DNA of 64,000 bases, from positions 2,229,501 to 2,293,500 of the forward strand of contig KE356560.1 of the NCBI GenBank assembly GCA_000415965.1, read 5' to 3'. This document shows, in pieces, positions 1 through 64,000 of the stretch; within the stretch, counting starts at the first letter, position 1; each line of letters opens with the position of its first letter. The stretch is from Haloquadratum walsbyi J07HQW1. Lineage in GTDB: Archaea > Halobacteriota > Halobacteria > Halobacteriales > Haloferacaceae. The notes under the pieces are model-generated. The model saw nothing but the letters and a program-made list of their open reading frames with translations, made no database searches and had not been told where the DNA came from. The position numbers and the translations under genes were made by a program.

Positions 1-1588
1 CGTCCACCTCGATGGGATAACCAAACGGTTTCCTGGTGTCGTTGCGAACGATAACATCGACTTCGAGGTCAAGCAGGGGACTGTTCACGCGCTGTTAGGG
101 GAGAACGGCGCCGGGAAAACAACCCTGATGAATGTTCTCTATGGGCTGTATGAGCCCACCTCGGGACGAGTCGAAGTTGCCGGCGAAGATCGGGATTTCG
201 ACTCCCCGCGGGACGCCATTGACGCCGGCATCGGAATGATTCACCAGCACTTCATGCTCGTTGACCCGATGACAGTGGTCGAAAACATCACGCTTGGCAA
301 CGAACCGCGGAAATGGGGTGGGCTCGCAGTCGACCGGACCGCAGCCAGGGAGGCCGTGGTTGAGATCGCCGGTCGCTATGGGTTCGATATCGACCCCAAC
401 GCTCGGATTGAGGACATCTCAGTCGGCGAACAACAGCGTGTCGAAATCCTGAAAGCGCTGTACCGCGGCGCCGACACGCTGATTCTTGATGAGCCAACGG
501 CAGTGTTGACCCCTCAAGAGATCGAGGAGTTGTTCAGCGTACTCGAAGAGTTAACTGCTCAGGGAAAAACGATCATCTTCATCACGCATAAATTGGGCGA
601 GGCTATGCGGGCTGCAGACGAGATTACTGTCCTGCGGGACGGTCAGAGGGTCGACACTGTCGACGCCGGTACCACTACCCGTAATGCCCTCGCGGAGTTG
701 ATGATCGGTCGGGAGGTGCTGCTTGATATCGACCGTCCGTCGACCGAAACGGGGGGCGTGGTGGCGTCGGTTTCCGACCTGGTTGTCGATGACGACCGCG
801 GGGTTCGGGCGGTCGATACTGTCGATTTCGAGGTCTGTGCAGGTGAAATACTCGGGATTGCCGGTGTCGATGGCAACGGTCAGTCGGAACTCATCGAGGC
901 AATCACAGGCTTGCGAGCCCCAGAGACCGGTACGATCCGGTTGCTCGACGACAACGTGACAGACAACTCCCGACGCCAGCGGATTGAGGCTGGGATGGCA
1001 TATATCCCAGAAGACAGACAGGACCGGGGGGTGGTGATGGATTTTGACCTGGTAGGCAACGCACTGTTGGGCAGCCAACACTCATCGGAGTTTAGATCGA
1101 GCGGTCGGGTCAATTGGGACGAGACCAGAGAGCATGCCAAGACTATCATTAACGAGTATGACGTGCGGACGCCCGGTGCCGACACCTCCGCAGCGTCACT
1201 GTCAGGCGGGAACCAGCAGAAGTTCATCGTCGGTCGGGAGTTCGAACGCAACCCCGAGTTCGTGGTTGCGTCGAACCCGACTCGGGGTGTCGATGTAGGA
1301 TCAATCGAGTTCATCCACGAGCGGTTACTAGAGCTCCGAGAGGCAGGGGTTGCGATCCTCCTGGTCTCTTCGAAACTCAAGGAGGTTCAAGAGCTCTCCG
1401 ACCGGCTGGCGGTGATGTACGAGGGTGAGTTTATTGATCTGGTCGATCCCACGACGACGACAGAATCCGAACTTGGGTTGCTGATGGCTGGGCAGCAACC
1501 GGACGACACCGGTGGTGACGAACGCGAGGGCGAATCGGACCTGACTGAGGACCCGACTGATGTCACCACGGGCGGTGAGCGGGTGTGA
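1..1588 (+). CDS. BMP-family (nucleoside/simple sugar) ABC transporter ATP-binding protein, 5' end outside window
   Basis: The reading frame is open from base 2, so the true start lies left of the window. It encodes a double ABC ATPase of the RbsA/NupO type that energises import through two permeases at the membrane. The first domain has an intact Walker A (GENGAGKTT, bases 98-124), a VGEQQR signature and a LILDEPTA Walker B. The second has the degenerate P-loop GVDGNGQSEL, a LSGGNQQK signature and ASNPTRGVD in place of a normal Walker B, as is usual for this subfamily. Its stop overlaps the next gene by 4 nt, which indicates translational coupling. Family membership suggests a nucleoside or basic-membrane-protein (BMP) type substrate; the binding lipoprotein is probably just left of the window. 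Base composition is clearly GC-richer than the rest of the window. Confidence 0.93.
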   Translation, partial: VHLDGITKRFPGVVANDNIDFEVKQGTVHALLGENGAGKTTLMNVLYGLYEPTSGRVEVAGEDRDFDSPRDAIDAGIGMIHQHFMLVDPMTVVENITLGNEPRKWGGLAVDRTAAREAVVEIAGRYGFDIDPNARIEDISVGEQQRVEILKALYRGADTLILDEPTAVLTPQEIEELFSVLEELTAQGKTIIFITHKLGEAMRAADEITVLRDGQRVDTVDAGTTTRNALAELMIGREVLLDIDRPSTETGGVVASVSDLVVDDDRGVRAVDTVDFEVCAGEILGIAGVDGNGQSELIEAITGLRAPETGTIRLLDDNVTDNSRRQRIEAGMAYIPEDRQDRGVVMDFDLVGNALLGSQHSSEFRSSGRVNWDETREHAKTIINEYDVRTPGADTSAASLSGGNQQKFIVGREFERNPEFVVASNPTRGVDVGSIEFIHERLLELREAGVAILLVSSKLKEVQELSDRLAVMYEGEFIDLVDPTTTTESELGLLMAGQQPDDTGGDEREGESDLTEDPTDVTTGGERV

Positions 1589-2814
1589 GCGTGATCGACC
1601 ACGCCCGTCGAGTCCTTGAGCGGTTGGTGGCGGCGTCGGCGACCGAACGGATCCTAATTAGCTCGGCGGCGCTGCTGCTTTCGATCCTGCTCGGCGCCCT
1701 GCTAGTGTTAATCGCCGGTCGAATGACGACGTGCACCGTGGGCGATGCGGTCTATTACTTTGGGACTGGGTTCTGCTACAATCCAGTTTTAGTGTTCGAC
1801 CGGTTGTTCCTCGGGGCGCTCGGCGATCCATTCAGCGGCGCGTGGTCTCCGGAGGGACAGTTTTCGGTGACACTCCGTGAGACTACGCTTCTGATCTTCA
1901 CTGGGCTGTCGGTCGCCTTGGCGTTTCAAGCGGGCATCTTTAATATCGGAACGCAGGGTCAGATGGTGGTCGGCGGGCTCGCAACCGCGGTTCTTGTGCT
2001 CCAGGCCTCAAGTGTGGTTTCGGGCGTCATCGGATCTGTTCTCTTGATTCCGTTCGGAGTCGTGGTTGGCGTAGTCTCTGGCGGGCTTTATGGGTCGATT
2101 CCGGGGATTTTGAAGGCTTATGCCGACGCAAACGAGGTGATCACGACAATCATGCTCAACTTCATCGCCACCGGGGTGACGCTGTATCTCGTTAGTGGCG
2201 TGTTCAAAGACCCCGAAAGTCCAGCGAACCGGACTGTGCCATTACCCGAGTACGCCCAGTTTCCCACAGTCCTATTCGGCGGTCGCCAGGACTTCTCGCT
2301 CGTCGCGCTGGCGTGTGGGCTGCTGGCAATCGGCGGACTCTACTATCTGCTCGAATACACGGCGTTCGGCTACGATATCCAGACCAGCGGGCTCCAACCC
2401 GGCGCCGCGGAGTACGGCGGTGTCGACGCCAAACGGACCGTCGTCGCGAGTCTCACGCTCTCAGGGGCGCTTGGTGGCGTTGCTGGTTCGATGTACGTGA
2501 TGATGGTACTGGGGACATTCCAGTCAGGGCTGCCCGCATACGGCTTTGACGGAATTACTGTTTCGATCCTCGCAGGTAACAATCCTGCAGGAATTGCGTT
2601 TACAGCGCTTCTGTTCGGCATTCTTAAGAGCGGCACCACAGTTGTCCAGTTTGCGACGGATGTGCCACCACAACTCGTCGGTGTTCTCCGCGGGCTGATT
2701 ATTCTGTTCGTGGCGATGCCGGAGTTCTTCCGAATGGTGGGTCAGCGGGTTGTCGACCCTGGATCGAAACCGGTCGCAACCCATGATGGGAATGTGGAGG
2801 CAACTGATGAGTGA
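1585..2814 (+). CDS. BMP-family ABC transporter permease 1
   Basis: A 409-residue polytopic membrane protein of the BPD_transp_2 type (RbsC/NupP-like), one half of the pore of the nucleoside-type importer. It begins with a GTG overlapping the ATPase stop (GTGA). The N-terminal region has one hydrophobic helix, a polar loop containing cysteines, then dense hydrophobic segments. A conserved-looking stretch GIFNIGTQGQMVVGG is typical of this permease family, where the motif faces the ATPase or the channel. Its last codons overlap the next permease by 8 nt. Two adjacent, different permeases after one double ATPase is the standard layout of BMP transporters. Confidence 0.92.
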   Translation: MSVIDHARRVLERLVAASATERILISSAALLLSILLGALLVLIAGRMTTCTVGDAVYYFGTGFCYNPVLVFDRLFLGALGDPFSGAWSPEGQFSVTLRETTLLIFTGLSVALAFQAGIFNIGTQGQMVVGGLATAVLVLQASSVVSGVIGSVLLIPFGVVVGVVSGGLYGSIPGILKAYADANEVITTIMLNFIATGVTLYLVSGVFKDPESPANRTVPLPEYAQFPTVLFGGRQDFSLVALACGLLAIGGLYYLLEYTAFGYDIQTSGLQPGAAEYGGVDAKRTVVASLTLSGALGGVAGSMYVMMVLGTFQSGLPAYGFDGITVSILAGNNPAGIAFTALLFGILKSGTTVVQFATDVPPQLVGVLRGLIILFVAMPEFFRMVGQRVVDPGSKPVATHDGNVEATDE

Positions 2815-3928
2815 CTCCTCGTCAAAGACCACTGAAGTGGACACTAGTGGAGACCCGAAGCCGGATCAGGAAGCGACTCGCGAGAAGGGACTGCTGGCGT
2901 CGCAGTCGTCCCGCGAACTGACCGCGTGGGCGGCGGTCGGGTTAATCGCGGCGCTGCTTCTCGGCGGAACAGCGTTCCCAGACACAATTTTAGGGATCCT
3001 CGCCGATATTATCACCGACAAGGACACGTTTGCTGCGGCACTCCGACTGTCGGTCCCAATCGCATTTGCCGCGCTCGGGGGAATATTCTCGGAGAAAGCG
3101 GGTGTTATCAACATCGGCCTGGAAGGGCTGCTTATCATCTCAGCGTTCACCGCAATCTACGTCACTGATATCACTGGCGAAATCTGGGTCGGGTTCAGCG
3201 GCGGCGTGGTCGCGAGTGTGCTGCTCGCACTGCTTTTCGCGGTTGTTACAATCGAGTTCCGCGCCGACCAGATCATCGCAGGATTGGCGGTGTGGTTGAT
3301 TGCGCTGGGACTCGCCCCCTTCGCATCGCAGGTCATCTACAATAGCCCCAACACCCCGACAGTGGGGACAACCGGATCTATCAGTGTGCCGGTGCTCGCG
3401 GAGATTCCCTTTTTCGGTGCGCTGTTCTCAGCGTCGCCATCGGTGTATATGCTCCTCATCGCGGTGATAGCTTCGTGGTACGTCTTTGAGCGGACCGCGT
3501 TCGGTCGATGGATCCGGGCGAGCGGTGAGAACCCGAAGGCGCTTGACACTGCCGGGGTGAATGTCAACCGAGTCCGATACGCGGGGGTGCTCATCTCGGG
3601 CGTCCTCGCGGGGATGGGCGGGTCGGCGCTGTCGCTCGACCTTGGACAGTTCACCGGGAATGGGCCGACGATGGTCAACGGAAAGGGATTTATTGCCATC
3701 GTGGCATATTTGTTCGGGAACTACAATCCGATTGGGGCGTTCTTGGCAACGATGCTGTTCGCGGGACTTGATGCGATTCAGACGGTATTCCAACTCCAGG
3801 GGATTGGTCTGCCACAGCAACTCATCCGAGTCATCCCATTTGTAATGGTGATTGTCATTCTCGCCTTTGTTGGTCGGACGCGACTTCCTGAAGCCGCCGG
3901 CGAGCACTATGAGTCCGGCGAAAAGTAG
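2807..3928 (+). CDS. BMP-family ABC transporter permease 2
   Basis: A 373-residue membrane permease, paralogous to the preceding one (EKAGVINIGLEGLL corresponds to its NIGTQGQM motif). I chose ATG 2807 rather than the upstream in-frame codon at 2750, because it yields the compact ATGAGTGA overlap with the upstream stop and avoids a long overlap. A charged, Ser/Asp-rich N-terminus of about 40 residues precedes roughly eight to ten hydrophobic segments. With the two upstream genes it completes an importer. A nucleoside hydrolase at 44.4 kb could use such substrates, but that link is only inferred. Confidence 0.92.
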   Translation: MSDSSSKTTEVDTSGDPKPDQEATREKGLLASQSSRELTAWAAVGLIAALLLGGTAFPDTILGILADIITDKDTFAAALRLSVPIAFAALGGIFSEKAGVINIGLEGLLIISAFTAIYVTDITGEIWVGFSGGVVASVLLALLFAVVTIEFRADQIIAGLAVWLIALGLAPFASQVIYNSPNTPTVGTTGSISVPVLAEIPFFGALFSASPSVYMLLIAVIASWYVFERTAFGRWIRASGENPKALDTAGVNVNRVRYAGVLISGVLAGMGGSALSLDLGQFTGNGPTMVNGKGFIAIVAYLFGNYNPIGAFLATMLFAGLDAIQTVFQLQGIGLPQQLIRVIPFVMVIVILAFVGRTRLPEAAGEHYESGEK

Positions 3929-4735
3929 GGTCTAAGCGAGAAAGCACAACTACAACAGCACGCCCGTTAACTGGGATGGGGGATGGAGGATTTTGATTGC
4001 ATAGCAGAGACATGATGATGATCACTTCTCACAAGTCCGGTGTCGTTGGCGTCGGCGCCAGCGCCAGGACAGCCAGGAGTTACGCCGCGGACGAGAGTCT
4101 CAATGGTGCGGTCGTTAAGCCGGAGACCATTTGGGGAATCCGGTCACATCGCGTGTGATAACGGGGAAAAACTGCGGACATATTTGTTCGAATCGGCTTC
4201 GAAACCGCAGATCGCGAGTGAGTTCGCCAGCATCAGTGCTGAGTATGATCACTTCGAAATTCTGCAGGAGGGCACTGTTCTTGATATCCCCTCTATGGAA
4301 CTCGCGGTCATTAATCGGTTGGAGCTCGGGCGACTCCCGATTAGGGGCGTGGAGTTGGCGGACGCTGAATTCCACTACGACATGGTGTGGTCTAAGACGT
4401 GACACAGGCGGGCGACGGAACGGTCACCGGGACTCGTGGGAACTGACTGGGCTCGTCAAATATGTCGTCGATATCATCATTGACGACGCAGGTGCGCTGT
4501 CGGTCCTGCAAGACAAGACCGGGGTTTCGGATACTCAGTGCGATGCTAACGTGGTGTACTTGCAGTTTTGTTCGGTCTATGTGGGGTCACGGAGGTCGAA
4601 GAGTCCGTGAAGTATGACGGCACCCAATGCTCAAATTAATCGAACACACGACGGGCTATCCTTGGTGACGATTTCCGCGGACACATATCATAAACGTCAG
4701 AGTTGACTTCCAAACGAATGAAAACCGATATGATT
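3929..4735. other. gene-poor stretch with a possible decayed coding fragment
   Basis: No convincing intact gene. Between about 4150 and 4610 two overlapping plus-strand frames look protein-like in succession: one ends at 4402 after a segment reading DIPSMELAVINRLELG, the other then reads ELTGLVKYVVDIIIDDAG up to 4610. This could be one gene with a frameshift near 4400, but I recognise no family. The GC-rich character of the ABC genes fades across this stretch. Confidence 0.35.
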
Positions 4736-4737
4736 GG

Positions 4738-4815
4738 TGAACTACTTCGGGGTCGCATCAACATCGGTATCAGTATCAAAACCCTGAGGCACTCGCCTTG
4801 ATATCTGTAGATGGT
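4738..4815 (+). repeat. H-family hairpin repeat, copy 1
   Basis: Begins TGAACTACTTCGGGGTC and closes with ACCCTGAGGCACTCG, followed after about 10 nt by a CTGTA box. The stem halves pair with some G-T wobble. It shares the TGAAC lead, the stem and the CTGTA box with copies at 23352, 39758, 40022-40084 (minus), 52512 and 56287-56351 (minus). Confidence 0.7.
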
Positions 4816-5099
4816 GCTGAAAACGTGCAGAAGCTTCGTATGTGGAGAGGAAGCCGCGAACTCGACGTTGAATGAGCGCCAGTCCGCCAACAAAACATAC
4901 CATGCGTTCGGACTTCTCTCCAGTTTCACAACCTGTTCAGTTGTAAAGCTCGTTCGCTTGTGTTAGTAGTGATGTTCAATTGATTATTTCAGACAAATTT
5001 GATCAACCCTCTTCGGCATACCCGAAGTGGGCAAGAGACAACGTTTCAACGGTGGGTAGCTCAAAGATCAATAACATAAACAGCAATACGTTATGAACT

Positions 5100-5470
5100 A
5101 TCCGTCCTGCTTGGTCTGAGGGTTTCGCTGAGGGCCGGGGCTTCCTGCTTCCACGACGTTGTCAGACTGCGTCTGACAGCCCACCAGACGGAGTCTGGTG
5201 AACGCGCTTTGCAGGAACTATAGTGGTTCCCGGGAGCGCAGTCTCAACAGGTGTTTGACGAGAGCGAAGCTCTCGGTCGCACATCAGAATCGTTCTGCGA
5301 TTCTGAGGACGTGGCTCCGGAGTGTCCCACTCGTGTTGCTCGACGGGGTAATGCCGTGAGACGACGCATCTTGATGCGTTTGAACGCTACACATATCCAT
5401 CAGGTTCGTAAGGAGTGAGTCGTTTCAGACGGAACGATGAGCGAGTCGAAGCCGATAGGTCAAACGCATA
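5100..5470 (+). mobile_element. decayed IS200/IS605 (IS1341-type) element end with nested palindromes
   Basis: Contains GGGCTTCCTG followed by a short GC run and later CCGGAGTGTCCCACTC. Both tracts recur in the same relative order on the minus strand at 53310-53482, so the two are copies of one transposon-end family. Five short perfect palindromes interrupt this copy at 5160-5178, 5182-5200, 5259-5275, 5285-5305 and 5364-5379. No intact transposase frame remains. No gene is seen from here to 5598. Confidence 0.6.
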
Positions 5471-5598
5471 TGTTGCATCTAGGCTAGGTGTTCTGCGATA
5501 TAACTGCTTGCGTGGGTCTGTGGGCTGCAACAGAACAGAGGACAGAAAACAGTGTGTGAATAGATGATGACGGCGGCTTCACGCCTGCGATTAGCTAA

Positions 5599-6342
5599 TT
5601 ATTCTTCAGATTCGCCGGTACCCTCGTATTCTGCAAGAATAGGTTCGATATCACTATCACTACGTTCACGGTACCCATCCGCGTCAACAATGCCAACGCA
5701 TACCTCAGAGGCACTCAATTCCGCGTCAGTTTGTAATAACGCTCGAACGGCGACGTCAACACCATCACCAACAGTAAGATTTTGACTCCACTCTTCTTCG
5801 AGGAATGTCTGGAGTTCATCACGGCCATTGCCGATTGCCACTGCTTTCCACTCCTGTGGTGCACCGGATGGGTCCGTCTCAAAGAGTCGTGGATCTGGGT
5901 CGGATTTGCTCCCATCAACACCTGCAATAAGCAGCGCCGCTCCGAATGGACGTGTACCACCAATCTGTGTGCTTTCTTGGATCTCATCAGAAAGTGCACG
6001 CGTGAGTGCTCGAACATCCATCGGCTCACCGTAGCGAAGTCGGTTTCGCTGTGCGGCTGTTTGTGCATCATCGATGAGTTTTCGGGCGTCCGCCACGTGA
6101 CCTGCGGATGCGGCGCCGATATATTCATCAAGTTTATGTAGTTTCTCAATACTCTCAGCTTCCATTAATGAAGAGCTCGTTCGTCGTTGAGCTGCGATGA
6201 CGACCCCATCGGTCGTTCGAACACCAAGGCTTGGCGCTCCACGGTTAACTGCCTCACGCGCATACTCAACCTGATATATTCGTCCATCGGGAGAAAATAG
6301 CGACGTGCCCCGGTCATACGCCTGCTTATCATTACGGTTCAT
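5599..6342 (-). CDS. psmA: 20S proteasome alpha subunit
   Basis: A 247-residue Ntn-hydrolase-fold protein forming the outer, non-catalytic rings of the archaeal 20S proteasome, which gate substrate entry for ATP-dependent unfoldases. The N-terminus carries the alpha-subunit signature (YDRGTSLFSPDGRIYQVEYA) and the GAPSLGVRT strand. An acidic tail ends in ESEE. I start at ATG 6342; the longer frame to 6387 adds 15 residues unlike any alpha subunit. A TATTT-type box at 6367-6373 lies 25-31 nt upstream of this ATG, consistent with a leaderless transcript. The gene stands alone; no beta subunit is in the window. Confidence 0.95.
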   Translation of the reverse strand: MNRNDKQAYDRGTSLFSPDGRIYQVEYAREAVNRGAPSLGVRTTDGVVIAAQRRTSSSLMEAESIEKLHKLDEYIGAASAGHVADARKLIDDAQTAAQRNRLRYGEPMDVRALTRALSDEIQESTQIGGTRPFGAALLIAGVDGSKSDPDPRLFETDPSGAPQEWKAVAIGNGRDELQTFLEEEWSQNLTVGDGVDVAVRALLQTDAELSASEVCVGIVDADGYRERSDSDIEPILAEYEGTGESEE

Positions 6343-6366
6343 GAAATAATAGTTGCATCCGCGGAC

Positions 6367-6373
6367 AAATAAA
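6367..6373 (-). promoter_or_regulatory. TATA-like box of psmA
   Basis: TTTATTT on the minus strand, 25-31 nt upstream of ATG 6342. The spacing fits leaderless transcription and supports the chosen start. Confidence 0.5.
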
Positions 6374-6579
6374 GCCACCACCGTCACCTGATGTTACCGG
6401 AATCGGTGGTGAACCGTTCAAAATGACGCTACCCCTCAAGAGATACCACAGGCAAATACACTCAATTGCCGAACCAGAGCGCCCGGATGAGATCGAAATG
6501 TCTGTGAATCTTGCTTCTGTCGAAGAGTCTATTACTGTGCATACTGTCGGTGAGCAGGATCTCAGATAAACTCCCGAAT

Positions 6580-6730
6580 CCAATAACAGCTGTTGGGACT
6601 GTGAGTGTTGGTATTCGAAACAAAACGGAACGCACACACAGGCGTTCTAGGTCCAGATGAACTAAGTCTGCGGTGGGTTCAGAGAGAAATACTGCTTAGA
6701 GTGCCACCGATTCAGAAAGACAGGTAGCCG
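6580..6730 (+). repeat. D-family dispersed repeat, copy A (within gene-free 6388-6785)
   Basis: The stretch from CAATAACAGCTGTTGGGAC onward aligns over about 130 nt with 14641-14775, sharing CGGAACGC, a GATGAACT box and a downstream segment readable as REKYCLECHR. Shorter matches occur at 9925-10068 (minus), 10635-10745 and 23530-23660 (minus). It lies directly beyond the 3' end of the dihydrofolate reductase gene. The remainder of 6388-6579 shows nothing I can support. Confidence 0.65.
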
Positions 6731-6785
6731 ATGAAACGCTCAGCACCGATGCCGACAAAACACGATTATTCATACTTGAGAGTAA

Positions 6786-7373
6786 TCATGGTGTTCGCGT
6801 ATACGTCACAAAGTCAAATGTCTCATGATTTTCACGTGTCAACTCCTTCCATGTGGAGCTGTCCCACGACGGGAATCGTGTGTCTCCATCATATTCATCG
6901 TGTAATTCTGTCAGGCGCAACCGGTCTGCAAGGGGCAGAAATTGCTCGTACACGCCGCCGCCGCCTGCAACATAGACAGTTTCGACGCCGCGCTCATGAG
7001 CGTTTTTTGATGCTTCCCGAATCGCACTCGTGATTGAGTGCACTAAGATCACATCAGTCGGTACATCACGTGACTGTGATGAAAGAACGATACTGGTACG
7101 TCCCGGGAATGGCTCACCAAGTGCATCAATAATCGTCTCATATGTTCGACGACCGAGAATAACCGGATGACCCATGGTTCGGTGTTTGAACTGCTGAAGA
7201 TCAGCCGGAATGTGCCATGGCATCTCTCCGTCCCGACCAATGACCCCATTTGCCGCAACAGCGGCGATGAGTACAATATCAACGTCAATATCAATATCAA
7301 TATCAACATTCTCAGTGTGCTGCAGGTTCGATTCCTCCGCGGATGAACGACCATCCGAGTTGATATCACTCAT
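6786..7373 (-). CDS. folA: dihydrofolate reductase
   Basis: A 195-residue enzyme reducing dihydrofolate with NADPH, needed to recycle folate after thymidylate synthesis. The core begins around residue 33 with IVLIAAVAANGVIGRDG and MPWHIPADLQQFKH, followed by GHPVILGRRTYETI and the cofactor-binding VYVAGGGGVYEQFL. The first 30 residues are an acidic, low-complexity lead (alternating Asp and Ile) encoded by a hexanucleotide microsatellite near 7277-7310; several haloarchaeal genes here carry such stuffing. The ATG overlaps the thymidylate synthase stop by one base (TAATG), so the two are co-translated. Haloarchaea have two DHFR types, and I cannot tell which paralog this is. Confidence 0.92.
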   Translation of the reverse strand: MSDINSDGRSSAEESNLQHTENVDIDIDIDVDIVLIAAVAANGVIGRDGEMPWHIPADLQQFKHRTMGHPVILGRRTYETIIDALGEPFPGRTSIVLSSQSRDVPTDVILVHSITSAIREASKNAHERGVETVYVAGGGGVYEQFLPLADRLRLTELHDEYDGDTRFPSWDSSTWKELTRENHETFDFVTYTRTP

Positions 7374-8383
7374 TATTCAGCCACCGCAAATTGAATCGCT
7401 GGTGCAGGATCATATTCAGTGAGATGGATATTTTCAATGCCAAGATCGTCTAATGAGACATCATCAATTGCGATCTGTGGCTTCGACCGTGGAGTGCGTG
7501 CGCACTGTTTGAGTAATCCAGGAATATGATCATACCCTGATGTCTCTGCTGGCTCTGATGGTGCGGACTCAACTAGCCAAGCACGGACATCGCGATATTC
7601 GGCTGGGTCATCAACGGCTTCCAGGCGCGTTTGGAGAGATTCGAGTGTCCCTTCCTCACCGTACCATTCGCCCCGGTTGCCCATTCCACAGTAAATATGT
7701 GCATCAACGATAGAATGTGCAAACGTTCCTGGAGTGAGTTCACTCTGCTGTGCAACAACTGTCGCAAGTAAAGCGTATGCAGCAATATTGAATGGCACGC
7801 CAAGGGCAATATCACCGGATCGCTGGGTGAGATGTACGTTTAATCGATTGTCCTGAACATTGAATACAAAGGTATAATGACACGGGGGAAGTGTCGAAAC
7901 AGCAGCGTTCGCGGGGTGCCATGCTGAGACAACAATTCGTCGAGACTGTGGATTCTCTCGTAATTGCTCGATTGCGTATGCAAGCTGATCGAAAGTTCCA
8001 TCATCATTTCGCCAACGATGATCATCAACTGGCCACGCCTCACCAGGCAACTGTGAATCGGTTGATGGAACCGGGTATCGTCGCCAAAATCGACCATAAG
8101 CGGTCTCAAGTCGTCCATCCTCGTCTGCCCACGCATCCCAAATACTCGTTTCCTCACGGAGGGATTGAATATGTTCTTCACCAGAGAGATACCAGATAAA
8201 CTCAGAGAGAAGTGAGTGCCATCGAGACCCAGAAAGGTCTTTAGTCGTTAATAATGGAAATCCATCGCTCAGATCAACTGTATAATGTTGACTAAATGAA
8301 GAGATGGTATCGACACCGGTGCGATTTGGTTTGTGTTCACCGGAGCGAAGAACAGCGGTGACGAGGTCACGGTACTGATGCAT
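7373..8383 (-). CDS. thyA: thymidylate synthase
   Basis: A 336-residue folate-dependent thymidylate synthase converting dUMP to dTMP while oxidising methylene-THF to dihydrofolate. Visible family motifs are the catalytic Cys in LPPCHYTFVF, the dUMP-binding QRSGDIALGVPFNIAAY and the C-terminal IEIHLTEYDP-like segment (here IENIHLTEYDP). It is the first gene of a two-gene unit with dihydrofolate reductase, the enzyme that recycles its product. The N-terminal GEHKPNRTGVDTISSF is standard. The protein is longer than the E. coli enzyme, with inserts in the middle (EAWPVDDHRWRNDD). Confidence 0.94.
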   Translation of the reverse strand: MHQYRDLVTAVLRSGEHKPNRTGVDTISSFSQHYTVDLSDGFPLLTTKDLSGSRWHSLLSEFIWYLSGEEHIQSLREETSIWDAWADEDGRLETAYGRFWRRYPVPSTDSQLPGEAWPVDDHRWRNDDGTFDQLAYAIEQLRENPQSRRIVVSAWHPANAAVSTLPPCHYTFVFNVQDNRLNVHLTQRSGDIALGVPFNIAAYALLATVVAQQSELTPGTFAHSIVDAHIYCGMGNRGEWYGEEGTLESLQTRLEAVDDPAEYRDVRAWLVESAPSEPAETSGYDHIPGLLKQCARTPRSKPQIAIDDVSLDDLGIENIHLTEYDPAPAIQFAVAE

Positions 8384-8888
8384 GAGCTATCTCTAATTAT
8401 GGCGTTCAGTTATCTGTGTTGATTGTTGCAGAGTGTGGAGCGATTAGCTTAGTGGGTTCAAAAAACGTCGGTCCGACCCCGATCCGACCGCAAATTCGGG
8501 GTCGAATCCAATAATTTCGAGCGTGAGATGTCCCGTATTGGCGATATGACTCACACACGCCCGAATCTTCTCCGTGGCAAAGGCGCAAAGGCGTTCATAC
8601 TCGATTGTGGGAGCGAGCCAATTTACAGTCTCGTTGTTACTTTCGCTGATGGAACCATCAGTATCGTTATGATTCTACTTTGGGATACCGAGATCAGTTC
8701 AATATTTATGCCGGTTTTATCTAGGATGGCTACCTCAAAGCCTCAATCGATGATTGATATGCATCGCATCTGCGGGTGCCGGTTATACTTGGAGATGAGA
8801 GCACACCCATTCAATAGTAATTTATATTGATCGTGTTATCTGATGTTCGAACAGAAAAGCCGAAAGCATCGGCGAGTAAGGGAATGAT
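8384..8888. pseudogene. intergenic stretch with a start-less coding fragment on the minus strand
   Basis: On the minus strand from about 8685 to 8447 one frame stays open for about 75 codons, reading for example YERLCAFATEKIRACVSHIA and LEIIGFDPEFAVGS, and ends at a TAA. It is preceded by a stop and has no usable start codon. I do not recognise the family. TAATTTATATTG at 8818-8829 is a TATA-like box that could serve the MBL-fold gene downstream. Confidence 0.4.
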
Positions 8889-9467
8889 ATGATACAGAAT
8901 ATCGCCGGTAATGTCCGCGCATTTACTTCGAACGTATTCCTCGTTACGGGAGAAACAACTGCGCTCATCGATGCAGGATCGAACTTCGATGTTATTGCTC
9001 GGATACAAGAACACACTGAGCAGATTGATCGCCTCTATCTCACGCATACACATGTTGATCATATCGAGAATGTCCCATCAGTTCGTGACGCATTTAGTAT
9101 TGAAACGTGGGGTTATGACACGACACACGACGTTGTTGACCATGCAATCCAAGATGAGGAATTAGTCCCGATTGGCGATGAGACGTATATGACGCTTCAC
9201 ACGCCAGGACACAAACCTGATCATCTGTGCTTCTATGCCGCTGATATCGGTATTTGCTTTGGTGGTGACCTCATCTTCGCTAACGGGAGCTTTGGACGGA
9301 CTGATCTTGAGGGAGGGGATCGAAAAACACTGATTCAAAGCATCGATCGCTTAAGTGACGTGGTCACTGATGATCTCACCACGATTTATGTTGGACATGG
9401 TCCAGCAATCACATCGGATCCACAGGAAGAAATCAATCTGGCCGCACAGGCTGCCCGACTGTCATAA
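8889..9467 (+). CDS. MBL-fold metallo-hydrolase
   Basis: A 192-residue metallo-beta-lactamase-fold hydrolase. The zinc ligands are visible: THTHVDHI (H53, H55, D57, H58), TPGH (H108), GGDLIF (D127) and GHGP (H170). The size and the short single domain resemble glyoxalase II-like or YcbL-type hydrolases, but the substrate cannot be inferred. The gene is monocistronic, convergent with the following minus-strand gene. A TATA-like box about 60 nt upstream suggests a short leader. Confidence 0.85.
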   Translation: MIQNIAGNVRAFTSNVFLVTGETTALIDAGSNFDVIARIQEHTEQIDRLYLTHTHVDHIENVPSVRDAFSIETWGYDTTHDVVDHAIQDEELVPIGDETYMTLHTPGHKPDHLCFYAADIGICFGGDLIFANGSFGRTDLEGGDRKTLIQSIDRLSDVVTDDLTTIYVGHGPAITSDPQEEINLAAQAARLS

Positions 9468-9545
9468 CTCACCGTCAGATTTGTTCGCACCAAGGCGGTT
9501 GATATATGACCTACAACTCAGTATGCAATATTTCGACCCGACGTG

Positions 9546-9848
9546 TTATGCATCTGCGTTATCGGGGACAGATGCTGTTTGTGTTTCACGCCTGAGCCCA
9601 AAATAACCTGGTTCATCACCAACAGGGTCGTTGATTACAAGCTCATCAGCATGCGCCATGAGCCATGGAATCGTCCATGCGACGACGCGTTCTTCGGTCT
9701 CAGATGGCAGATCGGCGCCTGGGTCTAATCCTTGTAAAAGACGGGCTATCTCATCGACCGTATACATCAATTCAGCGTCCAGTATCTCTGCGGGTTTATA
9801 TAATTGATATGGATACAGTGTTTCAAATGCATCCTTTGGTCTGGGCAT
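9546..9848 (-). CDS. conserved haloarchaeal protein (DUF5827-like)
   Basis: About 100 residues when started at ATG 9848 (MPRPKDAFETLYPYQLY); an upstream in-frame ATG at 9896 would add 16 residues. It is acidic and soluble with no transmembrane segment. It contains WTIPWLMAHADEL and ends in a disordered tail. I recall this family as haloarchaeal DUF5827, but the function is unknown and the assignment is from memory. The codon use and acidic composition support a real gene. Confidence 0.75.
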   Translation of the reverse strand: MPRPKDAFETLYPYQLYKPAEILDAELMYTVDEIARLLQGLDPGADLPSETEERVVAWTIPWLMAHADELVINDPVGDEPGYFGLRRETQTASVPDNADA

Positions 9849-9924
9849 ATAGATACTTACGCCTGAATTAACGTGAATGCCTGGGGTGATGCGCACAGTC
9901 GTTTTGTGATGAGAGTACTCTTAC

Positions 9925-10068
9925 GATACCAGTCGGTTCAATCTGAGCTTTCTCTCCGAACCCACATTTAGACTCAATTCACCTGAACCTGACCTGGAAC
10001 GCCTGTGTGCGCGTTCCGCTTCACATTCGAAAGAGAAAATCAAATTCCCAACAACTGATACACACAGA
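9925..10068 (-). repeat. D-family dispersed repeat, copy B
   Basis: On the minus strand it reads CAGTTGTTGGGAATTTGATT, then GCGGAACGCGCACACAGG, CGTTCCAGGTCAG and GTGGGTTCGGAGAGAAA. These match copies at 6580, 10635, 14641 and 23530. Translation gives KRNAHTGVPGQ, comparable with QRNAHTGVPVEF in the 23.5-kb copy. Confidence 0.65.
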
Positions 10069-10237
10069 GAATACTGAGTTTTTTTCTCAGTTCAGTCGCT
10101 CTTGCTTACCGCTGATATGAGCGCTTCATACGGAGAGACAACTGAGGATAAAAAACCAAGACTTGAGCTGAGAGAATAATTATCCTCCTTCGAGTGACGA
10201 TACAGCGACAAGTGCATACCTGAATCGTCACCCACAT

Positions 10238-10290
10238 ACCCGGCACCGGCACCGGCACCGGCACCGGCACCGGCAGCGACACCCGCACCC
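10238..10290. repeat. hexanucleotide microsatellite, noncoding
   Basis: At least five consecutive GGCACC units followed by degenerate units, between copy B of the D repeat and a small zinc-finger gene. No coding frame uses it convincingly. Confidence 0.8.
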
Positions 10291-10375
10291 GTAGTCGTTT
10301 ATTCCCGCGGGCACAATCATATGATAGATATGATGAACTCTCTAACTCGGAGAGTTTGCAACAAAACAGAAAATA

Positions 10376-10531
10376 ATGACTGACTCACCCTCAATCATTG
10401 ATGACTATATTGGATATTATGAATGTCGATGCGGCAAAGGGTTCTTGAGTGAAACAGATGCTCGAAACCATATCCAACAATGTTCAGCAATGCCACATGT
10501 CGGCACGAATCAAAGGCAGTGTGATGAGTGA
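10376..10531 (+). CDS. small zinc-finger-like protein, 51 residues
   Basis: An ATG at 10376 opens a 51-codon frame ending in TGA at 10529-10531. It reads MTDSPSIIDDYIGYYECRCG, then KGFLSETDARNHIQQC. The pattern Cys-x-Cys ... His-x4-Cys resembles a single C2H2/C2HC-type finger. Haloarchaea encode many such one-domain zinc microproteins, some regulatory. It lies between D-repeat copies B and C. I do not know a specific function; the finger pattern and acidic N-terminus favour a real gene. Confidence 0.6.
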   Translation: MTDSPSIIDDYIGYYECRCGKGFLSETDARNHIQQCSAMPHVGTNQRQCDE

Positions 10532-10536
10532 AATAA

Positions 10537-10610
10537 CAGTGAACTACCCCACCCTACTCGCTCACCCTGACGGGCTTGCTACTTGAGGAAGGGGTTCCGC
10601 CCTTGATTTG
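10537..10610 (+). mobile_element. IS200/IS605-type terminal sequence fragment
   Basis: TGAACTACCCCACCCTACTC followed by a short GC-rich imperfect hairpin. The same TGAACTACCCAC...CTACTCACTCACC lead is found on the minus strand at 53062-53095, next to the tnpB element. Only the end is left. Confidence 0.45.
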
Positions 10611-10634
10611 AGATCACAGAGAGATTTCTTCACG

Positions 10635-10745
10635 GTTATTGATACTGTGATTTCTGTCTCCGAAGCGGAACACGCACACGACCGGCTCAAGGTAAACTGA
10701 GTGTGGGTTCGGAAAAAACACTGGTCATCTTACCAACGACTGTTA
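10635..10745 (+). repeat. D-family dispersed repeat, copy C
   Basis: Shares CTGTCTCCGAAGCGGAAC, CACGCACAC and GTGTGGGTTCGG with the other D copies and ends near AACACTGGTCATCTTACC, like copy E. It is shortened in the middle. The remaining bases up to the sod gene (10746-10877) hold nothing I can support. Confidence 0.55.
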
Positions 10746-10877
10746 CACACATCACGTCTACGGATGTCTTTCCGATGTACAGATATGACACTTATGATTG
10801 TATAAGTTCACAAAAAATACAGGATGTTGTTTGACGACGGGATCCAGCTTCAGCTTCCGCTTCAGTATAGCCGCGAC

Positions 10878-11477
10878 TTATTCGAAGAGCTCGACGGCTT
10901 GTGCGTACCGTTGGCTTGGCTCTTCCCAGTCAACAACCTCAAAGAATGCATCAACGAAATCACCGCGAGCTGGACCATAATCATGGTAATATGAATGTTC
11001 CCAGACGTCCAATGAGAGGATTGGGTGGGCACCCCAGAAAGCACCTTCGTCATGATTATCGACGACAATATTCCGTAGTTGGTTTGAGAATGAATCGTAC
11101 ACTAAGAGTGCCCAACCGCTCGCATCGCCTGCAGCGGCTTCAAATTCACCCCTCCAGGCGTCATATGACCCGAAGTCTTCCTCAATTCGGTCTCCAAGGT
11201 CACCCGTCGGCTCGTCGCCACCCTCTGGTGACATACATTGCCAGAACAGGTCATGGAGGAGATGACCGGAACTGTTGTGCGTAACATCGCGAATGGCACC
11301 TGCAGACGATGAGAAGTCGTGTGAGTCACGGTTCTCCTCAAGTTCCGCCTCGGCGTCATTCCATCCATTGACATACCCTTGTTGATGGGTATCGTGATGC
11401 CACGTCAGTACCTGTTCGGACAACTGTGGTTCGAGCGCATCGTATTCGTATGGTAGTGGGTCAAGTTCGTAGCTCAT
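10878..11477 (-). CDS. sod: superoxide dismutase (Mn/Fe family)
   Basis: A 199-residue Mn/Fe superoxide dismutase that disproportionates superoxide in the cytoplasm. The four metal ligands can be placed at H27 (in WHHDTH), H75 (GHLLHDLFW), D157 and H161 (LDVWEHSYYHDY). The protein begins MSYELDPLPYEYDALEP, as expected for the family. Length and motifs are complete. A GGAGG Shine-Dalgarno-like box 11 nt before the ATG, and a TATA-like box about 40 nt upstream, indicate a short-leadered transcript, unlike many neighbours. Confidence 0.95.
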   Translation of the reverse strand: MSYELDPLPYEYDALEPQLSEQVLTWHHDTHQQGYVNGWNDAEAELEENRDSHDFSSSAGAIRDVTHNSSGHLLHDLFWQCMSPEGGDEPTGDLGDRIEEDFGSYDAWRGEFEAAAGDASGWALLVYDSFSNQLRNIVVDNHDEGAFWGAHPILSLDVWEHSYYHDYGPARGDFVDAFFEVVDWEEPSQRYAQAVELFE

Positions 11478-11487
11478 AATGAATCTG

Positions 11488-11526
11488 CCTCCATTACATA
11501 TTGTGTGGCGGTTCGGGTTAAATCTT
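11488..11526 (-). promoter_or_regulatory. sod Shine-Dalgarno site and TATA-like box
   Basis: On the minus strand GGAGG (11488-11492) lies 11 nt before ATG 11477. GATTTAACC lies at about 11518-11526, roughly 27 nt before the expected transcript start near 11494. Confidence 0.5.
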
Positions 11527-11643
11527 GAGAGGGACGTGTTAACATGCTGCTAATGAATGGTATCTCATTTCAAATAGATGATGACTATACGACCAGCAGT
11601 TGTCCCGAACAGCGTTTTTGATGCTCGGGCATCTTATGCCATT

Positions 11644-12072
11644 ATGAGCGACAACGAAGCGAATGAAGAAGCATCTCCGGGAGCAGATGATTTGCGAGAT
11701 CGGAATGTCCATGGTGAACCGCTCCAGCCGTGTGGACGGGACCCTGAGACGGGGTATCTGAGAGACGGGCATTGTCGAAATCTCCGTCGAGACCCCGGTC
11801 GACACGAAGTCTGTGCGGTACTCACACAGGAATTTCTTGAATATAGTAAAGCACAGGGAAATGACCTCACCACGCCACGTCCGTCATTGAATTTCCCTGG
11901 ACTTACTCCCGGTGATCGATGGTGTCTGTGCGTTCCTCGATGGGCTGAAGCACATGAAGCAGACTGCGCACCCCCCGTTGTCTTGGATGCAACGAGTGAG
12001 GCTGTTATCGATGATATTCCACTCTCAACGCTCGAATCATACGCTGCTGAAGAATGGGGCGACCTGCCATGA
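11644..12072 (+). CDS. DUF2237 family protein
   Basis: A 142-residue protein of a family conserved in bacteria and haloarchaea with no established function. The hallmarks are NVHGEPLQPCGRDPETGYLR, VCAVLTQEFLEYSKAQGNDL and PGLTPGDRWCLCVPRWAEA with several conserved cysteines, suggesting redox or metal binding. I start at ATG 11644 (MSDNEANEEA); an upstream frame to 11578 adds non-family residues. The gene is monocistronic and divergent from sod. The C-terminus is acidic and extended beyond the core. Confidence 0.85.
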   Translation: MSDNEANEEASPGADDLRDRNVHGEPLQPCGRDPETGYLRDGHCRNLRRDPGRHEVCAVLTQEFLEYSKAQGNDLTTPRPSLNFPGLTPGDRWCLCVPRWAEAHEADCAPPVVLDATSEAVIDDIPLSTLESYAAEEWGDLP

Positions 12073-12184
12073 GAGATGATGAGAAATATCGATAATCCTC
12101 GTCAGCAGATTTCAATCCCGCATGACGGCATATTCAGCATAGCGACTGACTGAGTACTGAGCATGCACTAGCAATCAACATGCT

Positions 12185-12215
12185 CGTACTCACGAGTATG
12201 AGTATGAGTATGTGT
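12185..12215. repeat. short GAGTAT hexanucleotide repeat
   Basis: Three to four GAGTAT-like units between DUF2237 and the photolyase gene, both of which end towards this spot. Noncoding. Confidence 0.6.
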
Positions 12216-12244
12216 GAGGTATCGAATCAGTATTGGGTTTGATT

Positions 12245-13681
12245 TTATGCATCACCACGGGCAGTCTCAAACATCTCAAGCGCTTTTTCACGTTGCTCGC
12301 TATGATCGACAATCGGTGCAGGGTAATCCGTCTCAAGACGTGCTCGGTCGGTTGGTGAAAGCTCATGCCACTCGTGGATTGTCTCAGCAGGAACCCCTTT
12401 TAGTTCCGGCACGTGCTGTTTGATATACTCTGCATCGGGATCATATCGCTCACCCTGGGTCATTGGATTGAAGATCCGGAAGTATGGTTGAGCGTCTGTG
12501 CCGGTTGAGGCCGCCCACTGCCATCCACCATTATTGTTTGCAATGTTATGATCAGCAAGATACTGACGAAAGTGACCGTATCCCTCGCGCCAGTCGATAA
12601 GGAGATCCTTTGTTAAGAATGATGCAACAATCATTCGAAGTCGGTTATGCATATATGCTTCAGATTTTAATTGCCGCATGCCAGCATCAACAATCGGATA
12701 TCCTGTCTTCCCGTCTTTCCACGCCTGTAGTGCTGCTGGGTCATCACGCCATTGTATATCGTTCTCGTATGATTTGTAGTTTTCAGTGACGACTTCTGGG
12801 TTGAAATACAGCACATGTGTATAAAACTCTCGCCAGGCGAGTTGTGATTGGAATTCTTCGACTGAGTCAGCCTCGACATCAGTTATCCCATCAGCGTCTG
12901 CGGCAGCAACAGTAGCAGCATACACATCACGGACACCAATAGTGCCAGATGATAAGTCCGCAGAGAGCCGTGAAACCGCATCACGAGATGGATAGTCGCG
13001 ATCATCATCGTATCGGTAGATCCCATCAGCACAAAATTCTGATAATCGACTCCGAGCCGCTTTCGTTCCCGCTGGTTGAATATCTGCGATTGGCTCCTCA
13101 AACCCGAGTGAATCGATCGTCGGCAGAGGGTCTCCTGCTGCGTTATCAGGCACGAATACACCAGCATCTGGGGCATCAATCGGGGTCCCTTTCTCTCGGT
13201 CACGCCATTTCTTCCAGAAGTACGTATAAACTGAGTATGGCTCACCCTTGTTTGTCGTAATTGACCCCGGTTCAAAGAAGATCGAATCGCGAACCGAAGA
13301 ATATGCAATATCGCGTTCTGTGAGTGCATCCGCCACTTGTTGGTCTCGGGATTGGGCAAACCCTGAGTACTCACGACCCCACACGACTCGATCAACATCA
13401 TATGTGGTTGCAAGTTCGGGAAGGATTGATGTAGGGTCGCCACGAGCAATCAGAAGGTCAGAATCACGATTACGGTACCACGAGCGCAGTTCAGCTATTG
13501 AGTCGAGCATGTACCGAACGCGTGCATTCCCATCATGATCAAGCGCATCGTCATCGAAAATAAATACAGGGATGATTCCATCCTCATCAGGTGCTAACTC
13601 AGTTGATACAGCACTTGCAGCCTCAGCAAGTCCCCGATTGTCGACACCACGGAGATCACTTCGGTGCCAATAAAGTTGCAT
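12245..13681 (-). CDS. phr: deoxyribodipyrimidine photolyase
   Basis: A 478-residue light-dependent DNA repair flavoprotein that splits cyclobutane pyrimidine dimers. The N-terminal antenna domain begins MQLYWHRSDLRGVDNRGL. The C-terminal FAD domain shows LAWREFYTHVLYFNPEV, WKDGKTGYPIVDAGMRQL, NRLRMIVASFLTKDLLIDW and NNGGWQWAASTGTDAQPYF, all diagnostic of class I photolyases. I start at ATG 13681, which leaves a 25-nt gap after the pterin kinase gene; the longer frame would overlap it. Location behind a pterin gene fits a folate-type antenna pigment, but that is an inference. Confidence 0.95.
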   Translation of the reverse strand: MQLYWHRSDLRGVDNRGLAEAASAVSTELAPDEDGIIPVFIFDDDALDHDGNARVRYMLDSIAELRSWYRNRDSDLLIARGDPTSILPELATTYDVDRVVWGREYSGFAQSRDQQVADALTERDIAYSSVRDSIFFEPGSITTNKGEPYSVYTYFWKKWRDREKGTPIDAPDAGVFVPDNAAGDPLPTIDSLGFEEPIADIQPAGTKAARSRLSEFCADGIYRYDDDRDYPSRDAVSRLSADLSSGTIGVRDVYAATVAAADADGITDVEADSVEEFQSQLAWREFYTHVLYFNPEVVTENYKSYENDIQWRDDPAALQAWKDGKTGYPIVDAGMRQLKSEAYMHNRLRMIVASFLTKDLLIDWREGYGHFRQYLADHNIANNNGGWQWAASTGTDAQPYFRIFNPMTQGERYDPDAEYIKQHVPELKGVPAETIHEWHELSPTDRARLETDYPAPIVDHSEQREKALEMFETARGDA

Positions 13682-13706
13682 ATCAATGCAACGGACGACA
13701 GCGGAT

Positions 13707-14441
13707 TCAACGTGTCGGTATTGGAATTGGATCAATCGACTCTCGACGGTCATCTAATAACGCGAATTTCTCACCACGACGACGCTCAAGCAGTTCAAGT
13801 AATCGCTCAGCCCAGACGAGTTTTGCTGCTTTGTGTGTGCTCACGCTCTTATCATCGAAGTTCCAGCCGACAAACTGGAGTGATTCTGCATGTAATGCAT
13901 CAGCAAGGAATGCCGCTCGGTCACCGTCGGTGAATCCACCGGGATTATTGACTCTATTGGTTGGTGCTGCTTGTGTTGTTGGGAACACAGCATTTGCAGT
14001 GAATGTTGGCACCAACTCACGGATTGCGTCGATATTATCGCCATGTGCGTGCACAGCAACCGGAGTTCCCTCGTGGGTCAATGCTCGAGCGGTAGCTGGA
14101 TTCTTATCGAGGTCAGTTACCATTAGATCAACATCGTAACCCGCTGTGCGAATCGTGTCTGCAGCGGTCGAAGCAGCAATAATACGATCTGCGTCTGCGA
14201 CATTCTCGACTGTCTCATCGAGACAGGGTGCTGCGCCAACGATTGCGACGGTCTCACCGCTAAATTTCAATTGATCGAATGAATGTGATGATGATGACGA
14301 TGATGACGATGAGTCTGTTACTGTTGCAAGGATGTCTCGAGCCTGTTGGTCTGCTGTCCGGTCATATCCGAAGGCAGCGAGGATAGACTCATAGATAGGC
14401 TCCCATCTTTCGAACGATAATCCGAGATCTACAGTGGACAT
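13707..14441 (-). CDS. mptE: 6-hydroxymethylpterin diphosphokinase MptE-like protein
   Basis: About 244 residues of the DUF115/MptE family, which in archaea replaces FolK by pyrophosphorylating 6-hydroxymethyl-dihydropterin before dihydropteroate synthase. Recognisable are VAIVGAAPCLDETV, IIAASTAADTI, DLMVTDLDKNPA, HAHGDNIDAI and VNNPGGFTDGDRAAFLA. A run of nine serines near residue 49 is encoded by a trinucleotide repeat and is probably disordered. The start is ATG 14441 (MSTVDLGLSF). It precedes phr closely and follows folP on the same strand after a repeat-filled gap, so pterin genes cluster here. Confidence 0.88.
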   Translation of the reverse strand: MSTVDLGLSFERWEPIYESILAAFGYDRTADQQARDILATVTDSSSSSSSSSHSFDQLKFSGETVAIVGAAPCLDETVENVADADRIIAASTAADTIRTAGYDVDLMVTDLDKNPATARALTHEGTPVAVHAHGDNIDAIRELVPTFTANAVFPTTQAAPTNRVNNPGGFTDGDRAAFLADALHAESLQFVGWNFDDKSVSTHKAAKLVWAERLLELLERRRGEKFALLDDRRESIDPIPIPTR

Positions 14442-14449
14442 TGGTCTCA

Positions 14450-14640
14450 AATTGAGCTACCCACGCTAAAACCGTGGGTCTTCGCTTCGCAGTTGAATAA
14501 AAAATATGGACTAGAGTGGCAATAAGTACCCCTACCCAACTGCCCCTCCAGTACCCGATAGAATGATTTCCATCGCCGTGGCATAAGTTTTCTCGTACAG
14601 TACAGCAGTGGTCGCTGCATTGTACGCGGGTATTGTGCCG
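14450..14640 (+). mobile_element. IS1341-type terminal hairpin and unassigned sequence
   Basis: TGAGCTACCCACGCTAAAAC followed by CGTGGGTCTTCGC forms the CCCACG/CGTGGG hairpin typical of haloarchaeal TnpB-element ends. Nothing recognisable follows until the D repeat at 14641. Confidence 0.45.
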
Positions 14641-14790
14641 CGATAACAGTTGGTGGGACTGTGAGTGTCAATAGTCGAATATACAGCGGAACGCGCAGCC
14701 GGACGTTCCAGATGAACTGAGTCTGCGTGTGCTCAAAGAGAAACACTGCTCGGAGTGCCACCGACTGATACTGACTGCCATTGTCACTGC
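14641..14790 (+). repeat. D-family dispersed repeat, copy D
   Basis: The best-preserved coding potential of the family. From about 14672 one frame reads SNIQRNAQPDVPDELSLRVL followed by KEKHCSECHRLILT and ends at a TAA near 14808. It aligns with copy A through GATAACAG, GTGGGACTGTGAGTGT, CGGAACGCGC and GGAGTGCCACCGA. It lies just beyond the 3' end of folP. Confidence 0.65.
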
Positions 14791-14795
14791 CGGAA

Positions 14796-16016
14796 TCATC
14801 CTGACTGAGTAATCTGCTGTGTGATACTCGTGAGTATCTCTGTTAAGACTGCGTCATCAACTGCAGTGGCGACCGTGTGCAATGCATCAGGCGTTCCAGT
14901 GAGAAAGACGGCAGACGATACAGAACCAAGGTCGCTGTCTGGGTCAGGGTGGTCGAATCCAGTTGGTCCAGCCGCGGTGACGACAATCGCATCTGAATCT
15001 ACAGTAGCGGTGCTGAGTGTGGAAATTGCGGATTGTGAGAGACCGTCAATTTCGAAGGTATGAATCACTGATGTATCGGTAATTCTCTCAGTATTGTCAA
15101 CACCGATTCGATCCAAATGACGAGTTGCTTCCATTGATGTTCTCACATCAAGTTCTTCAGCAGTGACACGGGAGCCATCATCAGTGGTGAATTGATAATG
15201 GGCACGATCAGGTGTGAACGTATCTCCAATCAGTGCTGCATCGCGTGTTTCTGCGACATCATGCGTTCGAATGACGTGCGCGCCACGTTCAACCGCCATT
15301 GAGGTAGCTGCTAATGATACCGACAGTGCCTCTTCGGTTGAGCGATCAGCAATAGAGCGAAGAAAGTTCTTCCGGTTGATAGAGACAAGAATGGGTCGAC
15401 CGAATCCGCGAAATTCACGAAGCCGTCGAAAGGTCTCACGGTCGTCTGCGAGCGTTTTCTCTTCAGACCACCCTCCGAAGGCGGGATCGATGATGGTTTT
15501 ATCAGTGAATCCATTTTGCGTGAGCGCCTCATAGATTTCATCAACATCCGCAATCGCTCCCGGTCGCGTCAAATCAGGAGGCGATGCCATCTTCCCGACG
15601 GCGACATCGTGCTCTGAGCAGACCTGTGGCATCTTTGGGTCAGCAAACCCACAGATATCATTCACCATATCGAAGCCGCGGGAAAGCGCTGCGTCCGCAA
15701 CCTCATGATATCGGGTTTCGATCGAGAACACGGCATCGCCAGAAACACTCTGTATTGCCTCAACAGCGGTATCGAGTCGAGTGAGTTCCTGTTCAGCAGA
15801 AAGAACGTCGAATCGTTTATTCGCAGACTCAAGTCCGACATCGACAATATCAGCACCCTCATCAATTAATTCAGTATCAACGTAGGTGGCTGCTGCATCT
15901 GGTTCATCAAAGACACTTGGATCATATGGCGACTCCTCAGAGACATTGAGAACACCCATGATTCGTGGAGGAGACTCGTCACCAATCGATAATCCAGCCG
16001 CATCGACTGATCGCAT
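14796..16016 (-). CDS. folP: dihydropteroate synthase
   Basis: About 406 residues. The TIM-barrel core joins pterin diphosphate to p-aminobenzoate to make dihydropteroate. Visible are RIMGVLNVSEESPYDPSVF (normal MGVxNVTPDSF region), GADIVDVGLESANKR, MVNDICGFADP, IIDPAFGGWSEEKT, PILVSINRKNFLRSI and GAHVIRTHDVAETRDA. About 130 residues after the barrel form an extension not found in bacterial FolP. I chose ATG 16016 (MRSVDAAGLSIGD); a GTG at 16040 would add eight residues. With mptE, thyA and folA nearby it forms a folate neighbourhood. Confidence 0.92.
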   Translation of the reverse strand: MRSVDAAGLSIGDESPPRIMGVLNVSEESPYDPSVFDEPDAAATYVDTELIDEGADIVDVGLESANKRFDVLSAEQELTRLDTAVEAIQSVSGDAVFSIETRYHEVADAALSRGFDMVNDICGFADPKMPQVCSEHDVAVGKMASPPDLTRPGAIADVDEIYEALTQNGFTDKTIIDPAFGGWSEEKTLADDRETFRRLREFRGFGRPILVSINRKNFLRSIADRSTEEALSVSLAATSMAVERGAHVIRTHDVAETRDAALIGDTFTPDRAHYQFTTDDGSRVTAEELDVRTSMEATRHLDRIGVDNTERITDTSVIHTFEIDGLSQSAISTLSTATVDSDAIVVTAAGPTGFDHPDPDSDLGSVSSAVFLTGTPDALHTVATAVDDAVLTEILTSITQQITQSG

Positions 16017-16206
16017 ACATATATCTCGAATGGTAGCCACATATCAGTTGTTATGATATCGGCAACACCACAGAGGATGTCAGTAGATGCTGTCTCCAGT
16101 CTTCCCCGGGCTCGTGAATGCGGATACATATCAATTATATTGTATGTTATACCATCGAGATAGAGACAGTATGTCGATTCGATCTCTCCCGAGATGATTG
16201 ACGCTG

Positions 16207-16214
16207 TTTTTATC
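16207..16214 (+). promoter_or_regulatory. TATA-like box for the 16.2-kb gene
   Basis: TTTTTATC, 24-31 nt before ATG 16238, consistent with a leaderless start. Confidence 0.5.
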
Positions 16215-16237
16215 TGTGGGTGCATTAGGCGTATTTG

Positions 16238-16822
16238 ATGGCCAAGGTCAGTATCGGACTCCGAGGGTGGCGATTTGAGGAGTCGGAGATATTCACCGAG
16301 GAAGGTGAATTCCGACCACTTGATGAGATTCCTGATGACACGCGACAACGACTTGTTCGGTTAACATATCTCCACGGTGAACCATGTATGGCGTGTCATT
16401 GTATCTATGGTGATGAAGAGAAACATCGATGCAAGGAAGCGACAATTGTCTATGGTGAGCCCATGGCAGAGGTTCTTTTGTGTAACGAACACGAGGCTGA
16501 TTTTCTTTATTGGTTCCGCGAGCGCGACGGTGCAGACACTGCTGGAACAGACAGTGTACAAACGGGTTTCAGGAAATGGTTTACGAATGGAAATCGGTCC
16601 CCCGATGACTACGGTGGGCTTGAACATGTTGCGACGGACCCAGACTCACTTCCGTCACCACCGGATGCTGATGAGTTAACCCGAAGATTAAATCAAGAGT
16701 ATGACGGAAAGCGAAAACGGATTGACCTTCGGACCGGTGAAATCTCATGGATTAATGGGAGCGACGAGACAATCGATGAAGGGTCTCCGCTTGATATCAC
16801 CCGTGAATATCCAACGACATAG
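16238..16822 (+). CDS. conserved haloarchaeal protein with Cys/His cluster
   Basis: A 194-residue soluble protein. After a beta-rich N-terminus (MAKVSIGLRGWRFEESEIF) comes a putative metal site CMACHCIYGDEEKHRC, then VLLCNEHEADFLYWFRER, so at least five cysteines and three histidines lie within about 50 residues. The acidic C-terminal half is probably flexible. I do not recognise a named function. The TATA-like box 24-31 nt upstream supports ATG 16238. The RNA methyltransferase gene starts 9 nt downstream, so the two are likely co-transcribed and this protein may act on RNA, but that is only context. Confidence 0.75.
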   Translation: MAKVSIGLRGWRFEESEIFTEEGEFRPLDEIPDDTRQRLVRLTYLHGEPCMACHCIYGDEEKHRCKEATIVYGEPMAEVLLCNEHEADFLYWFRERDGADTAGTDSVQTGFRKWFTNGNRSPDDYGGLEHVATDPDSLPSPPDADELTRRLNQEYDGKRKRIDLRTGEISWINGSDETIDEGSPLDITREYPTT

Positions 16823-16831
16823 GCTGTGTTA

Positions 16832-17821
16832 ATGACAGCAGATGCACATAATTTCGTTGTTGTTGTCGTTGAGCCAGAGACACCAGGCAACATTGGAACG
16901 ATTGCCCGTGCAATGAAGAATTTTGGATTGAGTGAATTGTTGCTTGTTGATCCTCCACCAATTCCGGACGGAAGCGAAGCATATGGATTTGCAGGGCATG
17001 CTCGTGAGGATGTTCTTCCGAACGCAAAAACGGTCTCCTTCGATACTGTTGTCAGTGAATACCACACGATCGGAACAACAGCAATTACCGCAGAAGATAG
17101 CCGCCATCACATCCGATTTCCGTATAAAACCCCAGCTGAGGTGTGTGAGGATCTCAAAACTGTCGAAACAGAGACTGCGTTGGTCTTTGGGCGAGAGGGG
17201 ACTGGATTGACTAACGACGAGTTGGCTCGTATCGATGAAATATGTTCAATCCCAGCGAATCACTCATATCCTGTGTTGAATCTCGGGCAGGCAGCAACCG
17301 TGCTGTTATATGAGCTCCGATCACTGACACTGACAGAAACACAACTTCCTGATATTGAACATGAGCGTGCTGATGAGAGTGATATTGATCGGTTATATGA
17401 ATTTGTGACAGATTTTCTTCACTCTGTTGAGGGGCGTGAGCACAAACGAGAGAAGACGGCGCTAATGCTCCGACGACTGATTGCCCGAGCACATCCAACT
17501 AATCGAGAGATATCAACCCTTCTTGGACTGTTTCGGCGGGCAAATATCCTTCTTGGAGAGCAGTCATACGGCGACCACAATCAAACAGACGAGAGAAATA
17601 AGACGACTGCTGTTGAATCGATTCCAGAGGAAGGTATCAATGCAATTATCGAGCCAGCCTCATCACGGTATGAAGAGACCGACACACAGAGTGATACTGA
17701 TGGCTCAACAAGCGACCAGTCAGATTCAACAGAAAATATGAGCAAGAATATGGGTCAAGAGAAAGAGACAACGACGAGTGCAGCAGATGTGGAGTCCAAT
17801 CCAGACACTAATGAGAAATAA
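16832..17821 (+). CDS. trmJ: SpoU-class RNA 2'-O-methyltransferase, TrmJ-like
   Basis: A 329-residue SPOUT methyltransferase; homologs methylate the ribose at position 32 of tRNAs using S-adenosylmethionine. The three motifs are clear: EPETPGNIGTIARAMKNFG, ALVFGREGTGLTNDEL and IPANHSYPVLNLGQAATVLL. A helical domain follows (LIARAHPTNREISTLLGLFR), as in TrmJ. The last 90 residues are a low-complexity acidic Ser/Thr tail, unusual for the family and probably disordered. ATG 16832 is preferred over a GTG two codons upstream. It sits 9 nt behind the previous gene, forming a pair. Confidence 0.86.
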   Translation: MTADAHNFVVVVVEPETPGNIGTIARAMKNFGLSELLLVDPPPIPDGSEAYGFAGHAREDVLPNAKTVSFDTVVSEYHTIGTTAITAEDSRHHIRFPYKTPAEVCEDLKTVETETALVFGREGTGLTNDELARIDEICSIPANHSYPVLNLGQAATVLLYELRSLTLTETQLPDIEHERADESDIDRLYEFVTDFLHSVEGREHKREKTALMLRRLIARAHPTNREISTLLGLFRRANILLGEQSYGDHNQTDERNKTTAVESIPEEGINAIIEPASSRYEETDTQSDTDGSTSDQSDSTENMSKNMGQEKETTTSAADVESNPDTNEK

Positions 17822-18729
17822 TTTGAGTCATCTTTGAGTCATACACCTCCCCGCTTTGTTATCGGATGATATCAACTCAGATTTCTTGAGCTAAACGCAG
17901 GCGCTTCTCGTCTCTAGGACACGACATAGATTGATAACATCGCAAACTTCACAGACGGGTGAAAGATCTTCATCCAATGCTGGCTGCGACAGTTTGGAAC
18001 TGGAAATGTGGTCCCTCCCAACATCCACCACTGGCGGTGCGACGGGGGCTGGTGGAGACCGAGACTCCGACTTCGACCCTCACGGACACACCACGTGTTC
18101 GGGTGTTACTTCCAGTCGACTCCTCACGGAGAAGATCGTGAGGAGGAGGAGGAGGACTGAAATTCACCTTCGCCTGCGGGTGCGGTACTGACCCAAAACG
18201 GTGAAGCCCCTCAAGAATTAATAGCCACGACGCGACTTGAAAATTAATTCTCAATTCTGGAGGTAAGCGGTCTCCATTCGTGATTCTTGAGGAGCGTGAT
18301 ACGGTGAATGTGTGGTTTATATGTGAGCGGTGAAAGATTTCTCCCGGCTGATTTTGGAGCCCGGCAAGTCAGAAAAAGAAGATTCCTGCAGAGTGAGAGG
18401 AATCCTCAAACGCTGTCAAATCGCTGTGCAGTTGATGCACAGCTGTCTGAGTCCGTTATTTTCTTGCTACGTCTTAGTTTTCAAAGGTTCTCTAAGCTAT
18501 TATTATCCCCGAGAGACTTCACTATGTGAGTTTTTCACGGAGGGGTATAGACAGTGCAATATAAGCTTTCTTAGGACATTCCGATTGAAGTCCGTTCGAC
18601 AGTGATAGCTCTGTGTCACTCCGTACATTACGCACGTCTCATGTCACATGATGCATCGGGTCGTGAGGACACTGTCTCCCCGCCGTGCTCGCTCCTCAGA
18701 AGAGAGGAGAATGGCAAGCGCCTGCACAG
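17822..18729. other. 900-bp gene-free stretch, probable IS debris
   Basis: Between trmJ and the 3' end of gatE I find no intact gene. It contains a short perfect palindrome GCTGTGCA/TGCACAGC (about 18424-18444), an imperfect one near 18598-18618, and GC-rich tracts around 17950-18190 unlike the A/T-rich surroundings. A frame near 18000-18150 is interrupted on both strands. Composition and palindromes resemble the TnpB-element remnants elsewhere, but no transposase segment could be read. Confidence 0.4.
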
Positions 18730-20658
18730 CTAACTTCGGTTCTGGATTGTCTCGCGGAGGACATCACTAACGACTTCACCATCAGCTTTTCCCCTGAGTG
18801 CACCCATCGCCTCGCCCATGAGGGCTGAGAACGCAGCCATCCCTTCCTCATCAACTTGCTCAGCATTTCGTTCAACGACATCTCTGACGGCTGAGCGGAC
18901 CTCTGATTTAGAGACGCCAGAGAGCCCGGCTGCTTCGACTGCGTCTTCTGCTGAGCGGGTTGGATCCTCTGTAAGTTTTGTAATCACTGGTCCAACGCCT
19001 TCCTTTGCGAGTTCATCATCTGAAACAAGTTGCATTACAGAAAGAAGGTGGTCATCGCTCAGTGTCTCAACGTCAACCCCATCTCGGCGAAGTTCAGTAA
19101 GCGTTGCAGTTAACAATCCAGCGGCGAATGTCGGGTCAATGCCCATATCAACAGCAGTCTCAAACAGCGGCATTCGGCGTCCATATGCAATCTGCTCTGC
19201 AAGCCCTGAATCAAGATCAAACTTCGACTGATACCGCTCAACACGCTCGGTCAAAAGCTCCGGAGTCTCGATATCCTCGATATCAAATGTTACTGGCGGA
19301 ACATCAGTCTCTGGATACATACGCGCCGCTCCTGGGAGCGGTCGAAGGTATTGCGTGGTTCCGTCATCATTTGCACCGCGTGTCTCTTCAGGGACACCAG
19401 ATATTGCGTCTGTCGCCCGCTCGGCAACCGCTGTTGCTGCTTGCTCAGCCGTCTCAGAATCCGCAGCAACCAACGCGATAGCATCATCTTCGCCAGCATC
19501 AACCGCCGCATAGAGAGCAGCAACCTCAGATTCGCTGATACCATATGCTGGGAGCTCATCAGTATGAAAGATCCCGCCAGCACCGTGGCGACCAGCATGG
19601 TCTGAGAGCTCTGTTCCAAGTCGCCGATCTGGCTGGAGTTCGCGACCGACAAGTCCGTTAAATCCATACAGTGGGACTGCAACAACCATTCCATCATCAG
19701 CAAGTGTGCTTGCAATTACTCCTGAGTCGGTGTCTGTGAACACCGCCGAGACATCCTGTATGTCACCAACATCGGCATCACGACGGCTCAACTCTGTTTG
19801 AATATCGACTAATTCAACCTGTCGAGCAACCTCTTGACGGACGATTTCATCAATCTGGTCAAGCGCTTGAACCCCCTTAATTTCGACGCGAGCCCCATTA
19901 GCGATTGAGACATTCACATCTTGCCGAATCGTCCCGAGCCCACGCTTTACAGACCCCGTCGATCGGAGTAACATGCCAATCTGCTCGGCAGCATCTTGAG
20001 CCTGTTCAGGGGTTTCGATATCGGGGCGTGTGCCAATCTCAACGAGCGGGATGCCAAGTCGGTCCAGTGAGAAAGTAACAGCACCATCACGTTCCTCAAC
20101 ACGCTGAGCGGATTCTTCTTCGAGTAACAGATCCTCAATTCCGACCGCTCCAGCGTCTGTTTGGATCGCGCCATCTTGTGCAATAAGTGTTGAACGCTGA
20201 AAGCCGGACGTGTTTGATCCATCAATCACGAGTTTCCGCATGACATGTGCTTGATCAACCGGTTCCATCTCGAGGAGATCAGCAATCTGGAGGGCAACAC
20301 GTTGTGCCTCTGTATCGAGCCGATGAGGTGGTTCTTCATCCGCTTCGACAAGACATGTTGAGTCGTATCCCAGATACTCAAATTCGCGTTTTATTTGGCT
20401 TTCCTCAAGTGCCGCTTTATCAAGTTCGCCAAGTTCACTCGTTGTCGGATGGAGATATCGAGTGAATGAGTAACGCGCCGTCTCAGGATCACGAATCTGT
20501 GTTGGGCAGTCACAAAATAATTTTGTCTCCGTGTCGAGTTGTTGATGAATCTCTAATCCGGCAACAAGACCAAGATCAGCATAATCGTACCCAACATCAT
20601 CGTCATTCGTAGTGGTTTGCTCAGAGTCCATATCACTGTTAGTTGAGGTGGCAGTCAT
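18730..20658 (-). CDS. gatE: glutamyl-tRNA(Gln) amidotransferase subunit E
   Basis: A 642-residue archaeal GatE, the tRNA-binding and kinase partner of GatD. It converts Glu-tRNA(Gln) to Gln-tRNA(Gln). The GatB/E kinase domain shows GLVAGLEIHQQLDTETKLFC, RYLHPTTSELGE, MRKLVIDGSNTSGFQRS and GLGTIRQDVNVSI. An AspRS-like GAD insertion (about residues 260-400) and the helical tail domain related to YqeY follow (LMGEAMGALRGKADG). I start at ATG 20658; an A/T-rich TATA-like box at 20682-20690 is 24-32 nt upstream. GatD is not in the window. Confidence 0.95.
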   Translation of the reverse strand: MTATSTNSDMDSEQTTTNDDDVGYDYADLGLVAGLEIHQQLDTETKLFCDCPTQIRDPETARYSFTRYLHPTTSELGELDKAALEESQIKREFEYLGYDSTCLVEADEEPPHRLDTEAQRVALQIADLLEMEPVDQAHVMRKLVIDGSNTSGFQRSTLIAQDGAIQTDAGAVGIEDLLLEEESAQRVEERDGAVTFSLDRLGIPLVEIGTRPDIETPEQAQDAAEQIGMLLRSTGSVKRGLGTIRQDVNVSIANGARVEIKGVQALDQIDEIVRQEVARQVELVDIQTELSRRDADVGDIQDVSAVFTDTDSGVIASTLADDGMVVAVPLYGFNGLVGRELQPDRRLGTELSDHAGRHGAGGIFHTDELPAYGISESEVAALYAAVDAGEDDAIALVAADSETAEQAATAVAERATDAISGVPEETRGANDDGTTQYLRPLPGAARMYPETDVPPVTFDIEDIETPELLTERVERYQSKFDLDSGLAEQIAYGRRMPLFETAVDMGIDPTFAAGLLTATLTELRRDGVDVETLSDDHLLSVMQLVSDDELAKEGVGPVITKLTEDPTRSAEDAVEAAGLSGVSKSEVRSAVRDVVERNAEQVDEEGMAAFSALMGEAMGALRGKADGEVVSDVLRETIQNRS

Positions 20659-20681
20659 TACGGGTTTATCCACGCTAGTGG

Positions 20682-20690
20682 AATAAAAAA
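20682..20690 (-). promoter_or_regulatory. TATA-like box of gatE
   Basis: TTTTTTATT on the minus strand, 24-32 nt before ATG 20658. It supports that start and leaderless transcription. Confidence 0.5.
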
Positions 20691-20696
20691 GGTTCA

Positions 20697-20835
20697 ATGA
20701 AAAGAGATGCCGAGTTAACTCTCTATACAGTGCTTCTCAGAAGGGTACTCCTCGGGAACAGCGATACCGAGGCGAAAGTTACGGAAGTGCACGGAGAAAG
20801 CCTCGCGCTTCAGCGCGGGGAGGGTGTCAACCTAT
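20697..20835 (+). mobile_element. TnpB 3'-end remnant with right-end hairpin
   Basis: Plus-strand DNA ending in CCTCGCGCTTCAGCGCGGGG and AGGGTGTCAACC, the terminal hairpin of haloarchaeal IS1341-type elements. The upstream bases read DTEAKVTEVHGESLALQRGE, resembling the variable C-terminal tail of tnpB products. Only the last 40 or so codons remain. It sits between the divergent gatE start and a small zinc gene. Confidence 0.55.
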
Positions 20836-20865
20836 CCTCCTCAGTGATGAGTGGAACTCACCGAT

Positions 20866-21030
20866 TCAGCAAACGCGAAGTCCATCGCCAATGCCACGTC
20901 CCTCTTCACACTCAGGGCACACATAGTGCCAACCGTCATCAGTTGCCTGACCCTCAGGAAACTGCGCCCCACATCGCCGACATTCTAACTCATCCCGTCC
21001 AGTCTCACGTCCATACTGTAATACAGGCAT
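20866..21030 (-). CDS. small zinc-ribbon protein, 54 residues
   Basis: A compact protein starting MPVLQYGRETGRDELECRRC with a second pair VCPEC, giving a four-cysteine zinc ribbon (CRRC ... CPEC). A TATA-like box TTAATATT lies at 21053-21060, 23-30 nt from ATG 21030, which argues for this start over an in-frame ATG eight codons upstream. Such single-ribbon proteins are numerous in haloarchaea; the role is unknown. It is followed after 30 nt by the TnpB remnant on the opposite strand. Confidence 0.7.
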   Translation of the reverse strand: MPVLQYGRETGRDELECRRCGAQFPEGQATDDGWHYVCPECEEGRGIGDGLRVC

Positions 21031-21052
21031 ATCTGAGTTGAGTGAAACAGTC

Positions 21053-21060
21053 AATATTAA
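21053..21060 (-). promoter_or_regulatory. TATA-like box of the small zinc-ribbon gene
   Basis: TTAATATT on the minus strand, 23-30 nt upstream of ATG 21030. Confidence 0.5.
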
Positions 21061-21218
21061 TCCGTCGGTATCTGCCTGTATAGCACTATGTGAGCACGTA
21101 ACAATAGATACCTTCTGATGTGTTATCTATGACTGATATAGTTTGACCTATCGACCCGATGAAAAATGAAAGTGATATATAATATATTTCTTATATATGT
21201 ATTTTTATACATCGACGA

Positions 21219-22679
21219 TCACTCTGTGTCGGTAGTCTCCTCGGCATCATCATCACGATTCGCTGCTCGATCATCGCCTTCTTTAATAATTCCACGATGT
21301 GTCATTGTTTCCGGGTCAAGCACTGCATCGGCTTCTGCAGGTGAGAGATATCCTTGCTCAATAACAACCTCTCGGACTGTGGCATCCTCTTTCACTGCCT
21401 TTTTTGCGACGTTGCTCGCTTTATCATAGCCAATCACTGGATTCAGTGCTGTGACGAGTGCGAGTGATCGATCAACCTGTGTCTCACAAACTGTTTTATT
21501 TGCCTCAAGTTCAGCAATGAAACGCTCAGCGAACACGGTCGATGCGTTCGAAAGGATCATGACTGACTGCAAGAAGTTGTGTGCAATAACAGGTTTATAC
21601 AGATTCAAATCAATTTGACCCTCGGCAGCACCCGCAGCGATAGTCGCATCATTACCAACGACCTGTTTATGTGCCTGATTAACTGCCTCTGCAATCACAG
21701 GATTGATTTTTCCAGGCATGATCGAACTCCCTGGCTGATTTTCCGGCTGGTCAATTTCACCAAGCCCATTACGCGGTCCTGATGCGAGTAATCGAAGATC
21801 ATTGGCGATTTTATTCAATGAACCTGCGACTGTCCGTAATGCACCATGTGCTTCGCTCATCGCATCATGTGCTGCTTGTGCTTCGAAATGACTGTCTGCT
21901 GGTTGGAATGATACGTTCGTCTCAGTACTGATATACTCAGCTGCTCGCGCCGGAAATTCAGGATGAGTATTTAATCCCGTCCCAACAGCGGTTCCGCCGA
22001 GCGCAAGTTCACTGAGGTGGTCAGTGACTGTGTCGACCCGTGAGATTCCTTTCTGTATCTGCGTTTGGTAGCCATCGAATTCCTGCCCGAGACTGATTGG
22101 TGTTGCATCTTGTAAATGGGTCCGACCAGTTTTAATTACATCATCGAACGCCTCAGCTTGTAAGGCAAGTTCTGACTCGAGCGTATCCAAAGCTGGACTG
22201 AGGTCTTTCGTGACTGCCTCGTGTCCGGCCACATGCATTGCCGTCGGAATAACGTCATTTGAGGATTGTCCGAAGTTGACATCATCATTCGGATGGACAA
22301 CACGTTCACCGATTGATTTATGAAGAATCTCAGCGGCACGGTTCGCAATGACCTCATTCGCGTTCATATTAGAGGAGGTCCCCGAGCCGGTTTGGAAGAT
22401 ATCGACAGGAAACTGATCATCAAGTTTCCCAGCAATGACCTCGTCTGCTGCTGCGACAATCGCGTCGGCAGTGTCGGTATCAATCAGGTCGAGATCGCGA
22501 TTTGTTTGTGCTGCTGCTTTCTTGACGATCCCGAGTGCACGAATGAACCGTCGACCAAATGTAATCCCCGAGACGGGGAAGTTCTCGATTGCCCGTTGTG
22601 TCTGTGCACCCCAGTAAGCGTCCGCTGGAACTTGTATTTCTCCAAGACTGTCGCGTTCAATTCGATAATCATCTGCCAT
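21219..22679 (-). CDS. fumC: class II fumarate hydratase
   Basis: A 486-residue fumarase of the aspartase/fumarase superfamily, interconverting fumarate and malate in the citric acid cycle. Motifs: VPADAYWGAQTQRAIENFP, TGSGTSSNMNANEVIANRA, VHPNDDVNFGQSSNDVIPTA, TGRTHLQDATPISLGQE and the flexible catalytic loop GSSIMPGKINPV. The protein is full length with an added acidic C-terminal tail (DDRAANRDDDAEETTDTE). It is monocistronic. Class II (iron-free) fumarase is the usual haloarchaeal type. Confidence 0.96.
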   Translation of the reverse strand: MADDYRIERDSLGEIQVPADAYWGAQTQRAIENFPVSGITFGRRFIRALGIVKKAAAQTNRDLDLIDTDTADAIVAAADEVIAGKLDDQFPVDIFQTGSGTSSNMNANEVIANRAAEILHKSIGERVVHPNDDVNFGQSSNDVIPTAMHVAGHEAVTKDLSPALDTLESELALQAEAFDDVIKTGRTHLQDATPISLGQEFDGYQTQIQKGISRVDTVTDHLSELALGGTAVGTGLNTHPEFPARAAEYISTETNVSFQPADSHFEAQAAHDAMSEAHGALRTVAGSLNKIANDLRLLASGPRNGLGEIDQPENQPGSSIMPGKINPVIAEAVNQAHKQVVGNDATIAAGAAEGQIDLNLYKPVIAHNFLQSVMILSNASTVFAERFIAELEANKTVCETQVDRSLALVTALNPVIGYDKASNVAKKAVKEDATVREVVIEQGYLSPAEADAVLDPETMTHRGIIKEGDDRAANRDDDAEETTDTE

Positions 22680-23036
22680 CGGTCGCTTCGAGGGAAGCCG
22701 AACGCGTAAAACCCATTGATATTCAGACTATCATGAACGAACCGCCTCGAAGTCGTCCCCAAAGCCGGATTTAATCCCGAGACATTTGTTTTGCTCTCCC
22801 AGTAGACTTCACGGACAATGTGAGCATCTCAGATCTTATCAGCACGAACTCTATAATAGTCGGTTACACTCTAAGCAGTGTTTGTCTGTGAAACCGCAAC
22901 CACACTCATCAAAGCCGGACCGCCAGTTTCCGTGTTCCACTGCGGTTCGGTTCGTTTGAGCCACCGAGGCTCACGGTGTGAGAAGCTGACATCGCAAAAT
23001 AACATGAATCCGATAGGTCACTGTACCTGCGGGAGT
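22680..23036. other. intergenic stretch with hairpins, no supported gene
   Basis: Holds GC-rich inverted repeats around 22910-22985, for example GAGCC/GGCTC, in otherwise A/T-rich DNA, perhaps part of a decayed transposon end. No coding frame with start and convincing composition. Confidence 0.35.
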
Positions 23037-23306
23037 TCACTCGACGGATGCCGTTTGATTATATTCCTCTGGCGTATATGTTTTCATCTCAAGTGCATGA
23101 ATCTCAGTTGTCATTGCATCACCGAGAGCGTCATAGACGAGTTCGTGTTGTTCGACAAGCGATTTATTCTCAAATACGGGTGATACGACAACTGCCGCAA
23201 AGTGTGAGTCCTCGTGGTTTTCATCCGGGGTCCGCGGTAATGAGACGGTTGCTGTTGCATCTGGAATCTCCGATTCAATCTGCGCCTCAACCTCACTTGA
23301 ATCCAT
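23037..23306 (-). CDS. BolA family protein
   Basis: 89 residues from ATG 23306 (MDSSEVEAQIESEIPDA). The BolA/YrbA fold is evident from DSHFAAVVVSPVFENKSLVE followed by QHELVYDALG and the terminal IHALEMKTYTPEEY. BolA proteins work with monothiol glutaredoxins in iron-sulfur cluster handling or regulation; a role here is inferred from the family. An upstream frame to 23342 adds 12 atypical residues. Separated from fumC by more than 350 nt. Confidence 0.85.
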   Translation of the reverse strand: MDSSEVEAQIESEIPDATATVSLPRTPDENHEDSHFAAVVVSPVFENKSLVEQHELVYDALGDAMTTEIHALEMKTYTPEEYNQTASVE

Positions 23307-23351
23307 GTCTATATCATTACAATCCTCGTGAATAAATACCACTCTTGCGGA

Positions 23352-23430
23352 TGTGAACCTGCCTCGGGGTCACATCAACATCCACAGCAACATCAAAGCC
23401 CTGAGGCAGTCGTCTTGACAATCTGTACAA
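23352..23430 (+). repeat. H-family hairpin repeat, copy 2
   Basis: TGTGAACCTGCCTCGGGGTC, a loop of about 30 nt rich in CATCAACATC, then AGCCCTGAGGCAGTCG and AATCTGTACAAC. Stem pairing CCTCGGGG with CCCTGAGG is retained through a T-G wobble. From 23431 to 23529 nothing further is identifiable. Confidence 0.7.
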
Positions 23431-23529
23431 CACTTGATGTTTCCGTGACGATTCAGCAGCTATCTATGATCATAACTCAGCGAACACAACTCAACTGATA
23501 TGTCTTTGTCTCTGTCACAGTCCCGCATA

Positions 23530-23660
23530 GGCTGCAATGACAGTCATTGACAATGTGACCAGTATCTATACGCGAACCACACTGAATTCAACTGGAACAC
23601 CTGTGTGCGCGTTCCGCTGCAACTTCGGAGACAGAAATCAAATTCCCAACAACTGATAAC
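23530..23660 (-). repeat. D-family dispersed repeat, copy E
   Basis: On the minus strand: CAGTTGTTGGGAATTTGATT, CTGTCTCCGAAG, GCGGAACGCGCACACAGG, then GATACTGGTCACATTGTC. One frame reads LQRNAHTGVPVEFSVV, matching copy D in protein as well as DNA. It abuts the 3' end of the next minus-strand gene. Confidence 0.65.
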
Positions 23661-23665
23661 CTCAA

Positions 23666-24019
23666 CTATCTATACCCGAGAAGCATTCCGACCACAATTG
23701 CGGCAGTCATCACACCAATGCCAAAGCCGCTGATACGAGCCATTGCCCGGCGTGAGTCAGCCTCATTCCAGTCAGTCGAAGTCTCAAGATGCGCTTGCAT
23801 TGCTTTCATTCCTGGACCAGCGATAATCGATGCTGACCACCCAAGTGTGCCAAATCCAAGCGCGAGCGTCCCAGCAAGAAAAGCGGTATCAGCGGCTGTC
23901 GGAATCCCGATGATAGATGCACTCACAGAGACACAGACAGCACCGAGAATACAACCAACTAACAGTGCGCCTCCAACAATTCGACTTTGAGTAGTAATTA
24001 ACGGATGTCCCGAGACCAT
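23666..24019 (-). CDS. small integral membrane protein, haloarchaeal
   Basis: 117 residues from ATG 24019 (MVSGHPLITTQSRIVGGALL). Three hydrophobic segments are visible: VGGALLVGCILGAVCVSVSA, FLAGTLALGFGTLGWSASII and GFGIGVMTAAIVVGMLLGY. A polar loop AHLETSTDWNEADSRRAMAR lies between the second and third. The longer frame from 24190 begins with unconvincing residues. I recognise no function. It may be downstream of the dpp operon by strand, but a 230-nt gap separates them. Confidence 0.65.
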   Translation of the reverse strand: MVSGHPLITTQSRIVGGALLVGCILGAVCVSVSASIIGIPTAADTAFLAGTLALGFGTLGWSASIIAGPGMKAMQAHLETSTDWNEADSRRAMARISGFGIGVMTAAIVVGMLLGYR

Positions 24020-24204
24020 TGTGTTAATCTGAGCACATATAGATAATACGAGGGGTATATTGCACGCAGCGACATTCAGGTGTGCGATTGAGTCTGTGGA
24101 TTCTTCACTCTGATCTGCAGTTTTGATTGTGTCTGATATGATCGTATCGTGTCGTTCATATGTATATCTGTATTTATCGTAGCATTTCAAACAGCAGAAT
24201 CGCC

Positions 24205-24247
24205 GGTGTTCAAATCACGATTACAATTACAATTACAATTACAATCA
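24205..24247. repeat. hexanucleotide microsatellite AATTAC, noncoding
   Basis: About five AATTAC units in the spacer immediately after the 3' end of dppC. Confidence 0.75.
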
Positions 24248-24253
24248 GAATCA

Positions 24254-25192
24254 TCAATCGATTGCTTCGCGCATTCGTGGGTCAAGTGCATCGCGCATTC
24301 CATCGCCGAGTAAATTAAATCCAAGCACAGTGACAGCGAGGAATAATCCCGGGAAGAAAGACATCCACCACTTTCCTGTGAGTAACCCATTTTCGACTCC
24401 CCGAGAGAGCATTAGTCCCCATGAAGGGGCACCTGCCTGTGCACCAAACCCGAGAAACGAAAGCGCAGCAAGATCAATGATCGCAAGTCCAAAATTCAGG
24501 GTCGACTGGACAGTGATTGGTGCAATACAGTTCGGGAGGACATGTCGGATGAGGACCCGAGGATCACGCGCACCAAGTGCGACCGTTGCATCAACGTATT
24601 CATCCTCGAGTACTTTGAGTGCCGCGCCGCGAACAACGCGTGCGAATCGTGGCGTATACACGAGTGTGAGTGCAAGAACAGCCTTCCAGAGACCAGCACC
24701 AAAAATGGCAACGAGCGCAAGCGCAAGAAGCAATGATGGAAATGCAAGAAGCATGTCCATTGTACGCATGATGATATTATCGGTAACGTCACCGTAGTAT
24801 GCGGCGATGATTCCCAGTCCAACGCCTAAGACTGTCGAGGCACCAACCGCAATAGTGCCGAATTTCAATGCTAACCATGATCCATATAACGTCCGTTTAA
24901 ATATGTCTCGGGCAGCGACGTCGGTTCCGAAAAGATACTGATTCCATGCAGCTGGACCGACCCATCCGGGTGGATGTCGATCAGGGATCGAAGTTCCAAG
25001 ACGGGAGCCAGTTAAGATACTCAAATCAAGTGTTACCCGTGCAATGATGGCGATCATAAAGACACCAAGAATGATACTCAATCCAACAATCGCAAGTCGG
25101 TTTGACAAGAGGCTTGAAATAAACGGTGACGCTAATAATCGCTCGATGAAATTTCGTGTGTCAGCGTCTGATGAATGTGTATCAGTTGCCAT
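24254..25192 (-). CDS. dppC: dipeptide/oligopeptide ABC transporter permease DppC
   Basis: A 312-residue inner permease with an N-terminal polar segment, one early transmembrane helix and a five-helix BPD_transp_1 domain. The ATPase-contact (EAA) loop is visible as EYVDATVALGARDPRVLIRH. Other family marks are FGTDVAARDIFKRTLYGSW and SWGLMLSRG. It is the last gene of the dpp unit, 165 nt after dppB. Confidence 0.93.
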   Translation of the reverse strand: MATDTHSSDADTRNFIERLLASPFISSLLSNRLAIVGLSIILGVFMIAIIARVTLDLSILTGSRLGTSIPDRHPPGWVGPAAWNQYLFGTDVAARDIFKRTLYGSWLALKFGTIAVGASTVLGVGLGIIAAYYGDVTDNIIMRTMDMLLAFPSLLLALALVAIFGAGLWKAVLALTLVYTPRFARVVRGAALKVLEDEYVDATVALGARDPRVLIRHVLPNCIAPITVQSTLNFGLAIIDLAALSFLGFGAQAGAPSWGLMLSRGVENGLLTGKWWMSFFPGLFLAVTVLGFNLLGDGMRDALDPRMREAID

Positions 25193-25357
25193 AGATGGAT
25201 TGTGATTGGTGGTGTATTCGTCTGTAGGACTGTATAGATGAACGCAACGGCGACTGGACAGTCAGTGGTAGTGGTAGTGTCGTATCCATCGCCACAGGCG
25301 AGGTATCATGTGTGTTTGGAGTCCTGGAGTATCGACACCGATATAATACTGAGCGGA

Positions 25358-26401
25358 TCATTGGTCAATTCGTGGATCAAGATAGCTGTATGTGATATCA
25401 ACGCCAAAGTTGACAAATGTAAAAAGTAATGCAAAGGTGAGTACTGTCCCTTGGACGAGTGGATAATCAGAAGCCCCAATTGCACTGACAAGCATTGTTC
25501 CGATGCCACCAATCCCGAAGACAGTCTCGGTGAGGACTGCACCGCCTAATAATGTCCCGAATTGAATGCCAATCACCGTAACAACCGGAATAAGCGCATT
25601 TTGAAATCCGTGTTTGAGGATCGTTATTTTCGCGCCCTGTCCTTTTGCCCGAGCTGTCCGCATATAGTCCTGTCTGACGACTTCGAGCATTGATGAGCGC
25701 ATCATCCGGGATAACAACGCCATCTGATAGATTCCAAGGACAAGCACCGGTAATAACAGGTGTCTTGTCGCTGAGACAAATGCATCAAATTCACCAAGTA
25801 ATAATGTATCTATTGTGACCATTCCGGTGAGTGGCAGTTGCGTTCCGAACAATGTCCAGTGCTCTGGGAGAAAAATGGTTGAACCGATACGCCCGCTTGT
25901 CGGGAGGATACCCAAAAAAGTCGCAAACAACAGAATAAGAAGTGGTCCAGACCAAAAAATCGGAACGGAGATGCCGGTAAGTGCACCTACGCGGGTGAGA
26001 TGGTCTGTGAGTGAGTCCTGTTTTACAGCTGATATGACGCCAAGTGGGACGCCCAGCAGAATCCCAGTTATTTGTCCATAAATCGCCAGTTCAAGCGTAA
26101 CGGGAAGCCGACTAGCAAGAACAGCCTGAACTGGTTCCCCCTGTGCAATCTTGTACGATTGACCAAAATCAAATGTTGCTGCATCAACTAAAAAGCGTAC
26201 ATACTGCACCCAGAGTGGGTCATTGAGTCCGAGTTCACTCCGAACCCGTGCAACCTGCTGTGCGGAGGCACGCTGACCGACAATAATTCGTGCTGGATCA
26301 CCAGGAGCAAGTTGGAGAATCGAAAACACGAGCGTTGCAACACCAAACAAAACTGGCACAAGTAACAGAATACGTCGAAAGAGGAATCGTTTTGATACCA
26401 T
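25358..26401 (-). CDS. dppB: dipeptide/oligopeptide ABC transporter permease DppB
   Basis: A 347-residue permease. The N-terminal helix RILLLVPVLFGVATLVFSIL and the conserved LAPGDPARIIVG are typical of DppB/OppB, as is the contact loop QDYMRTARAKGQGAKITILK. Six hydrophobic segments can be counted. It follows dppA by 138 nt and precedes dppC, consistent with the usual heterodimeric pore. Confidence 0.93.
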   Translation of the reverse strand: MVSKRFLFRRILLLVPVLFGVATLVFSILQLAPGDPARIIVGQRASAQQVARVRSELGLNDPLWVQYVRFLVDAATFDFGQSYKIAQGEPVQAVLASRLPVTLELAIYGQITGILLGVPLGVISAVKQDSLTDHLTRVGALTGISVPIFWSGPLLILLFATFLGILPTSGRIGSTIFLPEHWTLFGTQLPLTGMVTIDTLLLGEFDAFVSATRHLLLPVLVLGIYQMALLSRMMRSSMLEVVRQDYMRTARAKGQGAKITILKHGFQNALIPVVTVIGIQFGTLLGGAVLTETVFGIGGIGTMLVSAIGASDYPLVQGTVLTFALLFTFVNFGVDITYSYLDPRIDQ

Positions 26402-26539
26402 ATGAGTGTAATTTGATAGATGGGTAGGTTCACCCGAAATCTAATTGGACAGTTTGGACGTATGATGTCGGGTCACACAGTATGATATTTGTCATGGAGC
26501 GTTATAACTGTCATAATTGCAGCGATAGCCTGTGATAGG

Positions 26540-28255
26540 TTATTGCAACTCGACTGTATTGAGGAAAGGTCCACCGACAGATGTGACGGTGTAACTATCA
26601 GAGACAACGGCCTCGTTGACACCGCGAAGTGTCTGTGCATAATCAATGAATACCCATGGTGCTTCCTCATGTGCAATCCGATTTGCTTCGACATACAGTT
26701 CCTCACGTGTCGCATCATCGTAGCTTCGCTGTGCCTCACGCACAAGTGACATATATTCAGAATGTGCCCATCCGGCAACATTCAGTGCACTGTATCTTTC
26801 AGTGTCAAAGCTGACCCAGTTTTGTTCGTCCGGTACAGCGTCGAGAGGGACTTTCGGATCAAGCAGCACATACATGAAATTATCAGGATCCGCATTATCG
26901 GTGTACCATCCAAGGAAACAGGCGTCATGTCGCCCCTGATCCGTGTAGCTGAGATATGATGAGAACGTTGAGAACTGATTAATTTCGACGGTAAGCCCAA
27001 TTTCTTCGAGATCCGAGCGGACTTGGTTTGCTGTTTCGACCGGACTTGGATTGTACCCACGCGGATTTGAGAATGTGGCAAGCTCAAACTCAAATCCGTC
27101 ACCGTAGCCAGCCTCTTGAAGCAGACGACGGGCTTCATCCTTATCGGTTGGATATGCTTCGAGGTCCTCATTATGTCCAAGAACGTCCGGTGGGAGCGGC
27201 TGATCAGCTGTCGTTGCGAATCCCTGATAGATGCTGTCAACGATGGCCTGAGTATTAACAGCGTATGAAATAGCTCGACGAACCTGTCGATTGCGGAACT
27301 CCTCACGACGGGATTGATTCATTGCCATATAGCCGACGTTGATTCCATTCTTCGAGGCAAGACGTGCGGACCCAGCGCTTTCGAGTTGCTGGGAGGATTG
27401 TGAATCAAGATTATCAGTAATGTGTGAGTTTCCATTAATCACATCCTGTACCCGTGTTGAGTTCTGACCAATCGTCTTAAATACGACCTGCTCGACATTC
27501 GGTCCGTTCCCCCAGTAATCGGCGTTAGCCGAGAGAAGTACCCGTTGGTTACTATTATCAAGTTCCGAAAATTCGAAGGCGCCAGTTCCTTGTGGCTCTG
27601 TCCCAAGCTGTACCTGATTATCAAGTGACTCGATTTGTGCCTTCGAGAGAATCGCAGCTGCAAACATCGCGAGATTACGCAAAAATGGTGCATACTGCTG
27701 TTTGAGCTCAATCGTTACCTCATACTCCCCAGTGGCTTCGATTGTATCTACCCAGTTGCCAAAGGTAAAGGGTCCATATCCTGACCGATTTTCATCGCCA
27801 AGATAATGTTCATATTCGCTATCAGTGAACCGGCGAATTGTCGCGCGAACATCAGCTGCGGTGAATGATTCGCCATTGTGGAATGTTACATCCTCGCGGA
27901 GTGTGAGTGTCGCTGTTGTTCCCTCAAGTGAGTACTCTGTTGCAAGCCCATCCCGGAGTTGTCCACCGCTCCCAGGAGTGAATCCGACGAGCTGATCGTA
28001 GATCTGATTCGAAACTTTAGCGACCTCACCGCTCGTCGTTTGCTGTGGGTCGTAATTTTGTGGATGATCACCACGGGCATACACAAGCGTTCCACTCAGG
28101 TCGGAGTCACCTCCGCTATCACTCGATGCGTCCGTCTCTGCTGTCTCATCGCTTGCGCTTTCGTTATCCCCTCCTGAACACCCTGCAAGGGTTGCTGCTG
28201 CTGCGGCACTTCCAGCGGTCGTAAGAAAGGTTCGCCGATCTATATTAGAGGACAT
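26540..28255 (-). CDS. dppA: peptide ABC transporter substrate-binding lipoprotein DppA
   Basis: A 571-residue SBP_bac_5 extracytoplasmic binding protein. From ATG 28255 the N-terminus has a Tat signal (RRTFLTTAGSAAAAATLAGC) ending in a lipobox with Cys26, then an acidic Ser/Asp linker, so it is exported folded and lipid-anchored, as is common in haloarchaea. Mature features include LREDVTFHNGESFTAADV and YAVNTQAIVDSIYQG, typical of OppA/DppA. An in-frame codon at 28273 would add six residues before the Tat motif. The gene lies behind the fused ATPase gene. Confidence 0.93.
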   Translation of the reverse strand: MSSNIDRRTFLTTAGSAAAAATLAGCSGGDNESASDETAETDASSDSGGDSDLSGTLVYARGDHPQNYDPQQTTSGEVAKVSNQIYDQLVGFTPGSGGQLRDGLATEYSLEGTTATLTLREDVTFHNGESFTAADVRATIRRFTDSEYEHYLGDENRSGYGPFTFGNWVDTIEATGEYEVTIELKQQYAPFLRNLAMFAAAILSKAQIESLDNQVQLGTEPQGTGAFEFSELDNSNQRVLLSANADYWGNGPNVEQVVFKTIGQNSTRVQDVINGNSHITDNLDSQSSQQLESAGSARLASKNGINVGYMAMNQSRREEFRNRQVRRAISYAVNTQAIVDSIYQGFATTADQPLPPDVLGHNEDLEAYPTDKDEARRLLQEAGYGDGFEFELATFSNPRGYNPSPVETANQVRSDLEEIGLTVEINQFSTFSSYLSYTDQGRHDACFLGWYTDNADPDNFMYVLLDPKVPLDAVPDEQNWVSFDTERYSALNVAGWAHSEYMSLVREAQRSYDDATREELYVEANRIAHEEAPWVFIDYAQTLRGVNEAVVSDSYTVTSVGGPFLNTVELQ

Positions 28256-28383
28256 AGGTATATTGATACACACCGAGAGAGTCTGTTAAATGTTGCGTTA
28301 ATTACTCTTTTTGGAACACAGTGACATCATCACTGCGAATAGTTTTCAATGGATAATATACGTCGCTTGTGGATTCAAAACTA

Positions 28384-30945
28384 TCAGTCTGTGTTTGACT
28401 GTCGAACGCCAGCATGCGTCGTCGTGTCAGTATCAGTGTCAATATCTGTATCAGTATCTGCGTCTGCTATCTCAAGTGGCTCAGCATTCATGTTGTCATC
28501 GTATCGATGACAGGCGGTTAGATGCATATCTTTCGTAGTCGATGTATCGGATATCAACGAGACACTTTCTGTCGACGTTTCGAATGCTGGTGATTGCTGC
28601 TCACAGACGCTTGCGAAGCGCTCATGAAGCTGCGCTGTGGCTGTCTCAAAGTCACCGTTCACAACTGCTTTGAGCGCAGTATTCACCACGCGACGGTTCT
28701 CTCCGCTGAGTGAATTATCAATATATCGCTCAGAGAGGGTATCGATAAGGGCATCTGCATCTGTCACGCCCGTTTCTTCCTGAATTGCGTCGACATCGAT
28801 GGCTGCATCGGACACACGTTCGCGTAATGTCATTATATCACGGTACGTTGATTGATCAATTTCAATATCATCGGGCGGAATAACCTCGGGACATCTCGTC
28901 CGGAAATGACACCCTGAAGGTGGGTCAATCGGGGATGGAACATCGCCATCAAGAATTACACGGTCTGTTTGTGCTGTTGGGTCTGGAACAGGAATTGCAG
29001 ACAGCAGTGCGCGGGTGTATGGATGCTGTGGCGTCGCAAAGAGTGTGTCTGTTGGTGCAATCTCAACAATTTCACCGAGATACATTACAGCGATACGGTC
29101 ACAAATATGTCTGACAACACTGAGGTCATGTGCGATAAAGAGGAATGTAAGTCCAAATTCAGATTGTAGGTCTTTGAGTAGATTAAGTATCTGAGCTTGC
29201 ACAGACACATCAAGCGCTGAGACGGGTTCATCACAGACGATGAAATCTGGGTCGACGGCAATCGCGCGGGCTATCCCAACGCGCTGTCGCTGTCCACCTG
29301 AAAGTTCATGTGGATATCGATCGCGCTGGTCTGGATCCAATCCAACAGCCTCCAGCAATTCCGTGACGCGTTGTCTGCGTGTGCTTTGAGTTGAAACATC
29401 AGTATCTGCAGGAAGATTGTGAATGCGCAGCGGTTCAGCGATAATCTGTTCGACTCTCATCCGTGGGTCAAGCGACGACATCGGATCCTGAAAGATCATC
29501 TGGAGGTCACGTCGTCGCTTGCGCAGGTCACTTTTCGACAGATCTGTGAGGTCATCGCCGGCAAAGACTACCCGACCATCTGTCGGTTCGAGTAATTGAA
29601 GAATGCTCTGTCCAGTCGTTGACTTTCCACAACCTGACTCACCGACTAACCCGACTGTTTCTCCTTCATATACTGTTAAATCAACACCATCGACAGCTTT
29701 GACACGCTCAGCATCTAATCCAAGATATTCATCAAGGAGGCTCTCCGATCGTGAAAAGTGCTTTTGAAGCCCTTCGACCTCAAGAATAGGCTCACTGGTT
29801 TGTGTTGTCGTCTCAGCCGTGAGATCTGTCTCTGTTCCATACGCATCTTCATTAAATTCATCAAGAATACACTTTGCGTGGTGGTCAATATCTGTGGGAC
29901 CATGTTGACGAGATGCAATCTCGCCGGTACGACACGCTGGCTCTGCCCATGGACACCGTGGGGCAAAATGACATCCCTCTGGCATATCGATGAGATCTGG
30001 GACATTCCCATCGATCGGCGTCAGGCGGTCACGATTTGCTGTGGGAATCGACTCGAGTAAGGCATACGTGTATGGATGTGATGGATTTGCAAAGATCTCC
30101 TCAACAGGACCTTCCTCGACAATCTCACCGGCGTACATCACAGCAACACGATCACATGTCTCGGCAACGACCCCGAGGTCGTGTGTAATAAATAACACAC
30201 CCATACCAAGGTCAGCCTGAAGTTCATTTATTAATTCAAGAATCTGTGCTTGGATTGTAACGTCAAGCGCCGTTGTTGGCTCATCTGCGATAAGGACATT
30301 CGGTTGACATGCAAGTGCAATTGCGATGAGGACCCGTTGTCGCATCCCACCAGAAAACTCATGTGGATACTCATCAATTCGCGAGGCAGGCTCTGAGATA
30401 CCTACCTGTGAGAGAACATCGATTGTACGCTCAACAACGGCATCGTCCGGGTTGGATCTGATGCGAGTGAGCATCTCACGAATCGCATTAATCCATGTGT
30501 CTTCTTTGCGATTACCGAATTGGTGTAACTGGAGAGACTCAGCCACCTGTTCGCCGACGGTCAGTGCCGGATTCAGTGAGGTCATTGGATCTTGGAAGAT
30601 CATACTCATCTCCGCACCACGGACCGACCGAAGTGCCTCCTCTGGTGCTTCAGTCAGCAGAATCTGATCACCATTGATAAATGAGAGATCGGTATATTGA
30701 CTTCGAAATGTCTCTGCGAGCGATGCAGATTGGAGTGTTACCTTTCCTCCAGTGACTTGACCGGGATCATCTATCAGCCCCATTGCTGAGAGAGCGGTAA
30801 CACTTTTTCCACTACCAGATTCACCAACGAGTCCAACAGTCTCTCCAGCATGAATATCAAGTGACACGCCATCAACTGCTTTGACCTGTCCACGCTCAGT
30901 GGAAAACTGCGTACGGAGTTCTGACAGTGAGAGAACCGGGGACAT
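28384..30945 (-). CDS. fused dipeptide ABC transporter ATPases DppD-DppF
   Basis: An 853-residue protein with two complete ABC ATPase domains that normally occur as separate DppD and DppF. Domain 1 has GESGSGKSV near residue 40, FSGGMRQRV and [11 protein letters not shown], then [10 protein letters not shown]. Domain 2 has GESGCGKST near residue 430, LSGGQRQRV and CDEPVSALD, then [10 protein letters not shown]. Cys-containing peptide-transporter tails ([24 protein letters not shown]) follow each domain. The last 130 residues are a helical, acidic extension ending in a DTDTDID-type microsatellite-coded run. It is first in the operon, ahead of dppA, dppB and dppC. Confidence 0.93.
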
Positions 30946-31027
30946 ATCTTCATCGTCGTTGCTTCGACGGAAAATACCTTTTCACACCTGCGAGAGGGCA
31001 GATACGGAGACACGCGCTAAGCGAACG

Positions 31028-31033
31028 TTTATT
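31028..31033 (+). promoter_or_regulatory. TATA-like box for the 31.06-kb gene
   Basis: TTTATT 26-31 nt before ATG 31059, in the divergent region with the dpp operon. Confidence 0.5.
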
Positions 31034-31058
31034 CGCCTCCCGAAGTCGAAAGAAGAAT

Positions 31059-31688
31059 ATGGATGATAGACAAGCAGAGTCAGACTCACATATCAGGAAC
31101 ACAACGACAGGTGTGAGTGAAAACGCTGATCACCCAATGACCGGTCATAATGATCGCTGGGAAACTATCATCGATGAAATGTCGGCTACAGCGACGGAGT
31201 ATCGCAACGCAGGGTGGAAGACTCTTGAGTTACATCCAGGTGATATACTTCCGCTTCCATCAGAAAACGGGACTGATAGAACAGATCTCGACTCCTCAGA
31301 GAGCGCTGATCACACACCCACAGAGGAGAGTACAACTCAAGATACATCTGAATCCCATACGCGCGTCGGCTTGGATATCATTATTCCTGATAACGAGTTT
31401 ACTCAACTTGCCGAGATAACAAGCGGCGAAACGTTTGATGAATATGAGTCGTTTCGGGCGGAGAAAGGAGACGTAGTATTTGTCGTTGCTGCAATCAAAG
31501 CATCGGCTAGTGATACTGTTGTATTTGTGCCACTGTATTATCAAGCGAGTGATGCAGAACGGATGACCCAGCGCGCAATAACACGCGGTGAAATCAAGTT
31601 ATTTGTTCGACCTCTCAGCAATGATCGGCAGGTCGTGTTCTCACAGTCACGTCCGGAGCTGTTGCTCCCGGCTGAGTTTGAAACGTAA
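31059..31688 (+). CDS. conserved haloarchaeal protein (DUF7529-like)
   Basis: 209 residues from ATG 31059 (MDDRQAESDSH). An acidic disordered lead is followed by a conserved-looking helix WETIIDEMSATATEYRNAGW and LELHPGDILPL, a second acidic linker, then a beta-rich domain GLDIIIPDNEFTQLAEI ... VVFVPLYYQASDAERM. It is soluble, with no cofactor motif. I recall similar haloarchaeal proteins of unknown function; the DUF number is uncertain. Divergent from the dpp operon. The TATA-like box supports this start over the upstream in-frame codon at 30927. Confidence 0.7.
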   Translation: MDDRQAESDSHIRNTTTGVSENADHPMTGHNDRWETIIDEMSATATEYRNAGWKTLELHPGDILPLPSENGTDRTDLDSSESADHTPTEESTTQDTSESHTRVGLDIIIPDNEFTQLAEITSGETFDEYESFRAEKGDVVFVVAAIKASASDTVVFVPLYYQASDAERMTQRAITRGEIKLFVRPLSNDRQVVFSQSRPELLLPAEFET

Positions 31689-31752
31689 TATCAGACACCC
31701 ATGAACAAGTCTTGAACGCACCCGGCGTTTCTCAACCATGATTGTGATCACA

Positions 31753-32181
31753 CTAGTTATGTCTCTGATTAACTCGGCGCACTCGCATCGCTAATGCGAC
31801 TCCCCCAATGACTGATCCACTCCCAACGCTTCCGTAGAGTGTCCACTGACCAAGATTGAATGGTGTTGTTCGCATCGACTGGACCCGCCGCTGGTGATAT
31901 TCGGCATATGTGACATTCTGACACGCAGCAACTGCTGTGTGATTCAGTGGCTGTCGCATCAGACCAATTCCGCCGTCAACAAGACGGGTATCACTCGCAA
32001 GTTCCCCACAGTTACGCTGGAGGTCCTCATACGCTGTCTGTGTCGCAGTTGCTATGTTTGCGTATGTGATACCCACAAGTACACTGATTCCAAACAGAAC
32101 GATGAATAAAGAAATCACGATTGATTCCCGATGGGTGCTCGTCTCCGGATCAATTTCTACTGTTGATTGATCATCGCTCAT
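31753..32181 (-). CDS. two-helix membrane protein, unknown
   Basis: 142 residues from ATG 32181 (MSDDQSTVEIDPETSTH). One hydrophobic helix IVISLFIVLFGISVLVGITY, a 65-residue outside loop with two cysteines (QRNCGELA, AACQNV) that could form a disulfide, then a weaker second helix YGSVGSGSVIGGVALAM and a basic tail. The longer frame from 32256 is not supported. No family recognised. It is divergently oriented to mutY. Confidence 0.6.
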   Translation of the reverse strand: MSDDQSTVEIDPETSTHRESIVISLFIVLFGISVLVGITYANIATATQTAYEDLQRNCGELASDTRLVDGGIGLMRQPLNHTAVAACQNVTYAEYHQRRVQSMRTTPFNLGQWTLYGSVGSGSVIGGVALAMRVRRVNQRHN

Positions 32182-32394
32182 GGCATACTCTCTCGTGAAT
32201 ACATTGATATCTGCTATCTGTTGATCCCTGTTATCCCACCAATGAGACGAAAGCAAACAATTGTACTAATAGAAAGGGAAACGGCTGAGTAAAAGCACTG
32301 ATATTCTTCTCTGCGCTCACGCAGAGAAATCTCCTGGTATGTTATCGCATAATAGAACACAACGCACAAATTTATTCCGACTGAGTAACTGATG

Positions 32395-33414
32395 ATGAGT
32401 GATGGGCAGGCTTCAAGCGTCGAGACACTAACAGAACACGTCGGCACGGACATCGATATCAATGCATTCCGCAGTCAATTACTCTCGTGGTATGAGACCG
32501 AGCACCGGGAGTTTCCTTGGCGAGAGACCGATGACCCGTATGCAATCCTCGTTTCGGAGGTGATGAGTCAGCAGACACAACTTGGTCGTGTTGTCGACGC
32601 CTGGAAAGACTTTATTCAACGGTGGTCCACAGTTGAGACACTCGCTGCGGCTGATCAATCTGCGGTTGTCACGTTCTGGAGCGAACACGCGCTTGGGTAT
32701 AATAACCGTGCAAAGTATTTACACGAGGCAGCGAATCAAATTGTTGATCAATACAATGGGACAGTCCCAGCTGACCCTGATGAGTTAACCTCGCTGATGG
32801 GTGTTGGACCGTACACAGCAAATGCTGTTGCCTCATTTGCGTTTAATAATGGTGATGCTGTGGTTGACACGAACGTTGAGCGTGTTTTATATCGTGTGTT
32901 CAAGCAGGTTCGACAGGCAGATGATCCACCATATGAGCTGATTGCGAATGCAGTTTTACCAACAGACAAATCACGGATTTGGAATAATGCGATCATGGAA
33001 CTCGGTGGAGTTGCCTGTGAGAAAACACCACGGTGTGATGAGGCTCACTGCCCACTGCGACAATGGTGTCACGCATATCAGACGGGTGATTTTACTGCGC
33101 CTGATGTACCGACACAGCCGTCATTCGAGGGAAGTCGTCGACAATTTCGTGGGCGTATTGTACGAACACTTGGAGAGCATGGACAGTTATCACTCGATAC
33201 ACTTGGTCATCGGATTCGTGTCGATTATACCCCAGACGGAACACATGGTCGAGATTGGCTCTATGGGATTGTCACAGATCTTGCGGATGACGGGATTGTG
33301 AGCATGAATATCGAAGTCACAGCTGCTGGAACGGCTGAGACGAACTCACCCGATATGAGTCAGGATGACAAGAGTGATGTTCCCTCGTCAATCTCTGTCA
33401 GTCTCCAGTCTTAG
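32395..33414 (+). CDS. mutY: A/G-specific adenine DNA glycosylase
   Basis: About 339 residues. It removes adenine opposite 8-oxoguanine. HhH-GPD features: REFPWRETDDPYAILVSEVM, SQQTQLGRV, LMGVGPYTANAVASFA and the catalytic Asp in AVVDTNVERVL. A four-cysteine cluster CEKTPRCDEAHCPLRQWC suits a [4Fe-4S] cluster, although its spacing (C-x5-C-x4-C-x5-C) differs from the E. coli pattern. The C-terminal 100 residues lack a clear NUDIX-like domain and look like a winged-helix followed by a disordered tail. Two adjacent ATGs (32392, 32395) are possible. A TATA-like ATTTATT is at 32370-32376. Confidence 0.92.
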   Translation: MSDGQASSVETLTEHVGTDIDINAFRSQLLSWYETEHREFPWRETDDPYAILVSEVMSQQTQLGRVVDAWKDFIQRWSTVETLAAADQSAVVTFWSEHALGYNNRAKYLHEAANQIVDQYNGTVPADPDELTSLMGVGPYTANAVASFAFNNGDAVVDTNVERVLYRVFKQVRQADDPPYELIANAVLPTDKSRIWNNAIMELGGVACEKTPRCDEAHCPLRQWCHAYQTGDFTAPDVPTQPSFEGSRRQFRGRIVRTLGEHGQLSLDTLGHRIRVDYTPDGTHGRDWLYGIVTDLADDGIVSMNIEVTAAGTAETNSPDMSQDDKSDVPSSISVSLQS

Positions 33415-33679
33415 AGACGAGAAGTGAGAGTGTCATGACTGTTAATACCGCATGTGTGACTCTCAGTGTGATTGTGCCGTGTATACTCCGAAATGACGGA
33501 ACGCACAAATTGGCGTTTAAACGCTGATGTGCTCAACTGTGATTTCACAGCGAATGCTCAATAATAGTGCCAACTACTGTCAAGCATAATAGTATCAGAC
33601 AGCTGTTGTGTATTTGTGTGCTGATTGTCGATGTCTCTTTGCTTGGACTCGACTCTCTTCATCGGCGACATCAGTGCGA
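33415..33679. other. intergenic, no supported gene
   Basis: A/T-rich DNA between mutY and a tiny membrane gene. A short tract CGGAACGCACAAATTGGCG at about 33496 faintly resembles the D repeat but extends no further. Confidence 0.4.
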
Positions 33680-33685
33680 TTTAAA
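33680..33685 (+). promoter_or_regulatory. TATA-like box of the 37-residue membrane gene
   Basis: TTTAAA in GCGATTTAAATGAC, 24-29 nt before ATG 33709, as expected for a leaderless transcript. Confidence 0.5.
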
Positions 33686-33708
33686 TGACACACCACAAAT
33701 TGTAGCGT

Positions 33709-33822
33709 ATGCTCATCCTTGAGGTAACAGGCGAACCGCTTCCAATTGCAGAGACTGGTGGTGTTATACTGATAGTCGGTATTGCAATGACGGTTGGATG
33801 GCTTGCATATCTGTATCGTTAG
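33709..33822 (+). CDS. 37-residue single-pass membrane protein
   Basis: An ATG-to-TAG frame encoding MLILEVTGEPLPIAETGG followed by one hydrophobic helix (VILIVGIAMTVGWLAYLYR). The helix is long enough to span a membrane with a basic end. The well-placed TATA-like box 24-29 nt upstream suggests real expression from a leaderless mRNA. The function is unknown. It is convergent with the CinA-like gene. Confidence 0.55.
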   Translation: MLILEVTGEPLPIAETGGVILIVGIAMTVGWLAYLYR

Positions 33823-33886
33823 CGATTATCTCAGCGACTGTATGTTATCCGCGAATATTCAGAGCGGTGACACTCGGATCTATTGT

Positions 33887-34594
33887 TTATGCTGTTTCAT
33901 CATCAGTGTCTGCCACTGACACACGCGCTGTAAGCCATCGTCGAGCAGCAGCAACTGCTTCGGGATCAGTGCTCGTTAGCTTCACTCGAACACACTCACC
34001 CGGGTAGCTTCCAACTGTCACCGCAAACTGCTCTCGGAGGTCTGCAATTCGGTCAATTAACTCGCTTTCATACTCATCAATTGCGACTGTCTCTGTTACT
34101 GTCTGCTCACCTGAGAATTCCGCCGCAACAGAATCAAACATAGCTTGCATCTCTGCTGGAACCCCTGGGAAAGCATATATTCCTTCGACGACTGCGCCAG
34201 GAGCGACACCGACTTCATTCGGCAACATCCGTGCACAACGTGGAAGTGCAGTCGTTCCATCAGCAAGATCATCAGCAGCGTATCCCTTCTCAGTGGTCAA
34301 CCACTCTTGAGCAGCGGTGTGTGGTTCGACTGGTCGACCGACAGCCGCCGCGATTCCCTCCATTGTGACATCATCATGCGTCGGTCCTAATCCACCTGTC
34401 ACTATCACCGCATCATGCTCTGCATGGTATTCGTTTACAACACGAGCGATGTCGTCAACAACATCAGGAACAGTCGTAATACGGTCAACAGTCACCCCAC
34501 GGTCTGTTAGTTGTTCACAAATCCATGTAGCGTTCGTGTTGACGGTGTCTCCGGCGAGAATTTCGTCCCCAACTGTGACGACTGCCACGCGCAT
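33887..34594 (-). CDS. CinA-like protein, MoCF/molybdopterin-binding domain
   Basis: About 235 residues from ATG 34594 (MRVAVVTVGDEILAGDTVNTN). It matches the N-terminal MoCF domain of CinA: VIVTGGLGPTHDDVTMEGIA, MLPNEVGVAPGAVVEGIYAF and PGVPAEMQAMFD. It lacks the C-terminal nicotinamide nucleotide amidohydrolase domain of full-length CinA, as is common in archaea. The fold binds pterin- or nucleotide-like ligands; the exact reaction is unknown. An in-frame start at 34621 is less likely. Confidence 0.86.
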   Translation of the reverse strand: MRVAVVTVGDEILAGDTVNTNATWICEQLTDRGVTVDRITTVPDVVDDIARVVNEYHAEHDAVIVTGGLGPTHDDVTMEGIAAAVGRPVEPHTAAQEWLTTEKGYAADDLADGTTALPRCARMLPNEVGVAPGAVVEGIYAFPGVPAEMQAMFDSVAAEFSGEQTVTETVAIDEYESELIDRIADLREQFAVTVGSYPGECVRVKLTSTDPEAVAAARRWLTARVSVADTDDETA

Positions 34595-34712
34595 ATAGCT
34601 ACATAACGATGAGATGTACAAAAGAGACTCGGGACTCGGGAGTGAGTCTTCAAAATTGAGGGCTCAGCCCGAATGTGTGAATATCTCTGTTATCTGACAT
34701 AAAACACAGCTG

Positions 34713-35519
34713 CTACCCCATCCCGGGTGGAGGACCATCATCAAATTCGTCATCATCATCCGCTTCAACTTCAAGACCCATCTCAGTTCGTTGAGCGCGT
34801 AACCGCTGGATTTGCTGTCGATATCGTAACAATCCACCAAGACCGACAAGTAGGACAAACGCAGCAACCCCACCAAATATATAGAGATCTCGCTGGAGAT
34901 AAAAGCGGACAGAAACGACCTCAGTACTCTTGTCAATGTCGGTCCATTGAAGATGCAACTGATCCTCACTATCGATTTCAGTTTCATATCCGCCAGGTGA
35001 TGCCGTCCCGAAAACAGGGATTTCGATACGACGGTTCGGAGGTAAAATGATCTCATAACTGCCGTCAACGTATGTTGGGAGACTGAATCGCTTACGACTC
35101 CCGCCACTTGTAAATGCGATTTTCCCCGCTTCGTCGGGAGCATCTGTCGGAAGTGTAATGATGGTTTCACTTTGTGTCTGGCGGATTTCTCCACCACGTT
35201 CACGGAGTTCTGTCCCAGTGATTATTTCACCACCAGGATACCGATAACGTACAGCAGAGACGGACAATGGGTTTGTTCCCCCAAATCCGTCATTACGGAA
35301 TAACTGGATTGATGACTCATTCAGTGTAATGACAGTTCGAAACTTTGTGTTCTCTTGGATTGTAATGTGGGTGCTGCGGTCGTTTGTCCACTCATAGGAC
35401 TCTGCTGGCTCATTATCAATTTCCTCAGCAGGGACAGGACCGGTTCCAATTCCAAGACATCCACTCAACACGCCAAGGAATGCAAGTGCACAAACCGCGA
35501 GAAGGAGTCGTCGATTCAT
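34713..35519 (-). CDS. membrane-anchored lipoprotein, DUF5803-like
   Basis: 268 residues with a signal peptide ending in a lipobox (LAFLGVLSGC, Cys21), a large beta-rich outside domain (SIQLFRNDGFGGTNPLSV, GGEIITGTELRERGGEIRQ), then one transmembrane helix (LYIFGGVAAFVLLVGLGGLL) and a cytoplasmic basic-to-acidic tail. I associate it with haloarchaeal DUF5803. It lies behind DUF2110 and tfe on the same strand, an arrangement I recall from other haloarchaea. The function is unknown. Confidence 0.78.
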   Translation of the reverse strand: MNRRLLLAVCALAFLGVLSGCLGIGTGPVPAEEIDNEPAESYEWTNDRSTHITIQENTKFRTVITLNESSIQLFRNDGFGGTNPLSVSAVRYRYPGGEIITGTELRERGGEIRQTQSETIITLPTDAPDEAGKIAFTSGGSRKRFSLPTYVDGSYEIILPPNRRIEIPVFGTASPGGYETEIDSEDQLHLQWTDIDKSTEVVSVRFYLQRDLYIFGGVAAFVLLVGLGGLLRYRQQIQRLRAQRTEMGLEVEADDDDEFDDGPPPGMG

Positions 35520-35652
35520 GATATCAGTCTCATTTTATAGCTGCCGCAGTGGCACGCTGAGAGATGTAATTGAAGCGGGGCATATCGGCATGCAGAGGGT
35601 GCACAGTATTAATCCTCCGTTTGAGTCCGACGCTGTATAACACACGTTATAT

Positions 35653-36537
35653 TTAGGTAAGGACGCATTTCAATTCTGCGCGTAGATATGACCCGATACT
35701 TGCGATTAATCCAGGAGGGTCTGTATCCTCTGTGCAAATAACACTCTGTTCAAGCAATCCAAGTCGATCCACAGTGACGATATCATTAGCATGACCAGCG
35801 CGATTAATTGTTGCTCTGACCTCTCCACGTGTTGCACTATTTACATTCACCCGACCTGCACCTGGTTCTCGTGTCCACTCATACAGTTGGTCACGAGTTG
35901 AGTCAGCTAATCGTGGCGTCTCGCCAGCGACAAATCGAAGTGGCGTGTGTTGGACAACACCAAATCGATCACGAATCTGTGTTGGTGAGCCCTGTCCAAG
36001 TCCAAGTTCAGAGGCTGGAATCGTGACATATTCGTCGCCAACGTCAAGTGTCCACCCGCTTTCGTTCCATGAATCAAGTGTCCCGGTATATATGTCTCCA
36101 TCTGTTCGTTTCGGGGATGCGTAAATCTCTCCCCATGTCTCTGCAAGGAGGTTTGACGCAGCCGTCGCATCTCCCCCAGTAAGTGTGACGAGAATAAATT
36201 CGTCGTCGCGAATATCAATACTCCAAGAGACGGTGAGCCCGCCGATATCGTTCTCGATCAATGATCCCATGCTGTCAAGCGCACGGTCACGGGCACTGCC
36301 GTCGACATAGCATTTCGTCCCGAGAGTAACCTTGACACGAGCAGTATCAGCATCGGTGTCGGTATCGGTGTTATCGCGTATCTGGGTATGATTACGCTTT
36401 CCCGTCTGGTTACTATCTGTTATATTACCCACAGATGAATCATCAAAATTATCGTCACTATCAGCCATGACATGCTGATCGGGGGAGGAGCAATGCTGTT
36501 TGAGAGCATCTCCTGAGATGGGGGCTTCGTCTCCCAT
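35653..36537 (-). CDS. DUF2110 family protein
   Basis: 294 residues. A 70-residue acidic, low-complexity lead precedes the conserved core starting VKVTLGTKCYVDGSARDRAL and including YTGTLDSWNESGWTLDVGDE and VNVNSATRGEVRATINRAGH. Members occur next to tfe in haloarchaea and other Euryarchaeota; the function is unproven, with transcription-related roles suggested only by context. ATG 36537 overlaps the tfe stop by one base (TGATG), so the two are translationally coupled. The lead is encoded partly by GTATCG-type repeats (about 36350-36372). Confidence 0.82.
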   Translation of the reverse strand: MGDEAPISGDALKQHCSSPDQHVMADSDDNFDDSSVGNITDSNQTGKRNHTQIRDNTDTDTDADTARVKVTLGTKCYVDGSARDRALDSMGSLIENDIGGLTVSWSIDIRDDEFILVTLTGGDATAASNLLAETWGEIYASPKRTDGDIYTGTLDSWNESGWTLDVGDEYVTIPASELGLGQGSPTQIRDRFGVVQHTPLRFVAGETPRLADSTRDQLYEWTREPGAGRVNVNSATRGEVRATINRAGHANDIVTVDRLGLLEQSVICTEDTDPPGLIASIGSYLRAELKCVLT

Positions 36538-37067
36538 CAAGCAGTTTGTGTTATCCCGACGTTGAGTTCACTCCGGAGTGAATCAATCCGGCGTTCCATC
36601 GCGTCAATCATCTCCTGATTTTCAATCGGTTCAAGTGGTGCACCGGTTTCAGGACACTGGAATCCAAGTTCCATCGCCTCAGAGAATTCAAACCGAATTC
36701 CAGCTGGTTCTGAAAGATAAAACTCGTGGCTGCGTTCGTATTCGAGTCGTTCTTCAAGCGCATCAAGCAGACGATACATTTCGGATTGAAGATTCTCAGG
36801 AATATTCTCATAATGGAACGTCCACAGATACGTGAGCCATCCAGAATCTTCATCACGGACTCGACGATATGAGGCGAGGTCATTCTCATATAAAATAAAT
36901 AACGCCCGTCGAACATCGTTGAGTTCAAGCCCGAGGTCCTCAGCAAGTTCCTCATCTGTCACTTCTCCATCTGGCGGAGCCGCCGCGACTGGCATCCCCG
37001 TTGGTCCAACCAGTTCATGAAGGTACTTTTGAATAACAGGATCGTTTAATAACTCCTCAAAAGCCAT
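36537..37067 (-). CDS. tfe: transcription initiation factor E subunit alpha, zinc ribbon degraded
   Basis: 176 residues. TFE helps TBP/TFB/RNA polymerase to open promoters. The winged helix is normal: DPVIQKYLHELVGPTGMP, TDEELAEDLGLELNDVRRAL and FILYENDLASYRRVRDEDSG. In the C-terminal ribbon the expected pattern Cys-x2-Cys ... Cys-x2-Cys is broken: the strand reads EFYLSEPAGIRFEF and GFQCPETGAPLE, so only one of four zinc cysteines remains. I checked these codons (TCA, CCA GCT, TGT, ACC). The gene lies after trm56 and overlaps DUF2110. Confidence 0.94.
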   Translation of the reverse strand: MAFEELLNDPVIQKYLHELVGPTGMPVAAAPPDGEVTDEELAEDLGLELNDVRRALFILYENDLASYRRVRDEDSGWLTYLWTFHYENIPENLQSEMYRLLDALEERLEYERSHEFYLSEPAGIRFEFSEAMELGFQCPETGAPLEPIENQEMIDAMERRIDSLRSELNVGITQTA

Positions 37068-37179
37068 TATGTAATTATCTGCTATTCAATCGTTTTAACC
37101 TTGTGGATGAGTATGTGATCATCGGACAATCCGCGTCAGAGTGCTCATATCTGCGAGAGTCAGCGCTCAACTGTACTCA

Positions 37180-37225
37180 TATTCGATATCCTGACGAAAT
37201 CCGCGTCCGCGTCCGCGTTCGAATA
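37180..37225. repeat. GTCCGC-type short tandem repeat upstream of tfe
   Basis: Two to three CGCGTCCG units in the 227-nt gap between trm56 and tfe. No gene fits here. Confidence 0.4.
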
Positions 37226-37294
37226 TTATCACTGAGAAGAATCATGACCTCACTCAGGTTGTTTTGACGACCGGTTTTATCACTTTTGCTACCA

Positions 37295-37840
37295 CTACTC
37301 AGCATCAACAACGCGCTTACCACATGCTTGTGGAATAACAACATGCTCAGCATCAGCCCACTCCTGTTCAAGTTCCTTCCCCATGAATAGTCGATCAAGA
37401 AACACTGCAAGCCCCGCGACTTCCGAGTGTGGTTGATTTGTCACAGCAACGTTCCAATCTGCCCATTCATACACGTCAGATGGTACTTTTTCACCACCAA
37501 TGACAATCAATAACGGATGGTCATGAAGACACCTCTCGCGAATTTTCTTTGTCACATCCTGAACGCGCTCTCCATACATCGTCAGATGGACAACTGTCCC
37601 TGACCACTCACGGATAATCGCATTCAGCGTGTCCGTCCGCTGAACATCGAATGGACCACCAAACCGGGAGACAATATCTGTGACTGTTTCTGCAGGTTGC
37701 GTCGCATTATCTGGGAATATTATCTGATCAGCACCAAGTGCACGTGCGGTGAGTCCAACATGCGTCGTCATCCGGTCATCTCGACCGGGACGATGTCCAT
37801 ACCGGAGAACGGACACCTCATTTTCACGGGGCTGTTGCAT
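37295..37840 (-). CDS. trm56: tRNA (cytidine-56 2'-O)-methyltransferase
   Basis: About 181 residues of the archaea-specific SPOUT enzyme aTrm56, which methylates C56 in the tRNA T-loop. Motifs: LRYGHRPGRDDRMTTHVGL, LIVIGGEKVPSDVYEWADW and NVAVTNQPHSEVAGLAVFLD. I start at the methionine of MQQPRENEVSVL; a TTG four codons upstream is possible, and my base count of the start is uncertain by one. It begins the series trm56 - tfe - DUF2110 - DUF5803. Confidence 0.92.
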   Translation of the reverse strand: MQQPRENEVSVLRYGHRPGRDDRMTTHVGLTARALGADQIIFPDNATQPAETVTDIVSRFGGPFDVQRTDTLNAIIREWSGTVVHLTMYGERVQDVTKKIRERCLHDHPLLIVIGGEKVPSDVYEWADWNVAVTNQPHSEVAGLAVFLDRLFMGKELEQEWADAEHVVIPQACGKRVVDAE

Positions 37841-38643
37841 ATTCTGAGACAATCGTGACAGAGGTTAACCACTGTCGGTCGGAGTATTCGGTCATGTAAC
37901 GTTGAGTTCTCCTTAAGTTTATTTACGACGCGCTCACTCGCTGAAGACAGTTACGACCTGTGTCTGAGACTGGAAATTGGGTCTGTGAGATTATGCACTC
38001 CTGTCGTGGAATGTCCACCTTTTATGACTGTGCTCACGAGCGATACGTTTTGACTCGACTCATGCCTTCCAATATGGGTTTCGGCCCCACAAACGGGAGC
38101 GTCAACTCAGACGATTTTGCATCCTCTCTAACTCGACCTCTTGAAAACGGCAGGAGTAATTCACGTTGAATTTGACTGTGACTGTCGTTCAGCACTTCCC
38201 GTTCGGTTTTCGGTAATCCGACAATTCGTCTCTATTGTGGTGATCCGCAAAAGCGATGTGAGTCACATGGTCTGGTATGATACGGGATGATCATATTGGT
38301 TCAATTCATCTGCTCCCGAGGAGTAAAAACGTATCTCACGAGAGTAACTCCAGGTATATACTGCTTTGAACCTCAAAAAACCGATTATATAATAGAACGT
38401 ACGATTCGAATCGGGTGTAATCAATACTGGTGTCTGACTGTGAGTCGTTGAACCTCTTATTCGGTGATCGCATACATGTAACCATTATTAAATTAATTGG
38501 ATGTTTGTCAGTGGTGCTCGCGTTCACCACCGCCAAGCAGTATTTTATTATGATATTTGGATAATGAGACGAACTCTATATTATATACGTCATCTGATAA
38601 ATTGAACAGAATACTTAGTACCGTGTATAATGACATATTAGAT
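37841..38643. other. 800-bp gene-free stretch
   Basis: No intact gene. On the minus strand around 38230-38020 protein-like pieces such as TVTVKFNVNYSCRFQEVELE occur, broken by stops; they may be a dead gene but I recognise no family. The right part is A/T-rich and probably holds the promoter of the FAD oxidoreductase gene. Confidence 0.4.
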
Positions 38644-39729
38644 ATGAACTGCACAATCATCGGCGGTGGAATCCAGGGCGTCTCTACTGGAATTCTTCTC
38701 GAATATCTTGGTCACGAGACAACAATCGTGAGTGAGGCATTCGCGTATCTTGATGGACCAGATATTCCAACAGTTGCAACAGATTATGCAGCCGCATCAA
38801 TTTACCCGGTCCAGATTGCTTCAGAGTATACCGAAGATGAGCTTATCAGACGAGCAGAGTCGACGTTCAAACCATTTTATGATGCTGAAGAGGTTCCTGT
38901 GCGAAAGCATAGACACTTCTACATTTATGAGGACCCACATGATGAGTCCTTGCCAGACCGAATGGGGGTGCAACCGATTGAAGAGTATGACGGATATATT
39001 CCGTCACGGGCAGGCTATGATATCCGTGGGGGCTACACATGTGAGGAATACTTTGTTGAAATGCCGGAGTACATTCCGCAGTTATTCAGGACGTATAAAC
39101 GGCTTGGAGGAACACTGACTCAACAAACGCTTACTGCGGCTGATATCCCTGACCTCCGTGGTACGATTTTTAATTGTTCTGGATACGGAAGTCTGGAACT
39201 TTTTGATGATACCTCGATGCGGGCGATTAGAGGGCATATCCTCACATTGGAATATGACGGTGAATTCCCACTACCATTTTCATATACATATACACCTACC
39301 ACGGACGAATACGGTCATTATGCCTATATGTATCCACGAGAAGAGACAGTTCTTTTTGGTGGGTCATATCTAGAGGGCGATATTATAAACGGCGAATGGA
39401 GGGGTGAAACGCCTGCAAAGCCGATGACCGTTGATACAGAGACGATTCCTGAACGGATATACACAGTTAATGCCGATATTATGCGTAATCACGATTCTGT
39501 ATCAGTCAATAAATCCAAGATAAGTGCAAAGCAGGGATATCGTCCATATCGGGCTGATGGAATGCGTGTTGAACAGGATGCAGATGGGATCATCCATAAT
39601 TATGGTCACGGTGGGAGCGGTGTATCACTGTCATGGTGGTCAGCAATCCAGGCGGTCAATTATCTGAGTGATGTCGATACCTCTGTATTATCACCAATCG
39701 CGACTGCAGTCGGACAAGCAGCTAACTGA
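38644..39729 (+). CDS. FAD-dependent oxidoreductase, D-amino-acid-oxidase-like
   Basis: 361 residues from ATG 38644. The N-terminus has a dinucleotide-binding fold (MNCTIIGGGIQGVSTGILLE) and an acidic strand end about 20 residues later. The C-terminus carries the DAO-type signature (KQGYRPYRADGMRVE ... NYGHGGSGVSLSWWS). Together these match the DAO/glycine oxidase family that oxidises amino groups with FAD. The substrate cannot be read from sequence. A TTG codon 29 residues upstream is in frame but precedes the Rossmann start poorly. The gene has no neighbours in an operon. Confidence 0.85.
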   Translation: MNCTIIGGGIQGVSTGILLEYLGHETTIVSEAFAYLDGPDIPTVATDYAAASIYPVQIASEYTEDELIRRAESTFKPFYDAEEVPVRKHRHFYIYEDPHDESLPDRMGVQPIEEYDGYIPSRAGYDIRGGYTCEEYFVEMPEYIPQLFRTYKRLGGTLTQQTLTAADIPDLRGTIFNCSGYGSLELFDDTSMRAIRGHILTLEYDGEFPLPFSYTYTPTTDEYGHYAYMYPREETVLFGGSYLEGDIINGEWRGETPAKPMTVDTETIPERIYTVNADIMRNHDSVSVNKSKISAKQGYRPYRADGMRVEQDADGIIHNYGHGGSGVSLSWWSAIQAVNYLSDVDTSVLSPIATAVGQAAN

Positions 39730-39757
39730 CTCTGTGTGAGGTATATCACGGAAAATA

Positions 39758-39812
39758 TGTGAACCGCCTCGGGGTCAAGCCCCGAGGCACTCGCCCTGCT
39801 TTCCCTGTAGAA
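39758..39812 (+). repeat. H-family hairpin repeat, copy 3
   Basis: TGTGAACCGCCTCGGGGTCA directly followed by AGCCCCGAGGCACTCGCC, then CCCTGTAG. This is the shortest loop and the most perfect stem of the family (CCTCGGGG with CCCCGAGG). Confidence 0.75.
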
Positions 39813-40021
39813 ACAAAGTGAGTCTGTGTGTCGAAAATCGATAGTCGCGACCAGACATACCGTTGAGGTGATAAGTACTCGATTTATCTAAGATTTCCCT
39901 CATGCTGGATTCATCTTGTCATCAGATTATTACATGTGCATGTATTGTGCCTCTATTCGATTTCTATGTGAGTTGCTGAGAGTTGAAAAGCTGAAAGCTG
40001 AGGTCTGTATCTGTAAACACC

Positions 40022-40085
40022 GATTTACAGGCGGAGCAGACCAACTACCTCGGGGCTTTGATATGACCCCAAGGCGGTTCACTTC
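40022..40085 (-). repeat. H-family hairpin repeat, copy 4, inverted relative to copy 3
   Basis: On the minus strand: GTGAACCGCCTTGGGGTC, a loop of about 10 nt, AGCCCCGAGGTAGTTGG and CGCCTGTAAATC. Compared with copy 3 one stem base changed C to T but pairing is retained as a T-G wobble. It faces copy 3 across about 210 bp (39813-40021) that contain no gene. Confidence 0.7.
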
Positions 40086-40175
40086 GGTCAGGAGAGCTGA
40101 GAAGAATAATTCCATGAGAATAATACCCAGAGGAGAACACACTTGAATGCCGTTGCCAGACACAGAGATATAATT

Positions 40176-41228
40176 ATGAGAACTGGAACTGAAACAGAAA
40201 CAGGAACAGAGATGGAAACCGACTCAAAAGCAGACAAATTTCTTGATACTGGCGACGACACTGATATCTCAAAATCACTCATTCTTCGCAATCAGACAAT
40301 CGTCGTGACAGGCGGGGCTGGTCTTGTTGGGTCACATCTCGCTGATCACCTGAGTAAAGCAAATGAGGTAATTGTTGCAGATGACCTCTCGAAAGGGACT
40401 CGCAGTCGGGTTCCGGATAAGACAACGTTTGTTGAAGCTGACATGACGAATCCAGATGAGGTTGCATCGGTCATTACTTCAGACGTTGATATTGTGTTTC
40501 ATCTCGCTGCATACACAGACACAAACTTCGCAGAGCCACGGCGGTTGTTTGAGGAGAATAGCGATATGACATATAATATTCTCGAGCAAGCAGCAGCGGT
40601 CGGTGTTGATGGTGTTGCATTCACCTCTTCATCGACTGTCTATGGAGAAGCCCCGCGACCAACCTCTGAAGGTTATGCCCCCCTTGAACCGATTAGTGTG
40701 TATGGGGCGTCCAAACTCGCTGATGAGGGACTTCTGTCGACATATGCACATACAGAGTCATTGACAGTGTGGTGTTTTCGATTTGCGAATATCGTTGGAC
40801 CAAAGCAGCGTGGGAACGTAATCCCTGATTTCATTCAAAAACTTCTTGAGGATCCTGAAACACTCACCATACTCGGTGACGGTCGTCAAGAGAAGTCATA
40901 TCTGTACGTGACAGAGTGCGTTGATGCAATCTGTTATGTTGTTGAACATACCGACGATCCAATGAATATCTATAACATCGGGACAGAGACGACGACATCA
41001 GTTACAAAAATCGCTGATATTGTCTCAGATGTCATGGGGCTTGACCCAGCGTACGATTATACGGGTGGTGACCGGGGATGGGACGGCGACGTTCCGCGGA
41101 TGCGTCTTTCAGTCGAAAAACTTCGGACAATCGGCTGGAGTGCTGATACTGAGAGTAACGCCGCTGTTCGACAGGCCGCCAGGGAATTATATGATGAACT
41201 TAAGCCGTCGGATAATCATTCAACCTGA
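40176..41228 (+). CDS. NAD-dependent nucleotide-sugar epimerase/dehydratase
   Basis: 350 residues, an extended short-chain dehydrogenase. After a 35-residue acidic lead (TETETGTEMETDSKAD, microsatellite-coded) it shows the NAD motif IVVTGGAGLVGSHLADHL, the active site SSSTVYGEAPRPT with Tyr-x3-Lys in VYGASKLADE, and the sugar-binding RFANIVGPKQRGNVIPDFI. It resembles UDP-glucose 4-epimerase (GalE) relatives; two glycosyltransferases lie 4-6 kb downstream. The exact sugar is unknown. ATG 40176 is chosen over an upstream ATG at 40143. Confidence 0.9.
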   Translation: MRTGTETETGTEMETDSKADKFLDTGDDTDISKSLILRNQTIVVTGGAGLVGSHLADHLSKANEVIVADDLSKGTRSRVPDKTTFVEADMTNPDEVASVITSDVDIVFHLAAYTDTNFAEPRRLFEENSDMTYNILEQAAAVGVDGVAFTSSSTVYGEAPRPTSEGYAPLEPISVYGASKLADEGLLSTYAHTESLTVWCFRFANIVGPKQRGNVIPDFIQKLLEDPETLTILGDGRQEKSYLYVTECVDAICYVVEHTDDPMNIYNIGTETTTSVTKIADIVSDVMGLDPAYDYTGGDRGWDGDVPRMRLSVEKLRTIGWSADTESNAAVRQAARELYDELKPSDNHST

Positions 41229-41694
41229 TCATAGTTGATTCAAATGCCCATCCTGGCGATTGAATGAGTCTTCATTCATGGGCGATACAACACAGATACT
41301 ACGGGTGTGACCCTGTGAAACCATTCCATTCCACATTCGACAAACCGCGCTTGATAATATGGCGGTTGATTCCCTTCTCCACCGATTCGACAGCGAATAT
41401 TTCATTCAGCAACAGCCGTGGCAGACAGATCGCGCGTTAGGATCATGAATATATCCATCGCGGGCAGAAGTCGCAGGATAGCTGAGCTATCACTCAATGA
41501 GTTTGCAACTTCGTGATGTTGATTGTACACATATTAAATGACTTGATGAGAGCAGGACAGGGGTTCACTGGCAACTTTCTGAAAGACACCAAGGCGGTCG
41601 AAGGACGTGCACGTCGTATGTTGTTCGGTTTCCAAAAATAAGCAGCAAAAACAGAGAGCGGTATTGCTTTTAGCACTCATAATTTATACTAACT
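41229..41694. other. 466-bp gene-free stretch
   Basis: No supported gene. A 29-codon frame at about 41359-41448 (MAVDSLLHRFDSEYFIQQQP) resembles the inside of a transposase but has no flanking coding sequence. The rest is A/T-rich with no repeat that I can identify. Confidence 0.4.
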
Positions 41695-42642
41695 GTGCAA
41701 ATCGTCGGGTATGATACGAGTGCGCCGGGGATGTACATAACTCATGCTGAAACGCAAGCAAATCCATCGGATTCATCAAACGAGGTTGAGTTTCTGTCGC
41801 TCGCTCCCGGGACCGAACTTGCCTATACGCTCGGACAGCGCCATTGTGCGGGTGTCATAACCGATGAGGGTCACTACCCCTGTACAGATACGTCAGCGCC
41901 ATACTGTCGGGAACATAACTCAACGTGGGTCTGCGCGAAGTGTACCGGTACGTGTCTCAAAGATGAAATGGACTGCTATGAACCACATGCCATTTATCTC
42001 GCTGTTTTCGCTCCAGATACTCATAAAGTAGGGGTAACAAAGCACTGGCGACTCACTCGGCGTCTCGCTGAGCAGGGAGCGGATTATGGAATTCACCTCC
42101 AAACAGTTTCTAATGGTCGGATTGCCCGTGAGCGGGAGGCAGCAATCGTAGCGGCTGCGTCAATTACTGATCGGATTCGTGTCGCAACGAAGCAGACCAG
42201 CTTGTATCAAGACGTCGATAAATCTGCAATAGCCACCCGATTGGCTGATATCGATGCTCAGTCAGCTATTGAATTGAACGCCGGGTCTGAGGCTGAGGCT
42301 GAGACAGAGACGGAGACGAATAGATACATCGAGACCCTCCCAGAGATTGATCTGTCTGTCTCTGAACTGATGACAAACACAGCTGAAGAGCATCAAACCG
42401 CTATGAGGCAGAATCCTGACCCACCCGCAATCTATCGATTGAGATACGCATTTGAAGTTACTGATCGACCTGTGTCTGAGACAGTTATTACTGGAACAGT
42501 CCGCGGAATCAAAGGGCGACTCATGATACTTGATTATGCCGGGAGCACATACACGGTTGATTTGCGTGACCTCGTTGGTCATAGAATAAACGCAGGAGCG
42601 ACAACACGCAATCTTCAGGCCAGTCTTGATGCATGGGAATGA
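41695..42642 (+). CDS. DUF2797 family protein
   Basis: 315 residues from a GTG at 41695. A cysteine-rich middle (CAGVITDEGHYPCTDTSAPYC, CREHNSTWVCAKCTGTCLKD) is followed by YLAVFAPDTHKVGVTKHWRL and RRLAEQGADYGIHLQTVSNG, reminiscent of the GIY-YIG fold that DUF2797 proteins share. No nuclease activity has been shown to my knowledge. An acidic insertion rich in Glu and Thr (about residues 200-212) is coded by GAGACA-type repeats. The gene stands alone between decayed transposon ends. Confidence 0.83.
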   Translation: MQIVGYDTSAPGMYITHAETQANPSDSSNEVEFLSLAPGTELAYTLGQRHCAGVITDEGHYPCTDTSAPYCREHNSTWVCAKCTGTCLKDEMDCYEPHAIYLAVFAPDTHKVGVTKHWRLTRRLAEQGADYGIHLQTVSNGRIAREREAAIVAAASITDRIRVATKQTSLYQDVDKSAIATRLADIDAQSAIELNAGSEAEAETETETNRYIETLPEIDLSVSELMTNTAEEHQTAMRQNPDPPAIYRLRYAFEVTDRPVSETVITGTVRGIKGRLMILDYAGSTYTVDLRDLVGHRINAGATTRNLQASLDAWE

Positions 42643-42677
42643 TCCTTATAATATTATATTGTTAATTCAGATATCTG

Positions 42678-43135
42678 AGTGTTGACGTCCTCCCCGGGGT
42701 AAATGCGGAGGAATCCCGAGCGGTGGGAGTCTCAGGTCCGAAGTCCAATCAGCGGACTACCAGTCTTTTTGAACGCCGGGAGTCCCACAGTCTTGCTGTG
42801 GTGGACTACTGGCGGTGCCAAGCCGCCGTTACCCCTATCCTCGACCGTGTACGGCGTCCCGGTGTTGTTTTTGACACAAGGACGCCGGCAGGCGTCAGCG
42901 GAGTCGGGGTTACCCTTTGATTCGGTTTGAACAGTCGTCACAGCCACACTCTTTTTGAATATGCGTTCGCCGACTGTTCTGTCGGATACTGCCTTGTTAC
43001 GCGGGCGGACAGACCGTGGTTCGAAAGTCTTCGATTTTCGTCATCACGAGAGATTGAAGCTCTCCCGAAGGACGGTTCCGAATCCGCTCCGTTCGGATTG
43101 ACTCTTCTCCACTAATGGAGGGTTGCCTGTCAATT
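42678..43135 (-). mobile_element. TnpB 3'-end remnant (minus strand) with right-end hairpin
   Basis: The left edge GACGTCCTCCCCGGGGTAAA and TGCGGAGGAATCCC is the terminal hairpin. Then come positions alignable with the 43.9, 50.0 and 57.2-kb copies: GGTGTTGTTTTTGACACAAG, GGAGTCGGGGTTACCCTTTG. All coding frames are broken. The tnpB direction is minus. The DNA between this remnant and the next gene is otherwise featureless. Confidence 0.7.
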
Positions 43136-43309
43136 AAACGTCGGGATTCTGAAACTCAGACTGCTGTCGAACGTTGACTGTTGCCCAAGTAGGTTCAGTT
43201 TACACTATCTTAGTTTTGTTTGCTTATCGACACAAGATGATCGATGTGATACTCAAATTGATGCTTGGAATATCAACAACCATTTCCAATCTGGGGAAGA
43301 ACTGGTGAT

Positions 43310-43792
43310 ATGGCTGATGATTCAGAGGAGTCCGTTGACGTAGACCCTGAGACTAACACCGATACTGAATCAGGAGATGATACCGCGAACGATACATCTG
43401 CTGACACCGCGGATACTGATGAGGATGAAAAGTCATTTCGTGAGCGGGTGGAGGAAATCCGTCAGCGACGTGCTGAAGAGCGCGAATCGGGCGAGCGACC
43501 GGAGCCTGATGAGATGATGGGCGGTGGCGGTGGTCCAGGCGGCGCCCCCGGGGGGATGGGCGGAATGGGCGGCGGTGGTGGCGGTGGCGGTAACCCATTT
43601 GCGCAGATGATGAGCGGAATGATGGGTGGCGGTGGACCAGGTGCTGGTGGTCCAGATGGTATGAGCGACGGCGATGACAATGGCAATGAAGAAGTTGTTC
43701 GTGAGATACGACAACTCCGTGATGAGGTCCGAGATGCAACCCGGCAGCTACAACGAATCGCCCAGGCTGTTGAGGATCTCACTGATAATTAA
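43310..43792 (+). CDS. Gly/Met-rich acidic protein with C-terminal coiled coil
   Basis: 160 residues from ATG 43310. An acidic disordered N-terminus, a basic helix SFRERVEEIRQRRAEERESG, a Gly-rich centre (GGPGGAPGGMGGMGGGGGG and a second run), then a coiled-coil C-terminus EVVREIRQLRDEVRDATRQL. I recall similar Gly-rich proteins in other haloarchaea but no function. It is flanked on both sides by TnpB 3'-end remnants in the same orientation. Confidence 0.75.
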   Translation: MADDSEESVDVDPETNTDTESGDDTANDTSADTADTDEDEKSFRERVEEIRQRRAEERESGERPEPDEMMGGGGGPGGAPGGMGGMGGGGGGGGNPFAQMMSGMMGGGGPGAGGPDGMSDGDDNGNEEVVREIRQLRDEVRDATRQLQRIAQAVEDLTDN

Positions 43793-43884
43793 GCGACATC
43801 TTAGTGAGGAGAACTGCTGATGATATTATATTTCTCTGCGAGTCTCACGACAAATCGAAGAAACTAATTTTGATATCTACTCTG

Positions 43885-44362
43885 ATTGACATCCTCCTCC
43901 GGCTAAAGGCGGGAGGAATCCCACAGCACCACACTGCTTGTTTGGGAATGTCAGGTTTATACACTACCAAATCAGCATACCGTTAGAATCGGTGTGTGGT
44001 CGGTCACTGGGCAGTCTCTTGGGAGTGCTAAGACCCCCGGTACTCCTATTTTCAACTGAAGCAAGGATATTGTGTTATTTGTGTCACAAGAGTTTCCGTC
44101 AGTCTCAACAGACTCGGAGTTGGGTTACTTCTTGTTTGAGTGTCGTTTACTTCAGGATAGACATTCTCCGCTCTGTTCACGCCAGCGGTGGGCATTGCGT
44201 CACAGTTCGTAGTCTCCACACAGACAGTCCACGGTTGATGCGCTGACTCTCGCTTTCGCAGACACGAACTGTCTGCTTGTATCCACTCGGAGAGTTTGAC
44301 GACTTCGATGGCTTCGACTCTCGGCTTGGAGATGAGGTGCTCAAACGTGCACCCGTGTGAGT
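43885..44362 (-). mobile_element. TnpB 3'-end remnant (minus strand) with right-end hairpin
   Basis: GACATCCTCCTCCGGCTAAA and GGCGGGAGGAATCCCAC at the left edge form the terminal hairpin. Reading the minus strand, a broken frame contains CDAMPTAGVNRAENVYPEVN, a degenerate TnpB C-terminus (compare CxxxxNADVNGAENI). Its right edge meets the microsatellite-coded C-terminus of the nucleoside hydrolase gene. Confidence 0.75.
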
Positions 44363-45411
44363 CACAACTCAGGTTCAGATTCAGATTCAGATTCAGATTC
44401 AGATTCAGGTTCATGTGTCTGATGCGGGTTAGCATGCGCAAGTGCATCAAGAAGGATCGTCCGGAATCGGTCAGTGTCTATCGATTTAATCACACGCGCA
44501 TTCGCTGGATGAGCGAGCACATCAAGCTCATCAGCGAGTGTATACCCACGAGTCGGACCGCTTCGGGAATCGACATTTATATAGCATCGCGTTGCAGTCT
44601 GGATTACGTCTGGGTCAAGCACTGTTGCCATCGTGAGTGAGTCTGGATGTGTCGCAGTGTCAGTATCAGTGTTATCATCACTATTACTATTGGCTGAATC
44701 GGTTGCCCCGTGTGTAAACTGACGCACTGGTTGTATAATGGTCGTGTAAAATGAGGCTAATTCGGTATCGAGTTGTGCTATCTGCTCGAATGTGTCTGAA
44801 CCAAGTTCCGCATCTCTTACTGTCACTCCCCAGTCAATAAGCGTGATTTCGAACGCGTCGACGACCATTGCTGCTGCATCAGGGTCAACCCAGAAATTAT
44901 ACTCTGCTGCAGGAGTAACATTGCCGAGCGTATTCACAGCACCACCCATACACACAACCTGATCGAGTAACTCAGGTAGTTCCGGTTCAAGTTGTAATGC
45001 AAGCGCAAGGTTCGTCAGTGGTGCAATAGCGACAACCGTTATTTCACCCGGATTTTCTCGAGCCATCCGGACAATGTATTTGACTGCGTGCATATCTCCA
45101 GATGGAATCCCCGTCTGTGGAAAGAGCGATCCACCCAACCCGCCTTCGCCGTGCACGTAATCGGCGTAATCATAGCTTTTCTGCAGTGGATCTTGTGCAC
45201 CCTCATAGACGGGTACCTCATCGGCGACGCCCGCAGTCTGTAGTGTATACTTTGCGTTTTCGACCTGCCGAGTGAATTCAACATTCCCAGCACAAATTGT
45301 CACACCCTCAAGTTCGATCCGATCAGAGAGCGCAGCAAGGACTAACGCCTGGGTGTCATCACCGGCAGTGTCTGTATCAACAATCACTCGGGTCCGGTCG
45401 GTATCGTCCAT
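44362..45411 (-). CDS. inosine-uridine preferring nucleoside hydrolase family protein
   Basis: 349 residues from ATG 45411. The Ca-binding Asp cluster is VIVDTDTAGDDTQAL near residues 10-22, one residue off the usual DTDPGxDD spacing. Also present are ITVVAIAPLTNLALALQLEP, VVCMGGAVNTLGNVTPAAEYNFWVDP (split across two conserved tracts) and PDSLTMATVLDPD. It hydrolyses nucleosides to base and ribose; a BMP-type importer at the window start could supply substrate. The C-terminus is a (Ser-Glu)n run from a GATTCA repeat (about 44370-44408). Confidence 0.9.
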   Translation of the reverse strand: MDDTDRTRVIVDTDTAGDDTQALVLAALSDRIELEGVTICAGNVEFTRQVENAKYTLQTAGVADEVPVYEGAQDPLQKSYDYADYVHGEGGLGGSLFPQTGIPSGDMHAVKYIVRMARENPGEITVVAIAPLTNLALALQLEPELPELLDQVVCMGGAVNTLGNVTPAAEYNFWVDPDAAAMVVDAFEITLIDWGVTVRDAELGSDTFEQIAQLDTELASFYTTIIQPVRQFTHGATDSANSNSDDNTDTDTATHPDSLTMATVLDPDVIQTATRCYINVDSRSGPTRGYTLADELDVLAHPANARVIKSIDTDRFRTILLDALAHANPHQTHEPESESESESESEPEL

Positions 45412-45477
45412 CAACAAATATGATATCTCAAAACCCAAACCGCCACCGGTCAGAAAAGTTGCTTTATTAGTTGTTGA

Positions 45478-45516
45478 GATTCTCTCACCCCCTGAAGAGG
45501 TGGGCTTCCGCTCGTT
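45478..45516 (+). mobile_element. IS1341-type terminal hairpin
   Basis: CTCACCCCCTGAAGAGGTGG followed by GCTTCCGC, the common haloarchaeal TnpB-element end with a CACC(...)GGTG stem. No transposase sequence accompanies it. Confidence 0.45.
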
Positions 45517-46815
45517 CTATGTCATCTGTCGATATAATGAGAGTAAGTCATCAACAACTCGGGTAACACTCAGTTTTGAGCGGTGATTGAGACATGCGTT
45601 CATAAATCGCTCATGATCTGTAAGTACCTCAATAACTTTGAGACCACATGCTGCTGGATTATCAGGCTGGTAGTGTCGTCCAGTGATTCCATCATCAATT
45701 GTTGATGAGAGCGCACCAGCGTCAACCCCAACAACAGGAGTTCCACATGCAATTGCCTCCAGCGCAACGAGTCCCTGTGTCTCGACTGGGCTTGGAAACA
45801 TAAATACATCAAGTGCAGAGTAAAATACCGGAAGTTCCTCACGTGAGAGAAATCCAAGAAAGTGGACATCCAACCCGAGTTCGTCAGCCAATATCTCAAG
45901 GTCCTCTCGTGCTGGACCATCACCACCGAACACAACCGTCGGTTCCACATCAAGTGAATCGATATTACGCTCATCAATCAACTCCTGTTGAGTATGTCTA
46001 CTATCATCGTCTGAATGAAGAGTTATATCAAACTCTCCGGCAGTTGTAGACTGTGCATTATCTTCAGTCGATGCTGTGGTCTGCGATTCGACTGTTGATG
46101 AATTACCATTCTGTTTGTGCTTGATCCATGCAGCCGCATGGAGTAGCTCTGAAAGGTTTTTTTCATAGCCATGGCGCCCAGTGTATCCAATAAGTGGACC
46201 AGCAGGGAGATTGTATTTATCACAGAATGCAGCGGTGGTTGATTTATCTACCGGATGAAAAAAATCAGTATCAACGCCATTGGAGATAACCGTCAACTTC
46301 GCGTCAGGGTCGATTGATGATCTGAGTCGATTACGAGCATCATATGTCGGACAAATGACTGCATCTGCACGTGAGAGGAACCAGTGTTCGTACTCATTAG
46401 CGATTGCACTGACGACTCGCTCAACCCGCGGTCGGGAGGTGAGATAATCAGCGTACTCACCTGTCGGGGTGTGATATGAGGCAATGAGTGGTACATCTGC
46501 ACGACGAGCTAATCGAACGCCGCTGAGACCAAGTGCGAATGGCGTATGTGTATGAACAACATCAATATTAGCCATATCAAGCTCATCAGGAAGCAATGGA
46601 AGTCCGAGTCGGAATCCGTCGTATAGTGGAAACGGAAGACTGTGGATGCTGAACTCTCCTGTCGTTGAATCATACTGCTCTGCGGCCGGGTATACAATCT
46701 GCATTGTTCCACCGCGGTCACGCCAATGATCTCGCCACGTCTGAATGGTATATGAAACACCATTGACTGTCGGTAAGTATGTATCAGTGAACGCAACAAC
46801 GGTGGGGATACTCAT
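45517..46815 (-). CDS. GT4-type glycosyltransferase
   Basis: 432 residues with a GT-B fold. The N-terminus VVAFTDTYLPTVNGVSYTIQ and HTHTPFALGLSG are typical of lipid-linked or diacylglycerol glucosyltransferases. The C-terminal half shows VFGGDGPAREDLEILADELG, VHFLGFLSREELPVFYSALD and the nucleotide-sugar motif PSPVETQGLVALEAIACGTP. A 55-residue Ser/Thr/Asp-rich insertion (NSSTVESQTTASTEDNA) lies between the domains, probably disordered. A second GT4 gene precedes it on the same strand, 102 nt away, so they may act in one glycoconjugate pathway. Confidence 0.92.
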   Translation of the reverse strand: MSIPTVVAFTDTYLPTVNGVSYTIQTWRDHWRDRGGTMQIVYPAAEQYDSTTGEFSIHSLPFPLYDGFRLGLPLLPDELDMANIDVVHTHTPFALGLSGVRLARRADVPLIASYHTPTGEYADYLTSRPRVERVVSAIANEYEHWFLSRADAVICPTYDARNRLRSSIDPDAKLTVISNGVDTDFFHPVDKSTTAAFCDKYNLPAGPLIGYTGRHGYEKNLSELLHAAAWIKHKQNGNSSTVESQTTASTEDNAQSTTAGEFDITLHSDDDSRHTQQELIDERNIDSLDVEPTVVFGGDGPAREDLEILADELGLDVHFLGFLSREELPVFYSALDVFMFPSPVETQGLVALEAIACGTPVVGVDAGALSSTIDDGITGRHYQPDNPAACGLKVIEVLTDHERFMNACLNHRSKLSVTRVVDDLLSLYRQMT

Positions 46816-46917
46816 CGAGTTTGATTCGCGGAGTATCGGTTAATTGGTTATGGATTCGAATTGAATATATCAGTGACACTGCTATTGGTCTCTTTCCACC
46901 GGATTCATCCGAGTAAA

Positions 46918-48216
46918 TTATCTGATATCTGCAGCCGGGATCTCACGATCAGCCTCAGCGGCTGTAATGACCGTTTCATACGTTTCAACGAGTCGGTCAC
47001 CAACACGTTCGAGATTGTGATCCTGAGCAGTTGCTTTTGCATTCTCACCAAGCCGGGATCGCAATGTTGGGTTATTCACCAAGCGATGAATCGCATCACG
47101 GAATTCCTGTTGAGTTTCACACTTCAGACAATCCTCATTGTGCGTGTAGAATTCTTCAAAAACGGGGATATCGCGAAGCACAACTGCCTTTCCGCAGGCC
47201 ATCGCCTCAAGTACTGCAATCCCTTGATTTTCATTTTTTGTCGGAAAGAAATAGATATCTCCAGCGGCGTATGCACCACGAATATCATCAATCCACCCAG
47301 TGAATGTGACATTCGATGGTGGATTCTTCGTCCATCGCCGGACTGTCCTCGAAGCCTGCGGACCGGTGTCATATGGTCCAAACCATGCAAAATCGTATGA
47401 TGTTTGTTCTGCTACCTGGCAGAATGTGGTTAGCCCTTTTCGTTCGAACACATTTCCAACACCAAATACGACCGTGCCCGAAAGGTCATATCGGTCGCGA
47501 TAATGCTCGCGATACGACTCAAACCCGGATAATGACTCGATATCAACGCCGTTCGTTATTGCCTGAATCGGTGCTTCAACGGGATATGCCTGTAAAATTC
47601 GTCGCGTATATGCTGATGGGCATAAAAGAAGGTCCGCGTGTGAATAAAACCATTTGAGATATCGTTCAACAACTGGTGCGACTGTCGTTGACCCACGGAA
47701 TGATTCTGCGAAGTCTTCGCGAGTGACGTGTGCATGGAGGATCAGTGGTATTTTGCTCCGAAGTGCATACTGGGCAACAACGACCGATCCTGGTCCCACA
47801 AGATTACAATGGATAATATCATACGCCTGTTCAGAACTCACAGCACTATCAGACGTGTCAATGGTAGTATCAGTATCAGTATCAGCAGCAGAAACGGAGA
47901 CGGGAGTTTGAGTGGAATCCGCATGTGATTGAGCGCTTCTATCGGGGTCAGACCGAGAATTTCTATCAGAAGATTGCTCATTCGGGTTATTGCAGGTTCC
48001 TAAATCTGGAATAAGATCTGCATCTGATGTGGAGGACCAAAGTGTGTTTGTGACCCATTTTCGCGGAGAGAAAGCCTGTTGCGGTGATGTATATACTTCA
48101 ACATCCGCTGTATCAGTTAATTCAAGTGCCGCACGCTGGTGGTCGACTGCTGTCCCAATGCCACTGCGGTCGAGTCGGGATTCGAGTTCAAGATAATTCA
48201 ATACACGAAGGGTCAC
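46918..48216 (-). CDS. GT4-type glycosyltransferase 2
   Basis: 432 residues. N-terminal marks are LNYLELESRLDRSGIGTAVD and, after a long acidic insertion (residues about 75-130, partly TDTDTT repeats), DIIHCNLVGPGSVVVAQYAL. The donor domain includes ITNGVDIESLSGFESYREHY, VVFGVGNVFERKGLTTFCQV and FFPTKNENQGIAVLEAMACG. Substrate unknown; the pairing with the other GT4 gene suggests sequential sugar additions, for example in lipid or protein glycosylation. The start GTG/ATG at 48216 fits the conserved N-terminus. Confidence 0.92.
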   Translation of the reverse strand: MTLRVLNYLELESRLDRSGIGTAVDHQRAALELTDTADVEVYTSPQQAFSPRKWVTNTLWSSTSDADLIPDLGTCNNPNEQSSDRNSRSDPDRSAQSHADSTQTPVSVSAADTDTDTTIDTSDSAVSSEQAYDIIHCNLVGPGSVVVAQYALRSKIPLILHAHVTREDFAESFRGSTTVAPVVERYLKWFYSHADLLLCPSAYTRRILQAYPVEAPIQAITNGVDIESLSGFESYREHYRDRYDLSGTVVFGVGNVFERKGLTTFCQVAEQTSYDFAWFGPYDTGPQASRTVRRWTKNPPSNVTFTGWIDDIRGAYAAGDIYFFPTKNENQGIAVLEAMACGKAVVLRDIPVFEEFYTHNEDCLKCETQQEFRDAIHRLVNNPTLRSRLGENAKATAQDHNLERVGDRLVETYETVITAAEADREIPAADIR

Positions 48217-48412
48217 GTCAGCGCCGAATTTGACTGCGGCGTATTTATATGTCTGTTATTTACCCCGCTGAGGTCGTACTGACCGCATTATTTTCAGCGC
48301 ATTATTATGAAATAAAACAGAGCAAAACAGAATAAAGATACAATTGAAATGACAACTGAAGAGATACCACGGAATATCTTTGTGACTACATCAAAGACAT
48401 GCAATCATACCC

Positions 48413-48691
48413 ATGAGCATTCCCGCCGAGCGGATGGAGCGATTGCACACCCTCGCTCGCGAGGCAGTGGCTACCGGCAGAAAGACGCGAGCGCGGTCAT
48501 ATGTTCAACTTGCCAGGCGGATTGGCGAACGAAACCGTATCACTCTCCCACGTCGATTTCGTCGTTTTAGTTGTGATAGCTGCGATATTTATCTCCGACC
48601 AGCGAAGACAGCACGTGTTCGACTTCAACCCGGTCACGTTGTCATTCGATGTTTAGAATGTGGTGCAACAAAGCGGTATCCACACGAGTGA
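48413..48691 (+). CDS. rnp4: ribonuclease P protein component 4 (Rpp21)
   Basis: 92 residues. It is the zinc-ribbon subunit of archaeal RNase P, which trims tRNA 5' ends. An N-terminal helical part (AERMERLHTLAREAVATGRK, YVQLARRIGERNRI) precedes the ribbon with Cys54-x2-Cys57 (FSCDSCDIYLRP) and Cys80-x2-Cys83 (CLECGATKRYPHE). Length and spacing are normal. It is followed by yhbY and mscS on the same strand, an order I recall from other haloarchaea. Confidence 0.93.
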   Translation: MSIPAERMERLHTLAREAVATGRKTRARSYVQLARRIGERNRITLPRRFRRFSCDSCDIYLRPAKTARVRLQPGHVVIRCLECGATKRYPHE

Positions 48692-48784
48692 AATCTATAT
48701 GACGACAGCTCAGTGTCTGCGGGTGTATCCAGAAGTCGACAATATATGTATACTCGACACAAAATATTGTATAGGCGTTTCTTT

Positions 48785-49036
48785 ATGAATACACAGGCGC
48801 TTCGAAAGCGAGCACACGATTTGGATATAACCGTGTGGGTTGGAAAGAGTGGAATTGATCCTGTTGAACCAGAGTTAGATAATCAGCTGAAAGATACTGA
48901 TCTGGTCAAAGTAAAATTCCTCCGCGCAGCACAGGGTGGGACAACAGTCGCAGAACTTGCAGCTGACCTCGCAGACCGGGTAGACGCCCACGTTATTGAA
49001 ACGCGTGGAAATACAGGCGTTCTTTATCGACGATGA
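48785..49036 (+). CDS. YhbY/CRM-domain RNA-binding protein
   Basis: 83 residues from ATG 48785. A single CRS1-YhbY (CRM) domain: ALRKRAHDLDITVWVGKSGI, LVKVKFLRAAQGGTTVAELA, HVIETRGNTGVLYRR. Bacterial homologs associate with pre-ribosomes. The longer frame from 48713 adds 24 residues not typical of the fold. It overlaps mscS by 4 nt and follows rnp4 by 93 nt, suggesting an RNA-processing operon. Confidence 0.9.
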   Translation: MNTQALRKRAHDLDITVWVGKSGIDPVEPELDNQLKDTDLVKVKFLRAAQGGTTVAELAADLADRVDAHVIETRGNTGVLYRR

Positions 49037-49953
49037 GCACTCTGTTGGATTGGACAACCACCTCACTGCAGGTTGGTGTTGACCTTTCTGGGTCAATTGC
49101 ACGGTTGTTGACCCGTGCTGGTCTTCCTGAGACGGTCGCAGGACTGGCTGGGCAGGCGCTTGCATTCGTTGTAGTGTTCGCTGTTATCTTTCTCGGCGGT
49201 CGAGCTATTGTTATTCGACTTCTTGAACGACTGTTAGAATCTCGCGATGTCGAAGCGCATGCGCGAAAGCCTCTCCGTCGGATTGTTGTGATTGCTATTG
49301 GATTCGTTGCACTCACAATTGGGTTTGGGGCAGCAGGATATGGAAACTTTCTCCAGTCACTGGCAACTGTTGCTGCTGCAGCAACACTTGCAGTCGGGTT
49401 TGCGCTTCAGGATGTATTAAAGAACTTTGTTGCTGGCGTGTTTATTTATGCTGACCGACCGTTCAAGATTGGCGATTGGATCGAGTGGAATGGATACGCT
49501 GGAGTTGTTCAAGACATCAGTTTTCGAGTAACACGAGTCCGGACATTTGATAATGAGTTACTGACAGTCCCAAACTCGACACTGACTGATGGGGTCATTA
49601 AGAATCCAGTCGCAAATGAACGACTGCGGATGCAGGTTCCATTTGGTATTAGTTACGATGATGATATCGATGCTGCTTCAGAAATCATTCATAATGCGGC
49701 TGATGATCATGCGGATATCTTAACAGACCCGGAGCCAACCGTCCGGCTTTCTGAGCTGGGTGACTCTGCTGTGACACTTCAATCACAGGTCTGGATTGAC
49801 AATCCAAGTCGTGGTCGTGTTGCGAAAGCGCGCGCACAGTATGTACAAATGGTGAAAGAACGGTTTGACCAGCGCGGAATCGACATGCCATATCCAAATC
49901 GAACACTGGAAGGTGAATTCACTATTGCGGGAGGCGGTATTGAACAATCTTGA
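49033..49953 (+). CDS. MscS-family mechanosensitive ion channel
   Basis: 306 residues. Three predicted transmembrane helices (AFVVVFAVIFLGGRAIVIRL, VVIAIGFVALTIGFGAAGYG, the pore helix SLATVAAAATLAVGFALQDV), then the beta domain with IGDWIEWNGYAGVVQDISFR, VPNSTLTDGVIKNPVANE and a C-terminal alpha/beta part. It releases solutes on hypo-osmotic shock. Its ATG overlaps the yhbY stop (ATGA), giving an rnp4-yhbY-mscS unit. A TnpB remnant begins directly at its stop. Confidence 0.93.
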   Translation: MSTLLDWTTTSLQVGVDLSGSIARLLTRAGLPETVAGLAGQALAFVVVFAVIFLGGRAIVIRLLERLLESRDVEAHARKPLRRIVVIAIGFVALTIGFGAAGYGNFLQSLATVAAAATLAVGFALQDVLKNFVAGVFIYADRPFKIGDWIEWNGYAGVVQDISFRVTRVRTFDNELLTVPNSTLTDGVIKNPVANERLRMQVPFGISYDDDIDAASEIIHNAADDHADILTDPEPTVRLSELGDSAVTLQSQVWIDNPSRGRVAKARAQYVQMVKERFDQRGIDMPYPNRTLEGEFTIAGGGIEQS

Positions 49954-50480
49954 GATCCTCCTCCGCCTGAAGGCGTCGTCACGCTGGGCGTGACTGCCCG
50001 CCAGACTGTGTCTGGCGACGGAGAGAATCCTACGGCACCACACCGCTGGATTGAGACAGTAAGATTTGCACTCTCTCATTTGTTCCCGCGGTTGGAATCC
50101 ACAAGGCAAACCACATATGTAGACTGATGGCTGTGTTAACCAGCCGAAACTCCTCTCTTTAGCTAAGCCGGGTGTAGACTCAGAGTGACTTTCGTTATAG
50201 ATGATGTCGAGACGGATGTTCTCCGCTCCATTCACATCGGCATTGAGCGCAACGCTACACGGCTCACAGACGACAGCCCACGTTCACGTTGGACACGCTG
50301 ACTCTCGTTTTTTTTCCGCGGACACAACATATCTGACTCGTATCACGTTCAGATATTCCTCCGAGCTCAATACGCTTGAGTTTCGCCCTGTCAGTGAGAA
50401 TCGAGGTGAAGCGGTCGAGCGCTCATCTGTGGGGGTCGGGGTCGCCGTGGTTGCCCCCAGTTTTTTGAGTTATCGTGTCA
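49953..50480 (-). mobile_element. TnpB 3'-end remnant (minus strand) with double palindrome in its terminal hairpin
   Basis: The left edge GATCCTCCTCCGCCTGAAGG, interrupted by two palindromes (49978-49994 and 49999-50017), resumes at AGAATCCTACGGCACC. Reading minus, a frame holds CSVALNADVNGAENIRLDII, the TnpB zinc-ribbon/RuvC-III end, followed by NESHSESTPGLAKERS. Frames are broken elsewhere. The sequence from 50481 to 50969 is unassigned and may be the rest of the element. Confidence 0.75.
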
Positions 50481-50969
50481 TCCGTTGATGTGTTAATATG
50501 GATTGAAGACCACGCCGACCTCACCGCTTCAAAGACGTTCTTATCGCGGCAGACAGAACAGGCAATCAGATCGATGCCACGGCACGACCCGTGCGGTTGG
50601 AGTGGGACAGCTACGAGTGGCTGGAGGTATCATACTCTCAGGAAAGTGCCAAACAACAGCGCACAGACCAGAGTACCGTCCATCGTGACGGGAATATTAC
50701 CGCCCGGGAATCGGTCTCGCCGAGACTCCCATGGAGGAAACTGCATCCGTTCACGCCGCGGAGGATATCATGAGTGGTTGCGGATTTTCGCTTGGTAGGT
50801 TCAGTGGACTTTCAGCATCTCGAAACGCTTCAAAAGCTGGGTATATAGTACTCTATCATAGATATTCGGATTAAGCTGTGACATATCAAGCCGTGCAATC
50901 GCATAGTGGGTGATGTGGGGTAGTGTCGGATTCATCCTGACCCTGAAAGTTTAGCGATTCCCCCTATTT

Positions 50970-51788
50970 TTATAACTCGATCTGTTCGACAAGTTGATCC
51001 CCACTACGGGTATTGACTGCGACAATTCGGACATGCTCTTGAAGCCCTGAATCACGAAGTTTCGCCTTTAGGAGATTGTCAACCTGGTATACCCCAGCAG
51101 CATTCACCATCTCAATCTCGACAAGAACGGGGGAATCCGACCCAGATTTTAATGAGACGCGATCGATTGCCTGACTCGAAAGCGTATCAATCCCTCGTCC
51201 GCCTTTTTTATACGGAATCCGTGACCTCCCACGCTCCATATCTAATGCATCAGCAACACGAATGATACCCGCCTCCGTCGTGAGTGGATCCTCGGCTGTG
51301 TGATGACACAGAATCGCATGTAATATTTCAGCCTTCATACGGACTTGCTGTTCGATATCATAGAAATCGAATCGTGAAAGAAATCGATCAAGAATATCAG
51401 CAGCAAGTGGAATTGAGTAATATGCGTGGTTATCTCGATGAACAACGTGACCGACATCATGGAGGGTAGCAGCAAGAGCGATAATCACTGGTTCATCAGC
51501 GTCGCATAATCCTTGTTCCGTTGCTCCATTGAATTCGATATCACTTGTCTTTAATAGCTCATATAACCGTAGCGCGCGATTGCGAACAATCTCAATATGC
51601 TTGGTTCCATGATCATTATACTCTTTCCTAGTAACAGCGTTGACATTTTGAGCCTGTAGATACGTCGTAATCTCCGGGTCTGAGAGAATTTCTGGAAGCA
51701 CAGTATTGAGACGCTCTGTCGGGAATTCATGATCATCATCTGGGTCATATTGACGATCCTCAACATCAACCGAGCCTGATTGAGCCAT
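50970..51788 (-). CDS. HD-domain hydrolase
   Basis: 272 residues from ATG 51788. An HD phosphohydrolase core: HGTKHIEIVRNRALRLYELL, the metal motif LAATLHDVGHVVHRDNHAYY, and later LHAILCHHTAEDPLTTEAGI and IIRVADALDMERGRSRIPYK. The C-terminal 60 residues form a beta-rich domain (VLVEIEMVNAAGVYQVDNLL). HD proteins of this kind act on nucleotides or phosphoesters; the substrate is unknown. The frame continues upstream to 51905 but those residues are unlike a protein start. Confidence 0.88.
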   Translation of the reverse strand: MAQSGSVDVEDRQYDPDDDHEFPTERLNTVLPEILSDPEITTYLQAQNVNAVTRKEYNDHGTKHIEIVRNRALRLYELLKTSDIEFNGATEQGLCDADEPVIIALAATLHDVGHVVHRDNHAYYSIPLAADILDRFLSRFDFYDIEQQVRMKAEILHAILCHHTAEDPLTTEAGIIRVADALDMERGRSRIPYKKGGRGIDTLSSQAIDRVSLKSGSDSPVLVEIEMVNAAGVYQVDNLLKAKLRDSGLQEHVRIVAVNTRSGDQLVEQIEL

Positions 51789-52004
51789 TACATTGTCTGT
51801 ACGATATTGAGTATCAAGTATCTGGGGGGAATGACTATGTATCATACAAATCAGAGAGATTGCCCGCGTGTTTAACCCGACATGAATCCGACAACTCTGC
51901 ATCAATCGACGCTACAATAACCCCTGTAAGAATTTGACAACACGTAAGATTTCATCACGGACAATCATACATGTACATAGCAATCGGTTACGAAGAGAGC
52001 AATT

Positions 52005-52412
52005 CTCATCAACCCGACGATGGCGACCTCGTCGCCCCAAGCAATAAGACAATCATCAGAACCAATCCGGCGAACGATTGGTCCCTCCCATGACCCGATG
52101 CAGATGCTGTGCTCGACTGCTTGCAAATATGACAAAGTAAATTTAATTCCGCCGAGGTCTGTTGGACTCCCTGAGTCACAACCAACTTCGAGAGTCCGAA
52201 CACGACGGAGGAGAGGAGTCCTAGGGGCTGAGATGTGGCACTCTTGGCACTAGCAGTCCCAGTCCCACTCGCCATAGTCTGGGAATCTCGGACGAATTCT
52301 CACCGCGTTGGGGTTCGGTGGAACTGCAACCCTGCAATCTCCACCGCTCATACTCACACCCACGCTCACGCGCAGGATTTCTCCGTCTTCAGGGTAGGAG
52401 GATATCAATACA
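52005..52412 (+). mobile_element. TnpB 3'-end remnant (plus strand) with right-end hairpin
   Basis: Opposite in orientation to the 57.2-kb copy: the complement of 52150-52210 matches TTCGGGCTCCCGAAGTTGTT and the CGGGGAGTCCGGCAG tract there. The right edge, TTTCTCCGTCTTCAGGGTAG and GAGGATATCAA (about 52378-52409), is the terminal hairpin. No open frame survives. The segment 51789-52004 contains only the upstream region of the HD gene. Confidence 0.65.
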
Positions 52413-52511
52413 GAGTGCGTTGCTCTCACTAGCGAGAGTGAAATATACGTCCACAGACGAGAAGAGTCATATCTCACCGACTTTCACATCGCGACCTGCC
52501 GTCGTATGGAC

Positions 52512-52558
52512 TGTGAGCTATCTCGGGTCACCCCGAGGCAATTGATTCCATCTACAGG
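52512..52558 (+). repeat. H-family hairpin repeat, copy 6 (short)
   Basis: TGTGAGCTATCTCGGGTCAC and CCCGAGGCAATTG, then TCTACAGG. The stem CTCGGG/CCCGAG is intact, the lead and the terminal box are diverged. Confidence 0.5.
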
Positions 52559-52583
52559 ACTGATGGGTCAAGAGCTATCTTGT

Positions 52584-52680
52584 TGAGACATGGGTACAAC
52601 GAATCATACCGGGTGAGATATGAACCACGGGAACTCTGCCCACGGAGTTGGTGAATCCTTTGTGTTCTACCCATGTCTCA
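52584..52680. repeat. 97-bp unit bounded by 13-nt inverted repeats
   Basis: TGAGACATGGGTA at 52584-52596 and its exact complement TACCCATGTCTCA at 52668-52680, extendable to 17 nt with one mismatch. It could be a MITE or a long-stem hairpin. From here to 53061 no gene can be supported. Confidence 0.6.
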
Positions 52681-53061
52681 CCCAATGATTTGGCTGAAAA
52701 TACATTGGTACTATGCCGTGATGTTCTGGTTGGTCTGGCGATATCGTCGTCACAAGAGGGATTGAAATGTTTGTTTAATCCACCAACTGTTGAAACCCTT
52801 CGCTGTCTGGATGTGAGCATCGCTGAATCGAGTCACCCGATAAGAGGATGGATCAGTTGGGTAGTCTTGATTATTGATTCAGTATTCATGAGGACTCGCT
52901 CAACAAAGGTGAGAGTCTTCACAATCGATTCTCGTTTTTGGATATGCCTGCTAGTTCAATACATAGATGAGGACCCCTTGATCATATAAGAGGGTAGATT
53001 GGTTCAGAGTTGTCTGATTTATCGGTGATTGAGAACGAGATTGATCCCAAACAATGGGTGA

Positions 53062-53560
53062 GGTGAGTGAGTAGGGGTGGGTAGTTCATCTTAGGTCTGT
53101 TGTTTAGCTGAATACAGGCGCTCAGCCCCCGCCTCAACGCCCGAGCAGACCGAGGGCGTAGGGCGGGGATACAGCGCCGTCATCATCTGTTCACACAGTT
53201 CAATCGACATATTCAGGATCTTATGTGTCATAGTTGATAGTACGACGCTCGGCACGTTCTCGGTAGTGTTCGGGTGCGACAAGAAGCACGCACTATCGGT
53301 TGTGACTGAGTCTTAATTCGGGAGGAGTGGGACACTCCGAACCACCCGTGAAGGGAAGTCGCCTGCGGAGTCTAGAATCGCTGTGCTCACGTTGGGTATA
53401 AATTCCGACGCAGAAACAGGAAGCCCTGCCCTCAACAAGCGAGGGGCGAGTAGCCCCAAGCGCCGTAGGGCAGGGTTCCCAACTGTTGGCTAATTTAGTG
53501 TTATTCGATAATTTCTGGGATGATTCAGGAGGGTCCGAACCTAGCTCGTAGCAAAGAGAT
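53062..53560 (-). mobile_element. transposon end sequences upstream of the tnpB element
   Basis: Two pieces on the minus strand. 53062-53095 carries GATGAACTACCCACCCCTAC, like 10537. 53310-53482 carries CGGAGTGTCCCACTC and AGGGCAGGGCTTCC with a long inverted repeat (GCCCTGCCCT/AGGGCAGGG, inner GGGGC/GCCCC), like 5100-5340. They appear to be ends of another element or the left end of the tnpB unit. Confidence 0.5.
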
Positions 53561-53589
53561 ATTTCTATATGTATGACATGTGTAGACCC

Positions 53590-53748
53590 ATGCCTGACAG
53601 GTGCGAGATCGAAGGTCAAGAAATCCTCGAAAAAGAGGTCAAAGAGTTCGGCAGTGGCGGCGCACACGTCTATGCACCCGTTGCATGGGAAGGCGCGACC
53701 GTCAAACTCGTGCGTGTCTCCGAACCAAATCCCGACGACGAAGATTAA
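53590..53748 (+). CDS. DUF2080-family transposon-encoded small protein
   Basis: 52 residues: MPDRCEIEGQEILEKEVKEF, then GSGGAHVYAPVAWEGATVKL and VRVSEPNPDDED. It matches my knowledge of DUF2080, small proteins encoded directly upstream of tnpB in archaeal IS1341-type elements, possibly AbrB-like DNA binders. Its TAA shares one base with the tnpB ATG (TAATG). The frame is intact although the tnpB downstream is broken. Confidence 0.8.
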   Translation: MPDRCEIEGQEILEKEVKEFGSGGAHVYAPVAWEGATVKLVRVSEPNPDDED

Positions 53749-55444
53749 TGCAACTCACTGAACAGTTCCATATCCCCGACGAGTACGTTGATGCCTGCAA
53801 TCGGCTTACCACGCTGGTCGAACGGCACGCAGACCGGTTGCTCGCTGAGGAGTATTGGGCGAAGAACCACATCGAAGGTGTGGCTAATCAGACCGGACAA
53901 TCCTACACCTACATCCGTGACGACGAATATGAAGCGTTCAACGGCGTTGATGCATACCTCTATAGCCGGTTCAAACGCTGTGTCTATCAACGAGTGGCAA
54001 GCGTACTTGAAGCCCAGAGCGACGAATATCAGGCGTTTCAATTCGTTACCGAGACAGTCGAAGAACGGAAAATCAAGGCAATTGGATGGAAGAATATTCG
54101 AGAACAGTTATTCACTGAGAACAGCCCATATCTCCAGTGGGCGGTTCTTGAGTCGGTAGTCGAACAATTAAATAACCACTACGGCACGCACGGAAACTTC
54201 TCCGACTGTTACACTGATCTGGTTGATACACCGGAACCGAACGGGACACTGCCGTATGCGCCTGATACGGGTGATTACCACATCCACGATGTCGCAACCG
54301 AGGCTGGACACTTACAAGCACCCTCAACGCCCCCGACTCACTCACCCCAGACTCATACCACGACTGGAGTAATCACGAAATCAGTTTCCCAATTCACTCA
54401 CGGTTTGCCGATATGCTCAAACACGGGGCAATGGGTGCGCCAACAGTTCACCAGTCCGAACATGGCTATACGCTCGATATGCCGGTAGAGATACCTGCAC
54501 AAGATATTGAAACCACTGAAAACCGTGTTCTGTCGGCCGATCTCGGAGTCAAGAAACAAGCCACAGCGGTCGTTGTTGATGGCGACAATGGGCAGATCGC
54601 CCCACCGGAGATTATCGACCACTCAAGCAAGCAAAAACTATCCCGACTCACAACAGAAGCCGACCACCTCGACGATTGGCTTGCCGCGCTGCGGCATGAT
54701 GGCAAGGCACACACTGATCGGTTCAAGCACTTACACAACGAGTACGAATACCTGCGGCAGAAAGAAACCCGATTGCGAAACCAGATTCAGCACGATGTGG
54801 CGAATCAACTAGTCTGGCTGGCTCTACAGTATGGATGTGAAACCATCGTGTTTGAATCGCTCGGACAGATAGAATTGCCTGACGTGGACGGAACGCTTGC
54901 TCACTCAATCTCAACGTGGGCGAGAGGTGACCTACTGGATTTAGCCGAGTACAAAGCCGAACTTGTCGGTGTGATAGTTGAATCGGTGAATCCGTGAGGA
55001 ACAAGCCGGTTCTGCCCTCGGTGTGGTGACCGTGGTGAGACAGTGAAAGCACCAGACGACCACACGGAGTGCCGCCACGGTGGTCACTTCCATTGTGAAA
55101 GTTGTGGCTCCGAGTGCGACCGTGACGTAGTCGGGGCGATTAATGTCGGTCGAAAATACCTTTCAGACAGCACGATGGAGAAGGCGAAACCTGTCGCGTA
55201 TATCGAGGCAGGGAATCACGCCAGTTGTCCATCACCTGCTGTCGAAGGTGCCCGTTCGAGTGGCGTTCAGTCCACAGCCGAACAGCAACAGGACTCGGCA
55301 AGCGGCTGTCAGACCCGGCTGGCTCGCCACTGTGCCACTGGAAAACGTGGTGAGTCAGAGATGGAGATGGGTGGACTGCATCAAAATCAGAATCAGAGTA
55401 GCAACACGGGCAGGCAGTTGCCCAGCGGGAGCATCACACGGTAG
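53748..55444 (+). pseudogene. tnpB: tnpB (IS200/IS605 family, IS1341-type), frameshift plus stop codon
   Basis: A nearly complete RNA-guided-nuclease type transposase gene. N-terminal part 53748 to about 54320 (MQLTEQFHIPDEYVDACNRL) is in one frame. The sequence then continues one frame over (DSYHDWSNHEISFPIHSRFA onward), so there is a frameshift around 54310-54330. A TGA at 54995-54997 interrupts VESVNP and GTSRFCPRCG, probably a mutated Trp codon. RuvC residues remain readable: Asp in SADLGVKKQATAV, Glu in IVFESLGQIELPD, Asp in CDRDVVGAINVGRK, and the zinc ribbon CPRC/CESC. No TnpA gene is present. Confidence 0.85.
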
Positions 55445-55610
55445 TAGTTGCCAATACCGGTTGAGACGAGATGCTACCAAATGCTACCGATAATCTGAAC
55501 GGTAGTTCACAACGCTCTGTATTCCCCCGGTGACTAACATGGAACTAGCGGAAGCCCACGAGTGGGAGGAACTCAAAATGAAACTTACAGGAACTCCATT
55601 TGAATCTCGA
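55445..55610 (+). mobile_element. probable right end of the tnpB element
   Basis: After the tnpB stop comes CGGAAGCCCACGAGTGGGAG, a CCCAC/GTGGG hairpin at 55555-55566 like haloarchaeal IS1341 ends. In TnpB systems the guide-RNA scaffold spans the tnpB 3' end and this right end, with the guide just beyond. Confidence 0.5.
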
Positions 55611-55656
55611 TAAGCAGTGGATTTTCGCGGTTACGCTTTTGAGTCTCCGAAAAGAC

Positions 55657-55664
55657 TATAATTA
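55657..55664 (+). promoter_or_regulatory. TATA-like box of tatA
   Basis: TATAATTA, 25-32 nt before ATG 55689, fitting a leaderless transcript. Confidence 0.5.
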
Positions 55665-55688
55665 CCACTAAATTACTGCCAGATAACG

Positions 55689-55964
55689 ATGACTGGAACT
55701 ATCACTCCATTGTTCCCAGGACTACCGGGCGGGCCAGAACTCCTCATTGTTCTACTTGTGCTCGTTTTATTATTTGGAGCAAATAAGATTCCAAAACTAG
55801 CCCGCTCAACGGGTCAAGCAATGGGTGAGTTTAAGCGGGGAAGAGAAGAGATTGAAGAGGAACTGAGTGAGATTGAAGATGGTGATGATGAGGAGGAGTC
55901 TACCCCGACCTCTGCCTCAACGACAACAGAATCTGAGACTGAAAAAGCGACTGAGGCAAATTAA
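55689..55964 (+). CDS. tatA: Sec-independent translocase TatA-family protein
   Basis: 91 residues. A short exposed N-terminus, one transmembrane helix (PELLIVLLVLVLLFGANKIP), the Phe-Gly hinge, an amphipathic helix (KLARSTGQAMGEFKRGREEI) and an acidic Ser/Thr/Glu tail. TatA oligomers form the pore that exports folded proteins; haloarchaea use this route heavily, and DppA in this window has a Tat signal. No tatC is nearby. The gene sits directly beyond the right end of the tnpB element. Confidence 0.92.
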   Translation: MTGTITPLFPGLPGGPELLIVLLVLVLLFGANKIPKLARSTGQAMGEFKRGREEIEEELSEIEDGDDEEESTPTSASTTTESETEKATEAN

Positions 55965-56286
55965 GATCTAACTCACTGAATAAACATGGGTCCCGCGGTG
56001 AAGTTTCAGGAATCCAGATACTAATTATTATGATTGTATGAGAGATGTGCAAACGATAATCAGTTGTCTGTACAATGGTTCTTCCAGATATCAGATATTG
56101 ATATGATATACGAGATCATAAATAAACAGACAGAGAGGAACTGAGATATTGTGACGACATCAGAGCAAGTGTCTGCTAGATACTGTGTGGGCGCACAGAT
56201 ATAATCAATACTCGTGATAACTCGTGGCATCTGAACTCGCTTGATAGATAATCAGACTCTGAGTCGTTATTTAATCATTGGATGTA
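55965..56286. other. intergenic stretch, TATA-like box near its end
   Basis: No gene. TTATTTAAT at 56267-56275 is a candidate promoter for the tRNA gene, but lies 80 nt from it instead of the usual 30-50. Confidence 0.4.
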
Positions 56287-56351
56287 TTGTACAGGCGGTA
56301 CAAAGCGACTGCCTGGGGCTTGATGTTGATGTGACTCCAGGGTGAGTTCAC
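56287..56351 (-). repeat. H-family hairpin repeat, copy 5, abutting a tRNA gene
   Basis: On the minus strand: GTGAACTCACCCTGGAGTCA, loop CATCAACATCA, AGCCCCAGGCAGTCGC, then CGCCTGTACAAT. Stem bases changed on both sides relative to copy 3 (CCTGG with CCAGG), preserving pairing. It ends 3 nt before the tRNA gene. Confidence 0.7.
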
Positions 56352-56354
56352 AGA

Positions 56355-56428
56355 GGACGTGTGGCCTAGTGGACGAGGGCGAGAGGTTCCTAACCTCTAG
56401 AGCGCGGGTTCGAATCCCGCCACGTCCG
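56355..56428 (+). tRNA. tRNA-Arg (anticodon CCT)
   Basis: 74 nt with a complete cloverleaf: acceptor GGACGTG/CACGTCC plus discriminator G, D-arm GCC...GGC, anticodon stem AGAGG/CCTCT closing the loop TTCCTAA (anticodon CCT, reading AGG), T-arm GCGGG/CCCGC with loop TTCGAAT. CCA is not encoded. There is no intron. Confidence 0.95.
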
Positions 56429-56819
56429 CTTCGTTACCGAGTGTCAACGAATCAAAAGAGAACGTGGAGTCTATGAAGTGCTCAGTGTCATACTGGGTAG
56501 AACTGTGTTATACAACGCGACACCCACTGCTTTCAGTATAATAATTAAATAAATTAACCCTAATTTTGAGTTTGACTCTGAGTTGGACTCAAAATGACGT
56601 GACTCCCATCAAACGATAGGACATTAACAAGACGGATTATCATCAAAGACTGCAGGCTATTTGCCTAGGACTCTCAGCAGGTGCAAATTCATATTCAATA
56701 TTGGGTTCGTCTGAGTGATACATAGTCATGACTCATGAACTCTGTATTGTCGTATCATTCTCACTGAATACCCAGACGCTCACCGACTCGGCGAAAGCAT
56801 TCACCGAGTCTTGATTTGC
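56429..56819. other. intergenic stretch, no supported feature
   Basis: A/T-rich DNA after the tRNA; contains a T/A tract near 56540-56590 but no gene or repeat that I can identify. Confidence 0.5.
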
Positions 56820-57056
56820 TTACCTTTGAAACTCCCCCGCCTCTAAATCTGCGAGATCACGTTCGTATCGCTGAATTATTTGATCAACCTCATCCTCCGA
56901 GACATCCTCCATATCGTGATACTTGCGAGGAATAATATATTGTTTATACCCCTGCAAATAAGAGTTTGAATACAGGCGATCTTCATCTTGCTTGAGCCGT
57001 TTCACCTCCCTGAGCCACCTGAGAGCCTCTTTCAGTCGTTCTTTATCTGAAACCAT
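56820..57056 (-). CDS. short charged coiled-coil protein, unknown
   Basis: 78 residues from ATG 57056 (MVSDKERLKEALRWLREVKR). Two charged helices, the second being EDEVDQIIQRYERDLADLEA, around a Tyr-rich middle (DRLYSNSYLQGYKQYIIPRK). No cysteines, no membrane segment. I do not recognise it. It lies between the tRNA and a TnpB remnant, so it is probably accessory. Confidence 0.6.
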   Translation of the reverse strand: MVSDKERLKEALRWLREVKRLKQDEDRLYSNSYLQGYKQYIIPRKYHDMEDVSEDEVDQIIQRYERDLADLEAGEFQR

Positions 57057-57215
57057 GATACCCTTCTGTAGGCGTATGGAACAAAAAGAAGCTCCGAATC
57101 CCACTCAGTGTGTGGGTCTCAGACAAGACTATCCAGACAATTAAACTGGGTTGCTGAGTAAAAAAGTATCAATAGAGAGTGTCAGATAGTGAATCCAGCA
57201 TATCAACAAATGTTT

Positions 57216-57655
57216 CTCACATTGACATCCTCCTGGTTCACGCGGAGGAATCCCACGGCGCCGCACCGCTGCGTTGGGAATTTCAGGTTTGGGTTGACAG
57301 ACTCACCAAGCCAACACACCGTTCGAATCGGTATGAGGCCGGTCGTGGGCAGTCTCTTGGGAGTGCCATATCTCAGCCCCCGCCTCCGCCCCCGCTCCCG
57401 GGACTCCTATCCATTATCATGTTCGGGCTCCCGAAGTTGTTTGTGCCTCGGGGAGTCCGGCAGATTTCGACAGATACGGACACGGACTCAGAGTTACTTT
57501 CTGTGGTGTTTGCCCGGTGGTTGTTGTTTGCACAGAGGGCACTCTGTTTCCAGCGTGGGCGGACACTCATACTTACACTCATACTCATACTCGAACCGCC
57601 AGTTTTCGGGCGCTCAACCACACTGGGTTCATAACCACTGCGCCGACACTAGTAT
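57216..57655 (-). mobile_element. TnpB 3'-end remnant (minus strand) with right-end hairpin
   Basis: The left edge TTGACATCCTCCTGGTTCAC and GCGGAGGAATCCCACGG is the terminal hairpin; this copy keeps GGGAATTTCAGGTTTGGGTT, ACACACCGTTCGAATCGGT and GGGCAGTCTCTTGGGAGTGC, shared with 43.9 kb. CATACT repeats occur near 57570-57592. Coding frames are broken. Confidence 0.7.
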
Positions 57656-59186
57656 AAGTGCCATTTTGGAATCAAAAGGTGTGGGAATTGCCGCTGTGAC
57701 GGTGCGTATCCACAGCCTCAGTGGGATTGCACCTGCTCCACATATAATTACCTTCAGTCATTCCGACAGAGCCTGTATCGACTCCGGACAGATAATTCAC
57801 GAGTCGCCATGATTCCTCGGTAAGCCCAAGCACACACATACTCTAAATCGGTAAGAGAGCCATGTTCGTGCCAAATATATGACGTGAATCAGTGAGATCA
57901 ACCGAGGAATGCGCTCTTAATTCGATCAGGGCAGTCTCTGGCGTCATACTGTGACCGTGACGCCGTGGAGAACATCTTTCTCGCCGTGCGTTTATTATCT
58001 ATCGTGAGCGGTGTCGTTCAGCGAACCATCGCTGTCTGGACCGTCCTCGTTGTCCCATTCACTCTTCTTGAGCATATCTGTGGTCACAAGATGGTTTGGC
58101 ATTCGGCTTTTCATTACCTATTGGTTCCCCTCCGTTGTATTGACACTAATCGGAGTAATCTCGCCACTTTGGCAGCTCATCACTGGATGAGATAATCGCT
58201 CATCAATCATCCGGGGAATGCTCCATGATATGTAATTTTTGATATGGAAGTAGCGATGAATAGCTGCTGAAGATCTCCGAGAAACTTACCGCTTGAATTC
58301 CCATATCCCGCACTTTTGATTCAGTCTCAGAGGTGCAATATATCCGTGAGTGTTCTTTTTAATGCTGCATCGTCTCTTCGCCGGTGCTCCACATGCAGTG
58401 GTATCATACTTCCGGTCGTTCGGTGGATCCGTGGGTGATTTGTGTCTCACCGACTGGAATGACTGAACGAGCGTGGATTCGACTCCCGGTATTCTATTCG
58501 TTTTTATCGCTGTGATCGATTGAAGCCGATGATGACCTGAGGTATACTTAGACTACACTCCCGGAATTATGACTTCAGAGGTTATTCCAGACCGATTCAG
58601 ACAGAGCGAGGTGTGGTTGTTGATGTTGGCTCGATTAATCAACACAATGTTATCGCTGTGGTGATCAACAGTGCAAGGCGAAAGTCTACACAGTGAGGGA
58701 CAGACCACTGTTCAGCGGTCTGTTGGCAGTTCTCTCCAAACCGTTCATTTTGACCCTCGCGTACTCTGTTGTGATGGCGTTTCCTAGTGTGGCATTAGGT
58801 CATCGACCCATACGGACGCATGACGACATGACACATCGCGTCCACAGTCCACCGATGAAGAAAACCGAATCCAACCCACGATCTAATGGCTTGACCGACG
58901 CGAACCGTGGAGCCCAGTCGGCTGAATCTCCGACCGCGGACGGACTGCTGTTCCGTTGAGGCGTCCACCACGCGTGGGAAGGTTCGTGTGACATTTGACC
59001 GGGCGGCATGCGCTGGACAGCATATCTTCGGGAATAATTGGGCGGGAGACTGTCGACATCCCACGCGAAAGCGTCTGTGCGGACCGAGGAAACGTGCAAC
59101 CCTGAATTCTGCTTCACAGAATGCAAGAACCGGTGCGAGGAGGTCAATATTGGACTGACTCCCGGTCGTTCTGATTTATCTTGATA
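57656..59186. other. 1.5-kb decayed accessory DNA
   Basis: No intact gene recognised. A 76-codon plus frame at 57965-58195 and overlapping frames around 58690-59150 on both strands lack recognisable motifs. GC content alternates between A/T-rich and GC-rich blocks, suggesting mixed origin, for example dead transposases. Confidence 0.4.
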
Positions 59187-59606
59187 TCATGCTTCTGCAT
59201 CCTGGGTCTGTTCAACGGTCACAACGGGTGTGTCAGCATTTGCAAGCACGAGTTTTGAGACACTCCCAAGGAGGATTTTCCCGAGACCTGTCCGCTTGCG
59301 TGATCCGATAACAATATAATCGGGGTCAAGCTCTTCAGCCACCTGTAAAATATTGTTTGCTGTTCGTCCAGTCGGCAGGTCTCGGTGGGCCTGTTCCGGT
59401 ATGATTCGGAGATCAACGGTATCAAGATCATCGATCACCGACTGAACGATTTCTTGAATTTCCGCTGTTGCTTCCTCCTCGCCGCTTTCTTCCGGGACGA
59501 CATGGATGATCACTAACTCCATATCCAGACCTGTTGCAAGTTCGTGCGCTGTCTCAATGACCCCTTTACAACCAGGGTCTCTGTCAATGGCTGTTAATAT
59601 CGTCAT
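59187..59606 (-). CDS. universal stress protein (UspA) family
   Basis: 139 residues from ATG 59606 (MTILTAIDRDPGCKGVIETA). A single Usp domain with ELVIIHVVPEESGEEEATAE and the nucleotide-binding end DYIVIGSRKRTGLGKILLGS followed by SKLVLANADTPVVTVE. Usp proteins bind ATP or act as regulators of transporters and stress responses. It is divergent from the Nramp-like transporter gene, about 300 nt away; Usp genes often pair with transporters in haloarchaea. Confidence 0.9.
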   Translation of the reverse strand: MTILTAIDRDPGCKGVIETAHELATGLDMELVIIHVVPEESGEEEATAEIQEIVQSVIDDLDTVDLRIIPEQAHRDLPTGRTANNILQVAEELDPDYIVIGSRKRTGLGKILLGSVSKLVLANADTPVVTVEQTQDAEA

Positions 59607-59901
59607 GTTAGTCACCGTTTCTAGCTAGAATTCAAGTCACTTTTGGCCGCACCGATGGTCTGTTGTTTTATTATGAGGCTTGAACACATTTAATGAATTT
59701 TAGGAGTATAACCTCAATGATAAATAATGCAAAATATGCGCCTTTCCGATTTTATATATCTATCATGTTCTTTAATGTAGTTGTACATGTGGAGGAAACT
59801 TCCTCGACTCACGTCATGGTCACTGGACCAGGGCGTGACAGGGCGAATCGACAGTCACGGTATCAATCTTCTGAGTGCAGACACAGAGGGTTCAATTTGA
59901 C
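59607..59901. promoter_or_regulatory. divergent promoter region between uspA and transporter
   Basis: A/T-rich 295-bp spacer. Candidate boxes are TTTATATAT around 59751 for the transporter and A/T runs near 59670-59700 for uspA. I cannot assign individual sites firmly. Confidence 0.3.
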
Positions 59902-61359
59902 ATGAGCACAGAAAGTGCAGATGCGGTTCAGACCAGCATGGGCACAGAAGGTGTAGACACAGCCACAGATGCTCGCATTTCCGAACCGCCAGCGTCGTTG
60001 AGGGAGTTCTTCAGTTACATGGGTCCAGCATGGGTATTTACTGCCTCACAGATTGGTGGTGGCGAGGCACTCAGCGTCCCTGTCGGTGGTGCGTACTTGG
60101 GGATGCAGGCTATCTGGCTGATTCCCCTGATCACGTTCACGAAGATCTTTGGTCAGTACTATCTTGTCCGTTATGGCGTTATGAGCGGGAATACGTTTCT
60201 TGATGCGCTTTACAGCCAGCCAAAGTGGCTAAAATGGATCTTTTATTATGTGTTCTTAGGCGGATTAGTGTACGCTATTGGTCTTTCCGGACATCTCGGT
60301 GAAACCGCTGGTGCCGCTCAGAATCTTCTTTCCGTCGGCGCTGTTGGAGGACTCAGCGGGACCGACTTCTGGATGATCATAACGGTGGTTGCTGGGCTCG
60401 GGATTGTTATGCTCCGATCGTATGAAATAATCGAAAAAGTCTCAACGGTGCTACTCTGGGCATTCCTTGCACTAATTGCGTTTGTCTCTCTTTTTACAGC
60501 CGAGCAATGGATTGGTGGTCTGGCAAGCGGATTGGTACCATCTATCCCTGGCTATGTTGATGGTCTTGGTGTCGGTGGATTGGCGTTTGTCGCGACTATG
60601 TTCGGTTGGATTGGAGCGGGGTTTGGTCCGACCGTCGCTTACGTCTGGTTTGCAAAAGACAAAACCATGGGCATGTTCGAACCCAAGGCTGACGGCGTTA
60701 ATATAGATAAATCGGATCTCTCTGATGAGGAGATTTCCCGGCTGAAAGGCTGGGGCGACATGGTGCTCTGGCAGAATATGATATCATCTGTCATCCTCGC
60801 TGTGTTTTCCTTCTTCATGTGGACGGCCGCAGCCGCAACCCTGCATGGGACTGAAATTGTGGCCTCTGGCGAGCTTGGCGGCTTCGAGGTTGTTCCACAA
60901 ATGGCAGTCATTTTCACCACTGTGTATGGCGAGTGGTCTGCGATAATTTTCCTGCTGTCAGTGATGGCAGCACTATTTTCAACGCTGATTGGTCCGCTAT
61001 ACGGTATGTCACGGCTGTGGGAGGACGCCTTCGCTATTCATGGCGTGTTTGATAATTACAATATTACACGCGAGACCGTGTTTCGACTGACAGTCGTTCT
61101 ATTTGCGGTGATTCCATTGAGTCTGAACATTCTCTTCGAAGCACCACTGTTTTTATTTGCCATCTCAGGGATTCTCTTTGCTCCTGCAGTTGGTCTCATG
61201 TATCTCGCTGCGCTATACATGTCTTATACGGATGTTGACCAACCAGGCTTGGTCCCGATTCGACGATGGGCAGTCGGGCTTGCTGTCTTCGCTGGCGTTG
61301 CTTTGATTGCCGCAACGATGTATGAAGTGTATCCCACTATGATGGATCTCATCGGATAA
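59902..61359 (+). CDS. Nramp-related membrane transporter lacking the canonical metal site
   Basis: 485 residues with about 11 hydrophobic segments. The first helix reads SYMGPAWVFTASQIGGGEAL, the place where Nramp proteins have GPG...DPGN; the Asp and Asn ligands are absent. The sixth helix region (FGWIGAGFGPTVAYVWFAKD) lacks the usual MPH metal motif. A cytoplasmic loop EPKADGVNIDKSDLSDEEIS follows. Membership in the Nramp superfamily is therefore remote; the substrate is open. I start at ATG 59902 (MSTESADAVQ); the upstream frame adds nine residues. Confidence 0.82.
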   Translation: MSTESADAVQTSMGTEGVDTATDARISEPPASLREFFSYMGPAWVFTASQIGGGEALSVPVGGAYLGMQAIWLIPLITFTKIFGQYYLVRYGVMSGNTFLDALYSQPKWLKWIFYYVFLGGLVYAIGLSGHLGETAGAAQNLLSVGAVGGLSGTDFWMIITVVAGLGIVMLRSYEIIEKVSTVLLWAFLALIAFVSLFTAEQWIGGLASGLVPSIPGYVDGLGVGGLAFVATMFGWIGAGFGPTVAYVWFAKDKTMGMFEPKADGVNIDKSDLSDEEISRLKGWGDMVLWQNMISSVILAVFSFFMWTAAAATLHGTEIVASGELGGFEVVPQMAVIFTTVYGEWSAIIFLLSVMAALFSTLIGPLYGMSRLWEDAFAIHGVFDNYNITRETVFRLTVVLFAVIPLSLNILFEAPLFLFAISGILFAPAVGLMYLAALYMSYTDVDQPGLVPIRRWAVGLAVFAGVALIAATMYEVYPTMMDLIG

Positions 61360-61885
61360 CGACTGCAGTCGTTGCACAAACGGTTGTCGTATTCAATCTG
61401 TGGCGTGTTTCATATCGATTCCTCCGTTTCAGAAACGTTCTCTTAGCCGGTGAGCGTCGTCTGTTTTTCCAGCTCCATGAGTGCTCCCAGGGAACGGTTC
61501 AAACTGAACTGCCCGGATGCGAGGACTCCGAGACTCACGTTCAACCGGCGGACATCGTGCGGGAGTTACTGACTGCTGAGTGAGCGCGTGTCGAATTGCG
61601 TTCTCGCTCACGTGGTGCGGGTGGTCGGTGTAGTCCATCTCCAGTTCCCACCGGAGCTGCTGGATGCGCGTCGTCGGTCGGACGCCTCCTGGAAATCCTC
61701 ACCCGCGTATGCTGTTTGGCTGGGTGCGATTCCGTCGGCATTGTCGACGACCACCCGGAGTTATCATCGTCGCGGTGGTTGTCGGGTAGTACCGCGAGGA
61801 GCGTGTGATGCTTCAGACTCGTATAGGTGTAGTCAACGCTCTCCGTGACCACCGAGACGACATCAATCACCCAGCCACGTCCCAT
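61360..61885 (-). pseudogene. decayed DDE-integrase-type transposase fragment
   Basis: Minus-strand pieces in shifting frames: IQQLRWELEMDYTDHPHHVS and ENAIRHALTQQSVT around 61680-61550, then RAVQFEPFPGSTHG and, in another frame, SWKNRRR. The order (helix-turn-helix segment, then the start of an integrase core with VxFE) resembles IS481-type transposases. No complete frame remains. Confidence 0.4.
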
Positions 61886-62710
61886 ATCAAGTTGTCTTCA
61901 GTCAGGAGTTCTCTCACGACGCTCTTCATGCTGTCACGCGTGAACTCTTCTGGGTTGTCTCGGCTCTTGTTTTCAATGAGTCTTGGGCGGTGTGCGCGCG
62001 GGCGCAAATGATGATACAATACCGTTGGATTTGAACTGGAATTGAAGATTCAAAAGCGGCTCTGAGAGGAGGTTGATGAACTAGTCGAGAGAAGGTACAC
62101 AACCGCTCAGAGTTTATCAGTGGGGTTCTGCACGACACCACGGAACCGATCCTGACGCCCAAAGCGCTGGAGGGCGTGAGCGGCACGCAGACAGAGCGGC
62201 GAGATAGACGATGTCACGGGTGAGACAGCTGAATGCTTCGATATCGACAACTGAGGGGCTGAATGGTGATTCATCAAGTTGTTCCGACAGAGACATAACA
62301 AAAAAGATATCGACAGCACCCGTGAGCCTGAACCTGAGCCTGAGCCGGAGAGTGATACCCACGAGCGCCGACACGAGAATGCTACGGCTGAGATGTGGAC
62401 CTAGTACAGAAACAACTCCCCAACGACCGGTGAATAGACCGATGAGGATACATAATACTATGTGAGTCAAACTGAGACGCTTGTCCAGCGGATACAAAAC
62501 ATGATATAACGATCAAACACTGGTTCCGTGACCTGACGCCGGGCATAATGCTCGTTAATATCGAGGGTTCCCACCGATCCAGGTAGTCGCCTGGGAGCTG
62601 TGCTCGGAGGGCTTCAAAACCGAGATTGGATACCAGTGAGCGTGAGCACAACAGCAGACAGGAAACGATAATATTCCTTCATTCTGTTGTTGCTTCCCAT
62701 TTTTCATTCC
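61886..62710. other. 825-bp gene-free stretch with CCTGAG repeat
   Basis: No supported gene. A CCTGAG-type hexanucleotide repeat lies at about 62325-62352. A minus-strand frame (62117-62497) includes SLSEQLDESPFSPSVVDIEA, which looks protein-like, but I recognise no family and it runs into unconvincing sequence. Probably more decayed mobile DNA. Confidence 0.4.
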
Positions 62711-64000
62711 TCAGTCCGGAAGTGTCGGTCCATCTGACGTGTCACGCACCGCGTTGAGGAGAAGTTCCTGTTCAGCACGGGCGACGACGCGACGAACATC
62801 GTCGACAGCATCGATGTTTGATGAGAGCGAGCTGATTCCTTTCTCAGCGAGGAACTTTGCCATTTCGGGGTCTGACCCGGATTGACCCGTAATGGTAGTG
62901 TCGACATCATGTTCGTTGCACGCTTCGATAACTTCCGCCATCGCTTCAAGTATCGTTGGATGATAGTCGTCGAAACGGTCTGCGACCATTGCGTTATTCC
63001 GGTCGACTGCAAGCATGAACTGAACGATATCGTTAGTCCCAAGCGCCACGAAGTCGACACCCTCATCAATGATTTCATCAATCGAGCGAATACTTGCCGG
63101 CGTTTCAATCATTGCTCCCCACTCATGTGTGTCCCGGTCAATTCCTACCTCATCCATCAGTTCTCGCGCCCGACGCACATCATCTGCATCATTAGGGAGC
63201 GGGAACATGACCTCAAGATTGTCATAGCCCATGTCCTGTAGACGTTTGAATGCCCGCAGTTCGAGCTTGACCATCTCTGGCTCTTGCAGACTCCGTCGGA
63301 TCCCACGGTATCCAAGCATCGGATTATGCTCAACAGGCTCAGATTCTCCTCCCTCAAGTTCGGCAAGTTCATCTGTTGGTGCATCGAGAGTGCGAGCCCG
63401 TACCGGGCGAGGATAAAAAGCGTCCGCGACCTTCCGAATCTCCTCTGAAATCTCTTTAATGAAGGCTTCCTCGCCGTGATCTGCAACATACTTATCAGGC
63501 GTTTTGCCCGTCGAAAGGAGAATATGCTCCAATCGGAGTAACCCGACACCATCCGCACTCGTGTCAGCAGCTCGCTGAGCTGCTTCGGGAATAGACACAT
63601 TCACTTTCACTTCTGTGGCTGTCGTTGGAATGTGCCCAACCGGAGCTTCGACGGAGTCATTTGTTGGGTCACTCTCTGCGATATTTTCTTCTTTGGACTC
63701 CGATTCAGGTTCCCCAACCACGACCGTTCCTTTCTCACCATCAAGGGTCACTCGCTGACCATCGGAAAGAGCCTCTGTTGCATCACCACAGCCAACGATA
63801 GCCGGGACTCCGAGTTCGCGCGAAACGATGGCTGCATGTGAGGTCATTCCGCCATTGTCAGTGATTATCCCAGTCGAACGTTGCATCGCAGGAACCATGT
63901 CAGGAGCGGTCATCTCAGTGACAATTATATCACCATCGTTGATCTGACCGGCATCTTCGATATCCTCGATAACTCGTGCTGGTCCCGTTGCAATGCCTGG
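62711..64000 (-). CDS. ppsA: phosphoenolpyruvate synthase, C-terminal part (gene continues right of window)
   Basis: About 430 residues remain in the window. PpsA turns pyruvate and ATP into PEP, AMP and phosphate for gluconeogenesis. The phosphohistidine domain is present with GGMTSHAAIVSRELGVPAIV (catalytic His), and the PEP-binding barrel with GLLRLEHILLSTG, PMLGYRGIRRSLQEPEM, MIETPASIRSIDEII and ALGTNDIVQFMLAVDRNNAM. Near the C-terminus, where PEP synthases carry CGQ...SD with the catalytic Cys, this reads TTITGQSGSDPEMAKFLAEK, with Thr. The start lies outside the window; the frame is open to base 64000. Confidence 0.95.
   Translation of the reverse strand, partial: PGIATGPARVIEDIEDAGQINDGDIIVTEMTAPDMVPAMQRSTGIITDNGGMTSHAAIVSRELGVPAIVGCGDATEALSDGQRVTLDGEKGTVVVGEPESESKEENIAESDPTNDSVEAPVGHIPTTATEVKVNVSIPEAAQRAADTSADGVGLLRLEHILLSTGKTPDKYVADHGEEAFIKEISEEIRKVADAFYPRPVRARTLDAPTDELAELEGGESEPVEHNPMLGYRGIRRSLQEPEMVKLELRAFKRLQDMGYDNLEVMFPLPNDADDVRRARELMDEVGIDRDTHEWGAMIETPASIRSIDEIIDEGVDFVALGTNDIVQFMLAVDRNNAMVADRFDDYHPTILEAMAEVIEACNEHDVDTTITGQSGSDPEMAKFLAEKGISSLSSNIDAVDDVRRVVARAEQELLLNAVRDTSDGPTLPD

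Follow-up and report, generated by a model that had tools for sequence, protein, structure and literature searches.

A GC-Rich BMP-Type Importer Operon in Haloquadratum Probably Acquired From a Halobellus-Group Relative

Gene Content and Operon Structure

The window, the whole stretch of 64,000 nucleotides analyzed here, opens inside a block of three transporter genes on the forward strand. The first encodes an ATP-binding subunit with two ABC domains (positions 2–1588, 528 aa; PF00005 in 2 stretches, E 5.9e-47), whose first few codons are missing into a scaffold gap, 50 Ns lying directly left of window base 1. Permease 1 (1585–2814, 409 aa; PF02653, E 2.3e-47) has a 4-base overlap with the ATPase stop and is followed by permease 2 (PF02653, E 3.7e-39), the longest open reading frame of which spans 2750–3928 (392 aa), while alignment to relatives places the true start probably at about 2807 (373 aa). 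In our labels the window genome is J07HQW2 (G000) and J07HQW1 is another genome; the document header names the window J07HQW1. Both are composite metagenome scaffolds, and the genome of Hqr. walsbyi C23 is closed.

In C23 the full unit covers 5145 b at 58% GC; a fourth gene, as GC-rich as the others, precedes them, and the order is binding protein, ATPase, permease, permease. The C23 binding protein (L084:12018–13160; PF02608, E 1.8e-53) is the lipoprotein binding subunit, and the C23 ATPase is frameshifted into ORFs of 322 and 276 aa. The binding-protein gene is also present in J07HQW1, and in J07HQW2 it falls inside or past the scaffold gap left of the window. Judged by its domains, the block makes up the greater part of a BMP/PnrA-type ABC importer of four genes, with a two-ABC-domain ATPase and two BPD_transp_2 permeases in one operon, and the family points to nucleosides as the most likely substrate. 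A vitamin B6 label was rejected, as matches to the NCBIfam putative B6 ABC transporter families NF047928–NF047930 fell under the curated cut-offs (470/670, 193/465 and 130/400 bits). No Rfam match to an RNA element was found in window 1–12000.

The four operon genes are 80–88% identical to those of Halobellus-group genomes, represented by G004 and G005, with which the promoter region and start context are also visibly conserved. The ATPase is 84% identical to G004 and 81% to G005; permease 1 is 98% identical to C23, 95% to J07HQW1, 88% to G005 and 85% to G004; and permease 2 is 95% identical to C23, 85% to G005 and 83% to G004. ATPase comparisons with J07HQW1 are shortened by an N gap in that genome.

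Composition of the Block

The initial annotation had reported a step from transporter genes near 60% GC to a lower-GC chromosome, with codon thirds favoring G/C, and both observations held. GC content was 57.2–61.4% in 500-base windows over positions 1–4000 (57–61% over 1–3930), compared with a mean of 49.4% (sd 3.1) for 340 1-kb bins, 1.2% of which exceeded 57%; the bins came from 17 of the 20 stretches fetched across the window genome. Beyond position 4000, GC content fell to 55.6% at 4001–4500 and 47.6% at 4501–5000, stood at 53.4% at 5001–5500, and was 48–52% between 5.5 and 8 kb. The extent of the block is clipped by the window, since the fourth gene lies upstream. GC3 was not uniform: the ATPase (0.684), permease 1 (0.677) and permease 2 (0.697) each lay above all 200 other ORFs (mean 0.448, sd 0.060; all 203 of at least 200 aa). 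Among 116 4-kb windows the first 4 kb had the tetranucleotide profile farthest from the median, and the block therefore carries the compositional anomaly of a genomic island.

The GC3 of the block (0.68) is midway between the Halobellus group (0.90) and the host (0.43), a shift from donor to host about 46% complete. Values for the three Haloquadratum copies are nearly equal (0.64–0.70), against 0.87–0.92 in G004 and G005. Third positions on the shared Haloquadratum stem changed from GC to AT 165 times and from AT to GC 11 times, as expected for GC-rich DNA in an AT-driving host. On later branches the corresponding counts were 52:3 (J07HQW1), 29:2 (stem of J07HQW2 and C23), 52:26 (C23) and 19:9 (J07HQW2). 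A recent transfer, as initially suggested, is not supported, given this half-completed shift and the presence of the operon in C23, J07HQW1 and J07HQW2 alike.

Flanking Debris and Insertion Site

The last bases homologous to the J07HQW1 operon copy are at 3929–3943 on the forward strand (blastn end at window 3943, C23 L084 17177), and homology between C23 and J07HQW1 ends 15 b past the permease 2 stop. These alignment ends put the right boundary of the transferred unit that the copies have in common at position 3943. A possible gene wreck and an “H repeat” had been noted where the composition changes, between about 3.9 and 4.7 kb; both are real, but they lie beyond the unit proper. The wreck (4040–4610, forward strand) is a decayed gene, a pseudogene that once encoded a geranylgeranyl-reductase-like FAD oxidoreductase. 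Its fragments match G004 L090:6856–8232(-) at 47% and 55% identity, and intact relatives of 77–78% identity lie at other places in the same genomes, in G000 (798015–799385), G012 (655273–656643) and G009 (2730723–2732093). The H repeat (5081–5590, no strand assigned) is a multi-copy IS605/IS1341-type (TnpB) remnant or PATE-like repeat, with 28 matching pieces in G000, 22 in G012 and 5 in G009; from about 5258 it is the right arm of an interrupted element, as shown by alignment to the uninterrupted element in contig L035. PATE and IS605 elements have been described previously (PMC3119063). The gene psmA (proteasome alpha; 5599–6387, reverse strand; PF00227) belongs to the host right flank, where divergence is back to normal, with a 4-fold site identity to C23 of 0.68 against 0.89 and 0.94 for the permeases.

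In J07HQW2 and C23 the operon is flanked by a short-chain dehydrogenase (SDR) gene on one side and by psmA on the other, within an IS605-type element. The uninterrupted site is seen in J07HQW1, where SDR adjoins psmA at a distance of about 155 b with no Ns, and in the upstream contig L035 of the J07HQW2 scaffold, where the IS605 remnant is continuous. Contigs carrying the operon are edged by N gaps, left of the window in J07HQW2, and in J07HQW1 both within the ATPase and some 250 b past permease 2; the location of the J07HQW1 operon is uncertain.

No integrase or other mobility gene was recognized among the ORFs that separate the permeases from psmA. The closest tRNA gene (Glu) is some 1.3 kb away from the left junction, on the far side of the SDR gene, and the flanking sequences belong to a single IS605-type element and are not att repeats. 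A tRNA- or integrase-borne island was accordingly rejected, as was a viral vector, with no relative in the scanned viral contigs. The best of 242 plasmid records (66.7% identity over 80% of the query) is kin and not a recent source.

Relationship to the Halobellus Group

Operon genes were compared with G004 after allowing for the divergence of the Halobellus group itself, measured between G004 and G010. Identity to the donor group relative to this divergence was +2.9 for the binding protein (BMP), +1.1 for permease 1, +0.4 for the ATPase and −6.1 for permease 2, against a mean of −19.5 and a maximum of −0.8 for 45 background genes. Three of the four operon genes are thus closer to G004 than G004 is to another member of its own group, and none of the 45 background genes is; permease 2 by itself fails this test. 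With C23 as the focus, values were +2.9 (BMP), +2.0 (ATPase C part), +0.9 (permease 1), −0.8 (ATPase N part) and −2.7 (permease 2), and the maximum among 15 background genes was −2.9. Genes with G004–G010 identity below 55%, or at another place, were dropped. Orthologs were taken by direct tblastn, an earlier reciprocal-ORF list having been set aside since long spurious ORFs in GC-rich DNA had taken the place of true genes, and those below 45% identity were omitted from ortholog medians. Among the sampled genes J07HQW2 is slightly closer to C23 than J07HQW1 is, and papers on these strains say otherwise.

A concatenated operon tree (33 author-chosen rows from 80 loci, with the frameshifted C23 ATPase placed on window coordinates as two pieces) grouped the three Haloquadratum copies with G004 and G005 at support 100/100, and placing Haloquadratum outside the GC-rich rows was rejected (AU p 4.5e-15). 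The expectation that trees would group these genes with GC-rich taxa is borne out by the operon, but the species tree (22 of 28 searched genomes; two lacked rpoA1, and G036, G039, G043 and G045 were dropped by the author) is not firm there. Its Halobellus-group monophyly has support of 49/59, and the species data do not reject a grouping of Haloquadratum, its low-GC sisters (G001 and G016), G004 and G005 (p 0.065), so the position of Haloquadratum relative to G004 and G005 is not firmly resolved by them. While the conflict in divergence with the species background is strong, the conflict in topology hinges on this weak node, and it is therefore divergence and composition, more than the tree, that carry the case for transfer. 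The operon permease is present in all 12 GC-rich same-genus genomes and was not found in G001 or G016, both incomplete. Transfer from a GC-rich haloarchaeon, as first proposed, is supported, with the source narrowed to the Halobellus group and G004 and G005 nearest.

Silent-Site Similarity Among Haloquadratum Copies

Identity at 4-fold sites was 0.89–0.94 between J07HQW2 and C23 (background 0.668, sd 0.057, n = 40), 0.83 for permease 1 between J07HQW2 and J07HQW1 (background 0.607, n = 30) and 0.77–0.90 between C23 and J07HQW1 (background 0.615, sd 0.050, n = 21). Codon selection was ruled out as the cause, since the low divergence extends to the largely non-coding debris at 4040–5590, which is nearly as conserved (91.9–94.5% identity between Haloquadratum copies). 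Provided that strains are not mixed in the composite assemblies, the pattern suggests that the operon later spread from one Haloquadratum lineage to another.

Such mixing could mimic exchange, as N gaps edge the operon contigs. The first 5.6 kb might be a contig of a walsbyi-like strain joined to J07HQW2 psmA at the H repeat, in which case the operon would still have been transferred but its spread between species would be unsupported. Identity to C23 shifts from 94.5% to 88% at the border of the H repeat and psmA, the same scaffold also holds the uninterrupted-site contig and N gaps of 20–50 b, and the source paper terms J07HQW1 and J07HQW2 composite genomes, the latter from Lake Tyrrell. However, the 95–97% nucleotide identity of the block genes to C23 is below expectation within walsbyi proper, C23 and DSM16790 transporter proteins averaging 98–99% (PMC4330952); the closed C23 chromosome has the identical order; and the comparison of C23 with J07HQW1, on a different contig, gives a like result. 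We consider this assembly effect unlikely, though it is the strongest of the alternatives.

Proposed History of the Operon

From the observed composition, relatives, gene content, common promoter region, interrupted and uninterrupted sites and lowered silent divergence, we propose, with a probability of roughly 0.8, that a Haloquadratum lineage acquired the importer operon from a GC-rich Halobellus-group relative of G004 and G005, and that it has since drifted about halfway to host composition. The unit would have comprised the lipoprotein binding protein, the ATPase and two permeases with their own promoter. Abundant IS605 remnants may have served as homology for insertion or exchange, the operon may have passed between Haloquadratum lineages after its first arrival, and it may import nucleosides for salvage or ribose catabolism. 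A fuller scenario is put forward tentatively, at somewhat less than even odds: a traveling nucleoside-uptake module with its own promoter, which arrived a single time from a Halobellus-like donor, moved half of the way to host composition within one lineage and was later transferred laterally between Haloquadratum species by recombination through IS605/PATE debris, reaching two or more sites, with one site both occupied and empty in the Lake Tyrrell population.

The direct donor could instead have been an unsampled lineage with a genome GC near 58%, with little or no amelioration in Haloquadratum. The nearly equal GC3 of the three copies would fit such a donor, but changes on the later Haloquadratum branches are also AT-ward, which indicates that the sequences are not at equilibrium, and no such lineage appears in the permease tree (30 rows) or in the operon tree (33 rows); we regard it as improbable. 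Least probable of all is vertical inheritance from a Halobellus–Haloquadratum ancestor with codon selection keeping the operon GC-rich while the genome turned AT-rich, since this, though compatible with the permease in all 12 GC-rich genomes and with the species grouping at p 0.065, is opposed by an operon–G004 divergence far below what 45 other genes would lead one to expect, a GC3 that none of the other sampled ORFs of 200 aa or more attains, the uninterrupted site in J07HQW1, the lack of a copy in the incomplete low-GC sisters, silent sites far more alike than background, and conserved non-coding debris beyond the reach of codon selection.

Acquisition from the Halobellus group is a clear but ordinary gene transfer, of a known kind. 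On this reading, a whole uptake operon crossed a gap of roughly 20 points in GC into a square archaeon that is among the most abundant in salt lakes, and composition gives a time order. One case displays the donor group, the recipient site and the half-erased composition together, and the silent-site contrast sets the first arrival apart from subsequent spread. The case also suggests that empty-site and occupied-site contigs were joined in this composite scaffold from Lake Tyrrell, a caution for its users.

Comparison With Known Systems

The window genome has a second BMP-type operon (G000 1842863–1847972, L036:7863–12972) with a similar gene set and a PF02608 binding protein, but its permeases are 28–32% identical to those of the block, its GC is near 49%, and it adjoins an amidohydrolase gene. 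The Halobellus-group operons (G004 L090, G005 L088) share the same four genes, their order and the conserved promoter region, but have other neighbors, with a phosphomutase upstream and, in G004, Thi4 and other thiamine-type genes downstream. Proteins of solved structure that rank among the top sequence matches to the C23 binding protein include the lipoproteins PnrA/TmpC (2fqw), Lbp (7x0r) and Borrelia BmpD (6shu), at E 9e-42 to 7e-31; these are bacterial proteins, and the likeness is at the whole-sequence level. PnrA binds nucleosides. BmpD likewise binds nucleosides, according to published work. An archaeal counterpart is NupDABC (TK0657–TK0660) of Thermococcus kodakarensis, a BMP-family nucleoside ABC transporter (PMC12628685) encoded by a four-gene set whose gene order matches that of C23. 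Nucleoside transport by NupDABC is backed there by growth of evolved strains, whereas the substrate of the Haloquadratum importer is inferred from its family.

Base composition of the block

J07HQW2, a composite genome from Lake Tyrrell listed with 49% GC in Table 1 of PMC3630111, carries the window as bases 2229501-2293500 of a single scaffold of 3,475,501 bases. It was compared with J07HQW1 (3,594,539 bases), Haloquadratum walsbyi C23 (chromosome of 3,148,033 bases; PMC3119063) and the GC-rich genomes coded as the same genus, here referred to as the Halobellus group (Hbl. rarus, G011; Hbl. rufus, G002; Hbl. clavatus, G007; also G004 and G005). The initial annotation had described positions 1-4000 as a GC-rich block in a low-GC chromosome, and three composition measures agree. 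GC in 500-base windows was 57.2-61.4% over 1-4000 and dropped to 47.6% at 4501-5000 (genome background 49.4%, sd 3.1, 340 1-kb bins), GC3 of the ATPase and both permeases (0.68-0.70) was higher than in any of the 200 other ORFs compared (all ≥200 aa), and 1-4000 ranked first in tetranucleotide deviance among 116 4-kb windows. Next in rank in the same genome, and also GC-rich or tetranucleotide-deviant, were L039:12001-16000, L043:1-4000 and 8001-12000, and L050:17574-18491, possibly further acquired islands.

Operon content and insertion site

Pfam recognized an ABC ATPase with a double domain and two BPD_transp_2 permeases in the block, and 50 Ns lie directly left of window base 1. At the same place and without Ns, C23 has a BMP/PnrA-type lipoprotein gene, ATPase, permease 1 and permease 2, a unit of 5145 bases (58% GC), beyond which lie the debris also present in the window and psmA. 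Homology between C23 and J07HQW1 extends from 64 bases 5' of the binding-protein start to 15 bases past the permease 2 stop. The region just upstream of the operon, including a TTTAT box, is visibly conserved with three comparison genomes (G004, G005, G013); together with the extent of homology, this marks the transferred unit as a transcription unit carrying its own promoter. In the type strain C23 a frameshift splits the ATPase gene (L084:13225-14822) into two overlapping ORFs, whereas this gene is open in J07HQW2; the importer may thus be decaying in C23.

In J07HQW1, the gap of ~155 bases between the short-chain dehydrogenase gene (SDR) and psmA has nothing in it and no Ns. A contig upstream in the J07HQW2 scaffold (L035:15626-17758) contains SDR, a continuous IS605 remnant and the psmA 3' end, then a 30-N gap. 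C23 matches this contig on the left to L084 position 11941 and on the right from 18483, with 6541 bases where the contig has 401; the operon and debris thus interrupt an IS605-type element.

The debris begins with a decayed geranylgeranyl-reductase-like FAD oxidoreductase gene (4040-4610), intact relatives of which occur elsewhere in all three genomes. The H repeat (~5081-5590) has 28 matching pieces in J07HQW2, 22 in C23 and 5 in J07HQW1. It can be aligned to the 3' portion of a remnant of TnpB type (IS605/IS1341), a label given from the reading frame and PMC3119063 because Pfam gave no match for the 140-aa fragment. Palindrome-bearing PATEs and broken IS605 elements, often targeted by other elements, are described as abundant in Haloquadratum (PMC3119063).

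Phylogeny and probable donor

Searches located the permease in 45 of 60 relatives and 14 of 16 same-genus genomes; the only two of the latter without a match, G001 and G016, are the low-GC sisters, whose genomes are incomplete. The three Haloquadratum rows nested with G004 and G005 in the permease 1 tree (100/100) and again in a 33-row operon tree, where a topology that keeps the GC-rich rows as one group and leaves Haloquadratum out was rejected (p 4.5e-15). Haloquadratum thus groups inside the GC-rich rows in the operon tree, in line with the initial annotation's reading of a transfer from a typical GC-rich haloarchaeon.

The alternative is descent. A 22-row species tree (rpoA1, rpoB1, psmA, dfrA and part of thyA) joined Haloquadratum to the low-GC sisters (98/97), and the species data rejected Haloquadratum with G004 and G005 without those sisters (p 5e-5). 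However, the GC-rich group reached only 49/59 and the same grouping with the sisters included was not rejected (p 0.065); topology as sole test is therefore still compatible with descent. Divergence, measured as identity to G004 minus G004-G010 identity, speaks more clearly for transfer: the four operon genes scored +2.9, +1.1, +0.4 and -6.1 (permease 2 being the weakest), against a mean of -19.5 and a maximum of -0.8 in 45 other genes. When C23 was taken as focus, the operon pieces ranged from -2.7 to +2.9, and the highest of 15 background genes reached -2.9.

Downstream of the orthologous operon, G004 (L090:6856-11272) carries a thiamine-type cluster, in which Pfam recognizes Thi4 and visual inspection suggests genes like TenA and ThiD, together with an FAD reductase from the family decayed at 4040-4610; the downstream gene in G005 differs. 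Several Halorubrum (e.g., salsamenti and persicum; L099-L106, L163-L172) have a Halobellus-type copy with 76-81% permease identity, whereas the version in others is near 56%, which suggests frequent movement of the operon among haloarchaea.

Timing and possible later spread

The Haloquadratum copies all have a GC3 of 0.64-0.70, compared with 0.87-0.92 in G004/G005, which puts the operon ~46% of the way to the host (median 0.432), and third positions on the stem common to the three Haloquadratum copies changed 165 times from GC to AT and 11 times from AT to GC. Four-fold identity between operon copies (0.77-0.94) is far above backgrounds of 0.61-0.67. Between J07HQW2 and C23, identity is 91.9-94.5% across the debris (4040-5590) and returns to 88% in the adjoining psmA. 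The simplest reading would be one arrival in Haloquadratum, amelioration common to its copies, then exchange among its lineages.

Alternatively, strains may be mixed in the composite assemblies. Left of the window (scaffold 2225126-2229450; L035:15626-19950), the H repeat and the psmA 3' end recur in part, 94% identical to window 5294-5782; after them come 30 Ns, then a GC-rich fragment of a UvrD/PD-(D/E)XK helicase-nuclease, then 50 Ns. This is likely a scaffold of strain variants: the J07HQW2 scaffold seems to have empty-site, helicase/nuclease and occupied-site contigs strung together. For the J07HQW1 operon, the assembly gives a place ~370 kb away with N gaps on either side, which makes its position unsure. 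Transfer of the operon followed by partial amelioration, an event of known kind, is well supported; its later spread between Haloquadratum lineages is an unproven hint. Four-fold identity to C23 is also raised at window 10878-11477 (0.79) and L034:17967-19283 (0.81; background 0.67), perhaps other recombined tracts between these lineages.

Predicted function

The operon did not appear in the titles and abstract openings listed on Haloquadratum HGT, amelioration and nucleoside transport, and we do not claim that it is unreported; variant ABC transporters among these genomes are mentioned in PMC4330952. J07HQW2 also encodes another BMP-type operon, with a composition like that of the host. Scores of the operon genes against NCBIfam B6 transporter models were below the curated cut-offs. 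The best solved-structure matches of the binding protein were the BMP-family lipoproteins Lbp (7x0r), TmpC (2fqw) and BmpD (6shu). Judged from sequence, the operon probably imports nucleosides; its gene order is that of the archaeal NupDABC, reported as a nucleoside transporter (PMC12628685).

Follow-up and report, generated by a model that had tools for sequence, protein, structure and literature searches.

TFE-alpha of Haloquadratum walsbyi J07HQW1 carries the single-cysteine zinc ribbon of the Haloferax-type clade, a residue set also found in other haloarchaeal lineages

The tfeA gene (36537..37067, minus strand) of the analysed 64,000-nucleotide stretch of Haloquadratum walsbyi J07HQW1 (hereafter, the window) encodes, in all likelihood, the normal and single TFE-alpha of Haloquadratum, with a ribbon that now has a low affinity for zinc and is free of dependence on a four-cysteine zinc site. 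The loss of three ribbon cysteines is the normal, lineage-wide state, not a quirk of the strain or an error. The replacement by Ser, Ala, and Thr, including that in H. walsbyi, was already published in 2018 (Nucleic Acids Res 2018, PMC5861453). What is new beyond the published work is that, judging from the sequences, the same residue set (S-A-C-T at ligand positions 1–4) also occurs in two or more unrelated lineages of haloarchaea; as the kind of change has been known since 2018, this recurrence is a modest addition.

Sequence analysis revealed that the gene product (176 aa, ATG start, full length) matches Pfam TFIIE_alpha (PF02002) over residues 33–112 with 72.1 bits (cut-off, 22.9), in agreement with the normal winged helix described in the initial annotation of this DNA. 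The extended winged helix and first long helix (about residues 4–112; 36732..37058, minus strand) are near-invariant in the alignment of haloarchaeal proteins. The two NCBIfam TFE models match nearly the entire protein, with scores under their curated cut-offs (TIGR00373, 135.5 bits versus 149.5; NF004910, 151.4 bits versus 180), as expected from the degenerate ribbon. The check for a second tfe gene proposed in that annotation was carried out, and none was found in the genome (one match in a protein search, and one Pfam match above the cut-off).

The degenerate zinc ribbon (about residues 114–148; 36624..36728, minus strand) has the sequence FYLSEPAGIRFEFSEAMELGFQCPETGAPLEP, and its ligand region reads FYL-S119-EP-A122-GIRFEFSEAMELGFQ-C138-PE-T141-GAPLEP. 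In the alignment with relatives, Ser119 (TCA, 36711..36713), Ala122 (GCT, 36702..36704), and Thr141 (ACC, 36645..36647) coincide exactly with cysteine positions 1, 2, and 4, while Cys138 (TGT, 36654..36656; all four codons on the minus strand) occupies position 3 as the one ligand kept and is the sole cysteine of the protein; the three replacements read from the letters in the initial annotation are thus confirmed. The four zinc ligands, or three plus Asp, that are a feature of archaeal TFE-alpha are lacking, and the window protein has instead the S-A-C-T set of the Haloferax-type degenerate-ribbon proteins. According to the literature, the four-ligand set is not universal in the TFE-alpha family (PMC5861453).

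Among 174 distinct sequences, the ligand sets were C-C-C-C (96), S-A-C-T (45), C-D-C-C (28), C-E-C-gap (4), and C-E-C-C (1), and Cys138 was present in all 174. S-A-C-T was identical in all of the sampled TFE proteins of Haloquadratum, Halobellus, Haloferax, Halogeometricum, and Haloplanus, isolate genomes included, while Halorubrum, Halogranum, Halegenticoccus, and other related genera have mostly four cysteines or Asp as the second ligand. Across 392 genomes sampled from the whole order, ligand position 2 is Ala in 30 genomes of seven genera, and all of these genomes (30/30) have a TCN serine codon at position 1. The intact CxxC pairs given in the initial annotation as the haloarchaeal norm are therefore a property of many haloarchaea, but not of the Haloquadratum/Haloferax clade as a whole, in which S-A-C-T is fixed and conserved. 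The anomaly implied for this strain was not borne out, and by that annotation's own measure (an alignment with other haloarchaea) relatives share S-A-C-T as their normal state.

The near-identical TFE-alpha of Haloferax volcanii (HVO_1174) has been characterised experimentally. In its ribbon, Ser, Ala, and Thr stand in for the first, second, and fourth cysteines, so that only one cysteine is left, and the H. walsbyi protein (ERG94676) was named as carrying the same substitutions (PMC5861453). Native mass spectrometry revealed a 1:1 complex with zinc that is weakly held and easily lost; the C138S mutation nearly abolished zinc binding and otherwise perturbed the protein little, and zinc stabilises the fold, which has no strict need of it (PMC5861453). 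H. volcanii TFE-alpha forms a stable heterodimer with a TFE-beta that is devoid of an iron-sulphur cluster, and deletion of tfeA failed whereas that of tfeB succeeded (PMC5861453). HVO_1174 and the window protein share Ser/Ala/Thr at cysteines 1, 2, and 4, the same Cys138, and a tfeA that forms an operon with the genes following it; there is no substantive difference between them, except that zinc binding and dimerisation with TFE-beta were measured for H. volcanii only. Ribbon residues 114–147 of the window protein and of Haloferax prahovense (L033) are letter-for-letter identical, and therefore the H. volcanii biochemistry very probably carries over to the TFE-alpha of Haloquadratum. A TFE-beta of H. 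walsbyi is listed in the same paper (PMC5861453); the Pfam model Rpc34 gave no match in this genome, nor in the H. volcanii control, the model being too distant or insensitive. The two suggestions made initially (a ribbon that can do without zinc, or a partner that provides the stability) both find some backing in the stable TFE-beta heterodimer and in a fold not strictly dependent on zinc, yet H. volcanii TFE-alpha still binds zinc weakly via Cys138 (PMC5861453).

In our reading, the ribbon of the window TFE-alpha is probably largely zinc-independent. It would represent a low-affinity form that retains the fold and the contact with RNA polymerase without dependence on a four-cysteine site, in which Cys138, perhaps together with nearby acidic side chains, may bind zinc weakly. 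The remaining stability would be provided by the packed hydrophobic residues inside the ribbon, by the helices that flank it, and by the TFE-beta partner. An improbable alternative is that Glu120, Glu127, and Glu140 together with Cys138 form a metal site of normal strength. Acidic residues are indeed conserved near the site, Asp is a common second ligand in other haloarchaea, and further residues were affected by zinc in the 2018 study (PMC5861453). However, the three glutamates are about equally conserved in four-cysteine proteins, and therefore were not gained as ligands, and the zinc affinity of the H. volcanii protein is low, zinc being lost on washing (PMC5861453).

It is even less probable that the ribbon is a non-functional, decaying remnant and that TFE acts by its winged helix alone. 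Such decay would fit the absence of three of the four ligands and the low zinc-binding affinity reported for H. volcanii (PMC5861453), but, the ligand change aside, the ribbon is near-invariant in the clade. With the four ligand sites left out, its amino-acid divergence is 0.081 within the S-A-C-T clade versus 0.089 among the related four-cysteine genera, which argues for continued constraint. Furthermore, half-way mixtures of Ser, Ala, and Thr with the original ligands are absent among the 174 distinct sequences. The ribbon modelling proposed initially was performed, and AlphaFold2 confidently predicts a folded ribbon (each block averaging a pLDDT of about 95) whose strands and helices are those also predicted for a four-cysteine relative; the best of five models of the window protein had a mean pLDDT of 87.5 and the other four 72–77, metal dependence being beyond the method. 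Taken as a whole, the model is similar to Thermococcus kodakarensis TFE of the RNA polymerase entry 6kf4_G (TM 0.80 over 161 columns), and the C-terminal ribbon fold after the long helix is present in both the prediction and this full-length match. In the known TFE architecture, the winged helix lies on the polymerase clamp and the ribbon extends to the clamp base and stalk (PMC4495717; PMC5861453); based on the match to 6kf4_G, the window TFE is predicted to keep this clamp- and stalk-contacting arrangement. It would open promoter DNA as other TFE proteins do, with the winged helix on the clamp and the ribbon towards its base and the stalk. Under the preferred reading of a constrained, low-affinity ribbon, the replacement and the zinc independence would have been selected rather than have drifted. 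A sequencing or assembly error in the window, for which only the incomplete state of the genome (completeness, 89.6%) would speak, is refuted by dozens of independent genomes, some of them from isolates, that encode the same residues with differing synonymous codons.

The published account called the change specific to Haloferax and its close relatives (PMC5861453). S-A-C-T was also found in an additional lineage (L105/L206, Halobacteriales archaeon QS_8_69_26) and in some Halovenus genomes (L070, L075, L149, L181), other Halovenus retaining four cysteines; these occurrences therefore correct the published restriction. When the tree was built from the columns outside the ribbon, four changes were required to account for S-A-C-T, at least three of them forced by well-supported branches. 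AU tests rejected the placement of all S-A-C-T proteins in one clade (p = 0.0013), as well as that of Haloferax and Halovenus in one clade (p = 0.0007). A single origin within Halovenus was not rejected (p = 0.134), and thus the origins would number three or four. Transfer of one S-A-C-T gene among the lineages is rejected by the ribbon-less tree and the AU tests. It is somewhat more likely than not that three or more haloarchaeal lineages made the change from C-C-C-C to S-A-C-T independently of one another.

The main alternative to independent origins is an exchange of the ribbon segment alone. No sign of recent ribbon-only recombination was observed, fourfold sites being equally divergent in the ribbon and elsewhere, although saturated; because of this saturation, an ancient exchange is possible. 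At residues 114, 129, 134, and 151, the S-A-C-T ribbons of Halovenus are unlike those of the Haloferax type and resemble other Halovenus, which is evidence against a recent graft. Gly123 and Pro147 are common to all three S-A-C-T lineages, all of which are without Glu137, and Pro147 occurs in 45/45 S-A-C-T versus 4/96 four-cysteine sequences. Plausible codon paths would be Cys–Asp–Ala at position 2 and Cys–Ser–Thr at position 4; beyond the C-D-C-C form, no intermediates were seen among the 174 distinct sequences. If the independent origins are true, S-A-C-T (with Gly123 and Pro147) would be a favoured route to a zinc-sparing ribbon, perhaps passing through C-Asp-C-C, rather than a chance event confined to the Haloferax clade.

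The significance of the change is that a metal centre of the basal transcription machinery has been given up while the domain is still conserved and the gene could not be deleted. Recurrence in unrelated lineages would amount to a natural replicate experiment on zinc ribbons turning zinc-independent, for which four-cysteine and S-A-C-T Halovenus provide matched pairs for biochemistry. The Sulfolobus TFE-alpha/beta (eLife 2015, PMC4495717) shares with the window protein the architecture of winged helix and ribbon and the role in initiation; the differences are that Sulfolobus TFE-alpha binds zinc through a ligand set that includes one Asp (PMC5861453) and that its TFE-beta partner has a 4Fe-4S cluster. 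The zinc-independent paralogues of bacterial ribosomal proteins (e.g., PMC5912738) are similar, being proteins of the basal machinery in which a structural zinc site has been replaced, but these are second copies that are expressed when zinc is limiting, whereas in the window the only copy is changed.

Several other ribbon variants were observed. In one genus (L225, L228, L229, L232; e.g., CENEG...FECPD-GS), a different degenerate ribbon has Glu as the second ligand and has lost the fourth cysteine by a one-residue deletion, two cysteines being left. In the 6pln_A and 6kf4_G alignments, Thermococcales TFE is without a plain second cysteine, having C-GTPG-H or C-GTEG-H instead, which suggests that archaea differ in the second ligand. 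In each of two genomes (G393, G399), the DNA pattern of the TFE ribbon matched twice, and the ribbons look intact; these may be second tfe genes or duplicated stretches.

Upstream of tfeA lies a gene for tRNA (cytidine-56-2'-O)-methyltransferase (37295..37852, minus strand), and the DUF2110 protein gene (35653..36537, minus strand) follows, its start codon sharing one base with the tfeA stop (TGATG, 36535–36539). The initial description of tfeA as full length and overlapping DUF2110 thus holds. The two genes occur together in 121 of the 123 distinct haloarchaeal loci checked, in the ranges L031–L110 and L149 upwards, usually with the TGATG overlap at the junction. From this linkage, a functional tie between DUF2110 and TFE seems likely; no paper on DUF2110 was found in the literature searched. 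An acidic, Asp/Asn/Thr-rich N-terminal extension of ~65 residues, absent from the DUF2110 proteins of two other Haloquadratum MAGs (L056, L059) and of the other genera inspected, is present in those of the window and of H. walsbyi J07HQW2 (L031).
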